This document shows, piece by piece, positions 1-64,000 of a DNA stretch of 64,000 bases (positions within the stretch are counted from its first letter, which is position 1; each line of letters starts with the position of its first letter). This DNA comes from an uncultured Methanomicrobiales archaeon. Its GTDB lineage: Archaea; Halobacteriota; Methanomicrobia; Methanomicrobiales; Methanospirillaceae. A program made the translations under genes and the position numbers. Under the pieces are notes generated by a model that made no database searches, was not told where the DNA came from, and worked only from the letters and a program-made list of their open reading frames with translations. The stretch lies in contig CAILCG010000018.1 of NCBI GenBank assembly GCA_903832665.1, positions 1 to 64,000 on the forward strand, given 5' to 3'.

Positions 1-1
1 C

Positions 2-397
2 CACGACCCGGTAGAAAAGACCAAGGAAGGGTACACGGTGAAGATTGTCTATCAGGATACCGATGCAAAGGTTGTCGGCAGCCTGTCGGACAAGTTCAAC
101 ACCATCGCCGGATTCACTGCAGGTGCAGCAGCGATCCTCGCGAACACGGCCCTCTCCACTGCCCACGGCGGCACTGCGGTCCGCGACACTGAGAACGAAG
201 CGTTCAGCGCGACCCTCAAGCGCCAGACGAACAAAACCCGGGGGAGAGGAGACCTCCCGGTCACCTCTCTTTTTGGTCTGCTCGTCACGTGCGGAGGACC
301 GTCAAATGGAAACGGAAATTTTGGCAATTGTGCTCGGGGCTGTGCTCCCGATCTATCCCGTGCTGTATGCCATCTACCAGAAGATCGGCAAGTATGA
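2..397 (+). CDS. Hypothetical protein, 3' part (5' end outside window)
   Basis: The reading frame is open from the left edge to a stop at 397. The first ~80 codons read like a normal protein (charged start, then a small Ala/Gly-rich hydrophobic stretch, GFTAGAAAILANTAL). The last ~50 codons are less convincing: they pass through a GC-rich hairpin (about 238-261) and overlap the next gene by more than 90 nt. The real product may therefore end near 250 by a stop lost in this copy, or may simply run on. I do not recognise the family. It precedes three short overlapping genes on the same strand, as in a compact accessory or viral module. The frame is favoured over its neighbours because they give Arg/Ser-rich shadow translations. 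Confidence 0.4.
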   Translation, partial: HDPVEKTKEGYTVKIVYQDTDAKVVGSLSDKFNTIAGFTAGAAAILANTALSTAHGGTAVRDTENEAFSATLKRQTNKTRGRGDLPVTSLFGLLVTCGGPSNGNGNFGNCARGCAPDLSRAVCHLPEDRQV

Positions 398-470
398 TGA
401 GGTCGTCGAGGAATTCAAGAAACTCCGGAATGAGCACGAGCGCATCAAGGAGGAATGTCATGGAAGCTAA
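306..470 (+). CDS. Small membrane protein with charged coiled tail (54 aa)
   Basis: The ATG at 306 follows a good ribosome binding site (cggagg, about 290-296). The product has one N-terminal transmembrane segment (residues ~4-24) and a charged helical tail (EEFKKLRNEHERIKEE) that could form a coiled coil. The stop overlaps the next start by 11 nt, and the downstream ribosome site lies inside this gene, suggesting translational coupling. The size and layout resemble small holin-like or structural membrane proteins in archaeal viruses, but no family is recognised, so that is only a guess. Confidence 0.55.
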   Translation: METEILAIVLGAVLPIYPVLYAIYQKIGKYDEVVEEFKKLRNEHERIKEECHGS

Positions 471-939
471 GAAGATGCAGCCGGTCGCAACGGTGACCGG
501 GCTGTACCGGGGAAAGTTCGACGGGCTTGAGCCACTCACGACCAACACCCCACTCACCCGGGATGAAGTGCGGCGCAATCCGATCTTCTATGAACTGGAC
601 CTGCACCCACAGCAGGGTGATGAGAATCTGATCATCGATGTGATCTACGACAACCTTTCCCCGATGCGGATGCAGGATCTGTTCCGGGGAACTGACATCC
701 CGCGAGGCGTCCGGTTCTGGCCGGACTGGTTTGACATCCCGCCCTATGAGGAGATGCACGACATCGATGGCCGCCGGGTTTACCCGCGAGCACCTGGGGT
801 CCACACGGTCCGGATCCGGACCGGTCGCCGGAAGTTTGCCCAGATGGGCCGGGTCCGGGATTTCAGCCCGGCAAATGGTGGGTACACGAGCCCGGTCTTT
901 GAGATCCGGATTGCGGAGAGTCCCGATGTTCGAGAATGA
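460..939 (+). CDS. Hypothetical soluble protein (159 aa)
   Basis: The start is ATG 460, preceded by aaggagg at about 447-453; the open frame extends further upstream, but this site is far better than any earlier start. The protein is acidic to neutral, rich in Pro, Arg and Tyr, with no signal peptide or transmembrane segment. The middle part (around NLSPMRMQDLF) and the tail with repeated beta-like stretches suggest a folded beta-rich domain. The 3' end overlaps the next gene by 14 nt. Not recognised; the context suggests a component of the same small module as its neighbours. Confidence 0.55.
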   Translation: MEAKKMQPVATVTGLYRGKFDGLEPLTTNTPLTRDEVRRNPIFYELDLHPQQGDENLIIDVIYDNLSPMRMQDLFRGTDIPRGVRFWPDWFDIPPYEEMHDIDGRRVYPRAPGVHTVRIRTGRRKFAQMGRVRDFSPANGGYTSPVFEIRIAESPDVRE

Positions 940-1510
940 ATTGCAGACCCGGGCCACCATCTGCGGGACCGGGGTACTGCTCGGGATTGTCCTGGTGCTG
1001 GCCCATCTTCCCCTTCTTCTTCTGATTGTACCGATCGCGGTGTTGTTCCTTGGTCTCGTGGCGGACCCGGAGGAGACGCATGCGGTTTGGTACGGGATGC
1101 TGAACACGCTTGGCATCTTTGATCTCACAGCGCTCACGAATGGAGAGCGATTGAACTATTCTGATAACCGGCATTACTTCTGGTTTGGCGAGGTCGGGAT
1201 GGCCTCAATGCTGGCCGGTGTATTTGCGGTCCCGGTCGGGTGCTTCCTTGCGGGCCGGGCGGAGATTACACTTGCGTTCATCGGTGCTGTGGTACTGTTC
1301 CTGCCGTTGTTTGTGTTCCTGCCGAAAATTATGCAGCAGGCAATGAAGGCAGATGCGGATGCAGCGATTGAGGCGTTTGGAATGAATGAGCAGGTGAAGA
1401 GAGTGTTCTGGACCTTGTTCATCGCGATGGCGGGGTTGGTCCTGGCCCGGGTGGTGGACCCGGTGACGGCGCAGCAGGTGGTTAGGATGATTACGGGGAT
1501 GGGGGGGTAA
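926..1510 (+). CDS. Polytopic membrane protein (194 aa)
   Basis: Start ATG 926 lies inside the end of the preceding gene, with ggag just upstream. Four to five hydrophobic segments are visible: residues ~14-45 (a long double stretch), ~90-112, ~115-140 and ~165-185. A polar region of about 40 residues follows the first segment. No enzyme or transporter motif is evident. It is the last gene of the left-edge group. The end of the gene (gacggcgcagcagg, near 1463) is echoed at about 11713, where a diverged copy of the downstream noncoding segment also lies, so the gene and its 3' flank may have been copied or moved together. Confidence 0.5.
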   Translation: MFENELQTRATICGTGVLLGIVLVLAHLPLLLLIVPIAVLFLGLVADPEETHAVWYGMLNTLGIFDLTALTNGERLNYSDNRHYFWFGEVGMASMLAGVFAVPVGCFLAGRAEITLAFIGAVVLFLPLFVFLPKIMQQAMKADADAAIEAFGMNEQVKRVFWTLFIAMAGLVLARVVDPVTAQQVVRMITGMGG

Positions 1511-1534
1511 GGGGGATGAGATGATCTCCCCCCT

Positions 1535-1805
1535 CACCTATCCTCCGTCGGAGACCTCTGGAATAAGGGGTCAGGACCCTGAGTACAAGTCACCGGGAAA
1601 CCCCGAAAAAACCTTCTTTTCAGTTCCTGTGGAAAATACGCTTTTAAATCGCTCTGTTTGCCAAAATAATGGAGATATGCCCCTCTCCCAAAGCCCGCCA
1701 AAGGCCCTAGAATCGAGACTTTTTTCGCCACCTATTTTAGCCCATCCGGACCCAGAAAACCCGTCAGAGATGCCCCGATGAGGGTCGTTTTCTCCGACGG
1801 CATTA
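1535..1805 (+). repeat. Dispersed intergenic repeat, copy A
   Basis: By eye, this segment and 11755-12056 are diverged copies in the same orientation. Shared blocks, in the same order, include ggaataaggggtcagga, cttttcngttcctgtgga, ctgtttgccaaaat, a Ccaaagccc block, an anacttttttc block and a final ggtcgttttctccga-like block. Copy B carries small insertions. Neither copy encodes a protein. Both copies follow a membrane-protein reading frame or its remains. Confidence 0.65.
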
Positions 1806-1859
1806 TTATAAAAATAAAGAAATGGATTGTGATCCGGAAAACTAGGTTTTTGGAGGGTG

Positions 1860-2234
1860 TCAGTCGAGATAACCACGTAATTTTTTGATGAGAGCAAGCT
1901 GATTATTCGCTTCGATCTTCTTCTCTTTCTCAATGCATCCCATGATCTCTGTGATAGATTTCGCCAGCTCGTAGACTTTCATCGGCCGGCCCTTGCTCTC
2001 GGAGGGGCTTTCACAACTTTTGATCCAGTCCTGGCTCATCAGGTACTTCATTGCGATGCTGACTTCGGGTTGGCGCATGTCGGTCCCACGCTCGATTGCC
2101 CGTGATGTTGCTTCCGGTGTGTTTGCAAGGAACACCAGTACCTTTGCAACATTTTTCTTTGTTCCAATCTCGATTAACAGATTGGCGAACTCTTCCTCCT
2201 TATCCGTAAAGTATTCAACTGTTTCCTGTCTCAT
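1860..2234 (-). CDS. Winged-helix transcriptional regulator (124 aa)
   Basis: The N-terminal third contains an ArsR/TrmB-like winged helix: a helix with VLVFLANTPEAT, a turn, then the recognition helix QPEVSIAMKYLMSQDWI, followed by a wing with KGRPMKVYEL. The C-terminal helix is charged and may dimerise. The length (124 aa) suits a single-domain regulator. Start ATG 2234 is the natural beginning of the conserved part. It stands alone between the repeat at 1535-1805 and the broken MFS gene. The ligand is unknown. Confidence 0.7.
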   Translation of the reverse strand: MRQETVEYFTDKEEEFANLLIEIGTKKNVAKVLVFLANTPEATSRAIERGTDMRQPEVSIAMKYLMSQDWIKSCESPSESKGRPMKVYELAKSITEIMGCIEKEKKIEANNQLALIKKLRGYLD

Positions 2235-2330
2235 TGAACCACCAGATTATTCCGTATTGTTTCAATATCGTCTTGATTATCTCGTTAAATGCATTCTGGT
2301 CAACTTTTTTAAAAATTGATAAAAAGAATC

Positions 2331-2663
2331 TCAACCGATTTTACAAAAGGAGCCGGTCGCGGAGCGAGGGCGAGCACGGCGAAGCTGTGCGACGCGGGCG
2401 GCGATCTGCACAAAGCCGGCTATGAAAATGTTTTTCGGCTCCTTAACATCAGCAAGTCTGCCGAACGGGATCAATAACCCCGTGAGAACGAGAAGGTAAG
2501 ATATGAGAACCCATGAAGCCGGACTCGTACCGACATCATAGAAACGGGAGATTGCAGTCAGTGAGATAACGACGATGCTGGAATCAACTGCTCCAACAAA
2601 CGACCCGAGCACAACCACTGCTATAATAAGACGCTGTGCGGCTGATTCCGGAAGACAGGTCAC
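2331..2663 (-). pseudogene. MFS transporter, N-terminal fragment only
   Basis: The first ~75 codons (2663 down to about 2430) match the start of a 14-helix drug:H+ antiporter of the DHA2/EmrB-QacA type: TM1 with GSFVGAVDSSIVV, then ASWVLISYLLVLTGLLIPFG and the loop GRLADV. After VKEPKNIFIAGF the similarity stops, and the frame continues into an Arg/Ala-rich, GC-rich stretch (2345-2415) that is not transporter-like. A full member has more than 450 residues, so this is a truncated relic. The GC-rich joint may mark a deletion or insertion point. Identity as an MFS protein is well supported; the reason for the break is unknown. Confidence 0.65.
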
Positions 2664-2715
2664 GAATGATCACTATGTTTATTGACAGGATTCGTATGTA
2701 TGAGAAGCGATATGT

Positions 2716-2753
2716 GCAAAAATATTTTCACTCAACGACGGGATTATCAGATT
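2716..2753 (+). repeat. 38-bp repeat, copy 1 (upstream of mtd)
   Basis: This 38-bp stretch matches 4334-4371 at 31 of 38 positions counted by eye (common core ttttcactca and cttatcagatt-like end). A third, weaker match lies at 3850-3885. Copies 1 and 3 sit about 100 and 72 bp upstream of gene starts (mtd and the RCC1 gene). The AT-rich core (aaaaatatttt) could serve as a TATA box, so it may be a duplicated promoter region. Confidence 0.4.
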
Positions 2754-2851
2754 TTGAAGAACTATTTCAAACCATAGGAACGGCAACAGTAATGTTTGAG
2801 AGAACCGGTTCTCCTTTACGTTCCTTGCGAAAAAACTGAGGTGAACGTTTT

Positions 2852-3691
2852 ATGGTTGTTAAAGTAGGCGTAGCCAAATTAGGCAATATTGCAAGTGGTG
2901 TGATGGCAGAGCTGCTTCTTGATGAGAGGGCAGACCGTGAGGATATGCAGACATTCATGGCTACGAGCGGGACCAAGCTCCAGACGGGAGATATCGACTA
3001 TGTCGTATCCAACATGAAGGCATGGAAGCCGGACTTCTGTATCGTGGTCTCCCCAAACGGTCTCCTTCCCGGTCCGACCGCAGCCCGCGAACAGCTTGAC
3101 GCTGCCGGCATCCCGTGTATCATCGTCACTGACGATGTGACCACCAAGAAAGGATGGGAGGAGGTAAAAAACGGCAGGTTCGGGTACATCATTATGAAGG
3201 CAGACTCCATGATGGGTTCACGCCGTGAGCTCATTGATCCCATCGAGATGGCGGACTTCAATGGCAACCAGATCCGTGTCCTTGCCCTTACCGGTGCATT
3301 CCGGAAGCTCCAGCTCGCTCTTGACAAGGTCATCGATCAGGTCAAGGCAGGCAGGATGGGTGCGGAACTTGAACTCCCCAGGATCGTCATGACTTCAGAC
3401 AAAGCAGTTGATGGTGAATTCACCAACCCTTATGCTCTGGCAAAGGCACGTGCCGCATATGAGATTGCATACGCTGTTGCCATGGTCAATGTCAGGGGCT
3501 GCTTCATGACCAAAGAATGGGAAAAGTACATTCCGATGGTCTGTAGTGGCCACGAAATGATGCGGGCAGCTGCAAAACTCTGCGACGAGGCCCGCGAGAT
3601 GGAGAAGGCCGGCGACGGCATCATCCGCAAGCCTCACAAGAAAGATGGCGTCATCGTTTCCAAAGTGAAACTGATGAGCAAGCCGGAATAG
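2852..3691 (+). CDS. mtd: F420-dependent methylene-H4MPT dehydrogenase
   Basis: This 279-residue protein has the length and sequence character of Mtd, which reversibly converts methenyl-H4MPT+ plus F420H2 to methylene-H4MPT in the CO2-reducing methanogenesis pathway. The N-terminus [20 protein letters not shown], the block [18 protein letters not shown] and the segment [17 protein letters not shown] are typical of the family. It is a soluble cytoplasmic enzyme. The ATG at 2852 follows gaggtg at about 2839. It is monocistronic or co-transcribed only with a tiny downstream gene. A T-rich run follows the stop. The gene is intact, which confirms an organism that reduces CO2 with F420. Confidence 0.96.
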
Positions 3692-3693
3692 AG

Positions 3694-3720
3694 ATCTTCT
3701 TCTTCTTTTTTGGTTTTGTC
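3694..3720 (+). terminator. T-rich terminator after mtd
   Basis: Pyrimidine- and T-rich tract (tcttcttcttcttttttgg) right after the mtd stop, the usual form of an archaeal intrinsic terminator. No hairpin is needed or seen. Confidence 0.45.
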
Positions 3721-3764
3721 AGGTTTGCGGAAAGTGAGAGCCATTTTCCAACGGAGTAGTTCTT

Positions 3765-3917
3765 ATGACTCCAGAAGACCAGGCAAAGCCTGCCCGGATC
3801 CTGTTGCCTTGTGATCTCTGCAGAACCGGCATGGTCCGCTCTCGTTCTCCCGGAATAACTGCAGCAATTCTTTCACTCATCGCCGGCGTTATCTTTGCGT
3901 CTCCCATTATTTTATGA
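3765..3917 (+). CDS. Small membrane peptide (50 aa)
   Basis: An ATG at 3765 preceded by acggag (3751-3756) opens a 50-codon frame ending TGA at 3917. The N-terminal half is polar and contains a CxxC pair (LPCDLC); the C-terminal half is one transmembrane helix (AAILSLIAGVIFASPIIL). The arrangement (short cytosolic metal-type head plus one helix) is plausible for a real small protein. Its helix-encoding DNA resembles 4334-4371, so it may be one intact copy of a sequence that has decayed elsewhere. Function unknown. Confidence 0.4.
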   Translation: MTPEDQAKPARILLPCDLCRTGMVRSRSPGITAAILSLIAGVIFASPIIL

Positions 3918-4443
3918 GGCTAAAAATGAACTCCGGGCAATTGTTCAGGTCCGGGAGATGATCTATTCCGGGCCCTTTGCGGGCTCCGTTTGCCCATTTT
4001 GTGATCCATTTTGCGGCTCCAGGGGAAACGACGCCAACGCCCACAAAAAATATCAATTTAATCGATTATTTTTCGAAAATACGCGTTTAAAACAGAATTC
4101 GACCGGCCAATTTAGCGGGCTCCGGTTGGTGGCGTTTTCTGCCACCCCATTTCAGGTCATAGGGGGTGAGAAAGACGATGGAAAAGGCCACTGTTGCCAG
4201 GAGATGAAGTCACGTCGGAGAAATCCGGTTTTGAAACGTCAATAATCAGCTGGACTTGGGTGGACGGGCGGGGCGTGGGGAGGGAATTTAGACGGAGCCG
4301 GGTGGACCCGTGTGAATGATTGACACGATAACAGCAAATATTTTTTCACTCATCACCGTGCTTATCAGATTCACCGGGAATATGATCAATATCCGATCCC
4401 TTATCCCCGTTTGCCGGAGCGGGTGAAACACAAAAGGAATTAT
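3918..4443 (+). other. Intergenic region without a convincing gene
   Basis: About 520 bp. It holds imperfect short repeats (gggccctttgcgggctcc and attttgcggctcc, 3970-4020), a GC-rich stretch (4140-4310) and the third 38-bp repeat copy at 4334-4371. A reading frame over 3895-4245 exists but has no ribosome site and no protein-like composition. The last 70 bp probably carry the promoter of the RCC1 gene. Confidence 0.5.
4334..4371 (+). repeat. 38-bp repeat, copy 3 (upstream of RCC1 gene)
   Basis: Matches 2716-2753 at 31 of 38 positions. Read in one frame it would also encode ITANIFSLITVLI, similar to the helix of the 50-aa peptide at 3765-3917 (ITAAILSLIAGVI), so it may be the relic of a second copy of that peptide gene rather than a promoter. 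Confidence 0.4.
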
Positions 4444-5433
4444 ATGAAAATTCACTCGTTCCCAGCAATTATCTTCAGTTGCCTTCTGGTCACCAGTCTG
4501 ATGATACCTGCAGGTGCATTTCCCGATACATTAGGCTCCCGGAACAGAAGTCTGGGTTCGGCGAATCCGGCGCTCTGGAGTGATGATGATGGGGAATGGT
4601 TCACGATCTGGCACGATGAAAACAAAAAACTGCAGTGCACCGGATTGGATAATAAAGGCCAGTGCGATATTCCACGGGAACTTGTAGATATCAAAACCGG
4701 TCTTTTTGATGTCCACAACGTTGCCATAGGATCGGACTTCGTTGTTGCCCTCCTCGAAAATGGTTCAGTGGTTGTATGGGGAAGTAATGATCATGGGCAA
4801 CGTAATGTTCCGCCCAATCTGACAAATGTTATTCAGCTTACTGTTACTACTACTGGCTCGGTAGCAGCACTCATGGATAATGGTACGGTTATCTCCTGGG
4901 GATATAACAACCAGAAGCAGACGGAGGTCCCGTCAATCCTTGCGAATAACGTCACCTATGTAGTTGGCGCATATTCTCATTTTGTGGCCCTTACGCGGGA
5001 GAAAACTATTGTGGCATGGGGGGACAATAGCCTTGGCCAGTGTGACGTCCCAGCGGGAATGGAAAATATTATTGATGTAGCCGTCGGGAGATATCACACC
5101 CTGGCCCTGGCAGAAAACGGAACCGTTTTTGCATGGGGCTATAACTGGTGGGGACCGTGTAATATTTCCCCGAATATTGGGAAGGTACGGGAGATATCTT
5201 CCGGACAGGATTCCAGCCTCCTCTACCTTGAGAATGGAACTGTTCTGGTAACCGGATCAACATTTACTTCGGCCGGCGAACCCGGGCCGGGATTATACCC
5301 GTCAATCGCTGAAACAAATTTTAATACCGAAGATACCATGGTTCGCGATAATATTGCAATTACCGACCGTGGTGACGTACTCATCGTGGCATTGCCAGAA
5401 CCTCGATGCCCTGACTCCGAAAAATTCCGATAA
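4444..5433 (+). CDS. Exported RCC1-repeat beta-propeller protein (329 aa)
   Basis: Start ATG 4444 has aaagga upstream and begins a clear signal peptide (residues 1-25, hydrophobic core FPAIIFSCLLVTSLMIPAGA); a TTG at 4411 in frame is less likely. The mature part carries at least five RCC1-type repeats of ~40 residues, each with the pattern xALxENGTVxxWGxNxxGQ followed by VPxxL. Such repeats form a propeller used in binding. The expected seventh blade is not obvious, so the propeller may be incomplete. No membrane anchor is seen at the C-terminus. It is followed within 45 bp by a winged-helix regulator gene in another frame. Partner unknown. Confidence 0.75.
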   Translation: MKIHSFPAIIFSCLLVTSLMIPAGAFPDTLGSRNRSLGSANPALWSDDDGEWFTIWHDENKKLQCTGLDNKGQCDIPRELVDIKTGLFDVHNVAIGSDFVVALLENGSVVVWGSNDHGQRNVPPNLTNVIQLTVTTTGSVAALMDNGTVISWGYNNQKQTEVPSILANNVTYVVGAYSHFVALTREKTIVAWGDNSLGQCDVPAGMENIIDVAVGRYHTLALAENGTVFAWGYNWWGPCNISPNIGKVREISSGQDSSLLYLENGTVLVTGSTFTSAGEPGPGLYPSIAETNFNTEDTMVRDNIAITDRGDVLIVALPEPRCPDSEKFR

Positions 5434-5476
5434 TAACCTCCGTGTACCCAGCCGGGGAATTTTTAATCTTAAAAGG

Positions 5477-5998
5477 GTGTGCGATAAAGATCTTCTGGAT
5501 CAACGGAACCGGTCATTAATTTACGCAAATATCTATGCCAATCCGGGAATTCATTTCAATGACCTGTGCAGGGCCCTGGAAATCAACCGTGGAACCATGT
5601 TTTATCACCTTGCGGTCCTGCTCTCCTCCGGAAAAATTGCCGGGATGGATTATGCCGGAAAAACGGTGTATTTCACCAATAAAAGTTGTTTCGGAGACAC
5701 AGAGCGTAAATTACTCCTTCATCTGAAAAACCCGGCCCGAATGAGTCTGTTGCAGAACCTTCATACCCATGGACCCCTCCGACGTGGAGACCTTATCGAT
5801 AAAACCCGGTTATCCACAGCAGCAACAGCATGGCACCTGAAATTTCTCTCTGATGAAGGGATTGTCCAGATCAAAAAAGCCGGGCGGGAGGCGTATTATT
5901 CCATTCATCCGGAGATGGCCCCTTGCTTGTCCGGCCTGATGGCAGCAGGACATAAAGGGGGAATTACTGTAACGGGGGAATGCATAGCGGAAGTATGA
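5477..5998 (+). CDS. Double winged-helix transcriptional regulator
   Basis: Two winged-helix domains are visible. The first (IYANPGIHFNDLCRALEINRGTMFYHLAVLLSSGKI) and the second (MSLLQNLHTHGPLRRGDLIDKTRLSTAATAWHLKFLSDEGIVQIKK) both have the ArsR-like helix-turn-helix and wing, a form common in Methanomicrobiales. The frame is open from 5354, inside the preceding gene. The first acceptable start is GTG 5477 (173 aa), but its ribosome site is weak. Relatives often carry a membrane or sensor part before the HTH pair; here that part is missing, so the gene may be truncated at its 5' end or have been fused to the RCC1 gene before a frameshift. DNA-binding role is secure, target unknown. Confidence 0.7.
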   Translation: MCDKDLLDQRNRSLIYANIYANPGIHFNDLCRALEINRGTMFYHLAVLLSSGKIAGMDYAGKTVYFTNKSCFGDTERKLLLHLKNPARMSLLQNLHTHGPLRRGDLIDKTRLSTAATAWHLKFLSDEGIVQIKKAGREAYYSIHPEMAPCLSGLMAAGHKGGITVTGECIAEV

Positions 5999-6368
5999 CG
6001 ATCATCACCGATTATGATAATTGATTTCCGACAAAACAGATCAAAATCATCTGGATCTATCACAGATTTTTTTATCGTGCAGGGTTGCTTTTAGTATCAT
6101 CAAGCGGTCTTCAGACAGGACTTAAAACACATCAAGAAAGAATAATGCAGTAAATCGCCAATTGTGTCCATACCCATTAGCCCAGGGTTCAGAAATTCCT
6201 CGATAATTGCAAATCATGAGCATCATTATCCTGGTTTTTCACAAGAGAATTGCAATTGGCTGAAATAGATTTTAAAAACATGTCTGTTACTATCACAGAT
6301 TTGTTTTAACCATCTTAGTTCTACAAATCCATTATGTGGTCCTGTAATTTTGCGACAGGTGCGAGGCT
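5999..6368 (+). other. Intergenic region, AT-rich, with a 13-bp direct repeat
   Basis: No gene is seen in these 370 bp. The sequence ctatcacagattt occurs at 6058-6070 and nearly exactly at 6290-6302, which could be paired regulator sites. A TATA-like stretch (gattttaaaaac) lies near 6268-6280. The region probably holds the promoter of the surface-protein module that starts at 6369. Confidence 0.4.
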
Positions 6369-8996
6369 ATGATGCCCCAATCCTGTTTTATAAGAGAAAA
6401 TCCGAACGGTTTGTCCGGTGAGAATCCGGCAGTTTCCCCTTTTTTTCTATTTCTTATATCCGTTGCAGTGACCCTGATGCTCGTTACCATCCCAGCCATG
6501 GCAACGGATACGGTTAACAATGATGCGATGGCGGCTGAGGCGACCAGCCCCCTTAATGAACCTGCGAATGGGACGGACACGGTGAGCCCGTCGGTCGCCA
6601 TGAAGATTTTCGATAAATCATACCAGTATCAACAGGCAATGTCATTATACCAGTTTGATAAAGCCACTCCCGGGGTCCAGGATCCCGATCTGGCCGGGGA
6701 TAACCCGACGATCCTGGGTGTATCAGAGAACCCCGCCAGCCAGGATTCAGGACCGGTCCCCTCCGCGGGGCCTGCACCGATTGCCGGGTTCACCGGCACA
6801 CCTCGTTCGGGTGTCATTCCATTGACGGTGACATTCTCCGATACATCGACCGGCAACCCAACCAGCAGGGCATGGTTCTTTGGTGACGAATCCTATTCAC
6901 AACCGTGGATAAAGCAGACAAACAATGCCGGATTCTGGAGCCGCTCGGCCCATACAAGTGTTGTCATGCCGGATGGGAGCATCGTAATGATAGGGGGGTG
7001 GAGTCAAGGCTCCCCAGGAAACCCGATTAAGAACGACGTTTGGCGTTCAACAGATAATGGGAAAACATGGAACCGGCAGGCTGCTTCAGCCCCATGGTTA
7101 CCTAGGTTTTTGCATACGAGTGTCGTGATGCCTGATGGAAGTATCGTACTCATGGGTGGATCGGGAGATTCCTCTGCGTATAACGACGTGTGGTTGTCGA
7201 AGGATTATGGGAAATCGTGGATTCAACAGACTGCGGCAGCACCATGGTCAACCCGGGCAGCACCTGCCAGCGTTGTCATGCCCGATGGCAGCATTGTTCT
7301 GATGGGCGGGAATGGCCCCAACAATCAGTATATGAACAATGTATGGAGTTCGCAGGATTCTGGGAAAACATGGGTTCAGCAGACAACATCAGCCGCCTGG
7401 CAGGGTCGTATCGGCCTCACCAGCGTCGCGATGCCGGATGGCAGTATCGTGCTGGTAGGAGGCCGTATTGCCTCCGAGAGAGGGGGAGACCGTATTCTTA
7501 ATTATATCGATGTCGACGATGCATGGCGTGTGTCCTTTGCCGGCTCAACAGAAAAGAACCCGACGCACACCTACACAAAACCCCAGACCTTCCGTGTATC
7601 TTTCATTACAGCCAATAACAATGGGAAGAGCACGACCTCCAGTAAAGATTTTATTACAACTATGGTCTGGAAGAAGATCTTTGGGGGATCAGGTAATGAT
7701 TTTGGAAAGGTGAGCATTCCGACACGCGATGGAGGTCTACTCATTGTTGGTGAAACAAAATCCAGCGATGGGGATATCCCGCAACGAAAGTTTCCTGGAG
7801 GGCAGGAGATTGTTGTTGCTAAGTACGGACTTAACAGTAATTCCCTTGAGGGAACGTTTGAATGGAGCAAAACCTATGGGGGATCCAAGACCGATGAAGC
7901 AAATTACGTACTTGAACTGGATGACGGATATCTTGTCATCGGCACCACATATTCAAACGACGGGGATGTTTCTGGCAATCATGGTGGAGAAAGCGGAACC
8001 GCCGATGTATGGATCTTCAAAATTGATCTCAAGGGAAATCTGATCTGGCAAAAATGTTATGGGGGATCGGAAACGGATAAGGGCATGGCTGCTGCAATAG
8101 AATCAGACTCTTCTGGTAAAGATAAGTATTATGTTGTCACCGGATGGACCGAATCTAACGATGGTGATGTGTCAGGCAGGCATAATCCGGGCGATAGCTA
8201 CTCAGATGCATGGACTTTTGCTATCAATGCTTCTGGAGATCATGATATCGTATGGCAACGCTGTTATGGAGGAAGCAGTGAGGACAGATCTTTGTATATC
8301 GAGGAATCTCGGGATGGAAAAAATTGGATCATCGCCGGATATACAACATCCAATGATGGAGATCTCCAAGGTAAACGAAAGACTCATGATGAGGACGCGT
8401 GGATTTTCAGTATTCCCCGTGATGATTCTACTCACCAGATAGATCCGATATTCAATCGTATTTTCGGAGGGAGTGGGGATGATGCAGTACGAGCTATTCA
8501 GTTAGCAACGGCCGAGGAGGGAGGATATATCGCGACGGGTTATACTTCATCGAATGATGGGGATGTTAAACAACATTATGGGCCCGCGGGCTCCAAGGAT
8601 CTTTGGGTATTGAAAAGTGCTGATGACGGGCTATTGGAATGGGAGAAGAGTTTTGGAGGAAGCAAGGATGATGATGGAGAGGCAATAAGAGTCTGGCCCT
8701 CACGGTCTGCATATTACATCCTTGGATCAACAGAATCAAATGATTTTGATGTCGAGGGAATCAATCATGGCGGAAATTCCGGAACAACAGACATTTTTTT
8801 ACTGAAATTGGATTATTCCGGAAATCTTCTTAGTTCTCATTGCTATGGAGGTAGTTCTGACGATAATGGGGTCAGGTTCGGTGACAGATCTTCTGATAAT
8901 CACGCCTACATTACCGGAGATTCTTCTTCAAACGATGGCGATCTAGAAAATATGAATCACGGAGGTTATGATATTGTCGTGTTTCAGCTAGCGTAA
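6369..8996 (+). CDS. Large exported surface protein: PKD, propeller and SNDGD repeats (875 aa)
   Basis: ATG 6369 follows gcgagg. Residues ~25-45 form the signal-peptide core (FFLFLISVAVTLMLVTIPAMA). A PKD domain begins near residue 137 (GFTGTPRSGVIPLTVTFSDT) and is interrupted after WFFGDES by four kelch/BNR-like repeats of ~50 residues (VVMPDGSIVLMGG ... NDVWxSxDxGKxW). The last PKD strands resume near residue 395 (NPTHTYTKPQTFRVSF). From residue ~435 to the end there are seven to eight ~55-residue repeats starting with FGGS or YGGS and ending in SNDGD. No C-terminal anchor is visible. It probably coats the cell or mediates contact. The membrane-protein gene 51 bp downstream is part of the same module, which is partly duplicated at 10.8-11.7 kb. 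Confidence 0.8.
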   Translation: MMPQSCFIRENPNGLSGENPAVSPFFLFLISVAVTLMLVTIPAMATDTVNNDAMAAEATSPLNEPANGTDTVSPSVAMKIFDKSYQYQQAMSLYQFDKATPGVQDPDLAGDNPTILGVSENPASQDSGPVPSAGPAPIAGFTGTPRSGVIPLTVTFSDTSTGNPTSRAWFFGDESYSQPWIKQTNNAGFWSRSAHTSVVMPDGSIVMIGGWSQGSPGNPIKNDVWRSTDNGKTWNRQAASAPWLPRFLHTSVVMPDGSIVLMGGSGDSSAYNDVWLSKDYGKSWIQQTAAAPWSTRAAPASVVMPDGSIVLMGGNGPNNQYMNNVWSSQDSGKTWVQQTTSAAWQGRIGLTSVAMPDGSIVLVGGRIASERGGDRILNYIDVDDAWRVSFAGSTEKNPTHTYTKPQTFRVSFITANNNGKSTTSSKDFITTMVWKKIFGGSGNDFGKVSIPTRDGGLLIVGETKSSDGDIPQRKFPGGQEIVVAKYGLNSNSLEGTFEWSKTYGGSKTDEANYVLELDDGYLVIGTTYSNDGDVSGNHGGESGTADVWIFKIDLKGNLIWQKCYGGSETDKGMAAAIESDSSGKDKYYVVTGWTESNDGDVSGRHNPGDSYSDAWTFAINASGDHDIVWQRCYGGSSEDRSLYIEESRDGKNWIIAGYTTSNDGDLQGKRKTHDEDAWIFSIPRDDSTHQIDPIFNRIFGGSGDDAVRAIQLATAEEGGYIATGYTSSNDGDVKQHYGPAGSKDLWVLKSADDGLLEWEKSFGGSKDDDGEAIRVWPSRSAYYILGSTESNDFDVEGINHGGNSGTTDIFLLKLDYSGNLLSSHCYGGSSDDNGVRFGDRSSDNHAYITGDSSSNDGDLENMNHGGYDIVVFQLA

Positions 8997-9047
8997 GGAG
9001 TACTGTAATGGAAAATGCGATTGTATCAGATGGAGGTTGGATGAACT

Positions 9048-9698
9048 ATGGATCAGATTCAAAACACTGAACAAAAAACAAAAGATTATAACAAAATGAC
9101 AGGATGTCTGCTTATTATAGCCGGTCTGCTTGGTGCAGGCATAATGATACCCGTTATCACCGCATTGTCAATTAATTCTACACTTATTAGTGATATGATG
9201 TTATGTGGGCTTGCTGTTGCTTGTTTCACGGGATTTGTTTTTACAGCAATTAATAAGGCCCCTGCACGATACTATGGATTCCTGATTATAGGGCTCATCA
9301 CAATACTTCCTTTTATCGGGATTATTTTCGATTACCCGGGTGCTCCCCCGATACTATCTCGTTGGGTTATATCATTAGTAGTGATTATTGCGGTGCTCAT
9401 CACATTCCTTGCCAACATGCTGGTTTTCTCATATTTTAATCGTCTGATTCATTATAAAAAACCGTATCTTATTGCAATGGTCAGCTCATTCATCCTTGCA
9501 GCTCTGATGAATTCTGGAATTTATAAAGCACTCATCGGGGGGACATTTGTTACAAGTTATGATGTTTGGCTACGTTGGCTCTACTTTACCGGAAGCGTGT
9601 TGGTCTTAGTTATGATAATCATGAGTATACTGACGGGAATAGTGATGATCCATATGACGCTATCAGAATCTCTGGAATCTACAGGGGTATCTGAATGA
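9048..9698 (+). CDS. Polytopic membrane protein of the surface module (216 aa)
   Basis: The start ATG 9048 follows ggaggttgg. About six transmembrane helices are visible, at residues ~18-40, 45-66, 75-92, 105-130, 142-158 and 178-202, with a charged N-terminus (MDQIQNTEQKTKDY). No transporter or enzyme motif is recognised. The stop overlaps the next start as ATGA, so the downstream exported protein is probably translated from the same transcript. A frameshifted paralogue lies at 11113-11689. The pairing with the exported neighbours suggests export, anchoring or display, but this is inference. Confidence 0.7.
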   Translation: MDQIQNTEQKTKDYNKMTGCLLIIAGLLGAGIMIPVITALSINSTLISDMMLCGLAVACFTGFVFTAINKAPARYYGFLIIGLITILPFIGIIFDYPGAPPILSRWVISLVVIIAVLITFLANMLVFSYFNRLIHYKKPYLIAMVSSFILAALMNSGIYKALIGGTFVTSYDVWLRWLYFTGSVLVLVMIIMSILTGIVMIHMTLSESLESTGVSE

Positions 9699-10810
9699 AA
9701 ACACTTACGTGCACCTTATCGGTGGGTCTGATTCTCATAACCGCGGTACTAATCATATTCGTACCGGTCTCCGCGATAATTCAACAAGATCAATGCGAAT
9801 TGAATACATCTCTCCCGACGTTTATCAGACCCGACCATGCTGCAGTATTCATTGATGATTCGACAGCTCTTATCATTGGAAATCTATCTGCACCGATTAC
9901 GCATGCAGATATGGATGCAATTGAAAAATATATTCAAAGTAAGCATATTTGCGAGAATGGACCAACCAATGGTGCCCTGATGTACAATTTACGCCCAGAA
10001 GTAACCCGACGGTTCTGGGATGATTCTGACAATACCGTTATTGACGGAGTAATTGCTGCCTATGGATATACCATACGGAACAGAACAATCTATCAGTATT
10101 CCGCAGTGATACCATCAACCCGCCAATCTGACATTCAAAATAAAAACTATAATGAAGCCATCTATAAAGCAAAAAGCTGGTTCTATAGTCTGCCTGAGAA
10201 CACAAAACCAATCCCGGTTACTGATTCAGACAATGCCATATACTCTTTCGAAGGTGTTGGTGATAACGAGGATCAACCATATGGAGCCATTCATGATAAG
10301 ATTGAATTAGAGAGATCTGAGTACTACAACAACGATAAACAGATGGTTGTAGGTATACGTGTGCATAATAAAGTCGAACCTGGGAGTCACGCATGGGCTT
10401 CGGGTTGGGATCTAGACAAATATTCGATCAAGCATGATTATTCTTCGACCACAGTATCAAACCACGGCCTTTATGGTTATTCCCCCACGGATAATAAAAA
10501 ACCTTCATCAACGGTTTCTGTCAGTATCGGGTTTCCAAAGTCTGCATCTATTGGATGGTCATACTCACTACTGGATGTCGACCAGACTAATGACAGTAGT
10601 ACGACTAATAAATATGCCAGGTGGATATTTGTTGTAAATAGCGGTAAAAACTTAGAACACGCTGCTGAACCGGGCAGTGTAACATTTTTTGACGTCCCAG
10701 CGAAAGGTGATTATATCATTGGCTCTATGACTGACGATGCTACATTTACCACGTGGACAAGAGCGCATTCTACACAAGCTAGTTACGATTTGGGAATTAC
10801 GGTTCAATAA
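9695..10810 (+). CDS. Exported hypothetical protein (371 aa)
   Basis: ATG 9695 overlaps the preceding stop (ATGA). The signal peptide is clear (residues 1-28, LSVGLILITAVLIIFVPVSA). The mature protein has two halves: residues ~45-180 with mixed helices and sheets (one charged stretch, DADMDAIEKYIQS-like), and residues ~215-371, a Ser/Thr/Gly-rich beta domain with many aromatic residues, ending in YDLGITVQ. No anchor is visible. Not recognised. It is the third gene of the surface module and the one that has left no trace in the decayed copy downstream. Confidence 0.65.
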   Translation: MKTLTCTLSVGLILITAVLIIFVPVSAIIQQDQCELNTSLPTFIRPDHAAVFIDDSTALIIGNLSAPITHADMDAIEKYIQSKHICENGPTNGALMYNLRPEVTRRFWDDSDNTVIDGVIAAYGYTIRNRTIYQYSAVIPSTRQSDIQNKNYNEAIYKAKSWFYSLPENTKPIPVTDSDNAIYSFEGVGDNEDQPYGAIHDKIELERSEYYNNDKQMVVGIRVHNKVEPGSHAWASGWDLDKYSIKHDYSSTTVSNHGLYGYSPTDNKKPSSTVSVSIGFPKSASIGWSYSLLDVDQTNDSSTTNKYARWIFVVNSGKNLEHAAEPGSVTFFDVPAKGDYIIGSMTDDATFTTWTRAHSTQASYDLGITVQ

Positions 10811-10854
10811 TTAATAACTTTTTAATTCTTTTACCTCAGCAGCTATCATCGGTT

Positions 10855-10977
10855 GTCAAGATGTGGTACAAGGAGAAATCCCACGCTTATATCATATGAT
10901 ACACGTATTCGAATGACGGGGATGTGAACGGCATGAATCATGGCGGTTCGGATATCGCCTTATTTCAACTGTCGTGA
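10855..10977 (+). pseudogene. Relic of the C-terminus of the large surface protein
   Basis: The last ~25 codons (from about 10903) read TYSNDGDVNGMNHGGSDI then ALFQLS and a stop at 10977, closely matching the end of the 875-aa protein (SSNDGDLENMNHGGYDI then VVFQLA). The match continues upstream in frame as HAYI, with a TGA (10897-10899) where the parent has a Gly codon (GGA). Homology fades before about 10870. This is a remnant of a second copy of the 6369-8996 gene, with a nonsense change. Confidence 0.75.
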
Positions 10978-11112
10978 TTTTTTCCCGGTACGGGAAAGGG
11001 GGATAATGAACATGAAATAATTCGTCAGAACTGAATCCTGCCTGTATTGCAGACAGGAGTAAAAAACTAAAAAAAATTCCGAGATTTAGATAACGTGGGG
11101 GTTAGATGAATT

Positions 11113-11689
11113 ATGGACCAGATTCAAAGAGCAGAACAGAAAACAAATGATTTGAAATTAATTGCCGGGTGTTTGCTGGTTATTACCGGTCTCCTTGGCG
11201 CATGTGTGATGATTCCGGTACTCTTGCTGCTAATAGAGCATTCTTCCACTGTAATCAGATGATAAGCGGGATCGTTGTTGCCTGTATCACGGGGCTCTTG
11301 TTTATATTTTTAAATAAAATTTCATTCAAGAATTATGCGTTCCTGATTACAATCTTTATTGTCCTAATCGCACTCATCGGCATTATCGTGTTCTCATTAA
11401 ACCAATTTAAAAACGATTTCATTCCGATGGTATTCACACTCATTGCAGTTGCCATACTGATTCTTGTAAATATGATGGTTTTCGTGTATCTCAATAATCC
11501 AATCGTTTATGAAAAACCCCGTTTCATTGTGGGGGTAAGCTCCTTTTTCCTCGCAGCTCTGATGAATTTCCAGATCTTTGCGGCAATGCAGTGATCTTTG
11601 CCGGAATAATCATGGGAACACTGACAGGAATATTACTGATCCATTCAACACCACAGTTTGTATTGAATGGGACGGATGGTGCCAGATGA
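11113..11689 (+). pseudogene. Frameshifted paralogue of the 9048-9698 membrane protein
   Basis: ATG 11113 starts MDQIQRAEQKTNDL, matching the 9048 gene, and even the upstream sequence (ggttagatgaattatgg) matches. The frame breaks between about 11245 and 11262 (TGA 11260-11262); similarity resumes in the next frame as MISGIVVACITG and runs to a stop near 11594. A third segment, VIFAGIIMGTLTGILLIH (about 11591-11648), matches the last helix of the parent in yet another frame, after a deletion of ~25 residues. Stop at 11689. At least two indels and a deletion show genuine decay. Confidence 0.75.
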
Positions 11690-11699
11690 AACCGGTTTT

Positions 11700-12056
11700 C
11701 GGATATGGTGACAACGCAGCAGGAGGTCCGGGGTTCAAGGTTATCTCTTCCCCCTGTTTATCCTTCATCGGAGACACCTGGAATAAGGGGTCAGGATATG
11801 AGGGCAAATAAGCCCTATACGAGTTCCTTTTCCCTCTTTGATACTCCTGTCAATACCGGAAAACCCCGGTAATTCCCTCTTTTCGGTTCCTGTGGAGTAA
11901 ATCGTCCTGTTTGCCAAAATGAGGACGGAATCAATCTCTCTCAAGGCTCACCAAAGCCCATTTAATCAAGGCATTTTTCTCCACATATTTTACCCAATCT
12001 GAACCCCGGAAACCCTGCCGGAATGCGAATGGGGGGGCTCTTTTTTCCGATGTGCC
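11700..12056 (+). repeat. Dispersed intergenic repeat, copy B
   Basis: Diverged copy of 1535-1805 in the same orientation, sharing at least six blocks in order (listed under copy A). The similarity seems to start earlier here, near ggtgacaacgcagcagg at about 11706-11722, which resembles the end of the 926-1510 gene. The copy ends in a G run and T run (12029-12050). No protein is encoded. It fills the space between the decayed surface module and the glutamate synthase operon. Confidence 0.6.
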
Positions 12057-12192
12057 GATTTTTTTTGTAGCGGATACTTTGAAAAACCGTGTTTATCACT
12101 GAAATTTCAAAAAAAGCGGAGTATGATACCTCCCGGGTAATGCCGGGCTTCATTTTCACCCAGACGTGACTAAAGGAGCCCGAACAAAAAAT

Positions 12193-13215
12193 TTATTTCT
12201 TCGAGTTTTTCTTAATTTTCGCTGACGCTAGCTTCTCAATGGGAGCGGCATCCACACCTGGGGCCAGGGAAAGTTTGTGATTCTCAACAGCACTGTCAAC
12301 AAACCCTTTGCCCGTAGGCGTACGGATGATGAGGGTGGTAGTACCGGCCGGGCTCCCGATCGCACCGGCTGATATATCGGATAGCACCGCGGTGAGATCC
12401 GTGCAGTAATGGCAGCCTTTGCGGATGCAGGTCTCAAGTTCCGCGAGCGGCACAATCGTTGTAGTGCCATCATGTTTGAGCACTTCGAGCTTTCCCTTTA
12501 CATCCAGTTTTTTGATCTCGTGAGGTTCTAACTTGTAGTCCGTGCGGAGTTTTCCCTGGATGAGAGCAGTGTAATCAAAGGTCTCGGTGCAGAATAAGCC
12601 AATGACCAACCGGATGGCCTGCCCATAAGGCTTGAGCAGATCATTGTCGCTCTCCCGCATGCGTGCAACTGCCTGCACTGCACAGGGGACACCAATGACA
12701 GCGATCCGCTTGAACTTGCGCTCTACAACGGCATATTTCAACGCAGCGAGCAGGGGCACCCACCAGCTGTAGCGGCTGCCGGCCTGTTGCACGAGCACAT
12801 CGGATTTCGTTATGATGACGGAGGAGGGTTTGAGCGTCCAGCGATCTTCCGTTACCGTCACGATCGCATCGATAAGACCCTGGTCCAGCGCATTGGCCAG
12901 GATTGCCGTGACTGCGCCCCCGCTCTGTTTATGCGGGACTTCAAAGGTTGATTTTGCACAGGCCAGTTCGAGATACTTTCCGAGCGTCTCTGCCGGCTGT
13001 TCGCCAACCCGGGGGCATACCGCGTAACACGCGCCGCAGCTCACACTGTCGGTTGCCTGTTTGCAGTACCCGTTGCTCTTTGGTGCAAGCACCATCTCCC
13101 CTTCATCAAAGGAGATAGCGTCGGCCGGACAGACCGCCACGCAGGCACCGCAGCCCGAACATTTGCCGGTATCCCAGACCTCGCTTTTCAAATCAAGATA
13201 ATTCTTTGCTGCCAT
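12193..13215 (-). CDS. FrhB-like F420-binding iron-sulfur subunit of glutamate synthase operon (340 aa)
   Basis: Two ferredoxin-type cysteine motifs open the protein (CSGCGACVAVCP at residue ~17, and SCGACYAVCP near 55), followed by the F420-hydrogenase/dehydrogenase beta-subunit domain (HKQSGGAVTAIL, VIGVPCAVQAV, and a C-terminal block with GLFCTETF and CIRKGCHYC). This domain binds FAD and F420 in FrhB, FpoF and related proteins. The ATG at 13215 has ggag at good spacing; earlier in-frame starts (GTG 13224, ATG 13221) overlap the ribosome site. It is the last gene of a tight operon with the three glutamate synthase domains, so it probably feeds electrons from F420H2 into glutamate synthesis. 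The family assignment is firm, the electron donor is inference. Confidence 0.85.
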   Translation of the reverse strand: MAAKNYLDLKSEVWDTGKCSGCGACVAVCPADAISFDEGEMVLAPKSNGYCKQATDSVSCGACYAVCPRVGEQPAETLGKYLELACAKSTFEVPHKQSGGAVTAILANALDQGLIDAIVTVTEDRWTLKPSSVIITKSDVLVQQAGSRYSWWVPLLAALKYAVVERKFKRIAVIGVPCAVQAVARMRESDNDLLKPYGQAIRLVIGLFCTETFDYTALIQGKLRTDYKLEPHEIKKLDVKGKLEVLKHDGTTTIVPLAELETCIRKGCHYCTDLTAVLSDISAGAIGSPAGTTTLIIRTPTGKGFVDSAVENHKLSLAPGVDAAPIEKLASAKIKKNSKK

Positions 13216-13220
13216 CGCCA

Positions 13221-13964
13221 TCACTCCAGGGTATACTTGCTCGCAAACGGCCGTGCGCTGATCGCCGCGATCCGCGTATAGTCAGCGGCAAGCAGAGGAG
13301 TTGCATCGATCCCGAACGATCGTGCGAAATCCTCGATGATCAGGCGGATCATTGCTCTCTCATCCTCCGTGACCGGTGCCTGTTTCGTTCCGTTCCCGAG
13401 ATACAGTTTGTCAACCGGGCCCCGGACAAAAATTTCACCGCCATGGATACCACTGCCAACACCCTGTTCCGAGATCGGTTTCGTATCCCCAAGCCCCAGC
13501 ACAATGATAAGGCCCCCTGCCATGGATTCGCCGAGGAATGCCCGGGCACTGCCGCCGACTACGAGAATGGGGCGTTTCTCCCTGTACTTCTTCATGTGGA
13601 TGCCGCCCCGGTATCCGATGTTATCCCGGACATATACCCTGCCGCCCCGCATGCTGTGGGCAACGGCATCGCCGGCACTGCCATGGATGATCACCTTGCC
13701 CTTGTCCATGGTGTTGCCGGGCGCATGGTCCGCATTGCCATGGACGATGATGGTCGGACCGCTCATGAACATCGCAAGGTCGCCGCCCGGTACGCCATTC
13801 ACCGTTATCGTGACATCGTCGCCTCTCAGGCCATCCCCGATGAATCTCTGGCCAAGGACATTGTTGAGGGTAATCTCCTTTACCCCTTCAGCAACGGCCT
13901 TGCGGATCTGCTGATTCAGAGGCGTATAATGAATGTCTTTTGTATCAATCGTGAGCGTGCTCAT
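13221..13964 (-). CDS. Glutamate synthase, GXGXG (alpha-subunit C-terminal) domain protein
   Basis: This 247-residue protein is the stand-alone form of the right-handed beta-helix that ends bacterial GltB. It shows the repeated Gly-rich turns (GDGLRGDDVTITVNGVPGG, GSAGDAVAHSMRGGRVYVRD, GGSARAFLGESMAGG). In GltB this domain is structural and supports the ammonia tunnel. The start ATG 13964 follows the previous gene by 2 nt, and its stop overlaps or abuts the FrhB-like gene, so all four genes are probably one transcript. Archaeal glutamate synthases are typically split in this way. Confidence 0.9.
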   Translation of the reverse strand: MSTLTIDTKDIHYTPLNQQIRKAVAEGVKEITLNNVLGQRFIGDGLRGDDVTITVNGVPGGDLAMFMSGPTIIVHGNADHAPGNTMDKGKVIIHGSAGDAVAHSMRGGRVYVRDNIGYRGGIHMKKYREKRPILVVGGSARAFLGESMAGGLIIVLGLGDTKPISEQGVGSGIHGGEIFVRGPVDKLYLGNGTKQAPVTEDERAMIRLIIEDFARSFGIDATPLLAADYTRIAAISARPFASKYTLE

Positions 13965-13966
13965 CT

Positions 13967-15478
13967 TCAGGCCCCCACGGTCTTCACATCAAGAACATTC
14001 AGGAGACCTTCATCCAGCATGTAGCCCCGGAGCCGGTCGCGGTTGCCCCGCAGGCTCTCGATGCTGTTGATGCCGGCTGCACCCATCAGTTCTGCCAGCT
14101 CAAGGGTCCAGCCATGGATCAGGTTCTCGACCTGCACCGCGTTGGCCTCGGGATCCAGTCTCTTCGTCAGTTCGGGTTTCTGGGTGGCAATACCCCATGC
14201 ACATACACCCCGGTTGCAGGTTCCGCAGACCCTGCAGCCCATGGCAACGAGCGCTGATGTCCCGATGTAGACTGCATCGGCACCGAGGCATATAATCTTT
14301 GCAACGTCGGCACTCTGCCGGATTCCGCCGCTCGCGATGATGGACACTTTGTGCCGGATCCCCTGCTGGCGCAGCTTGGCATCAACGCTGGCAATCGCCG
14401 CTTCTATGGGGATGCCGACATGGTCGCGGAAGACCACAGGTGCCGAACCGGTACCCCCACGGAAGCCGTCGATTACGACCGCGTCTGCCCCAGAACGGGC
14501 TATTCCTGCTGCAATGGCAGCGGAGTTGTGAACGGCAGCGATCTTGACAAAGACCGGTTTCTTCCATTCCGTGGCTTCCTTGAGGCCGTGGACCAGCTGC
14601 TTGAGATCCTCGATGCTGTAGATATCGTGGTGGGGGGCCGGGCTGATCGCGTCGCTGCCCTCCGGGATCATACGGGTGCAGGCAACATCAGCGCAGACTT
14701 TCTCACCGGGGAGATGGCCGCCGATACCCGGTTTTGCGCCCTGGCCAATCTTGATCTCGATTGCAGCCCCACGTTCGAGATAGTCGATGTCGACTCCGAA
14801 CCTTCCCGAGGCTACCTGGACTATCATGTTCTTTTGGTACGGGTAGAGTGACTGGTGAAGTCCGCCCTCTCCCGTGCCCATAAACGTGCCGATCCGGTGA
14901 ACGGCCCGTGCCATGGCCTGCTGGGCGGGCAGGCTGATCGCCCCGTAACTCATGTGCCCAATCATGATCGGGGTCTCGATCTGGAGATTGGACGAGAGTT
15001 TTGTGAGCAACTCGGTATCCATGCCGGGACGTTCCCTGATCGACAATGATGACGGTTTCTTACCGATATAGGTGCGCAGCTCCATGGGCTCCCGTAAGGG
15101 GTCGATGCTCGGGTTCGTCACCTGGCAGGCATCGAGGACAAGACGGTCGAAGATGATTGGGTAGGGCAGGGCATTCCCCATACCACCGGAGATGATCTTG
15201 CCGGTCTTTGCCTGGTTGAAGACCGCTTCACGGATCTCGCGGGTCCAGACCGGGTGGCTCCGGTAATCGCCCGGTTTCTCTTCGATCTCGATTGCATCCC
15301 TTGGACAGAATGCGAGACACCGGTGGCAGGCCACGCAGCTTCGGGAGTTAATGCGGATAGAGTCAGCTTCCCTTCGGTACACGCCATACGAGCAGTTCTC
15401 GATGCAGCGCCCGCAGTTCATGCAGCGGTCCGGGTCGATCGTGACCCTGAATTTCAGGGGTGTGCTCCCGATGCTCAT
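13967..15478 (-). CDS. gltB: Glutamate synthase, FMN/FeS synthase subunit (503 aa)
   Basis: The N-terminus has two 4Fe-4S ferredoxin motifs (CMNCGRCIENC and CVACHRCLAFCP, residues ~18-60). The rest is the FMN-binding TIM-barrel synthase domain: GHMSYGAIS, GTGEGG, EIKIGQGAKPGIGGHLPG, DGFRGGTGSAPVVFRDH and the IASGGIRQSADVAK phosphate loop. A cysteine cluster near the end (CRVCGTCNRGVC) fits the 3Fe-4S site. It converts 2-oxoglutarate plus ammonia (from the amidotransferase subunit) and two electrons to glutamate. The start overlaps the stop of the amidotransferase gene by 4 nt. Intact, with the archaeal ferredoxin-fused layout. Confidence 0.93.
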   Translation of the reverse strand: MSIGSTPLKFRVTIDPDRCMNCGRCIENCSYGVYRREADSIRINSRSCVACHRCLAFCPRDAIEIEEKPGDYRSHPVWTREIREAVFNQAKTGKIISGGMGNALPYPIIFDRLVLDACQVTNPSIDPLREPMELRTYIGKKPSSLSIRERPGMDTELLTKLSSNLQIETPIMIGHMSYGAISLPAQQAMARAVHRIGTFMGTGEGGLHQSLYPYQKNMIVQVASGRFGVDIDYLERGAAIEIKIGQGAKPGIGGHLPGEKVCADVACTRMIPEGSDAISPAPHHDIYSIEDLKQLVHGLKEATEWKKPVFVKIAAVHNSAAIAAGIARSGADAVVIDGFRGGTGSAPVVFRDHVGIPIEAAIASVDAKLRQQGIRHKVSIIASGGIRQSADVAKIICLGADAVYIGTSALVAMGCRVCGTCNRGVCAWGIATQKPELTKRLDPEANAVQVENLIHGWTLELAELMGAAGINSIESLRGNRDRLRGYMLDEGLLNVLDVKTVGA

Positions 15479-16527
15479 GAGTACAACCTCCCGATAACCG
15501 GTTCTCCGGCTTTGGGCATGGTGATATTTTCGACATCCGGGTCGATTCTCCGTATGGCCGATTCCTCGCTTGAGATGAAGAGGCGATCCCCGGATTCCCC
15601 ACTGACAAGCGGGCGGAGCTTGATCCGGTCCGTGAAGCCGACAAGGGAATTCTCATTTGCAACGCAGATCGCAAACGGCCCGTTCATGAGCGCCGGACCG
15701 TAGGTGAGCCGGATGGCCCGGTTGAGCTCCTGCTTTTTTGGCGGCATGCGGTCGATCTCCGCCCAGAACGGGGGTGCGAGTGCCCGGACCGCCATCTCCT
15801 CGGAGAGCCCGTGCTTCCGGACGAGCAGGTCGACAAGGTAGGCAACGACTTCGGTGTCGGTATACATCGTGCATTTATACCCGTAACTCTCGATGTACTT
15901 CCGATTGGTACCATAGGATGTGATCTCGCCGTTGTGCACAACGCTCCAGTTCAGGAGATTGAAAGGATGTGCTCCTCCCCACCATCCGGAAGTATTGGTC
16001 GGGTACCGGTTGTGGGCAAGCCAGAGATATCCTTTGTAATCCTCAATCCGGTAAAAATTTGCCACATCTTCCGGCCAGCCGGCTGCTTTGAAGACACCTA
16101 AGTTTTTTCCCGAAGAGAAGATCAGCGCACCATTCTTTTCCGCGTTCACCTTCATGACCAGATGGGTAACGATGTCTTCATCGGGTGTGGTACTTTTCGG
16201 CATCAGGCTGCGATCAGGACGGAAAAAATATCTCCAGGGTGTGTGTACTTTCCGGATATTGGGCTGTTCATAGGTCTTGATCTGTTCATCATGAACAATC
16301 GTTCCCCATTTCTCGAGAAGGTTATCCAGCGGTGCTTTGTTCTCCCGGATATTATCAAAAAAAACATGGAGCGCATAATAGTCTTTATAATCCGGATATA
16401 TCCCATACGCGACATAACCGGCACCCTCGCCGCTTCCCCGCTCATCCATCATGGCGAGCGAATCTCTGATCTTCCCGCCATCCATGAGCTGGCGGTTCCT
16501 GTCAATTACACCAATTATACCACACAT
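15475..16527 (-). CDS. Glutamate synthase, glutamine amidotransferase subunit (350 aa)
   Basis: The protein begins MCGIIGVID, so the catalytic N-terminal Cys of class II (Ntn) amidotransferases is present after Met removal. Further family marks are WLAHNRYPTNTSG, WSVVHNGEITSYG and the NSLVGFTDRIKLRPLV block. It hydrolyses glutamine and channels ammonia to the FMN subunit. Length fits the stand-alone archaeal subunit. It is the first gene of the operon; a TATA-like box (minus strand, 16551-16562) lies about 27 nt upstream of the start, implying a very short leader. The promoter region is shared with divergent glnA. Confidence 0.92.
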   Translation of the reverse strand: MCGIIGVIDRNRQLMDGGKIRDSLAMMDERGSGEGAGYVAYGIYPDYKDYYALHVFFDNIRENKAPLDNLLEKWGTIVHDEQIKTYEQPNIRKVHTPWRYFFRPDRSLMPKSTTPDEDIVTHLVMKVNAEKNGALIFSSGKNLGVFKAAGWPEDVANFYRIEDYKGYLWLAHNRYPTNTSGWWGGAHPFNLLNWSVVHNGEITSYGTNRKYIESYGYKCTMYTDTEVVAYLVDLLVRKHGLSEEMAVRALAPPFWAEIDRMPPKKQELNRAIRLTYGPALMNGPFAICVANENSLVGFTDRIKLRPLVSGESGDRLFISSEESAIRRIDPDVENITMPKAGEPVIGRLYS

Positions 16528-16550
16528 ATTATCACAGAGAACAATGATCC

Positions 16551-16562
16551 ATTATACTAAGC
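16551..16562 (-). promoter_or_regulatory. Probable TATA box of the glutamate synthase operon
   Basis: On the minus strand this reads ttagtataatgg. Its spacing of about 25-30 nt from the ATG at 16527 suits a transcript with little or no leader. No BRE was confirmed. Confidence 0.4.
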
Positions 16563-16605
16563 ATTTCTTGAAATTGAATATGAGCATTCGCTCAATAATG
16601 TAAGT

Positions 16606-16620
16606 AAAATAAATATAAAT
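16606..16620 (+). promoter_or_regulatory. TATA box of glnA
   Basis: The AT-only stretch aaaataaatataaat is a good archaeal TATA box. Transcription would start near 16640-16645, only a few bases before the ATG at 16648, and the operator at 16631-16644 would cover the start site. Confidence 0.6.
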
Positions 16621-16630
16621 ACCATTGGGT

Positions 16631-16644
16631 GGAATCTTTCTTCC
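16631..16644 (+). promoter_or_regulatory. NrpR-type operator at glnA
   Basis: The sequence ggaatctttcttcc is an exact GGAA-N6-TTCC palindrome, the operator form known for the methanogen nitrogen repressor NrpR (established in Methanococcus maripaludis). It lies between the TATA box and the start codon of glnA, where a bound repressor would block initiation. It is also about 105 bp upstream of the divergent glutamate synthase operon. A second exact site is found before amt (18010-18023). Confidence 0.7.
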
Positions 16645-16647
16645 ATT

Positions 16648-17973
16648 ATGTCAGCAGACGTAACGAAGATGCTCAAGAAAATTGAGGCGGATAAAGTCAA
16701 ATTCATTCGCCTGCAGTTCACGGATATCCAGGGGATGCCAAAAAATGTTGCTATCCCCTCCATCCAGGCTGAGAAAGCCCTGACGGAAGGAATCTGGTTT
16801 GATGGATCCTCTGTAGAAGGATTTGCACGAATCGAAGAATCCGACATGATCTTAAAGCCCGATATGGCAACCTACGCAGTCCTTCCGTGGAGACCCCAGG
16901 AAGGCAAGGTCGCACGCTTTATCTGTGACGTCCAGACGTACGGCAACAAGCCCTTTGAAGGCGACCCCCGTTATGTCCTTCGTAAAACACTGGCTGAAGC
17001 AGCAAAGATGGGATATACCTTCAATACCGGACCTGAACTTGAATTTTTCCTGTTCAAGATGTACGACGGAGTGCCCACCACAGAGTTTGAAGACCATGGA
17101 GCATATTTCGATCTTGCACCGACTGACTCAGCAGAAGACGTCCGGCGCGATGTTGTCCTCGCCCTGAGCGACATGGGATTCGAAATTGAAGCATCCCACC
17201 ACGAAGTCGCTGACAGCCAGCATGAGATTGACTTTAAGTATGGTGCTGCGCTTACCACAGCAGACCGCGTTATTACCTTCAAGTTTGCTACCAAGTCGAT
17301 TGCTCTCCAGTACGGTCTCCACGCATCCTTCATGGCAAAACCGATTGCCGGCATCAACGGAAGCGGTATGCACACCCACGGATCGTTGTCCAAGAACGGC
17401 AAGAATGCATTCTACGATGCAAACGCCGAACTGCAACTTTCCGACACCGCGATGTATTATATTGGCGGTATCCTGAAACATGCAAAGGCAATCACCCGGG
17501 TAGCCAACCCAACGATCAACTCCTACAAGCGCCTTGTACCCGGTTATGAAGCACCCTGCTACTTATCGTGGAGTGCAGCAAACCGCTCAGCCCTTGTGCG
17601 GGTTCCGGCAGCCCGTGGCAACAGCACACGTGCAGAGTTCCGTAGCCCCGATCCGATGTGCAACCCGTACCTCACCTTTGCCTGCATGCTTGCAGCAGGT
17701 CTTGACGGAATCAAGAACAAGATCATGCCCCCGGAATCGACAAACACCAACATCTATCACCTCAATGCAAAAGACCGCAAGAGACTTCACATCGAAATGC
17801 TGCCAGCAAGTCTTGCTGAAGCAAATGCAGCAATGCTCAAAGATGAAGTCATTTGTAAAACCCTTGGCGACCACGTGGTGGAAAATCTTACCCGTATCGC
17901 AGAGATGGAAACTGACGCCTTCCGCCTTGCAGTTCACCCATGGGAACTGGAAAGGTACCTGGCAACCTACTAA
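16648..17973 (+). CDS. glnA: Glutamine synthetase type I
   Basis: This 441-residue protein has the length of a GSI-alpha enzyme and shows its landmarks: LQFTDIQGMPKNVAIP and WFDGSSVEGFARI (beta-grasp domain), PELEFFLF (metal ligands), the NGSGMHTHGSL loop, the ATP-binding KRLVPGYEAPCYLSWS, and RVPAARGNSTRAEFRSPDP. It makes glutamine from glutamate, ammonia and ATP, supplying the glutamate synthase encoded divergently. The ATG at 16648 lies 4 nt past the operator, so the leader is very short. The last conserved block (NLTRIAEMETDAFRLAVHPWEL) is intact. Confidence 0.97.
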   Translation: MSADVTKMLKKIEADKVKFIRLQFTDIQGMPKNVAIPSIQAEKALTEGIWFDGSSVEGFARIEESDMILKPDMATYAVLPWRPQEGKVARFICDVQTYGNKPFEGDPRYVLRKTLAEAAKMGYTFNTGPELEFFLFKMYDGVPTTEFEDHGAYFDLAPTDSAEDVRRDVVLALSDMGFEIEASHHEVADSQHEIDFKYGAALTTADRVITFKFATKSIALQYGLHASFMAKPIAGINGSGMHTHGSLSKNGKNAFYDANAELQLSDTAMYYIGGILKHAKAITRVANPTINSYKRLVPGYEAPCYLSWSAANRSALVRVPAARGNSTRAEFRSPDPMCNPYLTFACMLAAGLDGIKNKIMPPESTNTNIYHLNAKDRKRLHIEMLPASLAEANAAMLKDEVICKTLGDHVVENLTRIAEMETDAFRLAVHPWELERYLATY

Positions 17974-17990
17974 TTTTTTTTGGTTTCAAA
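17974..17990 (+). terminator. Poly-T terminator after glnA
   Basis: An eight-T run (aatttttttttgg-like) directly follows the glnA stop and precedes the amt promoter, as expected for an archaeal terminator. Confidence 0.5.
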
Positions 17991-18023
17991 CATTAAATTT
18001 AAATATGTAGGAATGCAATTTCC
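17990..18023 (+). promoter_or_regulatory. amt promoter with NrpR-type operator
   Basis: An AT-rich TATA-like stretch (ttaaatttaaatatg, 17993-18007) is followed at once by ggaatgcaatttcc (18010-18023), an exact GGAA-N6-TTCC palindrome like that at glnA. The operator sits where polymerase would initiate. It is followed by a long leader of about 190 bp before amt, in which nothing further was recognised. Confidence 0.65.
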
Positions 18024-18217
18024 TTCTAACAATTGTACAAAACTAACAACCTAGTAAACGAACAGGATTGATAAACAGCGAATTTTCCTGTGACCAATCC
18101 CCGAACTTAAGATCCGACTTTGGAATCTGAAAGAAATTGCACTTACAATCCAAGCATCTTCAGGAAATGAGTTAAGAACCAGAACAAACAATGCAGAATA
18201 TAATTAAGGTGAAATGA

Positions 18218-19776
<1,559 letters not shown>

Positions 19777-19979
19777 AAAAATTCAAAAAATAAAACCACA
19801 TTTTTCCAATTTTCCATTCAAGAAAAGCTAACATCAATAATATAATCCCAGTTGATAGATTTTGTTGAAAACCAAGTAATCTGCAAAGACCTGTTCTTTC
19901 CGTATAGTCAAATCTCCATTGGGAAGAGTTCAAAGCAGATTGTTATTTAGTATAATGACGAAGATTTAATACTGCAATT

Positions 19980-21116
19980 ATGATCCCGTGGCTCAATTCC
20001 AATTTTAAAAATTTTAAACCCAATGCCAAAATCGCCCTCAATGCCACGCGGCATATGAATAAAGTCGAACGAAAGAAATTATTTTCTCCAGACATCGAAC
20101 CAATGCGAACAGCAGAAGGGCGCTGGTTCGAAGCAATTGTATATGAGATGTTTTTAGAAATCTCAAAAAACTCCCACCGGATAAAATATCTTGCCATGAA
20201 GGGTGCTGATGCCCCCCAGCAGCGCGAGAGGGTCCAGTTAGATCAAAATGGTATTTTTTATTCAAAATATGGAGATATCACAGTAAGAGGAAATGGCCAG
20301 GATCTTGCGGAATTCGATCTGCTTCTGGTCGATTCCGACAATCATATTGCTTTTGCAGAAGTGGTAACATCTCCTGCTGATTTGAAAGAATTTGAACAGG
20401 AGATTGAATTTAAGAAAAAACTCCTGGGCTATCTCTATAATCAGAAGACCACACCATTTTTACTCATCTCTTCATTTGATCTCTCCAACTACTCTGTTGT
20501 CAAACGGCTTGCAAAGGACAAAACGAATGCAATCATCAACACAAGTTCATGCGAGCAGATCAAATCGCTGGTGAAACATTATCGTCCCCGCATTCTCTAC
20601 AATAACCCTGACAACCATCCAAAGTTAATCCGGGCTACTGACATCCCGACAAAAAACCCGTTTGATTATAAACGATATCACGACGAAGTGCGCAACCAGT
20701 TTTTTTCGGAGATTTCTAAAACGAGCGGAAAGAAAAACATGGAGTTGACGAGCCAGACCGGACAGATCGTTAAAAAAGTCCTTTATGGCGGATTATTTCC
20801 CCCGGCAATAAAAGTTCTCTGTGATTCGTACGGACTTTCGGTAAAAGGAAAGAAGATAGAGTATGCGGATTTTTCAAAATACTATTCAAAGGCGATCATA
20901 GCTACAGATCTTCCCGGATTTGAGCTGATCATCTACCTGCGATCAAAACAGAAGAAAGAATACCACAAAATGGTGCAGGTAAAAGACGGGCATTTTAAAT
21001 TTGAACGCCCGACACCCCCTAAAGTGGGCTTTTTCCTCTGGTTGGAAGCAATTCAACCGTCTCTCGGCACAAGAATTACCCTTCAGGTACTTGACACGTT
21101 TTCAATAAAAGAGTAA
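19980..21116 (+). CDS. Hypothetical protein with a possible PD-(D/E)XK-like nuclease fold (378 aa)
   Basis: The central part contains GQDLAEFDLLLVDSDNHIAF followed by AEVVTSPADLKEFEQEIEFKKKL. The spacing Asp...Glu-x-hydrophobic in a beta-hairpin, followed by a helix with Lys residues, resembles a PD-(D/E)XK core, but the usual Lys of E-x-K is replaced by Val, so a catalytic role is uncertain. The N-terminus (NSNFKNFKPNAKIALNAT) is basic and the C-terminal 80 residues look like a separate beta-rich domain. There is no good ribosome site at ATG 19980; a leaderless transcript is possible (TATA-like stretch near 19944-19955). It has its own promoter after glnK. No family is recognised. Confidence 0.6.
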   Translation: MIPWLNSNFKNFKPNAKIALNATRHMNKVERKKLFSPDIEPMRTAEGRWFEAIVYEMFLEISKNSHRIKYLAMKGADAPQQRERVQLDQNGIFYSKYGDITVRGNGQDLAEFDLLLVDSDNHIAFAEVVTSPADLKEFEQEIEFKKKLLGYLYNQKTTPFLLISSFDLSNYSVVKRLAKDKTNAIINTSSCEQIKSLVKHYRPRILYNNPDNHPKLIRATDIPTKNPFDYKRYHDEVRNQFFSEISKTSGKKNMELTSQTGQIVKKVLYGGLFPPAIKVLCDSYGLSVKGKKIEYADFSKYYSKAIIATDLPGFELIIYLRSKQKKEYHKMVQVKDGHFKFERPTPPKVGFFLWLEAIQPSLGTRITLQVLDTFSIKE

Positions 21117-21292
21117 TTTAAACGATAAATACCGATGAATAGCCTTTTAAGGTTAAAAACCAGCACGCACGAAATAAAGTGATTTTTGTCTATCAGATTT
21201 GTACCGTTTTTATTTTTTTGCAGTGACGATAGATTTATAAAAAAAAAATACCGGGGTAATTCCCGGAGCAGAGGTAACAGATTATCAGCGTT

Positions 21293-22882
21293 TTAGTCGA
21301 GAAGCTGACCCATCGCCTCGTCATATCGCGCGGACATGACGTACTCAATACCTGATACGCCAGCTGCTTCCTCGGTCAAAGCCATCAGGTCATCGCGGGT
21401 GATGGTCAAGAGGTTGAAGTTCCTGCTCCCGGCCATGAGCTGCTGGAGCCCGGTGCGGAATTTCGAGGAATAGGTGTAGAGACCGACTGCACCCATGGGG
21501 ATCTCCTTCATCCGGGAACCATATTTCTCTTTGAGCTCTTCATAACAGACGAAGATCTCCTGAGCCGTGTTACCGTACTTGGATACAGATTTGGGCAGGT
21601 CGCCTTCCTTAAGCCACTTCTCGATGTTCTTGCCAACCATCCCGGGAATCATAAGGCCGCGGCCCATGCAGACTGCCTTGAAGTAGGGGCTACCCATCGC
21701 AAGCGCCTTGAAGACACTGGGCTCATCCGAAAACCCACCTGCCATGGCAAGGTCAGGTACACGATAGCCTTTCTTCTCAAGTTTTTGTGCAAACTCGTAG
21801 GTAAGCGCCTGGAGGTAGAAAGTCGGAATACCCCATTCATTCATCATTGGCCACGGGCTCATACCGGTTCCGCCAGGTGCTCCATCTATCGTCAGGAGAT
21901 CGATCTTGGCCTCTGAACTGTACCGGAGGGCCATTGCAAGTTCGACCATGGAATATGCACCGGTTTTTAAGGTAACTCTCTTAAATCCGATATCACGGAG
22001 ACGGTCAACCTCTTCGAGGAATCCTTCCTTGGTAACAAAACCAAGGCGGGAGTGACGCTCGAACTCCTTTATGGCGCCAGCCTTGAAAGCTGCCTGGTTC
22101 TCCTTGAGAGTCGGATCCGGCAGGACAATATAGCCTCGCTTCTTCAGTTCGATAGCGCGCTCAAGGGTCTTGACCTTAATCTCGCCACCGATACACTTTG
22201 CACCCTGGCCCCATTTGAGTTCGATTGTGTTAAGATTGTGCTTGCTTGCTACGTACTCTGCGACACCAAGGCGGGTGTCTTCGACATTCATCTGGACGAG
22301 GATTTCTCCATAACCCTCGTGAAATTTCCTGTACACATTGATACGACGATCCATCTCGGGGGATTCGATAACTTTACCCTTATTGTCGCGCTTCAGGCCC
22401 GGGTCTATCCCGCAGACGTTTTCCCCGCAGACCAGAGTGATGCCGGAGATTGCCGCACCGACAGCGAAATGTTCCCAGTTTACGCGTGCAATTTCTGTAG
22501 AGCCCAGAGCCCCGGTAAAGATCGGAACCTTCATCTTGACTTTCTCGTCCCAACCGTACTCGGTCTCAGTATCAACGGAGTAGAAAACCGCTGAGTCCGG
22601 ACCGATCTCGGTACCTTCTGGTAGACCCTTTGCCCCTTGTGCATATCCCTGGATATTGAGGTGGGAGTAATCAATCGGATAGTTCTTGTCTGCCCCGGCA
22701 GTCATTTCTCCGAACGGGCCGGGGTAAAGGACTTCCCTGCCACGGAACGTGGATAACCAGATCTCACAGCTGCCTTTGCAACCATCAATACAGCGGGTAC
22801 AGATACCGGAACACGGAGCAACATCCCGTGATCGGTTCACCGTCCCCGTTGCTTCATTCGCATTTGGCTGTCTAAGATTCAT
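21293..22882 (-). CDS. FMN-type glutamate synthase-like protein (529 aa)
   Basis: The N-terminus carries a cysteine cluster (CSGICTRCIDGCKGSCEIW, residues ~23-43) that probably binds an iron-sulfur cluster. The rest is an FMN-binding glutamate synthase-type barrel: IFTGALGSTEIARVNW, NTIELKWGQGAKCIGGEIKV, LTIDGAPGGTGMSPWPM and DLAMAGGFSDEPSVFKALAMG. It lacks the amidotransferase and GXGXG domains, so it differs from the operon enzyme at 13-16 kb. Such stand-alone proteins occur in methanogens with uncertain roles; an ammonia-dependent glutamate synthase or another FMN oxidoreductase is possible. It stands alone on the minus strand with AT-rich flanks. Confidence 0.85.
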   Translation of the reverse strand: MNLRQPNANEATGTVNRSRDVAPCSGICTRCIDGCKGSCEIWLSTFRGREVLYPGPFGEMTAGADKNYPIDYSHLNIQGYAQGAKGLPEGTEIGPDSAVFYSVDTETEYGWDEKVKMKVPIFTGALGSTEIARVNWEHFAVGAAISGITLVCGENVCGIDPGLKRDNKGKVIESPEMDRRINVYRKFHEGYGEILVQMNVEDTRLGVAEYVASKHNLNTIELKWGQGAKCIGGEIKVKTLERAIELKKRGYIVLPDPTLKENQAAFKAGAIKEFERHSRLGFVTKEGFLEEVDRLRDIGFKRVTLKTGAYSMVELAMALRYSSEAKIDLLTIDGAPGGTGMSPWPMMNEWGIPTFYLQALTYEFAQKLEKKGYRVPDLAMAGGFSDEPSVFKALAMGSPYFKAVCMGRGLMIPGMVGKNIEKWLKEGDLPKSVSKYGNTAQEIFVCYEELKEKYGSRMKEIPMGAVGLYTYSSKFRTGLQQLMAGSRNFNLLTITRDDLMALTEEAAGVSGIEYVMSARYDEAMGQLLD

Positions 22883-23141
22883 AACTACACTCCATTTTTA
22901 ATAACGAATTGATCCCCGGTGAAAACACGAAAGGGATGTTTGAGCGAATATTGATCTCAAACTATTTTTTCTTTGAAATCTGTTCGCTAATAAGCGCTTG
23001 CTTTCCACCCCTTAATAACAATTGCGTTTTTTTATCACGGTGGCAATACATTTCCACCCTGTTTTTACATAAAATACGATCAAAAAATTGATTTTTTATG
23101 AAAAAAAATAAAAAAATCGAAAAATCAAAAAAATAAAAAGC
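22883..23141 (-). other. AT-rich intergenic region with terminator of the DUF362 gene's neighbour
   Basis: Contains the promoter region of the 21293-22882 gene at its left side and, at 23098-23138, long A runs on the + strand (T runs on the minus strand) right after the stop at 23142, a probable terminator for the DUF362 gene. No gene is seen. Confidence 0.45.
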
Positions 23142-24243
23142 TCATATCTTAATCAGATCATAAGCGCGGTTGCCCATACCAACTTCTTCTGCGTACTGGC
23201 ATTGACGGAATCCATCAGTCTGCGCATGGACACCTTTGAACTTGTCCTCTCCTTTGTGGTGATGGGTTGTGAGAAGTGAGTCCGTATATCCCTGCTGCTG
23301 GTTGACAAGATCAAAACTCGCGGTATCAATGGCTACGGGATCGAGCGAGGCCAGGATTCCGATATCCGGGACAATCGGTGCATCACTGAACGGGAAACAA
23401 TCGCAATCGGGAGTTATGCGAATTAAAAAGTTCATATAACCTATCTTCTTCTCTTTTCCTTTCGTGGCCCCATACGCATATTCAACCATCCGTTCCATGA
23501 ATTCCGGTATTTCCGTTACCCAGTCGATGTCAATGGCATGCGCCGTACAGACATGCATGCACTCAAAACAACCAATACACAGTTCTTTGTCTATGACCGA
23601 AGTGCCTTTTTCAATGCAGATTGCGGCTTTCGGGCAAACCTCAATACAGGATCCACAACCTGTGCATTTTTCAGCAATGGAAAACGGGCGGGCATTATGT
23701 TGGGCACGTTTTCCTTCCGGAGGCGCACATCCCATAGCAAGATTTTTGAGAGCACCTCCGAAACCCGATACGATATGGCCCTTAAAATGACTCAGGACAA
23801 TCATACTGTCAGCTGCAGCAATATCTCCGGCTACCGATACCGTACTGAAATGTTTTTTCCCGATAGGAACATGGGTGATATTTTTACCGGACAGACCATC
23901 GGCTATAATGACAGGAGCTCCGGTCACAGCATAATCGAATCCGTGCAGAATAGCAGTGGTGATATGCTCAAACGCATTTGATCTGCTGCCCAGATAGAGG
24001 GTATTGGTATCAGTGAGAAACGGTAGTGCCCCACACTCTTTTACCTTCTCGACAACCTGGCGAATATAGACCGGACTGATAAATCTTCCCTATCTCTCCG
24101 AAATGGAGTTTAAGCGCAGTCTTATCATGGGGAGTGATGAGTTCTCCAAACCCGGCACGTTCAAAGAGCCTGCGTACTTTCACTGTTGTGCATTCCTGAT
24201 CGGAACTCGCTATGAGGCTTGCAAAATATACCGGACTTTTCAT
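23142..24243 (-). pseudogene. DUF362 ferredoxin-domain protein, frameshifted
   Basis: The N-terminal part (ATG 24243 with ggagaa upstream) reads MKSPVYFASLIAS ... LKLHFGEIGKI and then loses the frame; in the next frame the protein continues as ISPVYIRQVVEKVKECGA, then PFLTDTNTLYLGSRSNAFEH, and on to the C-terminus. The break is at the AAA run at 24081-24083, consistent with one inserted base. The C-terminal part has SHFKGHIVSGFGGALKNLAM and two 4Fe-4S motifs (CTGCGSCIEVCP and CIGCFECMHVC). DUF362 proteins of this size are common in methanogens; function unknown. Whether the gene is dead or a sequencing error cannot be told; the rest is well conserved. Confidence 0.8.
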
Positions 24244-24302
24244 GGCATTTCTCCAACGGTTTGAGAGTGACACCTGAAAAGAGAATAATCCATCGGTGAA
24301 AA

Positions 24303-25676
24303 TCAGACAAGATTATTGAAATTCCGCGTCTTCTTCCGGGCTGTTCCGTATCGGGTGAGATCGCACGAACGATCATAATACTGACGGGAAAGTTCCCCTT
24401 TCCCTAACTCTTTCATGCAGATTCCGAGGCTGTTCCAGGATTCAGCATGATTCGGGTTGATTGCAAGGACATTGTTGTATGCCTTGACAGCAGCTTCGAC
24501 TGCATTCTTCTGTCCGCGCAGGATACCGATTCTCCGGAGCATCTCGGCCCGGGTGAACAACAACTCCTCTTCAGAAGGCAACAACTCACATGCCTTATCA
24601 AAATTCCTGAGTGCCTCTTCATCCTTCCCAAGTTCTCGCAGGCACACACCCCGGTCATGCCATGCGTATGCCATGGTTGGATCCGCTTCAATCGCCCGAT
24701 CAAACCAGGATATTGCCTCTGCATATTTTCCTTCACGGAAAGACAAACGAAGTCCTTCTTTATGGCTTGACTTGGCCTTTCCCAAAATTTTATCGAACAT
24801 ACCACTTTTTGTCGGGGTGGTGGCAAGAGACTGGGTATCACTTGCGGAGAGTGCTGCCTGTCGTAGAAGTTCCTGCCCGAGATCATCTGATATGTCTTTT
24901 ATGGATCCGATTGATGCGACAAAAGCCCCTTTCGCATCATAAAGTGCCATCGCCTTCATCCATAATACCCGGTCACTTCCATCCGGATTCAGACATTTTA
25001 TCCAGGCGATAATCGAGCCCTGTTCTTTGTTTATTATTGTGTACCGGTTTTTCGTGATCGTCTCATCTTTTTCAAAGATCAGTTCGGTAAGCATGAGAGT
25101 TTTAACGCCAAAAAACGGTACCGAATGACTGCCATCTTTTTTTCCGACAATATCTTTTGGGTCGATACCCGTGAGGGCAGTCATCTCTGTATTCCATGCG
25201 ATTATGACACCTTCACGATTGATTGCAAAAGCAGCATCGGGAAAAAAACTGATCATATCGGCAATGATCTTTTGAGCAACGCCTAAAGATCTCCCGACAA
25301 ACCGTCGTTCAACGGCCCGGTCAATCATGTGTACCAGTTCACGGAATTCCGATGAGGGAATCTCACCTTTTTTCAGGAAAAAATCCGCACCGTTATTGAG
25401 GGCCTCAATCGCTGCATTTTCGCGGCCTACGCCCGTGAACATTATGACCGGAGTTGTATCCCCTTTCGTCCGGATAATTTTTGATAACTCGATACCGTTA
25501 ATTTCGGGAAGGTAATAATCGATAACCAGCGCGTCGAAGCTGGTATTCATCAATATTTGTAACGCTTCTTTTGAAGACGAAGCTGTCTGCACCTTCATGT
25601 TCCCGAATCGTTCGAGAAATGTTTTTGTTACATCGAGGAGCAACTCTTCATCATCAACAAAAAGAACTGAACGCAT
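24303..25676 (-). CDS. Response regulator with PAS domain and TPR repeats (457 aa)
   Basis: Residues 1-120 are a receiver domain with the acidic pair D8-D9, the phospho-acceptor D53 (VIDYYLP) and the conserved Lys in FFLKKGE. A PAS domain follows at ~140-265 (FFPDAAFAINREGVIIAWN), ending with the PAC-like motif GSIKDISDD. From ~310 to 445 there are three TPR repeats (AISWFDRAIEADPTMAYAWHD, EALRNFDKACELLP, AVKAYNNVLAINPNHAESWN). No kinase or DNA-binding domain is present, so output is probably through protein contacts. The gene is followed by the DUF362 gene on the same strand. Confidence 0.85.
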   Translation of the reverse strand: MRSVLFVDDEELLLDVTKTFLERFGNMKVQTASSSKEALQILMNTSFDALVIDYYLPEINGIELSKIIRTKGDTTPVIMFTGVGRENAAIEALNNGADFFLKKGEIPSSEFRELVHMIDRAVERRFVGRSLGVAQKIIADMISFFPDAAFAINREGVIIAWNTEMTALTGIDPKDIVGKKDGSHSVPFFGVKTLMLTELIFEKDETITKNRYTIINKEQGSIIAWIKCLNPDGSDRVLWMKAMALYDAKGAFVASIGSIKDISDDLGQELLRQAALSASDTQSLATTPTKSGMFDKILGKAKSSHKEGLRLSFREGKYAEAISWFDRAIEADPTMAYAWHDRGVCLRELGKDEEALRNFDKACELLPSEEELLFTRAEMLRRIGILRGQKNAVEAAVKAYNNVLAINPNHAESWNSLGICMKELGKGELSRQYYDRSCDLTRYGTARKKTRNFNNLV

Positions 25677-25726
25677 CGGGATATCCTTTAAAAGGAGTGA
25701 TTTTGTAAAAAGAAAAAGCTTGGGAT

Positions 25727-26215
25727 TTATTCCCGCTTACCGAGATGGTGATCCAGGTAGAAGAGATGACCGGGGACATCGCCGACGATCTTTATCTGTT
25801 CGAGTATCTCGCTCGAATTCTTCTCTTCTTCCACTTGTTCTTTTACAAACCACTGGAGCATCTCGAAGGTGGCATGGTCTTTTTCCTTGATTGCCAAATC
25901 CACAAGAGTATTTATCATAACCGTAACTTTCTGTTCATGAGCGTAAACTTCCTCAAAAACCTTGCCGGCAGAGACCCACTTTGCCTTTGGGGCCTCAATA
26001 TCACCGAGAGTGACCTTGCCCCCGCGGGCAATAAGATAATCTAGGAATTTATCTCCGTGACCCTGCTCTTCCTTTGCCTGAATTCTCATCCATTTAGCAA
26101 AGCCCTTCATATTAACTGATTCGAAGTAGGCAGACATTGCAAGATACAGGTATCCGGAGTAATACTCGCGGTTCACCTGTTTATTTAATGCTTCTTCCAT
26201 AACCTTTGAAATCAT
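25727..26215 (-). CDS. ftn: Ferritin, iron-storage protein (162 aa)
   Basis: The protein matches non-haem bacterial/archaeal ferritin in length and pattern: EALNKQVNREYYSGYLYLAM (first ferroxidase Glu), MRIQAKEEQGHGDKFLDYL (E and H ligands), VYAHEQKVTVMINTL and MLQWFVKEQVEEEKNSSEIL. It oxidises Fe(II) and stores iron as a 24-mer in the cytosol, and protects from oxidative stress. It has its own upstream region (26216-26345) and is followed by the response-regulator gene on the same strand. Confidence 0.93.
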   Translation of the reverse strand: MISKVMEEALNKQVNREYYSGYLYLAMSAYFESVNMKGFAKWMRIQAKEEQGHGDKFLDYLIARGGKVTLGDIEAPKAKWVSAGKVFEEVYAHEQKVTVMINTLVDLAIKEKDHATFEMLQWFVKEQVEEEKNSSEILEQIKIVGDVPGHLFYLDHHLGKRE

Positions 26216-26345
26216 ACAGAAAACCTCCGTTCAATCGATGTAGTTGGTTTTCCTCGGTATAATGGTTTCGTAACAGGCAATTATTCAGAAGTGCCCGTTG
26301 CGAATCACATAAAATTAAAAAAAGGAGGGGATGAAAAAATGAAAA

Positions 26346-26804
26346 TTATCTGCCAATTTTCTTTCTCTCGGCTTCAATATCGAGAATAATTTCGAGTTCA
26401 AGAGATTTTCCATATGCTTCCTGCGCCTCATCACTCCGGTTTAATTCGTCAAGGCAGACTCCTTTGATGTACCAGGCGGTCACATCATTCCCATTCAGGG
26501 ACGCGGCCCTCGTACTTGCATACAAACCATCTTCAAATTTCTCAAGATTATAATATGCCAGGCCTTTCTTTGACCACGCCGGGGCGTAATTCTGGTCAAG
26601 GGCAATTGCCTTGTCACAGTCAGCCAGGGCTTCTTGACTCTTCCCGGTATCAATCAGTACTGATGCCCGAAGATACCAGGCTTCAGGATTATTCGGATCG
26701 AGAGAGAGCGCCTTGTTGTAATAAGCCAGAGCCTCCTTGTACTTGGTCCTCTTGGCGTAGGAATGACCTTTTTTTAAGAATTCTGCTGCTTCCTTTACGG
26801 TCAT
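26346..26804 (-). CDS. TPR-repeat protein (152 aa)
   Basis: The whole protein consists of three to four tetratricopeptide repeats: AKRTKYKEALAYYNKALSLD, EAWYLRASVLIDTGKSQEAL, YAPAWSKKGLAYYNLEKFED and AWYIKGVCLDELNRSDEAQ. It is probably a scaffold for protein contacts. The ATG at 26804 overlaps (ATGA) the distal stop of the upstream gene, but only if that gene is read through its amber codon, so the pair looks translationally coupled. Confidence 0.85.
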   Translation of the reverse strand: MTVKEAAEFLKKGHSYAKRTKYKEALAYYNKALSLDPNNPEAWYLRASVLIDTGKSQEALADCDKAIALDQNYAPAWSKKGLAYYNLEKFEDGLYASTRAASLNGNDVTAWYIKGVCLDELNRSDEAQEAYGKSLELEIILDIEAERKKIGR

Positions 26805-27877
26805 GTCGTATCACCCCAAGAATCGGCGATCAGATCGCCAAAGATCCTCTTTAACGCTTTCTTCTCGTACTCTTCTTTATGCTCGTGTGCGAGGAGAAGA
26901 TGTTTGGGTTCTTCCCAGACCTACCAGTCTTTCATGGTCATATAGGAAAGGAGTTGATTGGTGAGATTGAATCCAATCTTGTAGAGATCATAAAAATAAT
27001 CGAGTGTGGGTTCTGCACTCCAGTTTACCTGAGACAGGGGTCTCTCAATTATCTCCAGCATATTATCCCCAAAAACCTTGGACTGGTACCATGCCGTGTG
27101 AGTCCACCTCGTAGTAAGAATCTCCTTTACTTCAAGGTGATTAAATTTTTTCATCTGGGGAATATTGAGAACAGGCATCAGTTCATCGGCCGGCAATGTT
27201 TTTGCAAGGAACATGTCACGGGAATAAAACATTGCTTTGTTCAGGACAAAATACCGGCGGGGAATAATCTCTTCCTGCTCCATCATCTCGTCCATATCAT
27301 TCTTGCTCTCTTTCATCACATGATAGAGCTGCGTTTTCCGGATCTTCGGCATCCGGTGATACACACTAGCATTGATTATCGTATTCCAGGGGAGTTCGTT
27401 TACATCTTCGTTGAAATGGGAGAACAGGATGAACAACAACTGGATGAGCTTCTGGACCGGGAGTTTATCTTTTTTGTTTGCCTCATCTTTTAAGGCGTCC
27501 AGGTAGATCTGGCGTAAACCCCGGTAAACGGACTCTTCAGTATATGAGCAGACTTTATACTCGCCTTTTTTTGAGGCAGCTCCTTTGATCATCAGGTTCG
27601 TGCAGTGCTTCGCAATAATGAAATCCTTAAGAAGCCCGACGTATTGTGCGGGAAAAATAATTACGTTCCTCTCAATATCATAGGTGTAAATATCGACCAG
27701 CGTCCCACCCGGTTCTGCATCCGGCTGGCGGAGGAGCGAAATCTCAGTATCCAGAAGTTCCTCGGGGGTATTGAGAAAACGGCGTATGGGTTTTGATAAA
27801 GGCATTTCAGTTTTCATGGGCGGACACCATAATTCACGAGAGTTATCCCGAATGGTCTTTATTAGTTCACTAGGCAC
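26801..27877 (-). CDS. Conserved-looking hypothetical protein with an in-frame TAG codon
   Basis: The frame runs from ATG 27877 for 318 codons to a TAG at 26923-26921, then continues in the same frame for 39 sense codons (VWEEPKHLLLAHEHKEEYEKK then ALKRIFGDLIADSWGDTT, in two parts) to a TGA at 26803-26801 that overlaps the TPR gene start. The extension is protein-like (amphipathic, charged helix) and ends in a classic ATGA coupling, so it was surely part of the gene. The TAG may be a nonsense mutation, a base error, or a recoded amber codon. The main part is soluble, rich in charged and aromatic residues, with no known motif (one possible helical bundle near DMDEMMEQEEIIPRRYF). Family not recognised. 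Confidence 0.7.
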
Positions 27878-27949
27878 CGATGAGACTTAAATTATTCTTA
27901 CGAAGGATAAACATCGTTCGGTAAAAAAAGTAGAAGAGAGTTGAAGGAA

Positions 27950-28552
27950 TTATTTTTTCTTCCTCGGACGAATAAACGAATGGAACAGCCCGGTTACTGC
28001 ATTGGGTTTTTTGGGGCGGAACACGCCTTCATTTGCATACCGGACACCCTCGATAGAGAAAAACGCATGAGGGTTTGTAGTCTGGAGATGTTCCGTGATA
28101 TAGGAGACATCAGCACGATTCACCAGCGTGAGAATCATCTTGACATTTCCCCGTGCACCTTTCGCATCGAGACTGGTAACCCCAAAATGTTCTGATTCAA
28201 GAAATCTGGTGATCTCGTCATTGGATTCTTCGGTAGTGACAATTCGCATTATCACCATGCCGATGGATAGCCTCTCCTCGATAATGAGTCCGACATACGT
28301 TCCCATCGCAAAACCGAATGCAAATGCAAAGAAATTTGCGATATTGGAGAGATCGTTCATGACCACTTCCATGGCGAGGAGCCAGATCACTATCTCAAAA
28401 AATGCAATAATAGGAGCGAGATACTTGATTCCCCGGGAGATATAGATGACCCGGATCGTCTCCATGCTCACATAGCCGATACGGGCGACAAAGATCAGGA
28501 GCGGGAGAAGCACCATTGCATAGAGTTCAGGATTAATGATGAAAAACGACAT
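27950..28552 (-). CDS. UPF0316/DUF2179-type membrane protein (200 aa)
   Basis: Starting at ATG 28552, the protein begins with three transmembrane helices (residues ~8-28, 38-60, 62-88), including the family motif RIGYVSMETIRVIYISRG, and ends with a cytosolic DUF2179 domain (GMVIMRIVTTEESNDEITRFL ... GARGNVKMILTLVNR). An open frame upstream to 28813 is Arg-rich and not homologous, so the shorter start is chosen. Function unknown, possibly ion-related. It lies between an unknown gene and the YHS/copper ATPase pair on the same strand. Confidence 0.8.
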   Translation of the reverse strand: MSFFIINPELYAMVLLPLLIFVARIGYVSMETIRVIYISRGIKYLAPIIAFFEIVIWLLAMEVVMNDLSNIANFFAFAFGFAMGTYVGLIIEERLSIGMVIMRIVTTEESNDEITRFLESEHFGVTSLDAKGARGNVKMILTLVNRADVSYITEHLQTTNPHAFFSIEGVRYANEGVFRPKKPNAVTGLFHSFIRPRKKK

Positions 28553-28706
28553 TATTTCGCCTGTTTCCTGATTATGGTAATCGCATGTGTTTTTTTTTAG
28601 TAAAAAGACGTTATCAACTGTTTCTATATCAATATTATCCGGTTGCAGGGAATAAAATCGAAAATAAGGAGTTAATTCTGAAACGCGCAAAAATACGCGG
28701 GAGTTT

Positions 28707-28847
28707 TTACGCGTACTTTGCAGGTTCAGCATCGAACTTCTTCTTGCAGCCCGGGGCACAGAAATAATATTTCTTTCCCTTGTACTCACTGGTGAACTTG
28801 GCGGTCTTCTCATCAGCGGTCATTTTACAGATCGGATCGATTGCCAT
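28707..28847 (-). CDS. YHS-domain metal-binding peptide (46 aa)
   Basis: A tiny gene, ATG 28847 to stop 28707, with gaggtg at perfect spacing. The sequence follows the YHS pattern: DPICKMTADEKTAKFTSEYKG, KKYYFCAPGCKKKFDAEP. The Cys residues (one in DPICKM, two in FCAPGC) bind metal. Such peptides often sit beside, or are fused to, P1B-type copper ATPases; here the ribosome site overlaps the end of the ATPase gene and the two are 16 bp apart. It probably helps in copper handling. Confidence 0.85.
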   Translation of the reverse strand: MAIDPICKMTADEKTAKFTSEYKGKKYYFCAPGCKKKFDAEPAKYA

Positions 28848-28863
28848 TTTTAAAACACCTCAG

Positions 28864-31297
28864 TTACCTCCCTTTCTTCGCCTCGGGTATATACTTTGTG
28901 AGCAGGAGCGAGAGCGTTACTACCGTAACCGAACTTGCCGCCATGGCAAGAGCTGCCAGCTCGGGCCGGGACGTAATACCAAACGACGGATACAATACAC
29001 CGGCTGCTACCGGTATGAGCGCCATATTGTAGGCAAATGCCCAGAAGATATTGCCTTTGATCCTCCCCATCACCTTCTGGGAGAGCTGGACTGCTGCTAC
29101 AGAATCGAGGAGATCATCCTTCATCAGGACAATATCCCCACTCTCAATGGCCACATCCGTTCCGCTGCCAATTGCAATACCTACGTCTGCTTGGGCAAGG
29201 GCCGGGGCATCATTGATTCCGTCCCCGACAAATGCAACAACTTCTCCCGAGGCCTGGAGTCTTTTTACTTCAACTTCTTTATCCTGCGGCAATACCTCGG
29301 CAATCACCCGGTCGATACCAATCTGGCGGGCGATCGCATCTGCAGTCCGCTGGTTGTCCCCGGTGATCATAACGATCCGGACACCCATTTTTTTGAACTC
29401 CGTTATTGCATCCCGGGTAGTTTCCTTGAGGGTATCTGCAATGGCAATTACCCCGGCCATCTGACCCCCGGCGGCAACAAGCACCGCGGTCTTACCCTCC
29501 AGTTCAAATGCGGAGATCCGTTCTTCCAGTTCTTTGGGAATTACCACTCGATTTTCCTCAAGAAACGCCCGATTGCCTACGAGCACCGTTTCTGAGAGAA
29601 TGGTTGCAGCAACTCCTTTCCCCCCAAATGTGTCGAACTGCTCTGCCGGTTCAATCTTCACCAGTCGGTTTTCTGCAGATCTTACAACCGCTTCTGCCAG
29701 CGGGTGCTGAGAATTCTTCTCGACACTGGCAGTAAGGGAGAGAAGGGTCTCTTCAGAAATCCCGACGGCGATGAGATCGGTCACCTCCGGTTTTCCTTTG
29801 GTCAGGGTCCCGGTCTTATCGAAGATGACTGTCGTCACCTTCTCGGCAACTTCCAGTGCCTCCCCGTTCCGGATCAGGATACCAAGCTGAGCTCCCCGGC
29901 CAACTCCCACGGTGATCGCGGTTGGGGTTGCAAGCCCGAGTGCACAGGGGCATGCCACTACCAGAATTGAGATGAGTGCCGTAAGGGCAAAGAGGAGCGT
30001 TGAGCCCAGCAGGAAGAACCACGCCACAAAAGTGAAGGCTGCAACAATCAGCACAACCGGGATAAAGTAGGTGACCGCGACATCAGCGATCCGCTGCACC
30101 GGGGGCTTGGAACCCTGGGCATCTTCCACCATCTGGATGATCTGGGGAAGCATCGTCTCCTTGCCAACTTTTGTCGCCCGGATGGTGAGCACACTATTGG
30201 TATTGAGTGGCCCCCCTACAACACGGCTTCCCGGTGACTTCAGGGGGGGGGACGGGTTCGCCCGTGATCATCGCCTCATTGACATAACTTTCACCCGTCA
30301 CTACCTCCCCATCAACGGGTACTTTGGCGCCGGGCTTTACGATGACCTGATCGCCAACAGAGACATCTTCAACCGAAACCTCTACTTCCTGCCCGTCGCG
30401 AATCAGAATGGCAGTCTTGACCCGGAGACCGGCAAGTTTCTTGATAGCTTCTGAGGTCCGGCCTTTGGCCCTCCCTTCCAAAAAGCGTCCGAGCATCAGG
30501 AAGGCAGCCAGCATGATCGCGGTATCATAGAACATGAACTCATGGGTGAACACGATGCCAAACGTGCCCAGTACACTCGAAACAAAAGCAACGCCGGTAC
30601 CCATTGCGTACATGACATCCATTGAAAGCATACGATGAGAGAGCGATATCCACGCGGCCCGGAATATCGGATAGGCAACAAAGGCAAAGACCGGTGTTGA
30701 GATCACGAGCATCACGTAGCCGAGCTGCTGCATACTGAGGGGCAGTGGAATCCACATCGCAATCATGAGCGGGATACTCACGGCAAAACCAACCACGAAC
30801 CGGATGAACTTGGCGTGGAGGTCCTTATCGCGGGCGATCTTCTCTGCCTCTTCGCTCACTTCTCCGGATATTCCGAGGTACTGGTATCCAGCCTCCTCAA
30901 TCGCCTTCTTCATGCCGTCTATGCCTGTGAGTGAGGGATTATAGGTAACATATGCTTTTTCGGTCCCGAGATTAACCGTTGCAGAAACAATACCGGGAAG
31001 TTCCCGGAGAGCGGTCTCGATCGTTTCGACACAGGTAGCGCACATCATACCACCAACTTTTATCGTGACCTGACTGTTCACAACCTCGTACCCCGCATCT
31101 TTCACCGCTTTTTCGAGAATGGCAAGGGAGACTTTGGTTGGGTCAAACTCAACATGGGCTGTATCAGTGCCAAAATTCACCTGTGCTTTTGTTACGTCAC
31201 TAAGACCAGACAACGATTCTTCAATGTTCACCGCACAGGTAGCGCAGCTCATTCCCGAAATTTTTATCTCAGCCTTCTTCGTCTCCGGTTCAGCCAT
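28864..31297 (-). pseudogene. copA: Copper-transporting P-type ATPase, split by a homopolymer frameshift
   Basis: The first part (ATG 31297) has two heavy-metal-binding domains (GMSCATC and GGMMCATC), the A-domain and six membrane spans up to MITGEPVP. A run of nine C (30251-30243 on the minus strand) then shifts the frame; in the next frame the protein resumes PLKSPGSRVVGGPLNTNS and carries CPCALGLATP (copper site), DKTGTLTKG, SQHPLAEAV and GDGINDAPAL up to MAASSVTVVTLSLLL. All signature residues of a P1B-1 Cu+ exporter are present. With eight C residues the frame would be continuous, so this is a homopolymer indel, either sequencing error or slippage. The gene would export Cu+ from the cytosol. 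Confidence 0.88.
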
Positions 31298-31473
31298 GTA
31301 ATATCCACTCACGATCAATTGCAGAAGCCCTGTTGCACCGGTATTCTCCCGTTGCAGCCATATATTTGTTCTGAATGTGCGCAAAAATGCGCAAAAATCA
31401 GTAAAATCCTTCTTAGTCATCCTGTGAGTATAAGGCAGAAAAAATTCATAAAAAGGAATTCACAAAACGGAGT

Positions 31474-32397
31474 TCAGGAAAGAGTGATCTTCGGTACCGC
31501 TTTGAGGGATTTTAGCAAGAACCATCCCACGATACCGAAGGTAAGAATTGGCGACACCCAGAAGGGGATGGGAAAGCCAAAACTGTCCAGAATCATAATG
31601 CAGCCAAGGATCAGGATGGAGTACATTGCGCCGTTCTTAAGGTAGATGTATTTCTTAATCTTGTCCACGTTGCGCACGGTCATCTCACGGACAATGAATG
31701 CTCCGAGCCCGTTTCCGATAATGATCAAAGGTACGGCCATGGTAAAGGCAAATGCGCCAACAACACCGTCAATGGAAAATGTCGCATCAATCACTTCCAG
31801 GTAAAAGATCTTACTGATATCAGACATGTTCCCATGGAGCATCTTCTTCTCAGCGGCTTCTGCATTCTGGCGAAAACCGTGAACAATAAAAAATCCGGTC
31901 GAACCAATCACCGCCCCAAACGCAATCATCGGACTTTTTTCCAGGGCAAACCAGACAATGGTAGCGAGAAGGACGGAAACAATTGCAAAGAACCAGACAC
32001 CTTTTGTGGCAATGTAACGTTCCCCTCTCAGGCCGAAATGCTTCTCCTCAAGAAACAGCCAGTGGAAGAAGAGAAATATAAGAAATACCCCGCCCCCCAT
32101 AAGGAGGATAGGAGCTGACTGCTCTACGGCTGCGATGACAACCGGATCGGAAGAGAAGGTAGCAGTCAATGCACCGAGCGGCCCGAGGGAAGGAGTAGAC
32201 ATCCAGATGATTAACCAGGGTAAAAGGCCCCGTATGGCAAAAACCGCAAAGATCAGTCCCCAGAGCAAAAACCATTTCCGGGCACGTTCACTCATCGTAG
32301 AGAGGACTTCGGCATTGATGATGGCATTATCAATGCTGGTGATCGTCTCAAACAAGCAAAGACCTGCAATGATGATGACAATAGAGAGGAGATCCAT
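31474..32397 (-). CDS. TerC/DUF475-family integral membrane protein (307 aa)
   Basis: Seven to nine transmembrane helices with the TerC-family acidic motifs: FETITSIDNAIINAEVL near residue 16, and the equivalent repeat EVIDATFSIDGVVGAFAF near 200. Asp and Glu residues in these motifs are thought to bind a metal ion, and TerC relatives export manganese or protect from tellurite. It is a single gene between copA and a small Zn-ribbon-like gene. Metal export is an inference from the family. Confidence 0.85.
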   Translation of the reverse strand: MDLLSIVIIIAGLCLFETITSIDNAIINAEVLSTMSERARKWFLLWGLIFAVFAIRGLLPWLIIWMSTPSLGPLGALTATFSSDPVVIAAVEQSAPILLMGGGVFLIFLFFHWLFLEEKHFGLRGERYIATKGVWFFAIVSVLLATIVWFALEKSPMIAFGAVIGSTGFFIVHGFRQNAEAAEKKMLHGNMSDISKIFYLEVIDATFSIDGVVGAFAFTMAVPLIIIGNGLGAFIVREMTVRNVDKIKKYIYLKNGAMYSILILGCIMILDSFGFPIPFWVSPILTFGIVGWFLLKSLKAVPKITLS

Positions 32398-32476
32398 GTG
32401 CTGGTACCGTATCTGTGTTCAGATCTTTTTATTATTGTGCCGGGATCCTGCCAATTGTTAAAAAGAGGTCGGAAAA

Positions 32477-32761
32477 TTATTTCATATCGGCAAATTTTCT
32501 GTACTCACCCAGAAGTGCCACACCATACTCGGCTGTCTTTCTGGTAGGCACGTAATTGAAGACTTTCACCCGTTTCAGGAGTTCTTCGGTAAGCACAGCA
32601 TTGTTTTCCAGGTTGAGTTTTTTCACTTCGTCAAAAACAAAGTCGAGATGATCTATACCCGTCTCCTTCCCGTCAATGAGGATCCGCTTTGTCGTGATCC
32701 TATCGGGGGGAATCCCCCCGCAGATCGAGCAATAGTTCCCGTCTTTTTCCCCTTCAGACAT
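32477..32761 (-). CDS. Small CxxC protein (94 aa)
   Basis: Begins MSEGEKDGNYCSICGGIPP, with one CxxC knuckle (YCSICGG), then a helical part (DHLDFVFDEVKKLNLENNAVL) and FNYVPTRKTAEYGVALLGEY. Homologues are common in Methanomicrobiales as small proteins of unknown function, sometimes labelled NAC family from automated annotation; I do not consider that meaningful. It is 5 bp downstream of the cupin gene, probably one operon. Confidence 0.65.
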   Translation of the reverse strand: MSEGEKDGNYCSICGGIPPDRITTKRILIDGKETGIDHLDFVFDEVKKLNLENNAVLTEELLKRVKVFNYVPTRKTAEYGVALLGEYRKFADMK

Positions 32762-32766
32762 GGCTT

Positions 32767-33135
32767 TTACTCCTTAATCATCGTCAGGCTCATTTTGAAT
32801 TTCGTGATAGCGGACAGGGCGTGAGGTACATTTGCCGGAAAGATGATCGTTTCACCGGTATTCATAGCAAACGTCTGGCCTGCTACCCATACTTCACATT
32901 TCCCTTCAAGGATGGTAACCACCGCGTCAAAAGGGGCTGTGTGTTCCGAGAGGCCCTCATTCTCATCGAACGAAAAGATCGTTATATTCCCGGATTTCCG
33001 CGAGATGATCATGCGACTCGCCACAGCGCCATCTGCATAGCTGACCAGATCTTTAAGGAGGATTACTTTACCCTTGAGTCCTTCGCGTTTCTTATCCGGT
33101 TTATCAACATGCGTCTGAGGTTCATACTCGGCCAT
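32767..33135 (-). CDS. Cupin-domain protein, copy 1 (122 aa)
   Basis: The start ATG 33135 is chosen because the upstream extension to 33276 is unlike the paralogue. The cupin core shows both conserved motifs: GLSEHTAPFDAVVTILEGKC (motif 1, His and Glu metal ligands) and FPANVPHALSAI (motif 2). The small single-cupin beta barrel may bind metal or a small molecule. A close paralogue is encoded at 34068-34415 on the same strand, about 930 bp away. Function unknown. Confidence 0.85.
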   Translation of the reverse strand: MAEYEPQTHVDKPDKKREGLKGKVILLKDLVSYADGAVASRMIISRKSGNITIFSFDENEGLSEHTAPFDAVVTILEGKCEVWVAGQTFAMNTGETIIFPANVPHALSAITKFKMSLTMIKE

Positions 33136-34067
33136 AAGGGAACAACTGAAAGATAATATAAGATTCAGCCATTTAAAATATCCGTTTTTTTCGTCATTCA
33201 TTTCCTGTTCCGGATATCGACAATAAAGAAACCCTAAGGGTCGCTTACAAAAAATGTTCAAAGCGAACTCTTGCAATAGGAATCGCCATTTTCTTTGATT
33301 CCTAGGCAGAGTGATGAGAGAATTACCCTATAAAATTACGGAAATACGAGTAGATTTCTTCCACATTTAGTGAATGGGTATTTCTATGATTACCGGTCCT
33401 GCACGATTCCGGAAAACTGCAAGAATATCACAGACCTGGAGCCACATCGGGCACGATCAATATCTCAAATGTCCCTCACCGACCCCCCTCCGGCTCCAAG
33501 ACAGTATCTGGCTTATTGATACGCATATAATTATGTCGATGAAATGTTCAAAATCTTATAAAAAATCCGGTAAAAATGGGAAGGGGTTGAGGGGGGTCAG
33601 ACCACTTTTTTTATTTTTTTTGCGTAACTAAAGGAGGTTTAAGATGGTTGATTTTATGATGTAACGATAATGCATGTTCCGGTTCACGGAAATTTCGAAG
33701 TACACCGCCAGACCCCCATCATCTCCTTGTGTTGACGCAGTTTTTCGTAACAGACTGAGTCCAATGGGACGGTTCATCGGGTTCTCTGAACTAAAAGTGG
33801 TATCAACCTTTTGCATTCTTTGAAAGAGTTGGGAGTTTCCGGTATTATCGATTTCAATGATAGTAATAGACCATGATCGAACTCCCGCTAGGGTTTATCT
33901 GGATATTTTTTTTCGGAGGAGATTCCGGTACTCATCGAACAGGCCGGTTTTGTTTCAAAAATGCCGTTATAACACTTCTGCGATTGAAAAATATCAGGGT
34001 CTTAAACCGGTCGGATCCTTCGAGATACTTAGTAAGGAGGTGATGACACGGGACGGCAAGAGAACCG
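33136..34067 (-). other. Long intergenic region between the two cupin genes
   Basis: No good gene is seen in these ~930 bp. A strong ribosome site (aaaggaggtttaag) at about 33630-33643 is followed by ATG at 33644 but the frame ends after six codons (M-V-D-F-M-M-stop), suggesting the start of a lost gene. Reading frames at 33628-33816 (minus) and 33857-34087 (plus) look degenerate. T runs near 33608-33620 could terminate an upstream transcript. Confidence 0.5.
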
Positions 34068-34415
34068 TTACTCGCGGATCATGGTGAGCATCATCTTGAA
34101 CCGTTTTTTTGCAAATACCGCATGGGGTTTATTTGCCGGAAGAATGATCAACTCGCCTGCATGTACGGTGAAGGGTGCCCCGGCAATCTGCACGTCCGCC
34201 TCTCCTTCGGTCACCTGAAGGATCGCATCGAACGGTGCGGTATGCTCCGATAATCCTTCTCCCTCATCAAAAGAAAAGAGCGTGAGGGTACCTGTTTTCT
34301 TGAATACGAGCATCCGGCTTGCAACGGTTCCTGTCTGGTATGCAATAAGATCATTGATCACCAGCACTTTCTCCTTGAGAGCTTCCCGCTCTGAATCCTG
34401 CATAGAAGTATTCAC
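34068..34415 (-). CDS. Cupin-domain protein, copy 2 (115 aa)
   Basis: Paralogue of the 32767-33135 gene: the two share GLSEHTAPFDA in motif 1, PANxPHA in motif 2, the stretch ASRMxxxxKxGxxTxFSFDE and the ending MMLTMIRE/MSLTMIKE. The protein starts at ATG 34415. The duplication is recent enough for high identity but too old for the flanks to match. Metal ligands (His, Glu, His) are kept in both. Confidence 0.87.
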   Translation of the reverse strand: MNTSMQDSEREALKEKVLVINDLIAYQTGTVASRMLVFKKTGTLTLFSFDEGEGLSEHTAPFDAILQVTEGEADVQIAGAPFTVHAGELIILPANKPHAVFAKKRFKMMLTMIRE

Positions 34416-34451
34416 CTTTTTTTGAGAAGAAAAGAGTTTCTCCTGGAAATT

Positions 34452-34688
34452 TTACCCGGATTCATCCCGGGAAATGGTTATGATCCGAACCGGGCAAAGA
34501 TGCTCCGCTTCAAGAGCACAGGAAACCAGATAATCTGGAATTATTCCTTCTGCACGATCGCCGCAGAACCGGAACGGTTCGGTGATCTGGGAGAGAGAAT
34601 CGCAATGATTATTCTCAAAAAGATCGGGACATATGTTCCAGCAGGCTCCACAACTCACGCATTCCATGCGATCTATGGTCACATTCAT
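34452..34688 (-). CDS. 4Fe-4S ferredoxin-type protein (about 78 aa)
   Basis: From ATG 34688 the protein begins MNVTIDRMECVSCGACWNIC and continues PDLFENN; two Cys triplets follow the ferredoxin pattern CxxCxxC...CP, with further Cys near the end (SCALEAEHLCPVRII). The frame is open to a TTG at 34751 but the extra 21 residues are unlike a ferredoxin. It probably carries one 4Fe-4S cluster and one extra disulfide or cluster half. Electron partner unknown; it lies beside the transporter gene on the same strand. Confidence 0.7.
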   Translation of the reverse strand: MNVTIDRMECVSCGACWNICPDLFENNHCDSLSQITEPFRFCGDRAEGIIPDYLVSCALEAEHLCPVRIITISRDESG

Positions 34689-34776
34689 AGGAGATCGGTT
34701 CCGGTAATTATTGTCAGGAGACCTTACAAATTCTCCCGTCAAATTTGGCAAGAACTCAAGAGAACTAAGATTTGTA

Positions 34777-35994
34777 TCACACTATCACGAGAAAAATCCA
34801 GTATACCGCTATCTGAAGGATGGTGAGGGGCACACCCACTTTTGCAAACTCAATAAATGAGATAGTTTGTCCCTGCTTTTCGGCATTCTGGATAATGATT
34901 ACGTTACTTGCAGCGCCCAGGATTGTCAAATTTCCGGCAATGGTGCTTCCTGCGGCAAGTGCCATCAGCGAGACTGTTGCACCACCACCTGACTGCACGA
35001 TCATGGGCTGAAAAAGCGCAACGAAAGGAACATTCGAGATAAACTGGCTGATGAGTACACTGGTCACCAGGATCATCGGTACTGAAGATACCCTACTTCC
35101 GTCAACAAACGACTGGAAAAACCCGGTCTGCCAGACACTCTCCATCAGGACAAACATTGCTGCAAAGAAAACAAGCGTAGCCCAGTCAATCCTTCAGATA
35201 ACCGTCCATCTCTGCCCGGACAAAAGAAGAACCGGCGCAGCGCCCGACAGGGCGATCAGGGGAAGGGTGACTACCATCGGGACCCCGAGCAGTGACGCAA
35301 CAATGTTTGCCAGTGCCAGCAGGAGGATGATTACCAGGGAAAGTCTGACCGGAAGAGTTACTCCCGGATCACAGGGACTGACAGGATCGTGTTTCAGGAG
35401 GCGGTAAGAAAATTCTTTTGGGTAGAACTGGCGCAGTACAACGAATGCGATAAGGAGATTTATGAGGGTGGGTATGAGGAGGTATGACCCGAAGGTCATA
35501 AACGCTCCCGCCATTCCGCTATCCTGTGCGATCAGCAGGTTCTGGGGGTTTCCCATTGGGCTCATCGCGCTGCCCGTCGTGATTGCTACCGCCAGAGAGA
35601 GTAAGAGCAGGACAGGCGAGATCCTGAATCGCGTGGCAAGCGCGAGAACAAGGGGGGTTCCGATAATAGCGAGGGTATCATTCATCAGGAGTGCAGACAG
35701 CAATCCCATCCCAAACAGGATGACAAGCACCAGTTGATCGGGATTTTTGGCATGGGAAAAAAACCGATACGCGATATACCGGAGATATCCACTCTCAACA
35801 AGTGCTTCTCCAACAACAAACATTCCGAATAAAAAAAGGATTACATCGATGCTGATTGCATGCAGTGCCTCGAAAGGTCCGATCTGGCCGGATATGAGGA
35901 CGGCAAGTGCTCCTCCCAGCATTATCTGCCAGATCTTCAGGTTAAACCGTCCCACCTGCCTGATCGCAATCAGGAGGAAGACTGCAACTAACAC
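34777..35994 (-). pseudogene. ArsB/NhaD/CitM-type anion or arsenite transporter with an in-frame stop
   Basis: The ORF from GTG 35994 gives ten or so membrane helices with family marks (LNDTLAIIGTPLVLALATR-type motif, GSAMSPMGNPQNLLIAQDSG). A TGA at 35196-35194 interrupts it, but the same frame continues as RIDWATLVFFAAMFVLMESV and SAAGSTIAGNLTILGAASN-like to 34777. Homologues have an uninterrupted stretch here, so the TGA replaced an Arg or similar codon. Either a nonsense mutation or an error; no selenocysteine role is likely. Substrate (citrate, arsenite, sodium) is not settled. Confidence 0.75.
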
Positions 35995-36037
35995 AATGAC
36001 TGCGATATACGTAGATGAATGTCAACCATACCGGAAG

Positions 36038-36295
36038 ATGAGTATTCGCATTCAATCGATCAAAATCGGACCGATAGAGAAAGAACAAAAAGAGACGAGC
36101 GGTAACCTCAAACCGTTCCGGTACGCAACAACGGGAGAACGGAATATTTCTCAAGATTCATCTTCTTCGATGATTGAACCGATCGATTTGTATCAGGTCT
36201 CACTGATGCCGGTTGCCCTGAAAGAAAATAAAAAAATCCTTGTGGCGTCAGAAACACGGTTATTGTACCGTGAATTTCCAGAATGCATTACATGA
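36038..36295 (+). CDS. Doubtful small hypothetical protein (85 aa)
   Basis: A frame from ATG 36038 to 36295 with a plausible composition (MSIRIQSIKIGPIEKEQKE ... TRLLYREFPECIT), charged and soluble, but with a poor ribosome site and no recognised family. It would lie convergent with the riboflavin gene. It may be only a chance open frame. Confidence 0.25.
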   Translation: MSIRIQSIKIGPIEKEQKETSGNLKPFRYATTGERNISQDSSSSMIEPIDLYQVSLMPVALKENKKILVASETRLLYREFPECIT

Positions 36296-36298
36296 TGA

Positions 36299-36994
36299 CT
36301 AATCTTTTTTCTCTTCGGGATTTTGAACGGCCCAATGCAGGAGAACGCCATTTTCAATCCTTTGAGTCTCCAACAGAGTGAGCCGGCTGAACGCTGATTC
36401 CATGATATATCCTTCCCCATCGACAAACGTGGGTGAATCCTTGCCACCTATGATAATGTTGCCAATAAACGTATAGATCTCATTGACCAGCCCGGCGTTG
36501 ATCAAGCCGGCAATCAGGGTTCCACCACCTTCAACCATCACTCGCCGGATACCCATCTCACCCAGCTTATCCATCAGAACAACCAGATCAACTTCATTCT
36601 CTCCGGCGGTAATAACGGTAGCATTTTTTTGCAATGCAGCAATCTTCCGGGGATCTGCCCGCCCCGAGACTGCAACAATCCGTTTCCCTTCACCCTTATG
36701 CAACACGGAGGCGGCTGGGGGGATGCGGGCATTGCTGTCCACTACAATTCGGACCGGGTGCTCATCGAACCCTTGATGTCGCCGATTGACGCGGTATTCT
36801 TCCGATTTAACCGTAAGGGAAGGATCATCTGCCAGCACCGTACCGATACCAACCATCACAGCATCGGAACCCGCTTTCAGCCGGTCAACGCGTTGGAAAT
36901 CCAGTGCGCCGGAAATTTTTACCTGCCGACGTTCACGGGTGGAGATCTTCCCGTCAGCACTCATCGCGACATTAACCACAACACAGGGTCGCAT
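36299..36994 (-). CDS. arfC: 2,5-diamino-6-ribosylaminopyrimidinone 5'-phosphate reductase
   Basis: The 231-residue protein is the archaeal RibD-C-type reductase of riboflavin (and F420 deazaflavin) biosynthesis, which reduces the ribosyl side chain to ribityl with NAD(P)H. It shows VNVAMSADGKISTRERRQVK, SDAVMVGIGTVLADDPSLTVK, PVRIVVDSNARIP and MVEGGGTLIAGLINAGLVNEI. The ATG at 36994 begins the conserved part. No deaminase domain is present, as in archaea. It is a single gene, upstream region shared with the histidine kinase. Confidence 0.9.
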   Translation of the reverse strand: MRPCVVVNVAMSADGKISTRERRQVKISGALDFQRVDRLKAGSDAVMVGIGTVLADDPSLTVKSEEYRVNRRHQGFDEHPVRIVVDSNARIPPAASVLHKGEGKRIVAVSGRADPRKIAALQKNATVITAGENEVDLVVLMDKLGEMGIRRVMVEGGGTLIAGLINAGLVNEIYTFIGNIIIGGKDSPTFVDGEGYIMESAFSRLTLLETQRIENGVLLHWAVQNPEEKKD

Positions 36995-37196
36995 GAAATA
37001 GCGTAGGTTGCCCTGCCAATTATATATTCAGGGTAAAAAGGTCAAGGTAAATTTTTTTTCATTGTTTTGTTTGAGGGTATGCCGTACATTGAAAAAAAGT
37101 CAGCGATGTGCGGGTAAATACTTGAAAGACTAAAACGAAACGAAAAATACTCTATCCGAACCTTAAGAGTGAATGTTCAAATAACAGGAAATTCAA

Positions 37197-39001
37197 TTGT
37201 CAACGAAGAATATGCCAGATAACGTGATCCGGTTTTTGCGACAAACGATATCACGTACCGATATCGTGCGATTCTGTGTGATCACGTCACTTGCAATCTG
37301 TTGCACCCTCATCACCGCACTCTCATTCTCCCGCTCCATTGATTTCATAATTACCAGCTCTTCTTCATTCCCATCATTTATGCAGCGTTTTTTTATCCAA
37401 AACGAGGCTTGCTCGTCGCATTCATGTGCGGAATTGCATACCAGGCGGTTGGTTATTACTACCGCTATCCGGATTATGCTGCACTGACGGTGGTCACTTC
37501 AGAAGCAGTTCTCTTTGTGATTATTGCCTCCATGATCTCCTACTTTATTGAAAAGATACGTCTGGGAGAAACCCGGTACCGGTCAATATTCGAGCACTCT
37601 CAATTGGGCATAGCCCTGTTTGGACGTACTGATTTTATCATTAGTCAGACCAATACGCGATTTCTCTCAATGCTTGACTATTCCCCGGAAGAGGTCATCG
37701 GAAAACCATTCTTATCACTTTGCCTGACATCGAGGGACAAAGAAAGATTCCTCGAAAAAATCGGCAAGAGCGATGCAACAGAAAATTTCGAAACACGCCT
37801 GGCAACGAAATCGGGTGCGGGGTACTGGGTAAACCTCTCGTGGAATCGTGTTGATGATGCCACGATCAGTTGCACTGCAGTAAATATCAATGGCAGGAAG
37901 ATTGCAGAGAAACTCAACAATGACAATATGATGAAGTACAGCCAGTTGACCGAGAATTCCCCCAATGGGATTCTCCTTATTCAACATGATTCCATTCGGT
38001 TTTCCAATCCATCCTTTTCGGGACTTACCGGGTACGGTAAAAACGAGCTTGCAGGTAAAAACCTGGCCGATTTTGTGGATCCCCGGGACAAGGATGAATT
38101 TATTGAATTTGCAAAACATTGGTCGGAACATAAACCGGTCCACGGTGAGAAAGAGATCCGGTTCATGACTAAAAACGGAGATGTACGACTGGCTGCACTT
38201 ACGGCAAATTCAATTCTTCATCTCGAAAAACCGGCAACAATGATCAACATCGTCGACATATCAGAAAAACAGCGTCTTTCTGATAAGATTCATGAGGACA
38301 ACGAGAGGCGGAGGGGGATTATCGTCACGGTCGCCCATGAATTGCGAACACCCCTTCAGCCGATTCTTGGGTATCTCAATCTGCTCATTTCCGATCCCGA
38401 AGGCTTCGGTATTGTCGAGGATACAAAAAAGATTCTTGAACGCTGCCTCGTCAGTGTCGATCGGGAGCGCCAGATCATCAACCAGATGCTTGACCTTTCG
38501 GTGCTTGACAGTGGTAAACTCCAGTTGAGCTATTCGACCTTCCAGCTTGAACCGCTCGTGAAAAGCCTTCTGGATACCGGGGGATATCTTACAAAAGCAG
38601 AAGTGACCGTAGATATTCCCGAATCAGTAACAATGACTGCGGATAAAGATCGCATCTACAGTGTGATCGACTCCCTGCTTTCAAATGCAGTGAGTTATTC
38701 CAAACCCCCGCGTAAAATCAATATCCATTACAGTTCTGAAACCGATGACCTGTATCATCACATTTCCGTCAAGGATAATGGAATAGGTATTGAACAAAAT
38801 GCCATCTCATCAATTTTCGAACCATTCCAACTGGCAGATTCGGCAAAATTGTCCCGCCGGTACGATAGAATCGGGCTGTCACTCTCCATTGCAAAAAAAG
38901 TTGTCCAGATGCATAGCGGAGATATTTCTGTAAACAGCGCGGTGAATACCGGCAGTACCTTCACCATTAATCTTCCCAAGGAGATGAAAAATGCCTCATA
39001 A
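37197..39001 (+). pseudogene. Membrane sensor histidine kinase with two PAS domains, frameshifted
   Basis: The frame from TTG 37197 (aggaaa upstream) starts the first membrane helix (FCVITSLAICCTLITALSFS) and loses the frame at about 37353-37356; in the next frame it continues QLFFIPIIYAAFFYPKRGLL, with further helices. A single missing base explains it. Then follow PAS 1 (FEHSQLGIALFGRTD), PAS 2 (NSPNGILLIQHDSIRF), the phospho-acceptor His in VAHELRTPLQPILGYL, the N box (IDSLLSNAVSYSKP), G1 (DNGIGIEQNA) and a slightly altered G2 (RIGLSLSIA). It should signal to the overlapping response regulator. Membrane-bound; signal unknown. Confidence 0.8.
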
Positions 39002-39359
39002 AATTATGCTCATTGAAGATGACCGTCCCATACTGGATATGATGGAGATCCTCCTCAAGCGAATCGGTTACGAACCAATCCTTGTCCCGGATGTACTCGA
39101 TGCACTCAAACAGGTAAAGGAGAATCCGCCATCACTTATCCTTCTCGATATTATGATGACACCGATTAATGGGTGGGAATTTTTAGATAAACTCCGTGGA
39201 GAATATGGCCAGAAGGATATACCGGTACTGCTCTTCACGGCATCTCCATCCGTTGAGGAAAAGATAGCAGAACTCAATGATTCCCGGTTAGGGGTGCTCC
39301 AGAAACCCGTCTCCATCATCGAGCTCAAAGCCGGTCTGGAAAAATTTTTGGCGAAATAA
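38991..39359 (+). CDS. Single-domain response regulator (122 aa)
   Basis: Receiver domain with acidic pair D10-D11 (IEDDRP), phospho-acceptor D53 (LILLDIMMTPINGWEF), the Thr/Ser at LLFTASPS and the Lys in LQKPVSIIELK. No output domain. The start overlaps the histidine kinase end by 11 nt, so the two form a coupled pair. Confidence 0.92.
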   Translation: MPHKIMLIEDDRPILDMMEILLKRIGYEPILVPDVLDALKQVKENPPSLILLDIMMTPINGWEFLDKLRGEYGQKDIPVLLFTASPSVEEKIAELNDSRLGVLQKPVSIIELKAGLEKFLAK

Positions 39360-39573
39360 CCGATTTTTTTTAGTCTTCGATGAATACCGTTGTCAGAAAT
39401 GGGGCGCCAGTTCCGTGCATCCTAGTAGGTAAATACCGGCAACAAAGCCAGAATATAATACGGGAGTCCCGAATAAGTCTTTCATCTCCCCCAAAAAAGA
39501 AAACATCATCTTTTTTTCCAAGGTTCTCCCAGATATACATTAAATAACCTGAAAAAATCAAGGGCGAGATTCT

Positions 39574-40184
39574 ATGCCATTTTGCACACAATGCGGTTCA
39601 CAGATTGAACCTGAAAAAAAATTTTGCACATCATGCGGTGTGCAGATCCTTTCTTCAGCTCCGAAACCCCAAGTGATATCCAGGCGGGAGGATCGGGTAT
39701 GGGGGTTATTACCGTGCTCGAGCACCAGAGATCGTTCTTAAAAACCGATCTCGTCAATATGGTCGTAACTCCCAGTCAATTACTGTGTGTACCGGTGAAC
39801 AAACTCGTAAAGGCGGGTGTAGAACAGGCAGATGCTGACGCACGGGCACAGAACAAAGGATTTTTCGGAAGGTATAAAGACAAGATGAATGTCGTGTGGG
39901 CCAGCAATTTTTCCCCACATTTCTTCTCGATGACACCTGAAGATATCGTACAGGAAACACCGGAAACAATTCAAATTCCAATCAATGCCGTTCAGGAATT
40001 TACCATTAAAAAAATAGTTACGGTTTCTGGAGAAGATGACGAATGGACTACCGAATCATGGAATGTTCTCATCAGGGCAAAGAACGGGTCTTACACATTT
40101 CTCTCCCGCGCCGATCCTTCCGGTCAAGTAGAAAGCAATCCATCGATCATCGCAGTATTGGGAAATACATTTCATAAGTTATAG
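39574..40184 (+). pseudogene. Zinc-ribbon protein with C-terminal domain, frameshifted
   Basis: ATG 39574 begins a double CxxC ribbon (FCTQCGSQIEPEKKFCTSCGVQI). The frame is lost at about 39675-39690; in the next frame the protein resumes SSETPSDIQAGGSGMGVITV and continues to 40184 (FLKTDLVNMVVTPSQLLCVPV ... ILRKNGS-like, ending NTFHKL). The break falls near a C/A-rich stretch (aaaccccaag). Zinc ribbon plus a cytosolic beta-rich domain is a common archaeal arrangement of unknown function. Confidence 0.7.
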
Positions 40185-40187
40185 TCG

Positions 40188-40843
40188 TTGAAGTTCGACA
40201 TCAGTAAAAACAATAATCACGCCGCTCATAATTATCCGAGATTATCCGGGAATACGGGTTTATCGTCCGATTTTTGGCTCCCAGTGCCAAAGGCTCTTTC
40301 AGTCTGCCTTATACCACAGGCTTTATTCATCGTAACGATATTAGTATCTGTTATGACGACGGGTTCGGCATTCCCGGGCGATCCGGGTCAACTCCTGAGC
40401 ATCCTTGTGGCAAGGGAACATGCACGGGCTGATGCGTTGATCCGGAAAGAACGGAGGGCACTCGATTCTCTTCTTGCACCGGATTTTATTGAGGTCAATT
40501 CATTGGGACGATTTGAACGAAATTCGGTACTTGACACCCTCTTCCCATTGCTCAATCTCAGGATATTTACGATAAATGATCCCCATCTCCAGGTAATGCA
40601 GGATTCTGAGACTGCGGTACTTACCTATCGCTGTTTTGAAGAACTTGATATTCAGGATGGAAGGAAAATAAAGGATTGTTCAATGTGACAGCACACTATC
40701 GGAAAAACAAAACACAATGGCAATTAGTTTTGTGGGAGATCAAAGACGAACTTATCCCGTTATCCTTGTTGTATGTTAACTACCACGATCCCAGAAGACG
40801 ATGTATAATCAATTTCTTCAAAATCGGTGTTAACATAGTATAA
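40188..40843 (+). pseudogene. NTF2-like (DUF4440-type) protein, frameshifted
   Basis: The N-terminus contains one membrane-like stretch (LIPQALFIVTILVSVMTTG) and then an NTF2-like fold: ALIRKERRALDSLLAPDFIEV, NSLGRFERNSVLDTL. The frame ends at 40688, but in the next frame from about 40676 the conserved C-terminus continues LFNVTAHYRKNKTQWQLVLWE. One missing base near 40672-40676 explains it. The stop in that frame is 40843. NTF2-like proteins often act as secreted or periplasmic binding or cyclase-like proteins. Function unknown. Confidence 0.7.
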
Positions 40844-40942
40844 CCCCCTAATCAGGACATGTTCCGGGATCAATTTCAGGTACTGTTCGATAAGGGGATA
40901 ATCAATTTCCGTCTCTCAAGTTTTTCAGTATGGACTGGTAGG

Positions 40943-42919
40943 TCACGTGTGAAACAATGCAGAAATTTCCTCAACTTTTTCATCTGACGCAAAAATGATC
41001 AGGGCATCGCCGGCAACAATCTTCTGGCGCTCATCAGGCTCAAAAACGGTCTTCTCCCCATGACGGAAACCGAAATCCGGAATACCGAAACGGTTCCTCA
41101 GATCCAGTTGGGCAATAGTCTTTCCATCAGAGTAGGAGCCTGGTTCAACCCTGACCGTATGAATGCGCAAGGAATGCAGGAGAGTATCCACGCCAGAATT
41201 TGTCCACCCGGTCTCAGGACTTTTGATAAATTTTGCATAGCCCCATTTCTGAAGACGTAAAACAATTTTTTGGATCTCCGATTCCGGCACGTGATATTTT
41301 CTCAGCGCACGGGTAAAGATCTCCCGAGCTGCTTCAAATTCCTCCGAAACTACCTCATCCGCTCCAATATCCAGAATCTCCTGGGTATGCCGGATATGCC
41401 GGATACGGGCCACAATGTGAATATGGGGGGAGAGTTGTCGGGCAAGACGAATAATGCGCGGTATCGCCCCCTGTTCAGAGACGACAACAACAAGCGATCG
41501 CGCCTGATAAATACCGGCATACTCAAGCACTTCTTTCTGTGCGGCATCCCCGAAAATAAAATGGGGGTGGCGCGAAGATTTTTCTTTCCGGATGATCTCC
41601 GGGTTCAGCTCTATCACCATGTAGGGAATACCGGTAAGTTCCGCAGCCCTGGCTACACTTTTACCCGTTGCACCGTAACCGGCAACGATGATATGACCGG
41701 AGAGAGCCTGGGGGGAAAATGCATCCGCGTCGGCGTCACCAGGCCGGAATTCCCGTTTCGGTCCAAACCGGTAATACAGGTCAACGAACCGGGGGGATGC
41801 ATTCATTGCAAAAGGAGTAAGTGCCATCGTGATGATCGCACCGGCCAAGAAAAGCTGGTACACACTGTCCTGGATGAGGCCTCCATCGAGACCACTTTTT
41901 GCAAGTACGAACGAGAACTCTCCAATCTGGCAAAGGGCAAGTCCGGTGAAGATGCAGACCCGGGCCGGCATACCGAGAATCACCGCCGAAAAAGCACTGG
42001 TGAGGATTTTGACTACCAGAATGATGACAACAATGAGAATTACCCAATTGATATTTACGAAAACACTGCCGGTATTGAGGAGCATCCCGATAGAAAGGAA
42101 AAAAATTGCGGCAAAGACATCCCGGAACGGGATGATGTGGCTGAGCGCGTCGATGTTATAATCAGATTCACCTATGATAAGGCCCGCGACAAACGCCCCC
42201 AGCGTAACAGAAAGCCCTGCTTCGCTGGCAAGCCAGCCGATACCAATACACGTGCCAGCAATGGTAATCAAAAATAATTCACGGTTCTTCTGCCGGGCAA
42301 CCCGGAACAGGAAAGCGGGAATGATCCATTTGGCACAAATAATGATGACCAGTAAGAGCCCGGCAACTTTTCCTACCTGGAGTGGAAGCCCGGCCAGATC
42401 CGGTCCGTGGCTGCCGACCAGTAGGGGTGTGATGAGGATCATCGGGATAATTGCCAAATCCTGGAAAATAAGAATGCCGAGGAGGGTCCGGCCCTGAAGA
42501 GTATCAACTTCCCTGCGTTCCTGCAGGATTTTCATAACAATCGTTGTACTGGAGAGCGATACGATGAACCCAAAGAAAAGGGCTTCATTGAACGGGAGAT
42601 CAAAGTACGAAGTTACAATAGTTATTGCCACAATCGTGGTCGTTACCTGAGCTAGTCCCCCGATGATCACGATCCTCCAGGAATGAAGGAGTTTTTCAAA
42701 CGAGAACTCCAGGCCGATAGTAAACAGGAGAAGGATAATACCGATCTGCCCAATAGTATCAATGAGAGACTGGTCAGTAATGACACCCAGCCCGAATGGC
42801 CCGATCAGCATACCGATTATCAGAAAAGAAACGATACTGGGGAGCCGGAATTGATTGCCGATGTACAGGAATACAATGGAGAGCAAGATTACAATAACAG
42901 CTGCGGGCATCAGATCCAT
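40943..42919 (-). CDS. KefB-type monovalent cation:proton antiporter with TrkA domains (658 aa)
   Basis: Residues ~1-385 are a CPA2 antiporter membrane domain of eleven to twelve helices (FLIIGMLIGPFGLG, LSSTTIVMKILQERREV, GLALCQIGEFSFVLAKSGL). Then a Rossmann-type TrkA-N domain begins near residue 410 (GHIIVAGYGATGKSVARAAE, with the GxGxxG-like loop) and a TrkA-C domain closes the protein (MRIHTVRVEPGSYSDGKTIAQ). These regulatory domains bind NAD(H) or nucleotides. It probably exchanges K+ or Na+ for H+. Intact over its full length, which makes it a useful internal control for frame-shift counts. Confidence 0.9.
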   Translation of the reverse strand: MDLMPAAVIVILLSIVFLYIGNQFRLPSIVSFLIIGMLIGPFGLGVITDQSLIDTIGQIGIILLLFTIGLEFSFEKLLHSWRIVIIGGLAQVTTTIVAITIVTSYFDLPFNEALFFGFIVSLSSTTIVMKILQERREVDTLQGRTLLGILIFQDLAIIPMILITPLLVGSHGPDLAGLPLQVGKVAGLLLVIIICAKWIIPAFLFRVARQKNRELFLITIAGTCIGIGWLASEAGLSVTLGAFVAGLIIGESDYNIDALSHIIPFRDVFAAIFFLSIGMLLNTGSVFVNINWVILIVVIILVVKILTSAFSAVILGMPARVCIFTGLALCQIGEFSFVLAKSGLDGGLIQDSVYQLFLAGAIITMALTPFAMNASPRFVDLYYRFGPKREFRPGDADADAFSPQALSGHIIVAGYGATGKSVARAAELTGIPYMVIELNPEIIRKEKSSRHPHFIFGDAAQKEVLEYAGIYQARSLVVVVSEQGAIPRIIRLARQLSPHIHIVARIRHIRHTQEILDIGADEVVSEEFEAAREIFTRALRKYHVPESEIQKIVLRLQKWGYAKFIKSPETGWTNSGVDTLLHSLRIHTVRVEPGSYSDGKTIAQLDLRNRFGIPDFGFRHGEKTVFEPDERQKIVAGDALIIFASDEKVEEISALFHT

Positions 42920-43011
42920 ACTTGACCTCGGTTAAATCCAAATTTGTGAGATAGTTGTTTGACAGGATGAAAAGATAATAGATTGTCTTTTTGAGAAAAA
43001 ATAAAGAAAAG

Positions 43012-43085
43012 TGCCCCAGGCCTGATTTGAACAGGCGACAACTAGATCTTCAGTCTAGCGCTCTCCCAAGCTGAGCTACTAGGGC
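43012..43085 (-). tRNA. tRNA-Phe (GAA)
   Basis: The minus strand folds into a clean cloverleaf: acceptor GCCCTAG pairs with CTGGGGC, the D-arm has AGCTCAGC...GAGC, and the anticodon arm is CTAGA-CTGAAGA-TCTAG with anticodon GAA. The T-arm loop begins with TTCAAAT. Discriminator A at 43012. No CCA is encoded. No intron is seen. Confidence 0.95.
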
Positions 43086-43191
43086 AGGACTATAAATGTT
43101 GTCACTTGGGACTAATAAATGATACGGTCAAACCCACCAATATCAGGCTGATCCGCTCATTTTTATACGCTGCAATGACAGTATTAACCAA

Positions 43192-44163
43192 ATGTCACTC
43201 CCGAATGCACGTGCTGGTGGTGAAAACAGCGGTCTTTTGAATGCAATAAAGAGCCGCACCGCACATGTCATCCACCTTACCCATAATGATCTTGATGCTG
43301 TCGGTGCCGATGCCATTCACCGAATGAAGTACGGCAATGACAGCGTGTTTACCATCTGGAGTTCAGTTGGTAAGTTTTCAGCACTGTTTGCGCTTGTTGC
43401 CTCCTGCGAGGGAAAAGGTGATCTCCTCTCCATCTCAGATCTGGGATATCACCGCGATACGGAATCGATTGCCGGCAAGGCCAGGGCGAATGGCTGGAAC
43501 ATAGAGTGGCGGGATCATCACCGCTGGCGTGATGATGAAATCACAAAGATTGAACAGATTGTTTCTGTTCTCCATATTGATACATCGGTCTGCGGCACAG
43601 GAATTGTTGCCCGTGATCTTGCTCCAGATAATCCGACTGCCTCTGAGGTAGCGAGGGTAGTCTGCGATTATGATCTCTGGAAGCATGCGGATCCCCGCTC
43701 CGCAGTACTCGGCCAGGTGCTCCAGCGCAAGAAGAACCGTGAACATGTCCGGGACTGCCTTATTACGGGAATCTTTTCTGATGTCCTGATCGAGCAGGAA
43801 TACGCAGAGATCAAGGCCGAGATGGATGCAATGACGCAGCGCAGCCTGAACCAGGCAACCTTCCTCGGGAAAAAATACCGGATTGCCTTTGCACCACTCC
43901 ATGGCTACCCAAGCGAGACTGCCCACTTTATACGGGATGTGAAAAAGACCGACATTGAAGTGATTATCGGTAAAGATGGTAAATTCTCGATACGCTCTGT
44001 ACCTCCCATCAGTCATATCATTGCACGGGAATTTGGCGGGGGGGGACATCCCAACGCTGCGGGGGGTTCATTCAATTTTTCTGTGATTGAACGATTTACC
44101 TGGTGGTTATTCAAGAAAAGCCGGCATTTTGATGAATTTGTGAAAGTTGCTGAATCACAATAA
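43192..44163 (+). CDS. DHH-family phosphoesterase (323 aa)
   Basis: Contains the DHH signatures: HLTHNDLDAVGADAIHR (motif I with the metal Asp), SISDLGYH (motif II), WRDHHRW (motif III, the DHH core) and DYDLWKH (motif IV). The C-terminal DHHA1 domain has FGGGGHPNAAGGSF. Such proteins hydrolyse nanoRNA, pAp or cyclic dinucleotides; which substrate applies is unknown. It needs Mn or Mg. ATG 43192 is followed by a continuous frame. Located just after the tRNA-Phe gene, on the other strand. Confidence 0.92.
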   Translation: MSLPNARAGGENSGLLNAIKSRTAHVIHLTHNDLDAVGADAIHRMKYGNDSVFTIWSSVGKFSALFALVASCEGKGDLLSISDLGYHRDTESIAGKARANGWNIEWRDHHRWRDDEITKIEQIVSVLHIDTSVCGTGIVARDLAPDNPTASEVARVVCDYDLWKHADPRSAVLGQVLQRKKNREHVRDCLITGIFSDVLIEQEYAEIKAEMDAMTQRSLNQATFLGKKYRIAFAPLHGYPSETAHFIRDVKKTDIEVIIGKDGKFSIRSVPPISHIIAREFGGGGHPNAAGGSFNFSVIERFTWWLFKKSRHFDEFVKVAESQ

Positions 44164-44234
44164 AGGATCCATTGGGCTCTTTCTCTTTTTTTCTGAGCTA
44201 ACCCTCATAACCTATAACAGGAAATTCTGTTAGC

Positions 44235-45497
44235 ATGAAAATGGTAAAAATAGTACTTGTTTTTGTCCTCATCCTGGCCCTATGCTTCACGATTACACCC
44301 ATGAGTGCAGTTCTTCCCGGCGGAGGTTTAGAGGTCATGTTCCAGTGTACGGATGTCTTATCCTCGTCATCCTGCAATGCCAATGATGCCACCGTTTATG
44401 TCGATGGGGTATCGAAAGGGACAATGGTAAATGGCCTTTTTGCGATCCCGTATGAAAATGGATTTTCCTCGTATAGAATTTCCAAGAGCGGATACAACGA
44501 GAAATCCGGCATGATACCGGATCCCGCCCCCGGACAGACTACCGATATAATCATCGATGCTACCCTGACACCGTCCCCTTCCGGTAGCGGTAAAGGGTGG
44601 ATAAATGTCCACAGCAATGTTGATGGAGCATCGGTCGCATTCGATGGCGTTACAAAAGGTGCTATCAGCTCCGGTATATTTACCCTGGAAGTAGCCACAT
44701 CCGGAACTCCCTATACCAGGTACACAGTGAGCAAAAGCGGATATGTCACCTATGATGGATCGATTTCCAGCATGCCAACAGCGGATCAGACAATTGATCT
44801 GTACGCTGCTCTGAACCCGGTACCGACCACCACTCCTACGACAATTCCCACCGTATTGACTCCCATTGGAGGAGATGCTGGGTGGTACGCAGTATCCTGT
44901 AATGTTAATGGCGCCACCGTGTACTTCGACACGGTGAATAAAGGCACGATCACTGACGGGATACTTACCGTCCAGGTGTACAGTACGGGTACGCCCTACA
45001 AAACCTACCGCGTGGAAAAAACAGGGTACGTGACTACGTCGGAATCCCTGCCTGCTGCACCGACGAAAGGCCAGACCGTCCCAGTCCGGGTGGCACTCTA
45101 TCCTGTCAGCACGCTGACAACCACAATGCAGACGACTGCCCCAGACAACCCCCCCGGAAGTGAGCATGGCTGGATCGCGATCCATGCGAATGTTGATGGG
45201 GCAAAGGTTATGGTAGGAGCTAATAGCGTCGGGGTCATAAGGAATGGTGTGCTGACAATCCCGGTAGCAGTAACCGGAACACCGTATTCTGAATTCACCG
45301 TTTCAAAAACCGGATATACCACCACTACGGGCACAGTACCCCGCCAACCCGCTTCGGGCGAAACGGTGGACATCTATATCACAATGAACCCGGTCCAACC
45401 CACACCGGAGCCAACAACGCAGTCACCTATCTCGCTGCCAGTTATCATGGCCGGACTCATTGGATCAATCCTGTTACTCCATATTCGCAGGAAATAA
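44235..45497 (+). CDS. Exported PEGA-repeat protein (420 aa)
   Basis: ATG 44235 starts a signal peptide (ILALCFTITPMSAVL). The mature protein has four PEGA-type repeats of ~75 residues, each with the pattern VNSNVDGASVxFDGVxKGxI and YTVSKSGYxT. Proline/threonine-rich linkers separate them (TTTPTTIPTV). The C-terminus ends with a hydrophobic helix (LPVIMAGLIGSILLLHI) and RRK, a plausible membrane anchor. PEGA domains are surface-associated, often in methanogen and halophile envelope proteins. Role: probable adhesin or cell-wall component (inference). Confidence 0.85.
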   Translation: MKMVKIVLVFVLILALCFTITPMSAVLPGGGLEVMFQCTDVLSSSSCNANDATVYVDGVSKGTMVNGLFAIPYENGFSSYRISKSGYNEKSGMIPDPAPGQTTDIIIDATLTPSPSGSGKGWINVHSNVDGASVAFDGVTKGAISSGIFTLEVATSGTPYTRYTVSKSGYVTYDGSISSMPTADQTIDLYAALNPVPTTTPTTIPTVLTPIGGDAGWYAVSCNVNGATVYFDTVNKGTITDGILTVQVYSTGTPYKTYRVEKTGYVTTSESLPAAPTKGQTVPVRVALYPVSTLTTTMQTTAPDNPPGSEHGWIAIHANVDGAKVMVGANSVGVIRNGVLTIPVAVTGTPYSEFTVSKTGYTTTTGTVPRQPASGETVDIYITMNPVQPTPEPTTQSPISLPVIMAGLIGSILLLHIRRK

Positions 45498-45911
45498 AAA
45501 AATCTTTTTTCTTTTTCCACATTTAATGCAATTTGTGCGGGGAGACAGTTTCCAGATGAACGACCCCTCCCAATCCCCGTCATCTCATTAACCAGTGTCA
45601 TGATTTCTTTCGTACCGTTCTTATTACCGGGTTCACACACCGGGTTTTCTCCCAGAGATAGTGGTAGCGGGGGGTATTGAACAGGCATTACAAAAGATTT
45701 CCCAAACGTTTCGAAGGTCGGTTACGGAAATCCCAATCCCCAGGAGTCATTTCATGACGGTTCACTAAATCGGGTTGCATTTGTTCATCCTGCGAATTAA
45801 TCAATGCAAGAACAGGATCATGATAAGTCACTAGTTTTTTTCCGATCAAGTGTGTTGGACAAGCTGGGGAAAAATATCAAAATTAAAAAAAAAGAATCCT
45901 GCCTTGATGCT
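45498..45911 (+). other. Intergenic region between PEGA gene and SatP gene
   Basis: About 410 bp with no convincing gene. A T-rich stretch (aaaaaatcttttttctttttcc) near 45496-45520 follows the PEGA stop and could terminate it. The small frames at 45374-45688 and 45804-46094 are antisense shadows or chance. Confidence 0.45.
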
Positions 45912-46499
45912 TTAAGCGAGAGGGGCAATCTTCTTTTTGTACACTTCGTTCATAATCTCAGCAAGTGCTGTGTACATGGCAGAAAGCCCGCAAAGGATAC
46001 CAACGCCTCCAGCAATATGGAGAACGCGCTTCCCATTGCATTACCAATAATAAGGAGAAGGAACAGCAGAGTGAGGAGCCCGAATACAATCTGAAGTGCC
46101 TTGGACAACCCAAAAGTTATCAAAAACATCACCAGTGAGAAAGAGACCCCACACAGCAAGGAACGCGATAAATCCTTCTTTGGAAAAAACTCCACCCCAC
46201 CCGAACACCGGCATAAGGATAATGAAGACCAGGGTAATCCAGAAAAATCCGTACGAGATGAATGCTGTTGCGGCAAATGTGTTATTCTTCTTCCATTCCA
46301 TGATTCCGGCAATGATCTGTGCAAGACCCCCATAAAAGATCCCCATTGCAAAGATCACTGAACCCATGCTGAAAAGACCTGCATTATGCAAATTCAGAAG
46401 AACAGTCGTCATACCGAATGCAAGGAGCCCCAGCGGAGCAGCATTTGCTGTCGTATCCAGGACCCGTATCGGATTTCCGGTTGAATTTTCCTGCATCAT
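45912..46499 (-). pseudogene. SatP/AceTr (GPR1-FUN34-YaaH) acetate carrier, frame broken twice
   Basis: From ATG 46499 (aggagtg upstream) the protein shows six-helix SatP features: NAAPLGLLAFGMTTVLLNLHN, MGSVIFAMGIFYGGLAQIIAG, FISYGFFWITLVFIIL. At about 46138-46141 one extra base shifts the frame; the next frame continues SLVMFLITFGLSKALQIVFG and to NAMGSAFS, where (near 46010-46018) one missing base restores the original frame: HIAGGVGILCGLSAMYTAL, then AEIMNEVYKKKI. The two changes cancel. Relatives carry acetate or ammonium across the membrane. The uninterrupted frame therefore spans 196 codons. Confidence 0.8.
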
Positions 46500-46882
46500 T
46501 TTTTTTTTAACACTCCTTTTTAATTTCCTATACTTTTACTCCAGATCGGCGACAACCTTGAATCAGGTGTCTGCTGATGCCGGATCCTGCTGATTATACG
46601 ACCGGCACTCCTTCATTTTCCGCTGGCAGCGTACGTGTCTGAAATTTTCTGTCAACCATCGGCTATCTCAGGTGTCTTCACAGCTATCTCATACCCATAC
46701 TATGTCTGAATACAATATTCTGGCATATCAAACCTTTGGGAGTACAGGATTCCGGAGATCTGCCAGGAAGAAACGAATATCAGATTTCCTCACGTCATTC
46801 AATGCATAATCGCTCTGAGGGATTATTTGAACTTTTACCATCCAACGATCTTTTAACCACTTCAATCGTACAATAAATCACC
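46500..46882 (+). other. Intergenic region, nothing recognised
   Basis: About 380 bp. The ribosome site and promoter of the SatP gene (minus) lie at 46505-46540 and the promoter of the next gene (plus) at its right end. No repeats or RNA features were recognised. Confidence 0.35.
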
Positions 46883-47386
46883 ATGAAAAGGATCAATATA
46901 GTGATAGGGTGCTTCTGTATTCTGGCGTTTTGTGTAATGCCGGCACAGGCATTCACCATGAAAACGCTCACCATCACCGTTGCTCAAAATGGGGATGGGC
47001 AGATGGATATGCAGTATGATCTTTCCCTTTTCGAACAGAGTGCGGTTTTTTTCAGAATTGCAGATCCGTCAACTGAACTCAAGTCGGCATTTGAGTCGCA
47101 GTCAAAAGGGCCCATGACCGTTACAAAAGCAACAAGTTCCTCGGCAGGGGTAACGATTCCATCGTTTGCCTCGCTAACCATAAGGAATGGAAAAACGGGA
47201 ATGCAGACACCCGCCGTCTCATTCGAACGTGCGCAAAAAGTGTTGAATACGTACTGGTTTGCCCCGCTCATCTCCCCGGATTTTTCTCCCGCGACTACAA
47301 CAATGATATTTCCCGACGGCTATCGCGAAACATGGCACGATCAGATCAGTATACCATCTGTTACCCACCAGCTTGATCAGAATTGA
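46883..47386 (+). CDS. Exported hypothetical protein (167 aa)
   Basis: The signal peptide is clear (INIVIGCFCILAFCVMPAQA), followed by a mature domain of ~140 residues rich in beta strands (LTITVAQNGDGQMDMQYDLS, LSLFEQSAVFFRI, MIFPDGYRETWHD). The domain start resembles proteins exported by methanogens but no motif is certain. Start ATG 46883 lacks a strong ribosome site. It stands alone between two minus-strand genes. Confidence 0.55.
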   Translation: MKRINIVIGCFCILAFCVMPAQAFTMKTLTITVAQNGDGQMDMQYDLSLFEQSAVFFRIADPSTELKSAFESQSKGPMTVTKATSSSAGVTIPSFASLTIRNGKTGMQTPAVSFERAQKVLNTYWFAPLISPDFSPATTTMIFPDGYRETWHDQISIPSVTHQLDQN

Positions 47387-47430
47387 TTCCAAAACATACT
47401 TTTTTAAGGACCTTTCGGACATGACCTTTT

Positions 47431-48228
47431 TCATCGGGAATATACGGCAGTATTAACAAGATTATTCCAGTATTCCCCGCATTTATCTAGGCAGTACCCC
47501 CCTACAGTTACCTGATCCGGATCGAAATGAGAAAGGGCGAGAGCGATAGATCCTGCGTCAGGATCAATAACATAGATCTTCCGTACGTCATATTCGTTCA
47601 TCAGATCAAAAACCGATTCTAATTGACTTGAACGTACCGCGATATGCCACTGGTATTCCATCACGCGCTCCATGTCTTTGCGATCAGTATCGTTAAAAAA
47701 GAAAAATACTTTCTTCCCTGCAAGTGCAAGAAATTCCATCTCATCCGCATGGTCAGCGATCAGCACATGCCCGGCAATCCCGATATCCCGCATTGTCCTC
47801 ATCACTGTGCAGTATGCCCCGGTGATCGCATCGCTCCATTCCTCGTCATCATGATAATAGCGATCAATAAGCCCGAGTGCGTGCGGAGCAGGTAATGCAC
47901 ACCAGCAATTGCGCTTCTGTACTACGATACCGGCGGCATCTTCTCTAAGCGCTTCCGTCTCCACGGCAATCTCACCGGTTACACAATTACCTTCTACCCC
48001 CAGGAAAGATGAGCGTATCCGGTTGGCACAGAACTTCCCTCCACCACAGGGATGCTCGATCCCTGCTGCCAGCTGAGGGGTAAGTGACTGGTACAGCTGG
48101 TACGTGGTAATGTCGGCCGTAGTGCCGCGATTCTCTGCGATCCATTCAGTGAGTTGGGTAACATCCGGTACCCCGGGCTCAGCTCCGAATGCCCGCGTGG
48201 TGAGTTTGTGCAGCTTGGCCATGGTCAT
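47431..48228 (-). CDS. Conserved-looking hypothetical protein (265 aa)
   Basis: Soluble protein, rich in Cys ([35 protein letters not shown]), with a possible metal-binding cluster in the first 110 residues and mixed alpha/beta elements after it ([36 protein letters not shown]). No known family identified with certainty; similar proteins seem to occur in Methanomicrobiales. It diverges from metG, with 34 bp between starts, so the two may share a promoter region. Confidence 0.6.
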
Positions 48229-48262
48229 ATCTTATTACGGTTCAGAATCAAAAAATGTAGTC

Positions 48263-50251
48263 ATGACACCGCCACCGCTGCTGGTCACGTGCGGGTTGCC
48301 GTACACGAACGGCCCCTGCCATCTTGGACACCTGCGAACGTACGTTCCCGCTGATGCGTACGTGCGCTATATGCGGCGGATGGGAGAAGAAGTTGTTTTT
48401 GTCTGCGGTTCGGACAATCACGGGACTCCGATCGTGGTTTCAGCTGAAGAGACCGGCATCACCCCGCGGGCCATGTCCGAGCGCTACCACACGCACTTTG
48501 ACGAGACGTTCAAACGGATGAATGTCATGTTCGATCACTTCGGCATGACTGACAATCCCGCAAACCACCATCGCACGCAGTCTATCGTTGCAGAACTCGA
48601 GAAGAACGGCTACATCTACAAGCAGATCGTGCACCAGGCCTATTGCACGAAATGCAAACGCTTCCTCCCGGACCGGTACGTTGAGGGCACCTGCCCCCAC
48701 TGCGGGAAACCCGCTCGCGGGGATGAGTGCGACCAGGGATGCGGCAAGCACCTGGAGCCCGGCGAGATCAAGGACCCGCTCTGCAAGGTCTGCGGGACAA
48801 AAGCTGAGTTCCGTGACCAGGAACATTATTTCTTCAAACTCTCGGAGTTCAAGGATTTCCTGCTCCCGTACCTCGACACCCTGCGGGGCACGAGCAATGC
48901 AAAAAACTATGCAATCGGCTGGATCAAAGACGAGCTCCATGACTGGTGCATCACCCGGACGCTCGAATGGGGAGTGAAGTTCCCGGGCCGTGACGATCTC
49001 GTGGTGTATGTCTGGGTCGATGCTCCTATCGGCTACATCGCGTTTACTGAAGAGTGGGCCAAGAAGACCGGCAATGACTGGAAACGGTTCTGGTGTGGGG
49101 AGAACCGGGTCACCCATTTCATTGGTGGCGACATCATCTACCACCACTGCATATTCTGGCCGGCCCTCCTCAAAGGAGCCGGATACGGGGGTCCCCATGC
49201 GATTGTGGCGAGCGGGATGGTCAAGGTCGATGATCACAAGTTCTCAAAATCCCGGGGTTACGTAGTCTGGACAAATAACGACTACCTTGACAAGGGACTA
49301 CCCGCAGATTACCTGCGATATTACCTGCTTGCGTATACAAGCCATACCAAGGAACTGAACTTCTCATGGAAAGTCTTTGCCGAACGGATAAACAACGAAG
49401 TAGTCAACATCTTTGGCAACTTCGCGTACCGCACACTTTACTTTGCTCATAAAGAATGGGAAGGCATCCCCGGAGGAGCAGTTGACCCGGCAATCACTGC
49501 CGAGATCGAGAAAACTCTTACCACGGTGAACGGGTACATGCAGGAGTACGAGTTCAAGGGCGCTGTCGATGCGATTATGGCTCTTGCAGCGTTTGGCAAC
49601 ACATATATCCAGACCAATGCACCGTGGAAACTGATCAAGACAGATCGGACCGCTGCGGCACAGGTGATCAAAAACTGCATCCAGATAACAAAAGCCCTGG
49701 CACTGCTCCTCGAACCGGTGATGCCAACAACAGCCCAGGAATGCTGGAAACAACTGGGCTATTACGATCAGGTTGCTAACCACCCCATCTGCGATGCCAC
49801 ATATCCGGTACCGGAAGGATGCATCAAATCCCCCACACCCCTCTTTGTAAAGATGGAAGAGGATCAGATCAAGGAACTCGATGCCCTGCTCCAGAAGCGC
49901 GTGGCAGAAGCAAACAAGAAATCGGAGAAGATACCCATGGTCACATTCGAAGAATTCCAGAAACTTGACATCCGGACCGGTAAAGTGTTGTCAGCCGAGC
50001 CAGTACCGAAATCGAACAAACTCCTGAAATTGCAGGTTGATATCGGGAGCGAGACCCGCCAGATCGTAGCCGGCATGCAACAGTTCTACAAGCCGGAGGA
50101 ACTGGTGGGAAAAGATGTCGTCGTAGTCACGAACCTTGCACCGGCAAAGATCTTCGGAGTTGAGAGCAACGGCATGGTCCTCGCGGCCGGGGATGCAGCA
50201 TCGCTGCTGGTCCCATTCCGACCGGTCGAACCGGGCAGTAAAATCCGATAA
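48263..50251 (+). CDS. metG: Methionyl-tRNA synthetase with C-terminal tRNA-binding domain (662 aa)
   Basis: The ATG at 48263 starts at the catalytic domain ([20 protein letters not shown], with the HLGH form of the HIGH motif). The zinc knuckles are at [25 protein letters not shown] and CKVCG, and the KMSKS loop appears as KFSKSRGYV. The anticodon domain follows, and the last ~110 residues ([18 protein letters not shown] ... [19 protein letters not shown]) are the EMAP/Arc1p-like OB fold that binds tRNA. It charges tRNA-Met for initiation and elongation. Full length and intact. Confidence 0.97.
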
Positions 50252-50306
50252 TTTGTTCCATAATAGTTGCTGGTAAAACACAATAGAATTAATTTACATT
50301 TTTCTC

Positions 50307-50969
50307 ATGTCCCGTCTTCATACCATTCTGGAATGGTTGGTCATCCTGATCCCGCTCATCATCATAGGGATTCTTCTTTTCAATGTGATCTCCGGGAGTG
50401 GTATGCCTGCTCATGAGCCATCCGGTCTCCCCGACAATGGCGGTTTTTTCCAGGTACCGCTTTCCGCCCCCCAGCAATACACGGAATCTGACGGGGACTT
50501 GAAGTTTACTCTCACATCCCGATACGCCTACACACTTGCCGGCAAAGTAGTGGGAAGGCATGAATATCCCGCCACACTGCCCGATGGTATTATCCCCCTC
50601 GATCTCGCAGTAGTGAACGGAGATCTGCTCAAAACGGACATTTTATCGTATTTTACATTCACTATGGGTTCTCACACCTTACAATACAGTTACGATATCC
50701 CCGCCTATACCGGGCTCACGGAGCACTATATCGATGAACACGTCAGTAACAGCCATCTTGTTTTCCAGGACAAAGCGCTGGAAAATGAGGTGAAAAGGGC
50801 GCAAGTTGGAGATTGTCTCATCATCAAAGGAAAACTTGTCGACATTCGGGGTGAATCCGCAGCTTCCAGGTACTCTATCGATACGAGTACGGTGAGAGAT
50901 GATGTGTATCCTGCCGGGTGCGAGATTATTCTTGTACAGTCCTATACTCCGGTCAGTTGCGGGACATAA
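50307..50969 (+). CDS. Membrane-anchored hypothetical protein (220 aa)
   Basis: N-terminal transmembrane anchor (LEWLVILIPLIIIGILLFNVI), then an extracellular beta-rich domain (FTLTSRYAYTLAGKVVGRHEY, GDCLIIKGKLVDIRGESA) with two Cys near its end (GCEIILVQSYTPVSC) that could form a disulfide. No family recognised. It starts 55 bp after metG on the same strand but has its own weak upstream AT-rich stretch. Function unknown. Confidence 0.6.
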   Translation: MSRLHTILEWLVILIPLIIIGILLFNVISGSGMPAHEPSGLPDNGGFFQVPLSAPQQYTESDGDLKFTLTSRYAYTLAGKVVGRHEYPATLPDGIIPLDLAVVNGDLLKTDILSYFTFTMGSHTLQYSYDIPAYTGLTEHYIDEHVSNSHLVFQDKALENEVKRAQVGDCLIIKGKLVDIRGESAASRYSIDTSTVRDDVYPAGCEIILVQSYTPVSCGT

Positions 50970-51656
50970 CCCTCTCGGAGCAACAGAAAGACCAGAGAAA
51001 AAACGTTAAAATGGATGTCGACAGTAATATTTTACCATCATGAAAGCCGTTTTTTCCCTTCATAATACCAGGGGATATGCATCATAAAGGGGATGTTGGA
51101 TTTGTTGCTCGGTCACGGTGGCGGTGAACAATGGTGGTTGTACGCCAGTTTTCGCGTGAACTGATTTCACGCAGCCAGCCTCCGGCCGGCATCTGTTGCG
51201 AAGACGTATGTTCATCGGTACTGGAGACTGCCCTTGCATAATGCAGGACGTAACTTACACTATTTTTCAGGGTGTTGTTGTTCATGTTCATCACATCTCT
51301 GGTTTATGGGATTTGGAGAGGGAGCAAAAATCCAGTGTGTTTTTGGGATTTGTGAATTTTTTTAAGCGCCCATCCGGGTTCAGGTCCAATCGACACAAAG
51401 ATTCTGCTCACAACTGCATTTGCGGGTAAATCCCCTGTATAGGAATCTACCTGCATGCCTACGTTTAAGGGAATCAGGTATAAATTCACAAAATTACCGG
51501 AGGGTGATCCTGTAACTTCAGGGATAGGTAATTGAACCGCAATCATCAGAAAAATTTTATAGCGTGCCCGAAAATATCGCGCAGCTCGAAACGATAGCGC
51601 AAACCGTTGGTTTAGAGTTAAAAAATGAGCACATCCCGGATCCCTTATAGGGTGAA
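50970..51656 (-). other. Intergenic region with doubtful small ORF
   Basis: About 690 bp. A minus-strand frame at 51082-51294 (70 aa, basic, His/Arg-rich end) has a plausible leader but no family; another minus frame at 51304-51546 looks like a shadow. The rest is featureless. I treat all as unproven. Confidence 0.35.
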
Positions 51657-53823
51657 TCAGCCCTTCACACGGAACTTTTCCTTAGGAACAATGATCTCGA
51701 ACCGGGCACCTTTCCCAGGAGTACCATTTTCCGTTATCGTGATACCGGTAAATCCCAGAATTTCACGGACCAGGAACATTCCCATCCCGGTACCAGAACC
51801 CTGCCTGAACTCAAAGATCCGATGCTTCTGTTCAACCGGAATTCCTATTCCGTTATCCTGATAGATGAGATGGAGGGACTCTTCGTCCTTGAGGGTAAAA
51901 AGCCGGATCTCTGTCAGATGGCTACCCCCGTGCCGGAGGGAATTTTCCAGAAGATTGTAAAAGACACGGGGCAGGAGCGGATCTGCATACAATTCAAAAT
52001 CACCGAGTTCGGCATGAATATTAACGTTATGAGCCGGTAAAAGGGTGAGGGCATATTCGAACGAGGAAGCAGCATGCTGCCATTTTGGGGATATGATGCC
52101 CAGGTCCTGCAATCGCCTGATGAAACCGATCTGGTTCCTTATTAATTCGACCGATCCGATGGTGTTATCGAAAAACGCCTGCATAGCACTTTCAGTACTT
52201 TTAAGCTGCGCCCGTTCAAGGGAATTCATAATAATTGAGAGATGATCGAGAATGTCGCTCCGGGTAATACTGAAGAGAAGATCCAATTTCAGGCTGGCTG
52301 TCTGCTCGGTCAAATCTTCCGCCATACCAAGAATGTAACGCGGATTTCCTGAAGAATCAGTGATCAGGACTTTTACAGCGTGAATGATTCGTTCATCACC
52401 GAGTTTGCGGGTAATTTTTTTATGATATCTGAAAATCCCATCAACTAAAAATCCCATCAACTAAGGCTGCATGATCTTCTGTTTCAACAACACGTGCCGT
52501 AGTTTCAGAATATATTTCCCGGGCGGTCTTTCCAATTACGTCATCTGCAACCCGCTCGAATATCCGTTCGCTGGTGGTATTCCAGAAGATATACTTGCCA
52601 TCATCTGAATTTTTGACGAATACTGCAACCGGAAGGTGATTGATCATCTCCTGCTGAAACGCTTTTTCATCCTGTAATTCGCCAAGAGCTGTTTTTAATG
52701 ATATCACCATCGTGTTGATACTCTGCTCCAGTCCCTGAAATTCTGCCACACGAGTGGGCGAGATCTTCCAGTCAAGATCACCGTCAGAAATCCTGTCAAC
52801 ATCCCGGACAATCCCGGCAATAGGTTTTGACAGGTAACGGGAAAGGATAAAGGCTGCACAACCTCCGATAATGAGAGCCACAATCGCGACAAACAGGTGG
52901 AACTGACCATGCCCGCTGGCATTTTTTTCCAGCATCGCATCATTGTAAGTGATCTCAACAATCCGGCTCAAATCGGAACCATACTCTTTGTTCTTCAGGT
53001 CAATGAAGAGATATTTGACGGACTGACCTGTACCAGGTTCGTTTATCGTGAGATCCCCGCGTTGGTGCAGTACTTTTTCCAACATGCTCCGAGTGGATGG
53101 GTCCACTACGTAGGAAGTATTATCTACGAGTTCTCCCATGGCATTGAAGATCCGGACTCGTTCGATGTACTGGTTAGCTGAAGCGATATGTTCAACCGCT
53201 TTTTTGTACTGGATAAATGAACGATCTCCCCGGATTGAAGGATTGGTAAATCCCAGTTCAAGTACATAACGATGATCCGGGGGGGGCATATAGGCAAATT
53301 TTCGCAGCTGACCGGTGCCATGCTGTTCTTCGACCATGCGATCCGGGAAAAAACCTGTCGAGTTCCTGATCGTTGTCAGGTAGGTAAAAAAATAGGGGAC
53401 TTTTTTAAAATCCAGTCCCCGCTCGGGTTCAAAAGTCGTGTATTCGATTACTCCCGATTCATTGATCAGGTAAATATCATACGAGTCGCCCAGGGTTTTT
53501 TTAATTGCGGCGAGATTCATTGTCGAGGGATTACTCCCGGAACGAACGTACTCAACAAGAATTTCATTCAATCCCCTGCGCATCTGGTCGTTTAAGCTGC
53601 TGTCATACAGGGAATAGCTTTCATCTGTCAGCCGAATCATGGCAATGATATCCTGTTCAGTCTGCCGCTGGAGATGCTGCGAATTGCGTTCAAACATATT
53701 TTTTGTATTGTAGTCATTAACGGCAACAAGTCCGACGACAATTACCACAAGGACTATCATGGCAACAAGGAGATACAGGGAAAAGGACCGGTTTTTTCCT
53801 TTAAGGATCCCTTTGTCAGCCAT
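51657..53823 (-). pseudogene. Membrane sensor kinase (dCache-HAMP-PAS-ATPase) split by a 16-bp tandem duplication
   Basis: From ATG 53823 the first part has TM 1 (FSLYLLVAMIVLVVIVVGLVA), a large extracytoplasmic Cache-like sensor (DSSLNDQMRRGLNEIL ... YDIYLINESGVIEYTT), TM 2 (LFVAIVALIIGGCAAFI), HAMP (PIAGIVRDVDRISDGDLDWK) and PAS (INHLPVAVFVKNSDDGKYIFW). It stops at ALVDGIFS. A perfect 16-bp repeat there shifts the frame; without one copy the frame runs into RYHKKITRKLGDERIIHAV and continues with the dimerisation/His region (DHLSIIMNSLERAQL) and the ATPase N and G boxes (FYNLLENSLRHGG, DNGIGIPVEQ, GTGMGMFLV). Senses an external signal; regulator partner not adjacent. Confidence 0.85.
52433..52464 (+). 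repeat. Perfect 16-bp tandem duplication in the sensor-kinase gene
   Basis: The unit aaatcccatcaactaa occurs twice in a row (52433-52448 and 52449-52464). 16 is not a multiple of 3, so it destroys the kinase frame; removal of one copy restores it. A perfect tandem copy suggests a recent slippage event. Confidence 0.85.
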
Positions 53824-54075
53824 TTTTTCCAGTCCCGGTGTACCATTACCAAAAAAATCAATTACAATTGTGACTACCATTGTAAAATACGCGAATGGCG
53901 ATAAATTTATGGTTATTTTCGCTAAAAAAGGTATGAATATACCTCGTTTATTATAATACACTGTTGGAATGAAAATTTACTCATAACGGAATGGGCAAAT
54001 ATCCACGAAAAAATGATTATTGAAAAAATAATTGGGCGATGCAAATCATATTGTCAGCCAAAAAGGTCCTGAAAT

Positions 54076-55321
54076 TCACTCGGCGCCGGCATCGGCAAGC
54101 ATCTGAAAAATTACATCGTAATTTTCATTCTTTTCATTACGATGCTTGTGAACCGCCCATAAAAGACTGGATTCTCCGGATAGCTTGTACGTGGTGATCT
54201 TTTTAGCATGCACATTCGCCCCCTTCCGTAGAAGAAGATCCACGGTCTCGACCTGTCCGTTCCAGACTGCGGCCATGAGCGGTGTCTCGCCATCATGCAA
54301 CCGCTCATCGATATCAACACCCAGTGAAAGCAGGAACTCGATAATCCCGTTATGCCCATTGATCGCCGCAGCATAGAGTGGGGTGATGCCTTTGGGCGAT
54401 TTCACTTTCACATCAGCACCATGGGAGACGAGATTTTTAACTACAGCAAGGTTACCGGTTCGTGCAGCATGGGTTAAAATTGAAAATCCTTTCGTATCCT
54501 TTGCATGAATATCAGATCCGGATTCGATGAGACAGTTCACACAGAGCTCTTTTGCCGGCTCGAACTGCGGTTTGATCTGGGCCAGGGCGGCGGGTGTGAG
54601 GAAATCAGATAATTTGATCTCGACACCCACGAGTCTGAGATGGATCAGGCTCTCGATCAGCTCCTCAATGGTGGAAGTCACGGCATACATCAGGGCCGTT
54701 TTTTCTTCCATATCCCGGAGATCCACTGCAGTGGAATATTCCAGGATTGTCCCGGCAATCCGGTAATTTGCCATACTCGATGCAGCCATAAGGGGGGTCA
54801 TACCGAACATATTGGAATCCGTCGGGTTGGCACCCCCTTTCAAGAGCATATTGGCGATGTGGAGGGGGTTATAATCCGGGTGATAATGAGCGTATTTATA
54901 CATTATCTCCATAAGATTGCGGTAAAAGTCGTGCTCCTGGTTTTCAAAAAAAAACGGAAGTATTCGTTGATGCGATAAGGAGAGGTGTCCACCCATCCAG
55001 GGTTTTCTGGTTGATATCGGCTTTATACTTGAGCAGCATCCGCACATATTCAAAATTATTCTGAAGACATGCAAAACCAAGGGGACTGTAACCGTTCGCA
55101 GTCGCGATATTGACCTCCGAACCAGCCTCCAGCAGGTACTGGCAGATCCGTGGATCGTCGCACATCAGAGATTTGAGCAGGGGGGTCTCCCCATGCGGTC
55201 CGCGGTAATTGACATTTGCTCCCTTGGAGACGAGGTCCCGTACAGATTCAAAATTAGTAGTCTCTACAGCTTCCATCAGCTGCGAATCAGAAGAACGGGG
55301 AATCATCCGGTCAAAAGCCAT
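54076..55321 (-). pseudogene. Ankyrin-repeat protein, split at a 9-T run
   Basis: From ATG 55321 the first part carries three ankyrin repeats (GANVNYRGPHGETPLLKSL, GYSPLGFACLQNNFEYVRMLL, DGWTPLLIASTNT). A run of nine T on the minus strand (54954-54946) shifts the frame into a stop; with eight T the frame continues FFENQEHDFYRNLMEIM, then five to six more repeats (MFGMTPLMAASSMA, KGFSILTHAARTGNLAVV, KGITPLYAAAINGHNG, DGETPLMAAVWNGQVE). Total about 415 residues. Soluble, binds proteins. Same kind of homopolymer break as in copA. Confidence 0.85.
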
Positions 55322-55485
55322 AATTGAGGTGCACGCTCGCGATTTTACATATAATTTCTGGTATTAAAAACTAGATCTTTCTGTTTTTCCATGTTGTACC
55401 ATAAATGTGAGGAATTTGTATCAGGAAGTGTCGTATTTCCTTGAAAAGAAGATAATTTAAGGAAAGGAAAGAAAAATGAAAAAAA

Positions 55486-56088
55486 CTAACCCATCGCTTC
55501 GCGGATCGCTTCCTTTACCTTTTCATCCTGTTCAGATTCAAGAGCTGTCGCAAGCGCGGACTGCACTTTCTTCCCTCCAATGGCCCCGAGTGCCCGAGCA
55601 ACCATCATCCGGACGTAATTATTCTCATCTTTCAGGAGCATGATCATTGGATCCATTGCATCGGAGTCCCCGAACTCACGCAGGCCTTTTGCGGCCATAT
55701 ACCGCACATGTTCGCGGTTATCCTTGAGTCCCTGAATCAGGGGTTGGACTGCCTTCTCATCGGCAATTTTTCCCAATGCTTCCGCTGCGCGGTACCGGGT
55801 CTCCCATTTGGGCTCTTTCATTGCCTCAGAGAGCGGTTCTATTGCAGCTTTTCCGAGCGAGGAAAGAGCAAGCATTGCCTGTTCACGCACAGACTTGTCG
55901 AAATCTGCAAGTGCATGAACAAGAGGCTCGATTGCACGGGGGTTCTTTGCCTGTCCCAGCAGGTATGCAGCATATTGCCGGACATTGGGGTCCGTACTGT
56001 CAAGAAGAGAGCGTATCAAACCATCAAGATTCAGTTTTTCTAGCTCTTCTGCTCTATCGGGTTTATGGGGTTTATTTTGTACTTCCAT
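55486..56088 (-). CDS. HEAT-repeat (PBS-lyase type) protein (200 aa)
   Basis: Contains five HEAT-like repeats of ~31 residues: DPNVRQYAAYLLGQAKNPRAIEP, DKSVREQAMLALSSLG, KWETRYRAAEALGKIADEKA, REHVRYMAAKGLREFGDSDA and NNYVRMMVARALGAIGGKKV. The first ~40 residues are charged and helical. Soluble scaffold. Such proteins are frequent in methanogens and may act in protein assembly or signalling. Intact, own promoter region at 56089-56276. Confidence 0.85.
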   Translation of the reverse strand: MEVQNKPHKPDRAEELEKLNLDGLIRSLLDSTDPNVRQYAAYLLGQAKNPRAIEPLVHALADFDKSVREQAMLALSSLGKAAIEPLSEAMKEPKWETRYRAAEALGKIADEKAVQPLIQGLKDNREHVRYMAAKGLREFGDSDAMDPMIMLLKDENNYVRMMVARALGAIGGKKVQSALATALESEQDEKVKEAIREAMG

Positions 56089-56276
56089 AGTCGCTCACTG
56101 GAATATCTCCTGTTTTGTTATTTAAATTACGATCGGTCCACACGGAAGTTAGAGACCGGAAAAAAGATCCGACCTTCGAATCGTATGCCTACAAGCCATG
56201 TTTTTGTCATGGATCAAATAAGGGGTGGAGGGGATGCCCCCACTAAAGTGCTCCTTAAAAGTCTCTATCGCGGTTG

Positions 56277-57377
56277 TCATTCTCTCAGGGCCAGCATCCG
56301 GGCAGCCGCCGTACTGTCAAGCGCCTGCGCTACCGACAGAACGTCCCTGGCAGTTGTCTGGGAGAGGTCTTCTTTCATGAGTATCGTACGATAGGAGTCC
56401 CTGAGGGATTGCAGGGTTGAGCGGAACTGCATGAGATTTTCTTTCGCACCAGCTATGTTACCGTTGTCAAGATTGGCTGATGCAACGGCCAACTGGGCAG
56501 TACCATCAGTAACATAATGTTCGGTCGAACGATTCATAACACCCTGGGTTTGTAACTCCGTGTTCTCTGTGCGGGCACGTGCGATCATAGCGGTGCACTG
56601 ATCGATATTCTGATGGAGATTTGTATCATAAGACGCATGTATCCGGAGCCCCCGTAATGTCTGGACGAATCCGATGGATGCGATGTGGATTTTTTTGTCG
56701 GTTTGTTCGATTCCGGTGTTATTCCTTGTATTGAGAGCGGTTGCAAGTTCATTGCGCATAGTGATGATCTCCGTAAGTTTTTCCTGTGCTGTGGTAATTT
56801 CATAACCGTTACCCCCTAATATTGCCAGCATCGCCCCTGCATGATCTACCCATGTATCAAAATCCGCAAGAACGGTCGTTTTACGAATCCCCCAGTACCG
56901 ATCTTCTGACGATTTCACACTGGCACTTATTGCAACAGCAGATTGTGTGGATCGGCGAAGGGTGTCCGGGTTTCCCCGGGACGTTTTCATCTGGATAGCG
57001 GTCTCATCGCGAAATGACTGGGTAATCGTGCGATAGTCTTTCAGGAAGGATTCAAGGGATTCATTGGAGTCGGCCATGCCGGCATACGCCTGTACCTGCC
57101 GGAAATTTTCATGGATTGCCATGAGTGTTGTTGTTGATCCATTGATCGACCGGACATAGGCAAGAGTTGCCTGCATCCCTGCATCCTCCTTCGACGCAAT
57201 CCAGGCAATATGTGCCTGCTGTACCGTGAACTGGTCCTCAAAGATCGGTAACGGTTCAATAAGGACAGTGGCCGGAGTCTGGAGAGGAGTGGCTGCGGAT
57301 GCATTCGCAGGAAGTGCGACAATAGCCAGGAGAATCCAGCTTGTGGCAAAGAGTATCACAGATTTTTTTGGAAACAT
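56277..57377 (-). CDS. Exported helical hypothetical protein (366 aa)
   Basis: A signal peptide (VILFATSWILLAIVALPANAS) is followed by a long protein made almost wholly of helices, with many short Ala/Thr/Gln-rich segments (AQLAVASANLDNGNIAGAKEN, QSLRDSYRTILMKEDLSQTT). Hydrophobic heptads suggest a helical bundle or coiled coil. No known motif, no anchor at the C-terminus. Probably exported and soluble or surface-attached. Function unknown. Confidence 0.6.
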   Translation of the reverse strand: MFPKKSVILFATSWILLAIVALPANASAATPLQTPATVLIEPLPIFEDQFTVQQAHIAWIASKEDAGMQATLAYVRSINGSTTTLMAIHENFRQVQAYAGMADSNESLESFLKDYRTITQSFRDETAIQMKTSRGNPDTLRRSTQSAVAISASVKSSEDRYWGIRKTTVLADFDTWVDHAGAMLAILGGNGYEITTAQEKLTEIITMRNELATALNTRNNTGIEQTDKKIHIASIGFVQTLRGLRIHASYDTNLHQNIDQCTAMIARARTENTELQTQGVMNRSTEHYVTDGTAQLAVASANLDNGNIAGAKENLMQFRSTLQSLRDSYRTILMKEDLSQTTARDVLSVAQALDSTAAARMLALRE

Positions 57378-57585
57378 GAAAAGTCACCTTCTTATCGCTG
57401 CTTCTGATGCATTTTCCCGATAGGACTGATAATAAACCGTTGGCACCAGGTATATTAAATGTGTAAAATCGCAGCAGTGCATTTGGAGAACCTGAAAGTT
57501 AGCTGAATCGCTAAGGGAACGGTTAACTACCAATAAAACCGCAGTCAACGTTTGACTTTTATATTTCGCACAACGATGCATTGCT

Positions 57586-58494
57586 ATGAATTACAAAGTC
57601 ATCGCACTCCTCATCGTGTGCATTGCATTAGTCGCAGCCGCTGGTTGCACGAATGTCTCTACCGGAAGTTCAACTTCCCCGCAGGTCGCCACGATAGCCG
57701 ATAAATCGGCCAACTTCGCTTCTGCGGAAAGGGTATCGTTAGCCGGCGCTGCCCCAATGCCCGTCCCAGCAATGTCCCCTTCGCAATCCGGGTCAGCAGG
57801 TTCCGGTATCGAGACAAAGAGCATCAAAACTGCATCCGTCACCCTGGAAGTAACAGATGTGTCCGGATCAGTTGAAACCCTGAAGAATATTGCGGCCCAG
57901 AATGGGGGATATATCTCTTCAACCAATGTCCAGAAAGGTTATAACAACCGTCTCACAGGTTCGGTAGTGATCCGCGTACCACAGGCACAGTTCGAAACTG
58001 CCCTTACCGGTGTAAAAGCGATCGGAAAGGTTAAATCGTCCTCGACACAGGGCGAAGATGTTACCGAAGAATACGTGGACATTCAGGCCCAGAAAACCTC
58101 ATACCAGAACCAGCTCGCCCAGTATAATGAGATTATGAAAAAGGCAGTCAAGGTCAGCGATGTGATCGAGATCCAGCAGCAGATTGATCGCGTCCAGACA
58201 CAACTGAACCAGCTCGAAGGTCGCCTGAAATACCTGAACAGCCGGATCGATCTCTCGACAATCTCGGTGAGTCTTCAGGAACCCGAACCCGTTGGAGGCG
58301 AGACCGGACACAACTTTATCACCACAATTAACGAGGGGATTTCCGGGTTCTTCGGCATGATAGATGCAATTGTAATCCTCCTCTTTACCCTGCTTCCGCT
58401 CATCGTCCTCGGTGCAATCGTATATGGAATCTACCGCTGGAAAAAAGGGAATAAACCGGCTCCAGTCCCGGCCGAACTGACTGAAAAGAAATAA
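57586..58494 (+). CDS. DUF4349 lipoprotein (302 aa)
   Basis: Signal peptide with lipobox (CIALVAAAGCTN, Cys 21). The extracytoplasmic part is a DUF4349 domain: TASVTLEVTDVSGSVETLKN, GSVVIRVPQAQFETALTGVK, STQGEDVTEEYVDIQAQKTS, followed by a coiled coil (QQIDRVQTQLNQLEGRLKYL). One transmembrane helix near the C-terminus (DAIVILLFTLLPLIVLGAIVYGIY) and a basic tail. Family of unknown role, often near envelope-stress genes. Intact. Confidence 0.88.
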   Translation: MNYKVIALLIVCIALVAAAGCTNVSTGSSTSPQVATIADKSANFASAERVSLAGAAPMPVPAMSPSQSGSAGSGIETKSIKTASVTLEVTDVSGSVETLKNIAAQNGGYISSTNVQKGYNNRLTGSVVIRVPQAQFETALTGVKAIGKVKSSSTQGEDVTEEYVDIQAQKTSYQNQLAQYNEIMKKAVKVSDVIEIQQQIDRVQTQLNQLEGRLKYLNSRIDLSTISVSLQEPEPVGGETGHNFITTINEGISGFFGMIDAIVILLFTLLPLIVLGAIVYGIYRWKKGNKPAPVPAELTEKK

Positions 58495-58500
58495 TTTTTT

Positions 58501-59130
58501 TTATTTGCACTTCTGTTCGAGAAGTGATCGGATCTTTTTGAGCTCATCAAGCATCAGGAGATTCGTGCTCATGGATCCCGTTACAGAACCTGTGGGTGAA
58601 GGCGCAGGCGCGCTCGTGCCGGTACCATCATTATGCACACTGGAGCCGGATTGCCGCACCAGCGTTCGGAGCAGTTCCCGGAGTTCTTCCGCATGCTCAA
58701 TCGCTTCGATCCGTATCTCAGGAACTGATTGTCCGGAATAGCCGGCTGTCTGGATGGAGAGAGTGGATATCCGGAGCCAGCGCATGACGGGACCCTGTTT
58801 AAGATCCAGGCTCGTAATCCGGTTATAGGGCACAATGCCGGTAGTACGGAACCAGACACCGCGTTTCCACCGCATCTCGTCTTCGTGAAGCTCATACGAC
58901 ATACTCTGGTAATACAACCGGGTCCAGCAGGCAAAGATGACGAATACGACAACAGTGCACAACATGAATGCAGCCGCAATAAATGCATCGGGGGATGAAA
59001 GGATCACCGGTAATACCGTGCACGCCAGGATAAATACCATAAGAAAAGCAAAATCGATAATAAACCAGGTGACCAGCGCCTGTGCGGGCTTAAACGGAGT
59101 ACTCAGGGGAAAATAATTTTCAGAAGCCAT
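58501..59130 (-). CDS. Membrane protein with bacterial PH (bPH2/DUF304) domain (209 aa)
   Basis: Two transmembrane helices (VTWFIIDFAFLMVFILACTV and IAAAFMLCTVVVFVIFACW) precede a bPH2 domain (YYQSMSYELHEDEMRWKRGV, IVPYNRITSLDLKQGPVMRW, STLSIQTAGY). The last ~50 residues are Ser/Gly/Pro-rich and helical (MLDELKKIRSLLEQK). PH-like domains of this type help membrane protein assembly; the family is also found near the zinc-ribbon gene next door. Intact. Confidence 0.85.
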   Translation of the reverse strand: MASENYFPLSTPFKPAQALVTWFIIDFAFLMVFILACTVLPVILSSPDAFIAAAFMLCTVVVFVIFACWTRLYYQSMSYELHEDEMRWKRGVWFRTTGIVPYNRITSLDLKQGPVMRWLRISTLSIQTAGYSGQSVPEIRIEAIEHAEELRELLRTLVRQSGSSVHNDGTGTSAPAPSPTGSVTGSMSTNLLMLDELKKIRSLLEQKCK

Positions 59131-59185
59131 ACAAGTTCGATCGAGTATGTATTTTTCTGAAATGAAAAAAGGTATCGGAATTATG

Positions 59186-60934
59186 TTATTTCGATGACGT
59201 TGTGGTATTCGTCACGGGAGCAGTCGTTTTCACGGTCGTTACCGTTGTCTTCACGGTCGTAACACCGGAGGCAGGTGATGAGGTTGCCTTGACCGTAGTA
59301 ACGTTGGTCAACGGTTTTGTCGTAGGAGTAACGGTTCCGGATACGGTCTTTGGTGCCTGGGCCACTCCTGTTGTCGCATCGGCCGATACCGTCACTTTAC
59401 CATATGCGACATTTGTTTTACCGGTCGTCAGCAGTCCGCCATTTTTGTAGATCTCCACAACAAGGTCATGACGGGTTGAACTGTCCAGCTTCTCAGCAGT
59501 CACCTGAACCGGGCCGGTTGCATTCTCAATCTCCAAATACTTGTCCCCGGAATCGGATACTGACTTCAATGCCGAGGGCATACCGTAGCTTACTTTCCAG
59601 GACCCAAGATAATTGACATGAGCATAAACTCCGGTAGCCGGCGCTCCGGCAGCAGCCGTTGTTTCCCGGACCACAATTGTGCCGGAAGATATCGGGCTGG
59701 ATATCGTTACCGGGGTTGGAGTGGTTGAGGAAGATCCCAATGCGGGACCGGGTGCAGCGGATCCATTACCCGAAATCATCGGGTATACAAAGACCACGCC
59801 AACAACCGCAATTACAATCAGCAGAATAATCACGCCAATTGCCAGGAATACTTTTTTACCGGGCATCCGTATCGAACGACGCGGTTTTTGTGGCGGGGGG
59901 GATGCAGCCTTCGGCATTGAAGGCGGGCTGAGAGGATTCTGGATGAGCTCTTTTGGAGAGAACAACCGGGGGATCAGGGGCTTTTTTGCCGGTTTCTGTG
60001 GCTGCCGGGTAACCGCAGGAGCGGGTGCTAGTACAGGTACTGGCTCCGGCTTTACCTCATCTTCCGGGGGATTGTCATACGGGGGGGAATAAGCACGTTG
60101 TGCCGGTTTCTGTGCCGGAGATTCCGGAGATGCGGCCATTGGGGAATCTGCGGGAACCTTTCCCGGTGAGCGGTTGAAGAGATGTTCGATGGTCTGAATG
60201 TCCCGATCAGCCGGGGGTTGCGTGGGTTTGGCAGGTGCCCGGTACTCATGAACCGCCGGGGTAGCAGGGGTAGAATTGACCGGTGGGATAATGGATGAAC
60301 CGCAGCGGTTGCAGAAGCCTGAACCTTCCGGTACCTTGTTACCACAGTGGGAACAGAACATTCCTAATTCCGGTGTGTCAGGAACTCTTGGAGCGGCCGG
60401 GATTTTTGAAGGAGCATTCTTTATGCTCTTTTTGATAGGGTGCACCGGATCCACATCGTGTTTTGGTACATGACGTGGCGATGCCGGTGGTACGGGATTC
60501 CGGTTTATTTCAACCCGGGAAGAAGGGGACGGTTCCGATCTTCTCGGGGGTTGGTCAACGCCGGGAATTACCTTCCGGATAACCTGTTCGAATGAGGATG
60601 ACACATTCTCCTTAAGGGTCTTTACCCATTCATCCCGATCCTCGTTACCGTTATCTCCCGCAGAACGGGAGAAAGTAAGAACCATCTGACGGGTTTCTCC
60701 GGTCCGTGTGATCACCGTGACGGTGACAACCGGATCGCTGATCGCATTCTCTCCACCTTCAACATCCTTGATTGTGGCAAGCGGGATCTCTTTTGGAGGC
60801 AGGAGGTTTTTTGCCCGGTCGATCAGGATAATCCGTTTGTTAGTAATAATACCTTCAAACGGGATCGACTTGACATATACTCCCTGCGTCCGCACGAGTA
60901 CCGTCTCATCACTGCGCAGGTCTGGATCGCCCAT
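59186..60934 (-). CDS. PH-like domain, zinc-ribbon and membrane protein (582 aa)
   Basis: Order of parts: an N-terminal PH-like domain (residues ~1-110, SIPFEGIITNKRIILIDRAK); a zinc ribbon near residue 195 (FCSHCGNKVPEGSGFCNRCG); a long Pro-rich linker of ~150 residues; a transmembrane helix (VFLAIGVIILLIVIAVVGVVF) at ~375-395; then an outside domain of ~110 residues (VYAHVNYLGSWKVSYGMPSA) and a Thr/Val-rich tail made of near-repeats (TTVKTTVTTVKTT). It seems to join a cytosolic sensor with an outside domain. Function unknown; neighbours include another PH-domain protein. Confidence 0.75.
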   Translation of the reverse strand: MGDPDLRSDETVLVRTQGVYVKSIPFEGIITNKRIILIDRAKNLLPPKEIPLATIKDVEGGENAISDPVVTVTVITRTGETRQMVLTFSRSAGDNGNEDRDEWVKTLKENVSSSFEQVIRKVIPGVDQPPRRSEPSPSSRVEINRNPVPPASPRHVPKHDVDPVHPIKKSIKNAPSKIPAAPRVPDTPELGMFCSHCGNKVPEGSGFCNRCGSSIIPPVNSTPATPAVHEYRAPAKPTQPPADRDIQTIEHLFNRSPGKVPADSPMAASPESPAQKPAQRAYSPPYDNPPEDEVKPEPVPVLAPAPAVTRQPQKPAKKPLIPRLFSPKELIQNPLSPPSMPKAASPPPQKPRRSIRMPGKKVFLAIGVIILLIVIAVVGVVFVYPMISGNGSAAPGPALGSSSTTPTPVTISSPISSGTIVVRETTAAAGAPATGVYAHVNYLGSWKVSYGMPSALKSVSDSGDKYLEIENATGPVQVTAEKLDSSTRHDLVVEIYKNGGLLTTGKTNVAYGKVTVSADATTGVAQAPKTVSGTVTPTTKPLTNVTTVKATSSPASGVTTVKTTVTTVKTTAPVTNTTTSSK

Positions 60935-61079
60935 GATACCACTCCATAATAAAGTCTTCTTTGCAATTTGTCTGTATTGTGAGAAAAAGATATTTGTCAG
61001 ATTTCCACGGGATTGACCGGATAAATGCGGGGAGAACGGCTAGGTAAAACCCGAACCCGGCAAAATCACCACTTGATGA

Positions 61080-61529
61080 TTATTTGATAAATACCACCGA
61101 GTCTGAAAGTGCACGGTGCCGGGCAAGAACCTCTCTGAACTGCTTTGATGCGAGCATATATTTTTTGATCTCTGACGAGATAGTAATCCCGCATTCCCGG
61201 GATTCGGGATCATCAGGGGTACAGTCACACGATTCCCCGGACATGCCCTGGTCGAAGACGAACTTGATGATATGATTCTGGACAAAAGTAAGTTCGGCCA
61301 TCATCTGCTGGCCGGGCATCTTGGCGCAAGCGAAGGTAAAGCGGATTGCGTCTTCTAGCGGATGAGGGAAACTCTCAACAGAGAGTTTTATAAAACACTC
61401 CACTTCAAACCGTTCACTCTCGACTTTTCGTATCGCTGAATGCTCAATACTCATCATGAGTACGCGTTCACCGGGGATCAGGTGGATGTGATGATCCTTG
61501 TCAAGCATGGCAATGCTGTTTTTTGTCAA
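61080..61529 (-). CDS. Hypothetical soluble protein (149 aa)
   Basis: Small acidic to neutral protein with an alternating strand-rich N-terminal half (HLIPGERVLMMSIEHSAI) and helices in the second half (ISSEIKKYMLASKQFREVLA). A Cys cluster (GESCDCTPDDPESREC) sits around residues 100-115. Not recognised. The strand is opposite to the next gene. Its own start at 61529 has no clear ribosome site. Confidence 0.5.
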   Translation of the reverse strand: MTKNSIAMLDKDHHIHLIPGERVLMMSIEHSAIRKVESERFEVECFIKLSVESFPHPLEDAIRFTFACAKMPGQQMMAELTFVQNHIIKFVFDQGMSGESCDCTPDDPESRECGITISSEIKKYMLASKQFREVLARHRALSDSVVFIK

Positions 61530-61644
61530 AAACTCACCGTATCTTGATCTTCTGCGGCTCCCAATAAAGCGCTTGTGCTAAAAAAACGGGGACAGATAAA
61601 GGTCCCGGTAAGATATTAAATCCACCCGGTGATGGAATATTGAT

Positions 61645-62265
61645 ATGAAACTCCGGTTCATTGCACTCATTTTTGTTATGCAACTGGCGATATGTTCGGC
61701 CGGATGCCTCTCTCAGGCTCCGGTGACTCCTTCTCCACCAATATCCATGCCCACAACAATACCGGTTCCAGAAAGCACGATTGCTACTATTCCCCCGGGG
61801 ACAATGGCACTCCAGTTAACGGATGTTCCTGGGGATTACCTGCTCAAGGAGCGGGACGTTATTGCCTACAGCGAAGTATCCCAGCTCGCCCGGAACCTTG
61901 GCTGGCAACAAGGATACCAGGTGACGTTCTACCGTATGAACCGGGAAAAAGATGACATCACCGGAATCCGCCAGTCCATCAGTGTCTATCCGCCGGAAAA
62001 TATCGGGAAAGTCTATGATCTCGAGACCGAAGGAATACTTTCCAGCCGTAATGGCACGACCCGGCATGCAATCCCGTTTCCCAGGATTGGTGACCAGAGT
62101 ATTGCATTCCGGGAAACCAGGATCGCAAATCCCATGGACATTGCGGTCTACACGGTAATTTTTTCCAGGAAGAACGTGTTTGAGACCATTACGATGGGAG
62201 GCACAACAACCGATTATGAAATGTTAAAAGAGGTTGTTCGTAAAGCCGCAGACAAGATCCTGTGA
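61645..62265 (+). CDS. Putative lipoprotein (206 aa)
   Basis: Signal peptide with lipobox (MQLAICSAGCLSQ), then a Pro/Thr-rich linker and a domain of ~140 residues (GDYLLKERDVIAYSEVSQLA ... GDQSIAFRETRIANPMDIAV) that is mostly beta with a helical end. ATG 61645 is the natural start of the signal peptide. Not recognised. Confidence 0.65.
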   Translation: MKLRFIALIFVMQLAICSAGCLSQAPVTPSPPISMPTTIPVPESTIATIPPGTMALQLTDVPGDYLLKERDVIAYSEVSQLARNLGWQQGYQVTFYRMNREKDDITGIRQSISVYPPENIGKVYDLETEGILSSRNGTTRHAIPFPRIGDQSIAFRETRIANPMDIAVYTVIFSRKNVFETITMGGTTTDYEMLKEVVRKAADKIL

Positions 62266-62388
62266 TTGCTTTTTCGGTTTTTTGGAAAACTACGATTATT
62301 TGGCAGATTGATGAGCGAAAGGTTCTCCTCATCGGCTCCCCCGCAACAATCCGGACTCGCTTTTTTTTAAGTACCGCATCCTATTGAG

Positions 62389-62877
62389 CTGTGCGAGGTT
62401 GTTTCTCTGGTCTTTACCTGCCGGCAGTGTGGAACGTGCTGCATGTACCTTGGCGATTATATTGTGATCGAACAGCAGCTCGGCCCTTTTACCTTTGCTG
62501 CTGAATCAGTCTCGACCGGAACACCGTTCATTGCCGAGATCGATGAGGACAAACGGCACCTGTTTATTGATCATTCCTTTCCCGATCAGCACCCGGCTGC
62601 ATGCCGGTTTCTCCGGCCCGATGGAGAACTCTGCCGCTGTACCATTCACCGCGACAGCCCGGCCCAGTGCAAGTTTTACCGTTGTGTAATTATGCGGGTG
62701 CTGGATCATCGGGGCGCAGTGATAGGTACGGTGCGGGGGACGCTGGGGTTGCATACCGAGGATCCGGCCCTCCGGGCTGTAAGGGATGAGATGGACCAGA
62801 AACGGCCGAAATCTGACGCGGAAGCCGAACGGTGGATTGCAGCATTCTTACAAGAAAAAGGCTACCGGGTGGAGTGA
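62389..62877 (+). CDS. YkgJ-type cysteine-cluster protein, start uncertain
   Basis: The cysteine pattern is typical of YkgJ/UPF0153 Zn or Fe cluster proteins: FTCRQCGTCCMYLGDY, then HPAACRFLRPDGELCRCTIH, PAQCKFYRC. The first motif lies upstream of the first ATG (62443) in the same frame, which is open back to a TAA at 62368-62370. No ATG, GTG or TTG is available before the motif; CTG (62389), CTG (62407) or GTC (62410) would have to serve, or a base is missing. The start at 62389 is only a placeholder. The protein probably binds a metal cluster and is cytosolic. Confidence 0.7.
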   Translation: MCEVVSLVFTCRQCGTCCMYLGDYIVIEQQLGPFTFAAESVSTGTPFIAEIDEDKRHLFIDHSFPDQHPAACRFLRPDGELCRCTIHRDSPAQCKFYRCVIMRVLDHRGAVIGTVRGTLGLHTEDPALRAVRDEMDQKRPKSDAEAERWIAAFLQEKGYRVE

Positions 62878-62915
62878 CTGCCCGATGGAAACCACCTGAT
62901 ACAACAAAAAGATAA

Positions 62916-63551
62916 TTATCTGCCCTGGGCAGTTGTCGTGGTATTCCGAACAGACGGAGTTTCGTTTATTGAGGTGACGGGAGTATCTGCCGGCCCCAGA
63001 TAGATGCCGGAACCGAGCCACCAGGTGGGATCGACACTCATTGCATACCCGAGTTTTTTCTCGATAGAATTGTTATGGACCGGGTTGACGTAATAATAGG
63101 TTGAAAAACCCGTACCATTGATGGCCGCCTGGCGAAGATCCTGGATAAACAGGTTGCCTTCTGCATCGGTTTCGTTAATGCGGCTGACCCCAATCTTCTC
63201 CGGGTTTACCGGATGAGCGATCGTTGTGCCATTGATATCGTACGCATAAATGTAGAGTACGCCCCGGAAGAACGATCCATTCTTGCGGGAGAATTCTGCA
63301 AGGGCTTTTTCCTTTCCATTCTGTTTTGCATAGGCAACGGCTTCTTTTACAAAAGCGACCATCTCTTCCTTCGTCGCCACGGGAGATGCCGCGGTAGTCG
63401 CAACCGGGGAGAACGTTTTTCCCGGGGTTGCGACGGCAGGAGCAGGTGCCTGCCCTGGTGCCGGTGCCGGGAACTGGGTGCAACCAGCGCTTATCAGGAG
63501 GGCCCAAATAAGGATACCCGATAGAGCAATGGTACGCAGATTAAACGTCAT
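62916..63551 (-). CDS. Cache-type sensor lipoprotein (211 aa)
   Basis: Signal peptide with lipobox (ILIWALLISAGCTQ), a Pro/Ala-rich linker, then a single Cache-like domain (VKEAVAYAKQNGKEKALAEFSRK ... YIYAYDINGTTIAHP), ending with LGYAMSVDPTWWLGSGIYLG. This type binds small ligands outside the cell, and often forms the sensor part of chemoreceptors and kinases; here it is a free lipoprotein. It is divergent from a related gene at 63694. Both share EAVAYAK / RAAAYAR and YAYD / GAYD. Confidence 0.85.
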   Translation of the reverse strand: MTFNLRTIALSGILIWALLISAGCTQFPAPAPGQAPAPAVATPGKTFSPVATTAASPVATKEEMVAFVKEAVAYAKQNGKEKALAEFSRKNGSFFRGVLYIYAYDINGTTIAHPVNPEKIGVSRINETDAEGNLFIQDLRQAAINGTGFSTYYYVNPVHNNSIEKKLGYAMSVDPTWWLGSGIYLGPADTPVTSINETPSVRNTTTTAQGR

Positions 63552-63693
63552 ATAACCACGTTAGATACCGATCGAGATAAACCCCACCGGGTATCCCATT
63601 ATGGAGATGCCGGCCGATTCCGGTTATTCCACAACCTTTTTTTAAAAAATAATGTGCCAGCATTTAATACGTGAACAATCGTAAATCCCGGTT

Positions 63694-64000
63694 ATGAAGA
63701 TGCGTTACCTGCTCCCGATCCTACTCTTAGTGATGGGCATTATCATTACGGCGGGATGCAGCCAGTCCCAGGGACAAAAAAATTCCGGCCAGGAACCCCA
63801 GGTAACCAGCTCTCCCACCCAGAAAATACCGGCAATCGGTACTACTCCTCCAGATTTGACAATTCTTGTAAACCGCGCAGCAGCGTATGCCCGCGAGAAC
63901 AGGAGAGAGAAGGCAATAGCTGCTTTCAATGATCCAAAAGGAGCGTTCGTCCATGACGAAGTATATGTGTTTGCCGGGGCATACGATGGCACCGCGCTGG
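63694..64000 (+). CDS. Cache-type sensor lipoprotein, 5' part (runs off the window)
   Basis: ATG 63694 opens a signal peptide with lipobox (LLVMGIIITAGCSQ). The mature part has a Cache-like start (LVNRAAAYARENRREKAIAA) and VYVFAGAYDGTAL at the right edge, matching the start of the domain in the divergent gene. The gene is incomplete. Confidence 0.8.
   Translation, partial: MKMRYLLPILLLVMGIIITAGCSQSQGQKNSGQEPQVTSSPTQKIPAIGTTPPDLTILVNRAAAYARENRREKAIAAFNDPKGAFVHDEVYVFAGAYDGTAL

Follow-up and report, generated by a model that had tools for sequence, protein, structure and literature searches.

An in-frame TAG in a conserved Methanoregula-group gene: very probably a recent nonsense mutation or a draft consensus error, and not a recoded codon

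An uncharacterised, conserved gene in a single Methanoregula-type genome carries an in-frame TAG that, from comparison with relatives, is very probably either a recent nonsense mutation or a consensus error in the draft, the two taken jointly, with no recoding. The window (the whole stretch of DNA analysed, 64,000 nucleotides) differs at a conserved Tyr codon, where a single base of TAC reads G to give TAG. If the base is real, translation would end after 298 of 338 codons; if it is not, the G would be a consensus error of the assembly. The TAG is unlikely to be decoded as an amino acid because the genome is without the known decoding genes.

Results

An earlier note on this DNA described a minus-strand TAG followed in frame by 39 sense codons and a TGA, the last overlapping the start of a TPR ORF as ATGA, and both the sequence and its translation confirm this arrangement (Table 1; the TPR ATG lies at 26804-26802). 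The start of the upstream gene was revised from GTG at 27877 to ATG at 27817-27815, which is probably the true start because relatives begin at a matching M-K-T-E-M and GGTG sits just upstream. With this start, the intact protein has 338 amino acids and the TAG is codon 299. An open frame of 39 codons is expected by chance with a probability of about 0.14 at the given base composition, so the open extension alone is weak evidence and comparison with relatives was needed. The ATGA overlap, offered by the earlier note as evidence that the extension was part of the gene, recurs in close relatives (G007, G021, G001, G004, G011, G014 and G034).

Table 1. Coordinates of the gene with the in-frame TAG, the adjoining TPR gene and two neighboring lesions in the window.
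Feature	Position	Strand	Remarks
Codons 1-298, uncharacterised Methanoregula-group gene	26924..27817	-	Relatives align from the same Met
In-frame TAG, codon 299	26921..26923	-	TAC in G007, G001, G014, G021 and G034; Tyr or Phe in other aligned relatives
39 post-TAG sense codons	26804..26920	-	Conserved in relatives, including invariant IFGDL; predicted ordered strand and two helices
Native TGA stop	26801..26803	-	ATGA overlap with the TPR gene start (26804-26801)
TPR-repeat gene	26346..26804	-	Own Shine-Dalgarno-like GGGGTGAT 5 nt before ATG
5-bp deletion, ~24070, frameshift in DUF362/4Fe-4S gene	24058..24083	-	Intact in 7 relatives
+1 insertion, ~30240, run of nine C, copper P-type ATPase	30230..30255	-	Intact in 8 relatives

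The gene was found in 48 of 100 related genomes, counting the source genome. Most of these belong to the same genus and family, and the matches that carry a name are Methanoregula and other Methanomicrobiales. The gene is conserved across most surveyed genomes of Methanoregula and in some of the family. In none of the 47 other genomes carrying the gene was an internal TAG found. Twenty-seven relatives from the Methanoregula group were aligned, at 44-94% protein identity, and all run through the TAG position in frame, with Tyr (TAC or TAT) in the nearer relatives and Phe (TTT or TTC) in the rest. In G007, the nearest relative at 94% protein identity, the codon is TAC, which differs from TAG by one base, and DNA alignment with G007 and with the other TAC-bearing relatives named in Table 1 shows a single C>G. 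These homologues thus carry a sense codon one substitution from a stop, and since the nearest relatives have TAC, the window differs from them by one C>G change.

Because the 39 codons are conserved in relatives and read straight through, the extension is part of the gene. The earlier note had proposed this, and the alignment of 27 relatives bears it out; the outcome that it named as refuting, all homologues ending before the extension, was not seen. Residues invariant among the aligned relatives in this part are W301, E318, A321 and IFGDL at 325-329. Against G007, the post-TAG codons show 3 amino-acid and 19 silent changes, which agrees with the 16 and 107 counted ahead of the TAG. The lesion is therefore recent or unreal, since the 39 codons show no relaxed constraint. 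The TPR gene was confirmed to adjoin in five relatives (G007, G021, G001, G014 and G034), and the order CopA, (DUF2179), the gene, TPR, ferritin and DUF362 is held in most relatives examined. Ten of 38 genomes of the same genus, several of them incomplete, lacked a match to the gene, and G015 (one contig, 94% complete) gave two short matches and nothing more.

The intact reading frame (window 26804-27817) represents a conserved Methanoregula-group family of about 338 amino acids with a W-[YF]-x-W motif and a C-terminal IFGDL. No Pfam or NCBIfam family exceeded its cut-off for this protein, no sequence relatives were found in the PDB or in viral contigs, and comparison of the predicted structure (pLDDT 80) with the PDB and viral models gave no convincing fold match. 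Matches to Sld5/GINS (Pfam, E 0.03; Sld5 is matched by just 2 of the 28 members) and to PylC (NCBIfam, E 0.004) were far below cut-off and were dismissed as chance. The position beside iron and copper genes offers a lead, and only a lead, to function.

Residues 301-330 were predicted with a mean pLDDT of 85-96 in blocks. If the TAG is real, the truncated product would be without the C-terminal strand, the last two helices and IFGDL. Loss of a predicted strand, two helices and an invariant motif makes loss of function likely, and the truncated product would probably be non-functional if the base is real. The TPR gene is probably still translated; it need not rely on coupling, because it has its own Shine-Dalgarno-like motif.

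Two further lesions, both indels, lie within 3.5 kb either side of the TAG (Table 1), so that three lesions fall within 6.2 kb. At the 5-bp deletion, relatives carry five extra bases, TGACG in most. On contig C18, on which the window lies, 7 frameshifts relative to G034 were counted in 76.6 kb aligned, vs 1 in roughly 131 kb from the rest of the sampled genome (p ~0.005), and the reverse comparison gave 2 frameshifts in 202 kb of G034 (p ~0.002); these rates are approximate, as antisense ORFs make up part of the aligned length. Such ORFs also brought noise into a mechanical count of internal stops. The lesion argument was restricted to frameshifts and to lesions absent from at least 7 relatives, and both stop usage and lesion rates were derived from 0.89 Mb of the source genome. 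The lesions on the contig vary in kind, from single bases and a 5-bp deletion to an apparent 16-bp tandem duplication and a 43-bp deletion, and such a mixture is compatible either with local decay of genes or with poor resolution of the contig.

The contig is rich in lesions as a whole. At 52441-52458 of the window, a 16-base insertion resembling a tandem duplication splits a HAMP/PAS histidine kinase, and a stretch that appears to be coding has lost one base at 37349 by comparison with four relatives. Past the window, frameshifting differences from G034 were seen at about 64466, 72074 and 116749 (-1, +1 and the 43-bp deletion).

Pyrrolysine is used by some other methanogens (PMC2933860, PMC4153887), and the source assembly (2.88 Mb in 28 contigs, 98.8% complete, 2% contamination) was searched for its genes. 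The C-terminal PylS model (TIGR02367) reached at best 27.9 bits in the source genome against a cut-off of 178, and PylB at best 28 bits against 348, both generic matches; the N-terminal PylS model (TIGR03912), PylD and the PylC-like N-terminal domain had no match there. In the control panel, TIGR03912 exceeded its cut-off only in Methanosarcina acetivorans, and the C-terminal PylS, PylB and PylD models were each over cut-off in one control genome, taken to be M. acetivorans. Across 60 genomes from the genus and order, PylB never exceeded its cut-off. Among 46 tRNA places (Rfam model, with anticodons assigned by ARAGORN for all 46), none had the CTA anticodon of tRNA-Pyl or a suppressor. The look-up of pylT and pylS suggested by the earlier note thus yielded a PylS match far below cut-off and no CTA-anticodon tRNA. 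TAG ends 80 of 669 long ORFs (~12%) in the sampled part of the source genome, and because this share is close to that of G034 (62 of 651), TAG is considered an ordinary stop in the source genome.

Discussion

Nonsense mutation, error and recoding had all been named by the earlier note; its list held the answer, and recoding is the part that fails, there being no pyl set and no CTA tRNA. A real nonsense mutation, which would make the gene a young pseudogene or a strain variant in a region where several genes decay, has about an even chance of being correct. The cluster of lesions includes types such as the 5-bp deletion, the apparent tandem duplication and the 43-bp deletion, and the gene looks dispensable from its lack of a match in part of the genus. 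However, conservation of the gene is strong apart from the TAG, and the codons past it show no decay.

The same lack of relaxed constraint would be expected if the contig, a draft that was probably assembled from a metagenome, had a wrong consensus G while the organism itself had TAC like its relatives. We give this possibility slightly less than an even chance. It is favored by the three lesions of differing kinds lying so close together, each absent from 7-8 relatives, by the enrichment of frameshifts on the contig over the rest of the genome, and by the number of contigs and level of contamination in the assembly. Several of the lesions on the contig resemble real mutations more than base-calling errors, though, and the C>G change lies outside any homopolymer.

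Functional readthrough, or suppression of the TAG with insertion of Tyr, is unlikely. One base change would restore a Tyr codon, and functional readthrough would also leave the post-TAG codons constrained, as they are. However, the TAG is unique to the source genome, and a suppressor tRNA and a readthrough-promoting RNA structure were both rejected, as no CTA-anticodon tRNA was found and the RNA from the TAG onward is not more structured than shuffled sequences (z = -0.57). Reading of the TAG by a near-cognate tRNA-Tyr or an undetected suppressor, which would give short and full-length forms of the protein, is slightly more doubtful still. Insertion of pyrrolysine has the use of this residue by some other methanogens as the sole point in its favor, and with PylS, PylB, PylC and PylD all short of cut-off, no tRNA-Pyl, Tyr or Phe in relatives and PylB below cut-off in all 60 genomes of the genus and order, it is extremely improbable and is rejected within the limits set by a genome 98.8% complete.

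In methanogens an in-frame TAG brings pyrrolysine to mind, but in this case comparison with relatives and a search of the genome indicate an ordinary lesion, and caution is warranted. Automatic annotation pipelines will list several genes as split on this contig, which is flagged accordingly.

The likeness to methanogen genes decoded with pyrrolysine (methylamine methyltransferases such as mtmB) is an in-frame TAG in a methanogen gene. Unlike those genes, the present one is not a methylamine methyltransferase, its TAG is not conserved at codon 299 in any aligned relative, and its genome shows neither pyl genes nor tRNA-Pyl. With ordinary pseudogenes arising by nonsense mutation or assembly error it shares one substitution to a stop where relatives keep a sense codon, conserved sequence on both sides of the stop, and other disabling lesions nearby. 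We saw no feature that distinguishes it from them.
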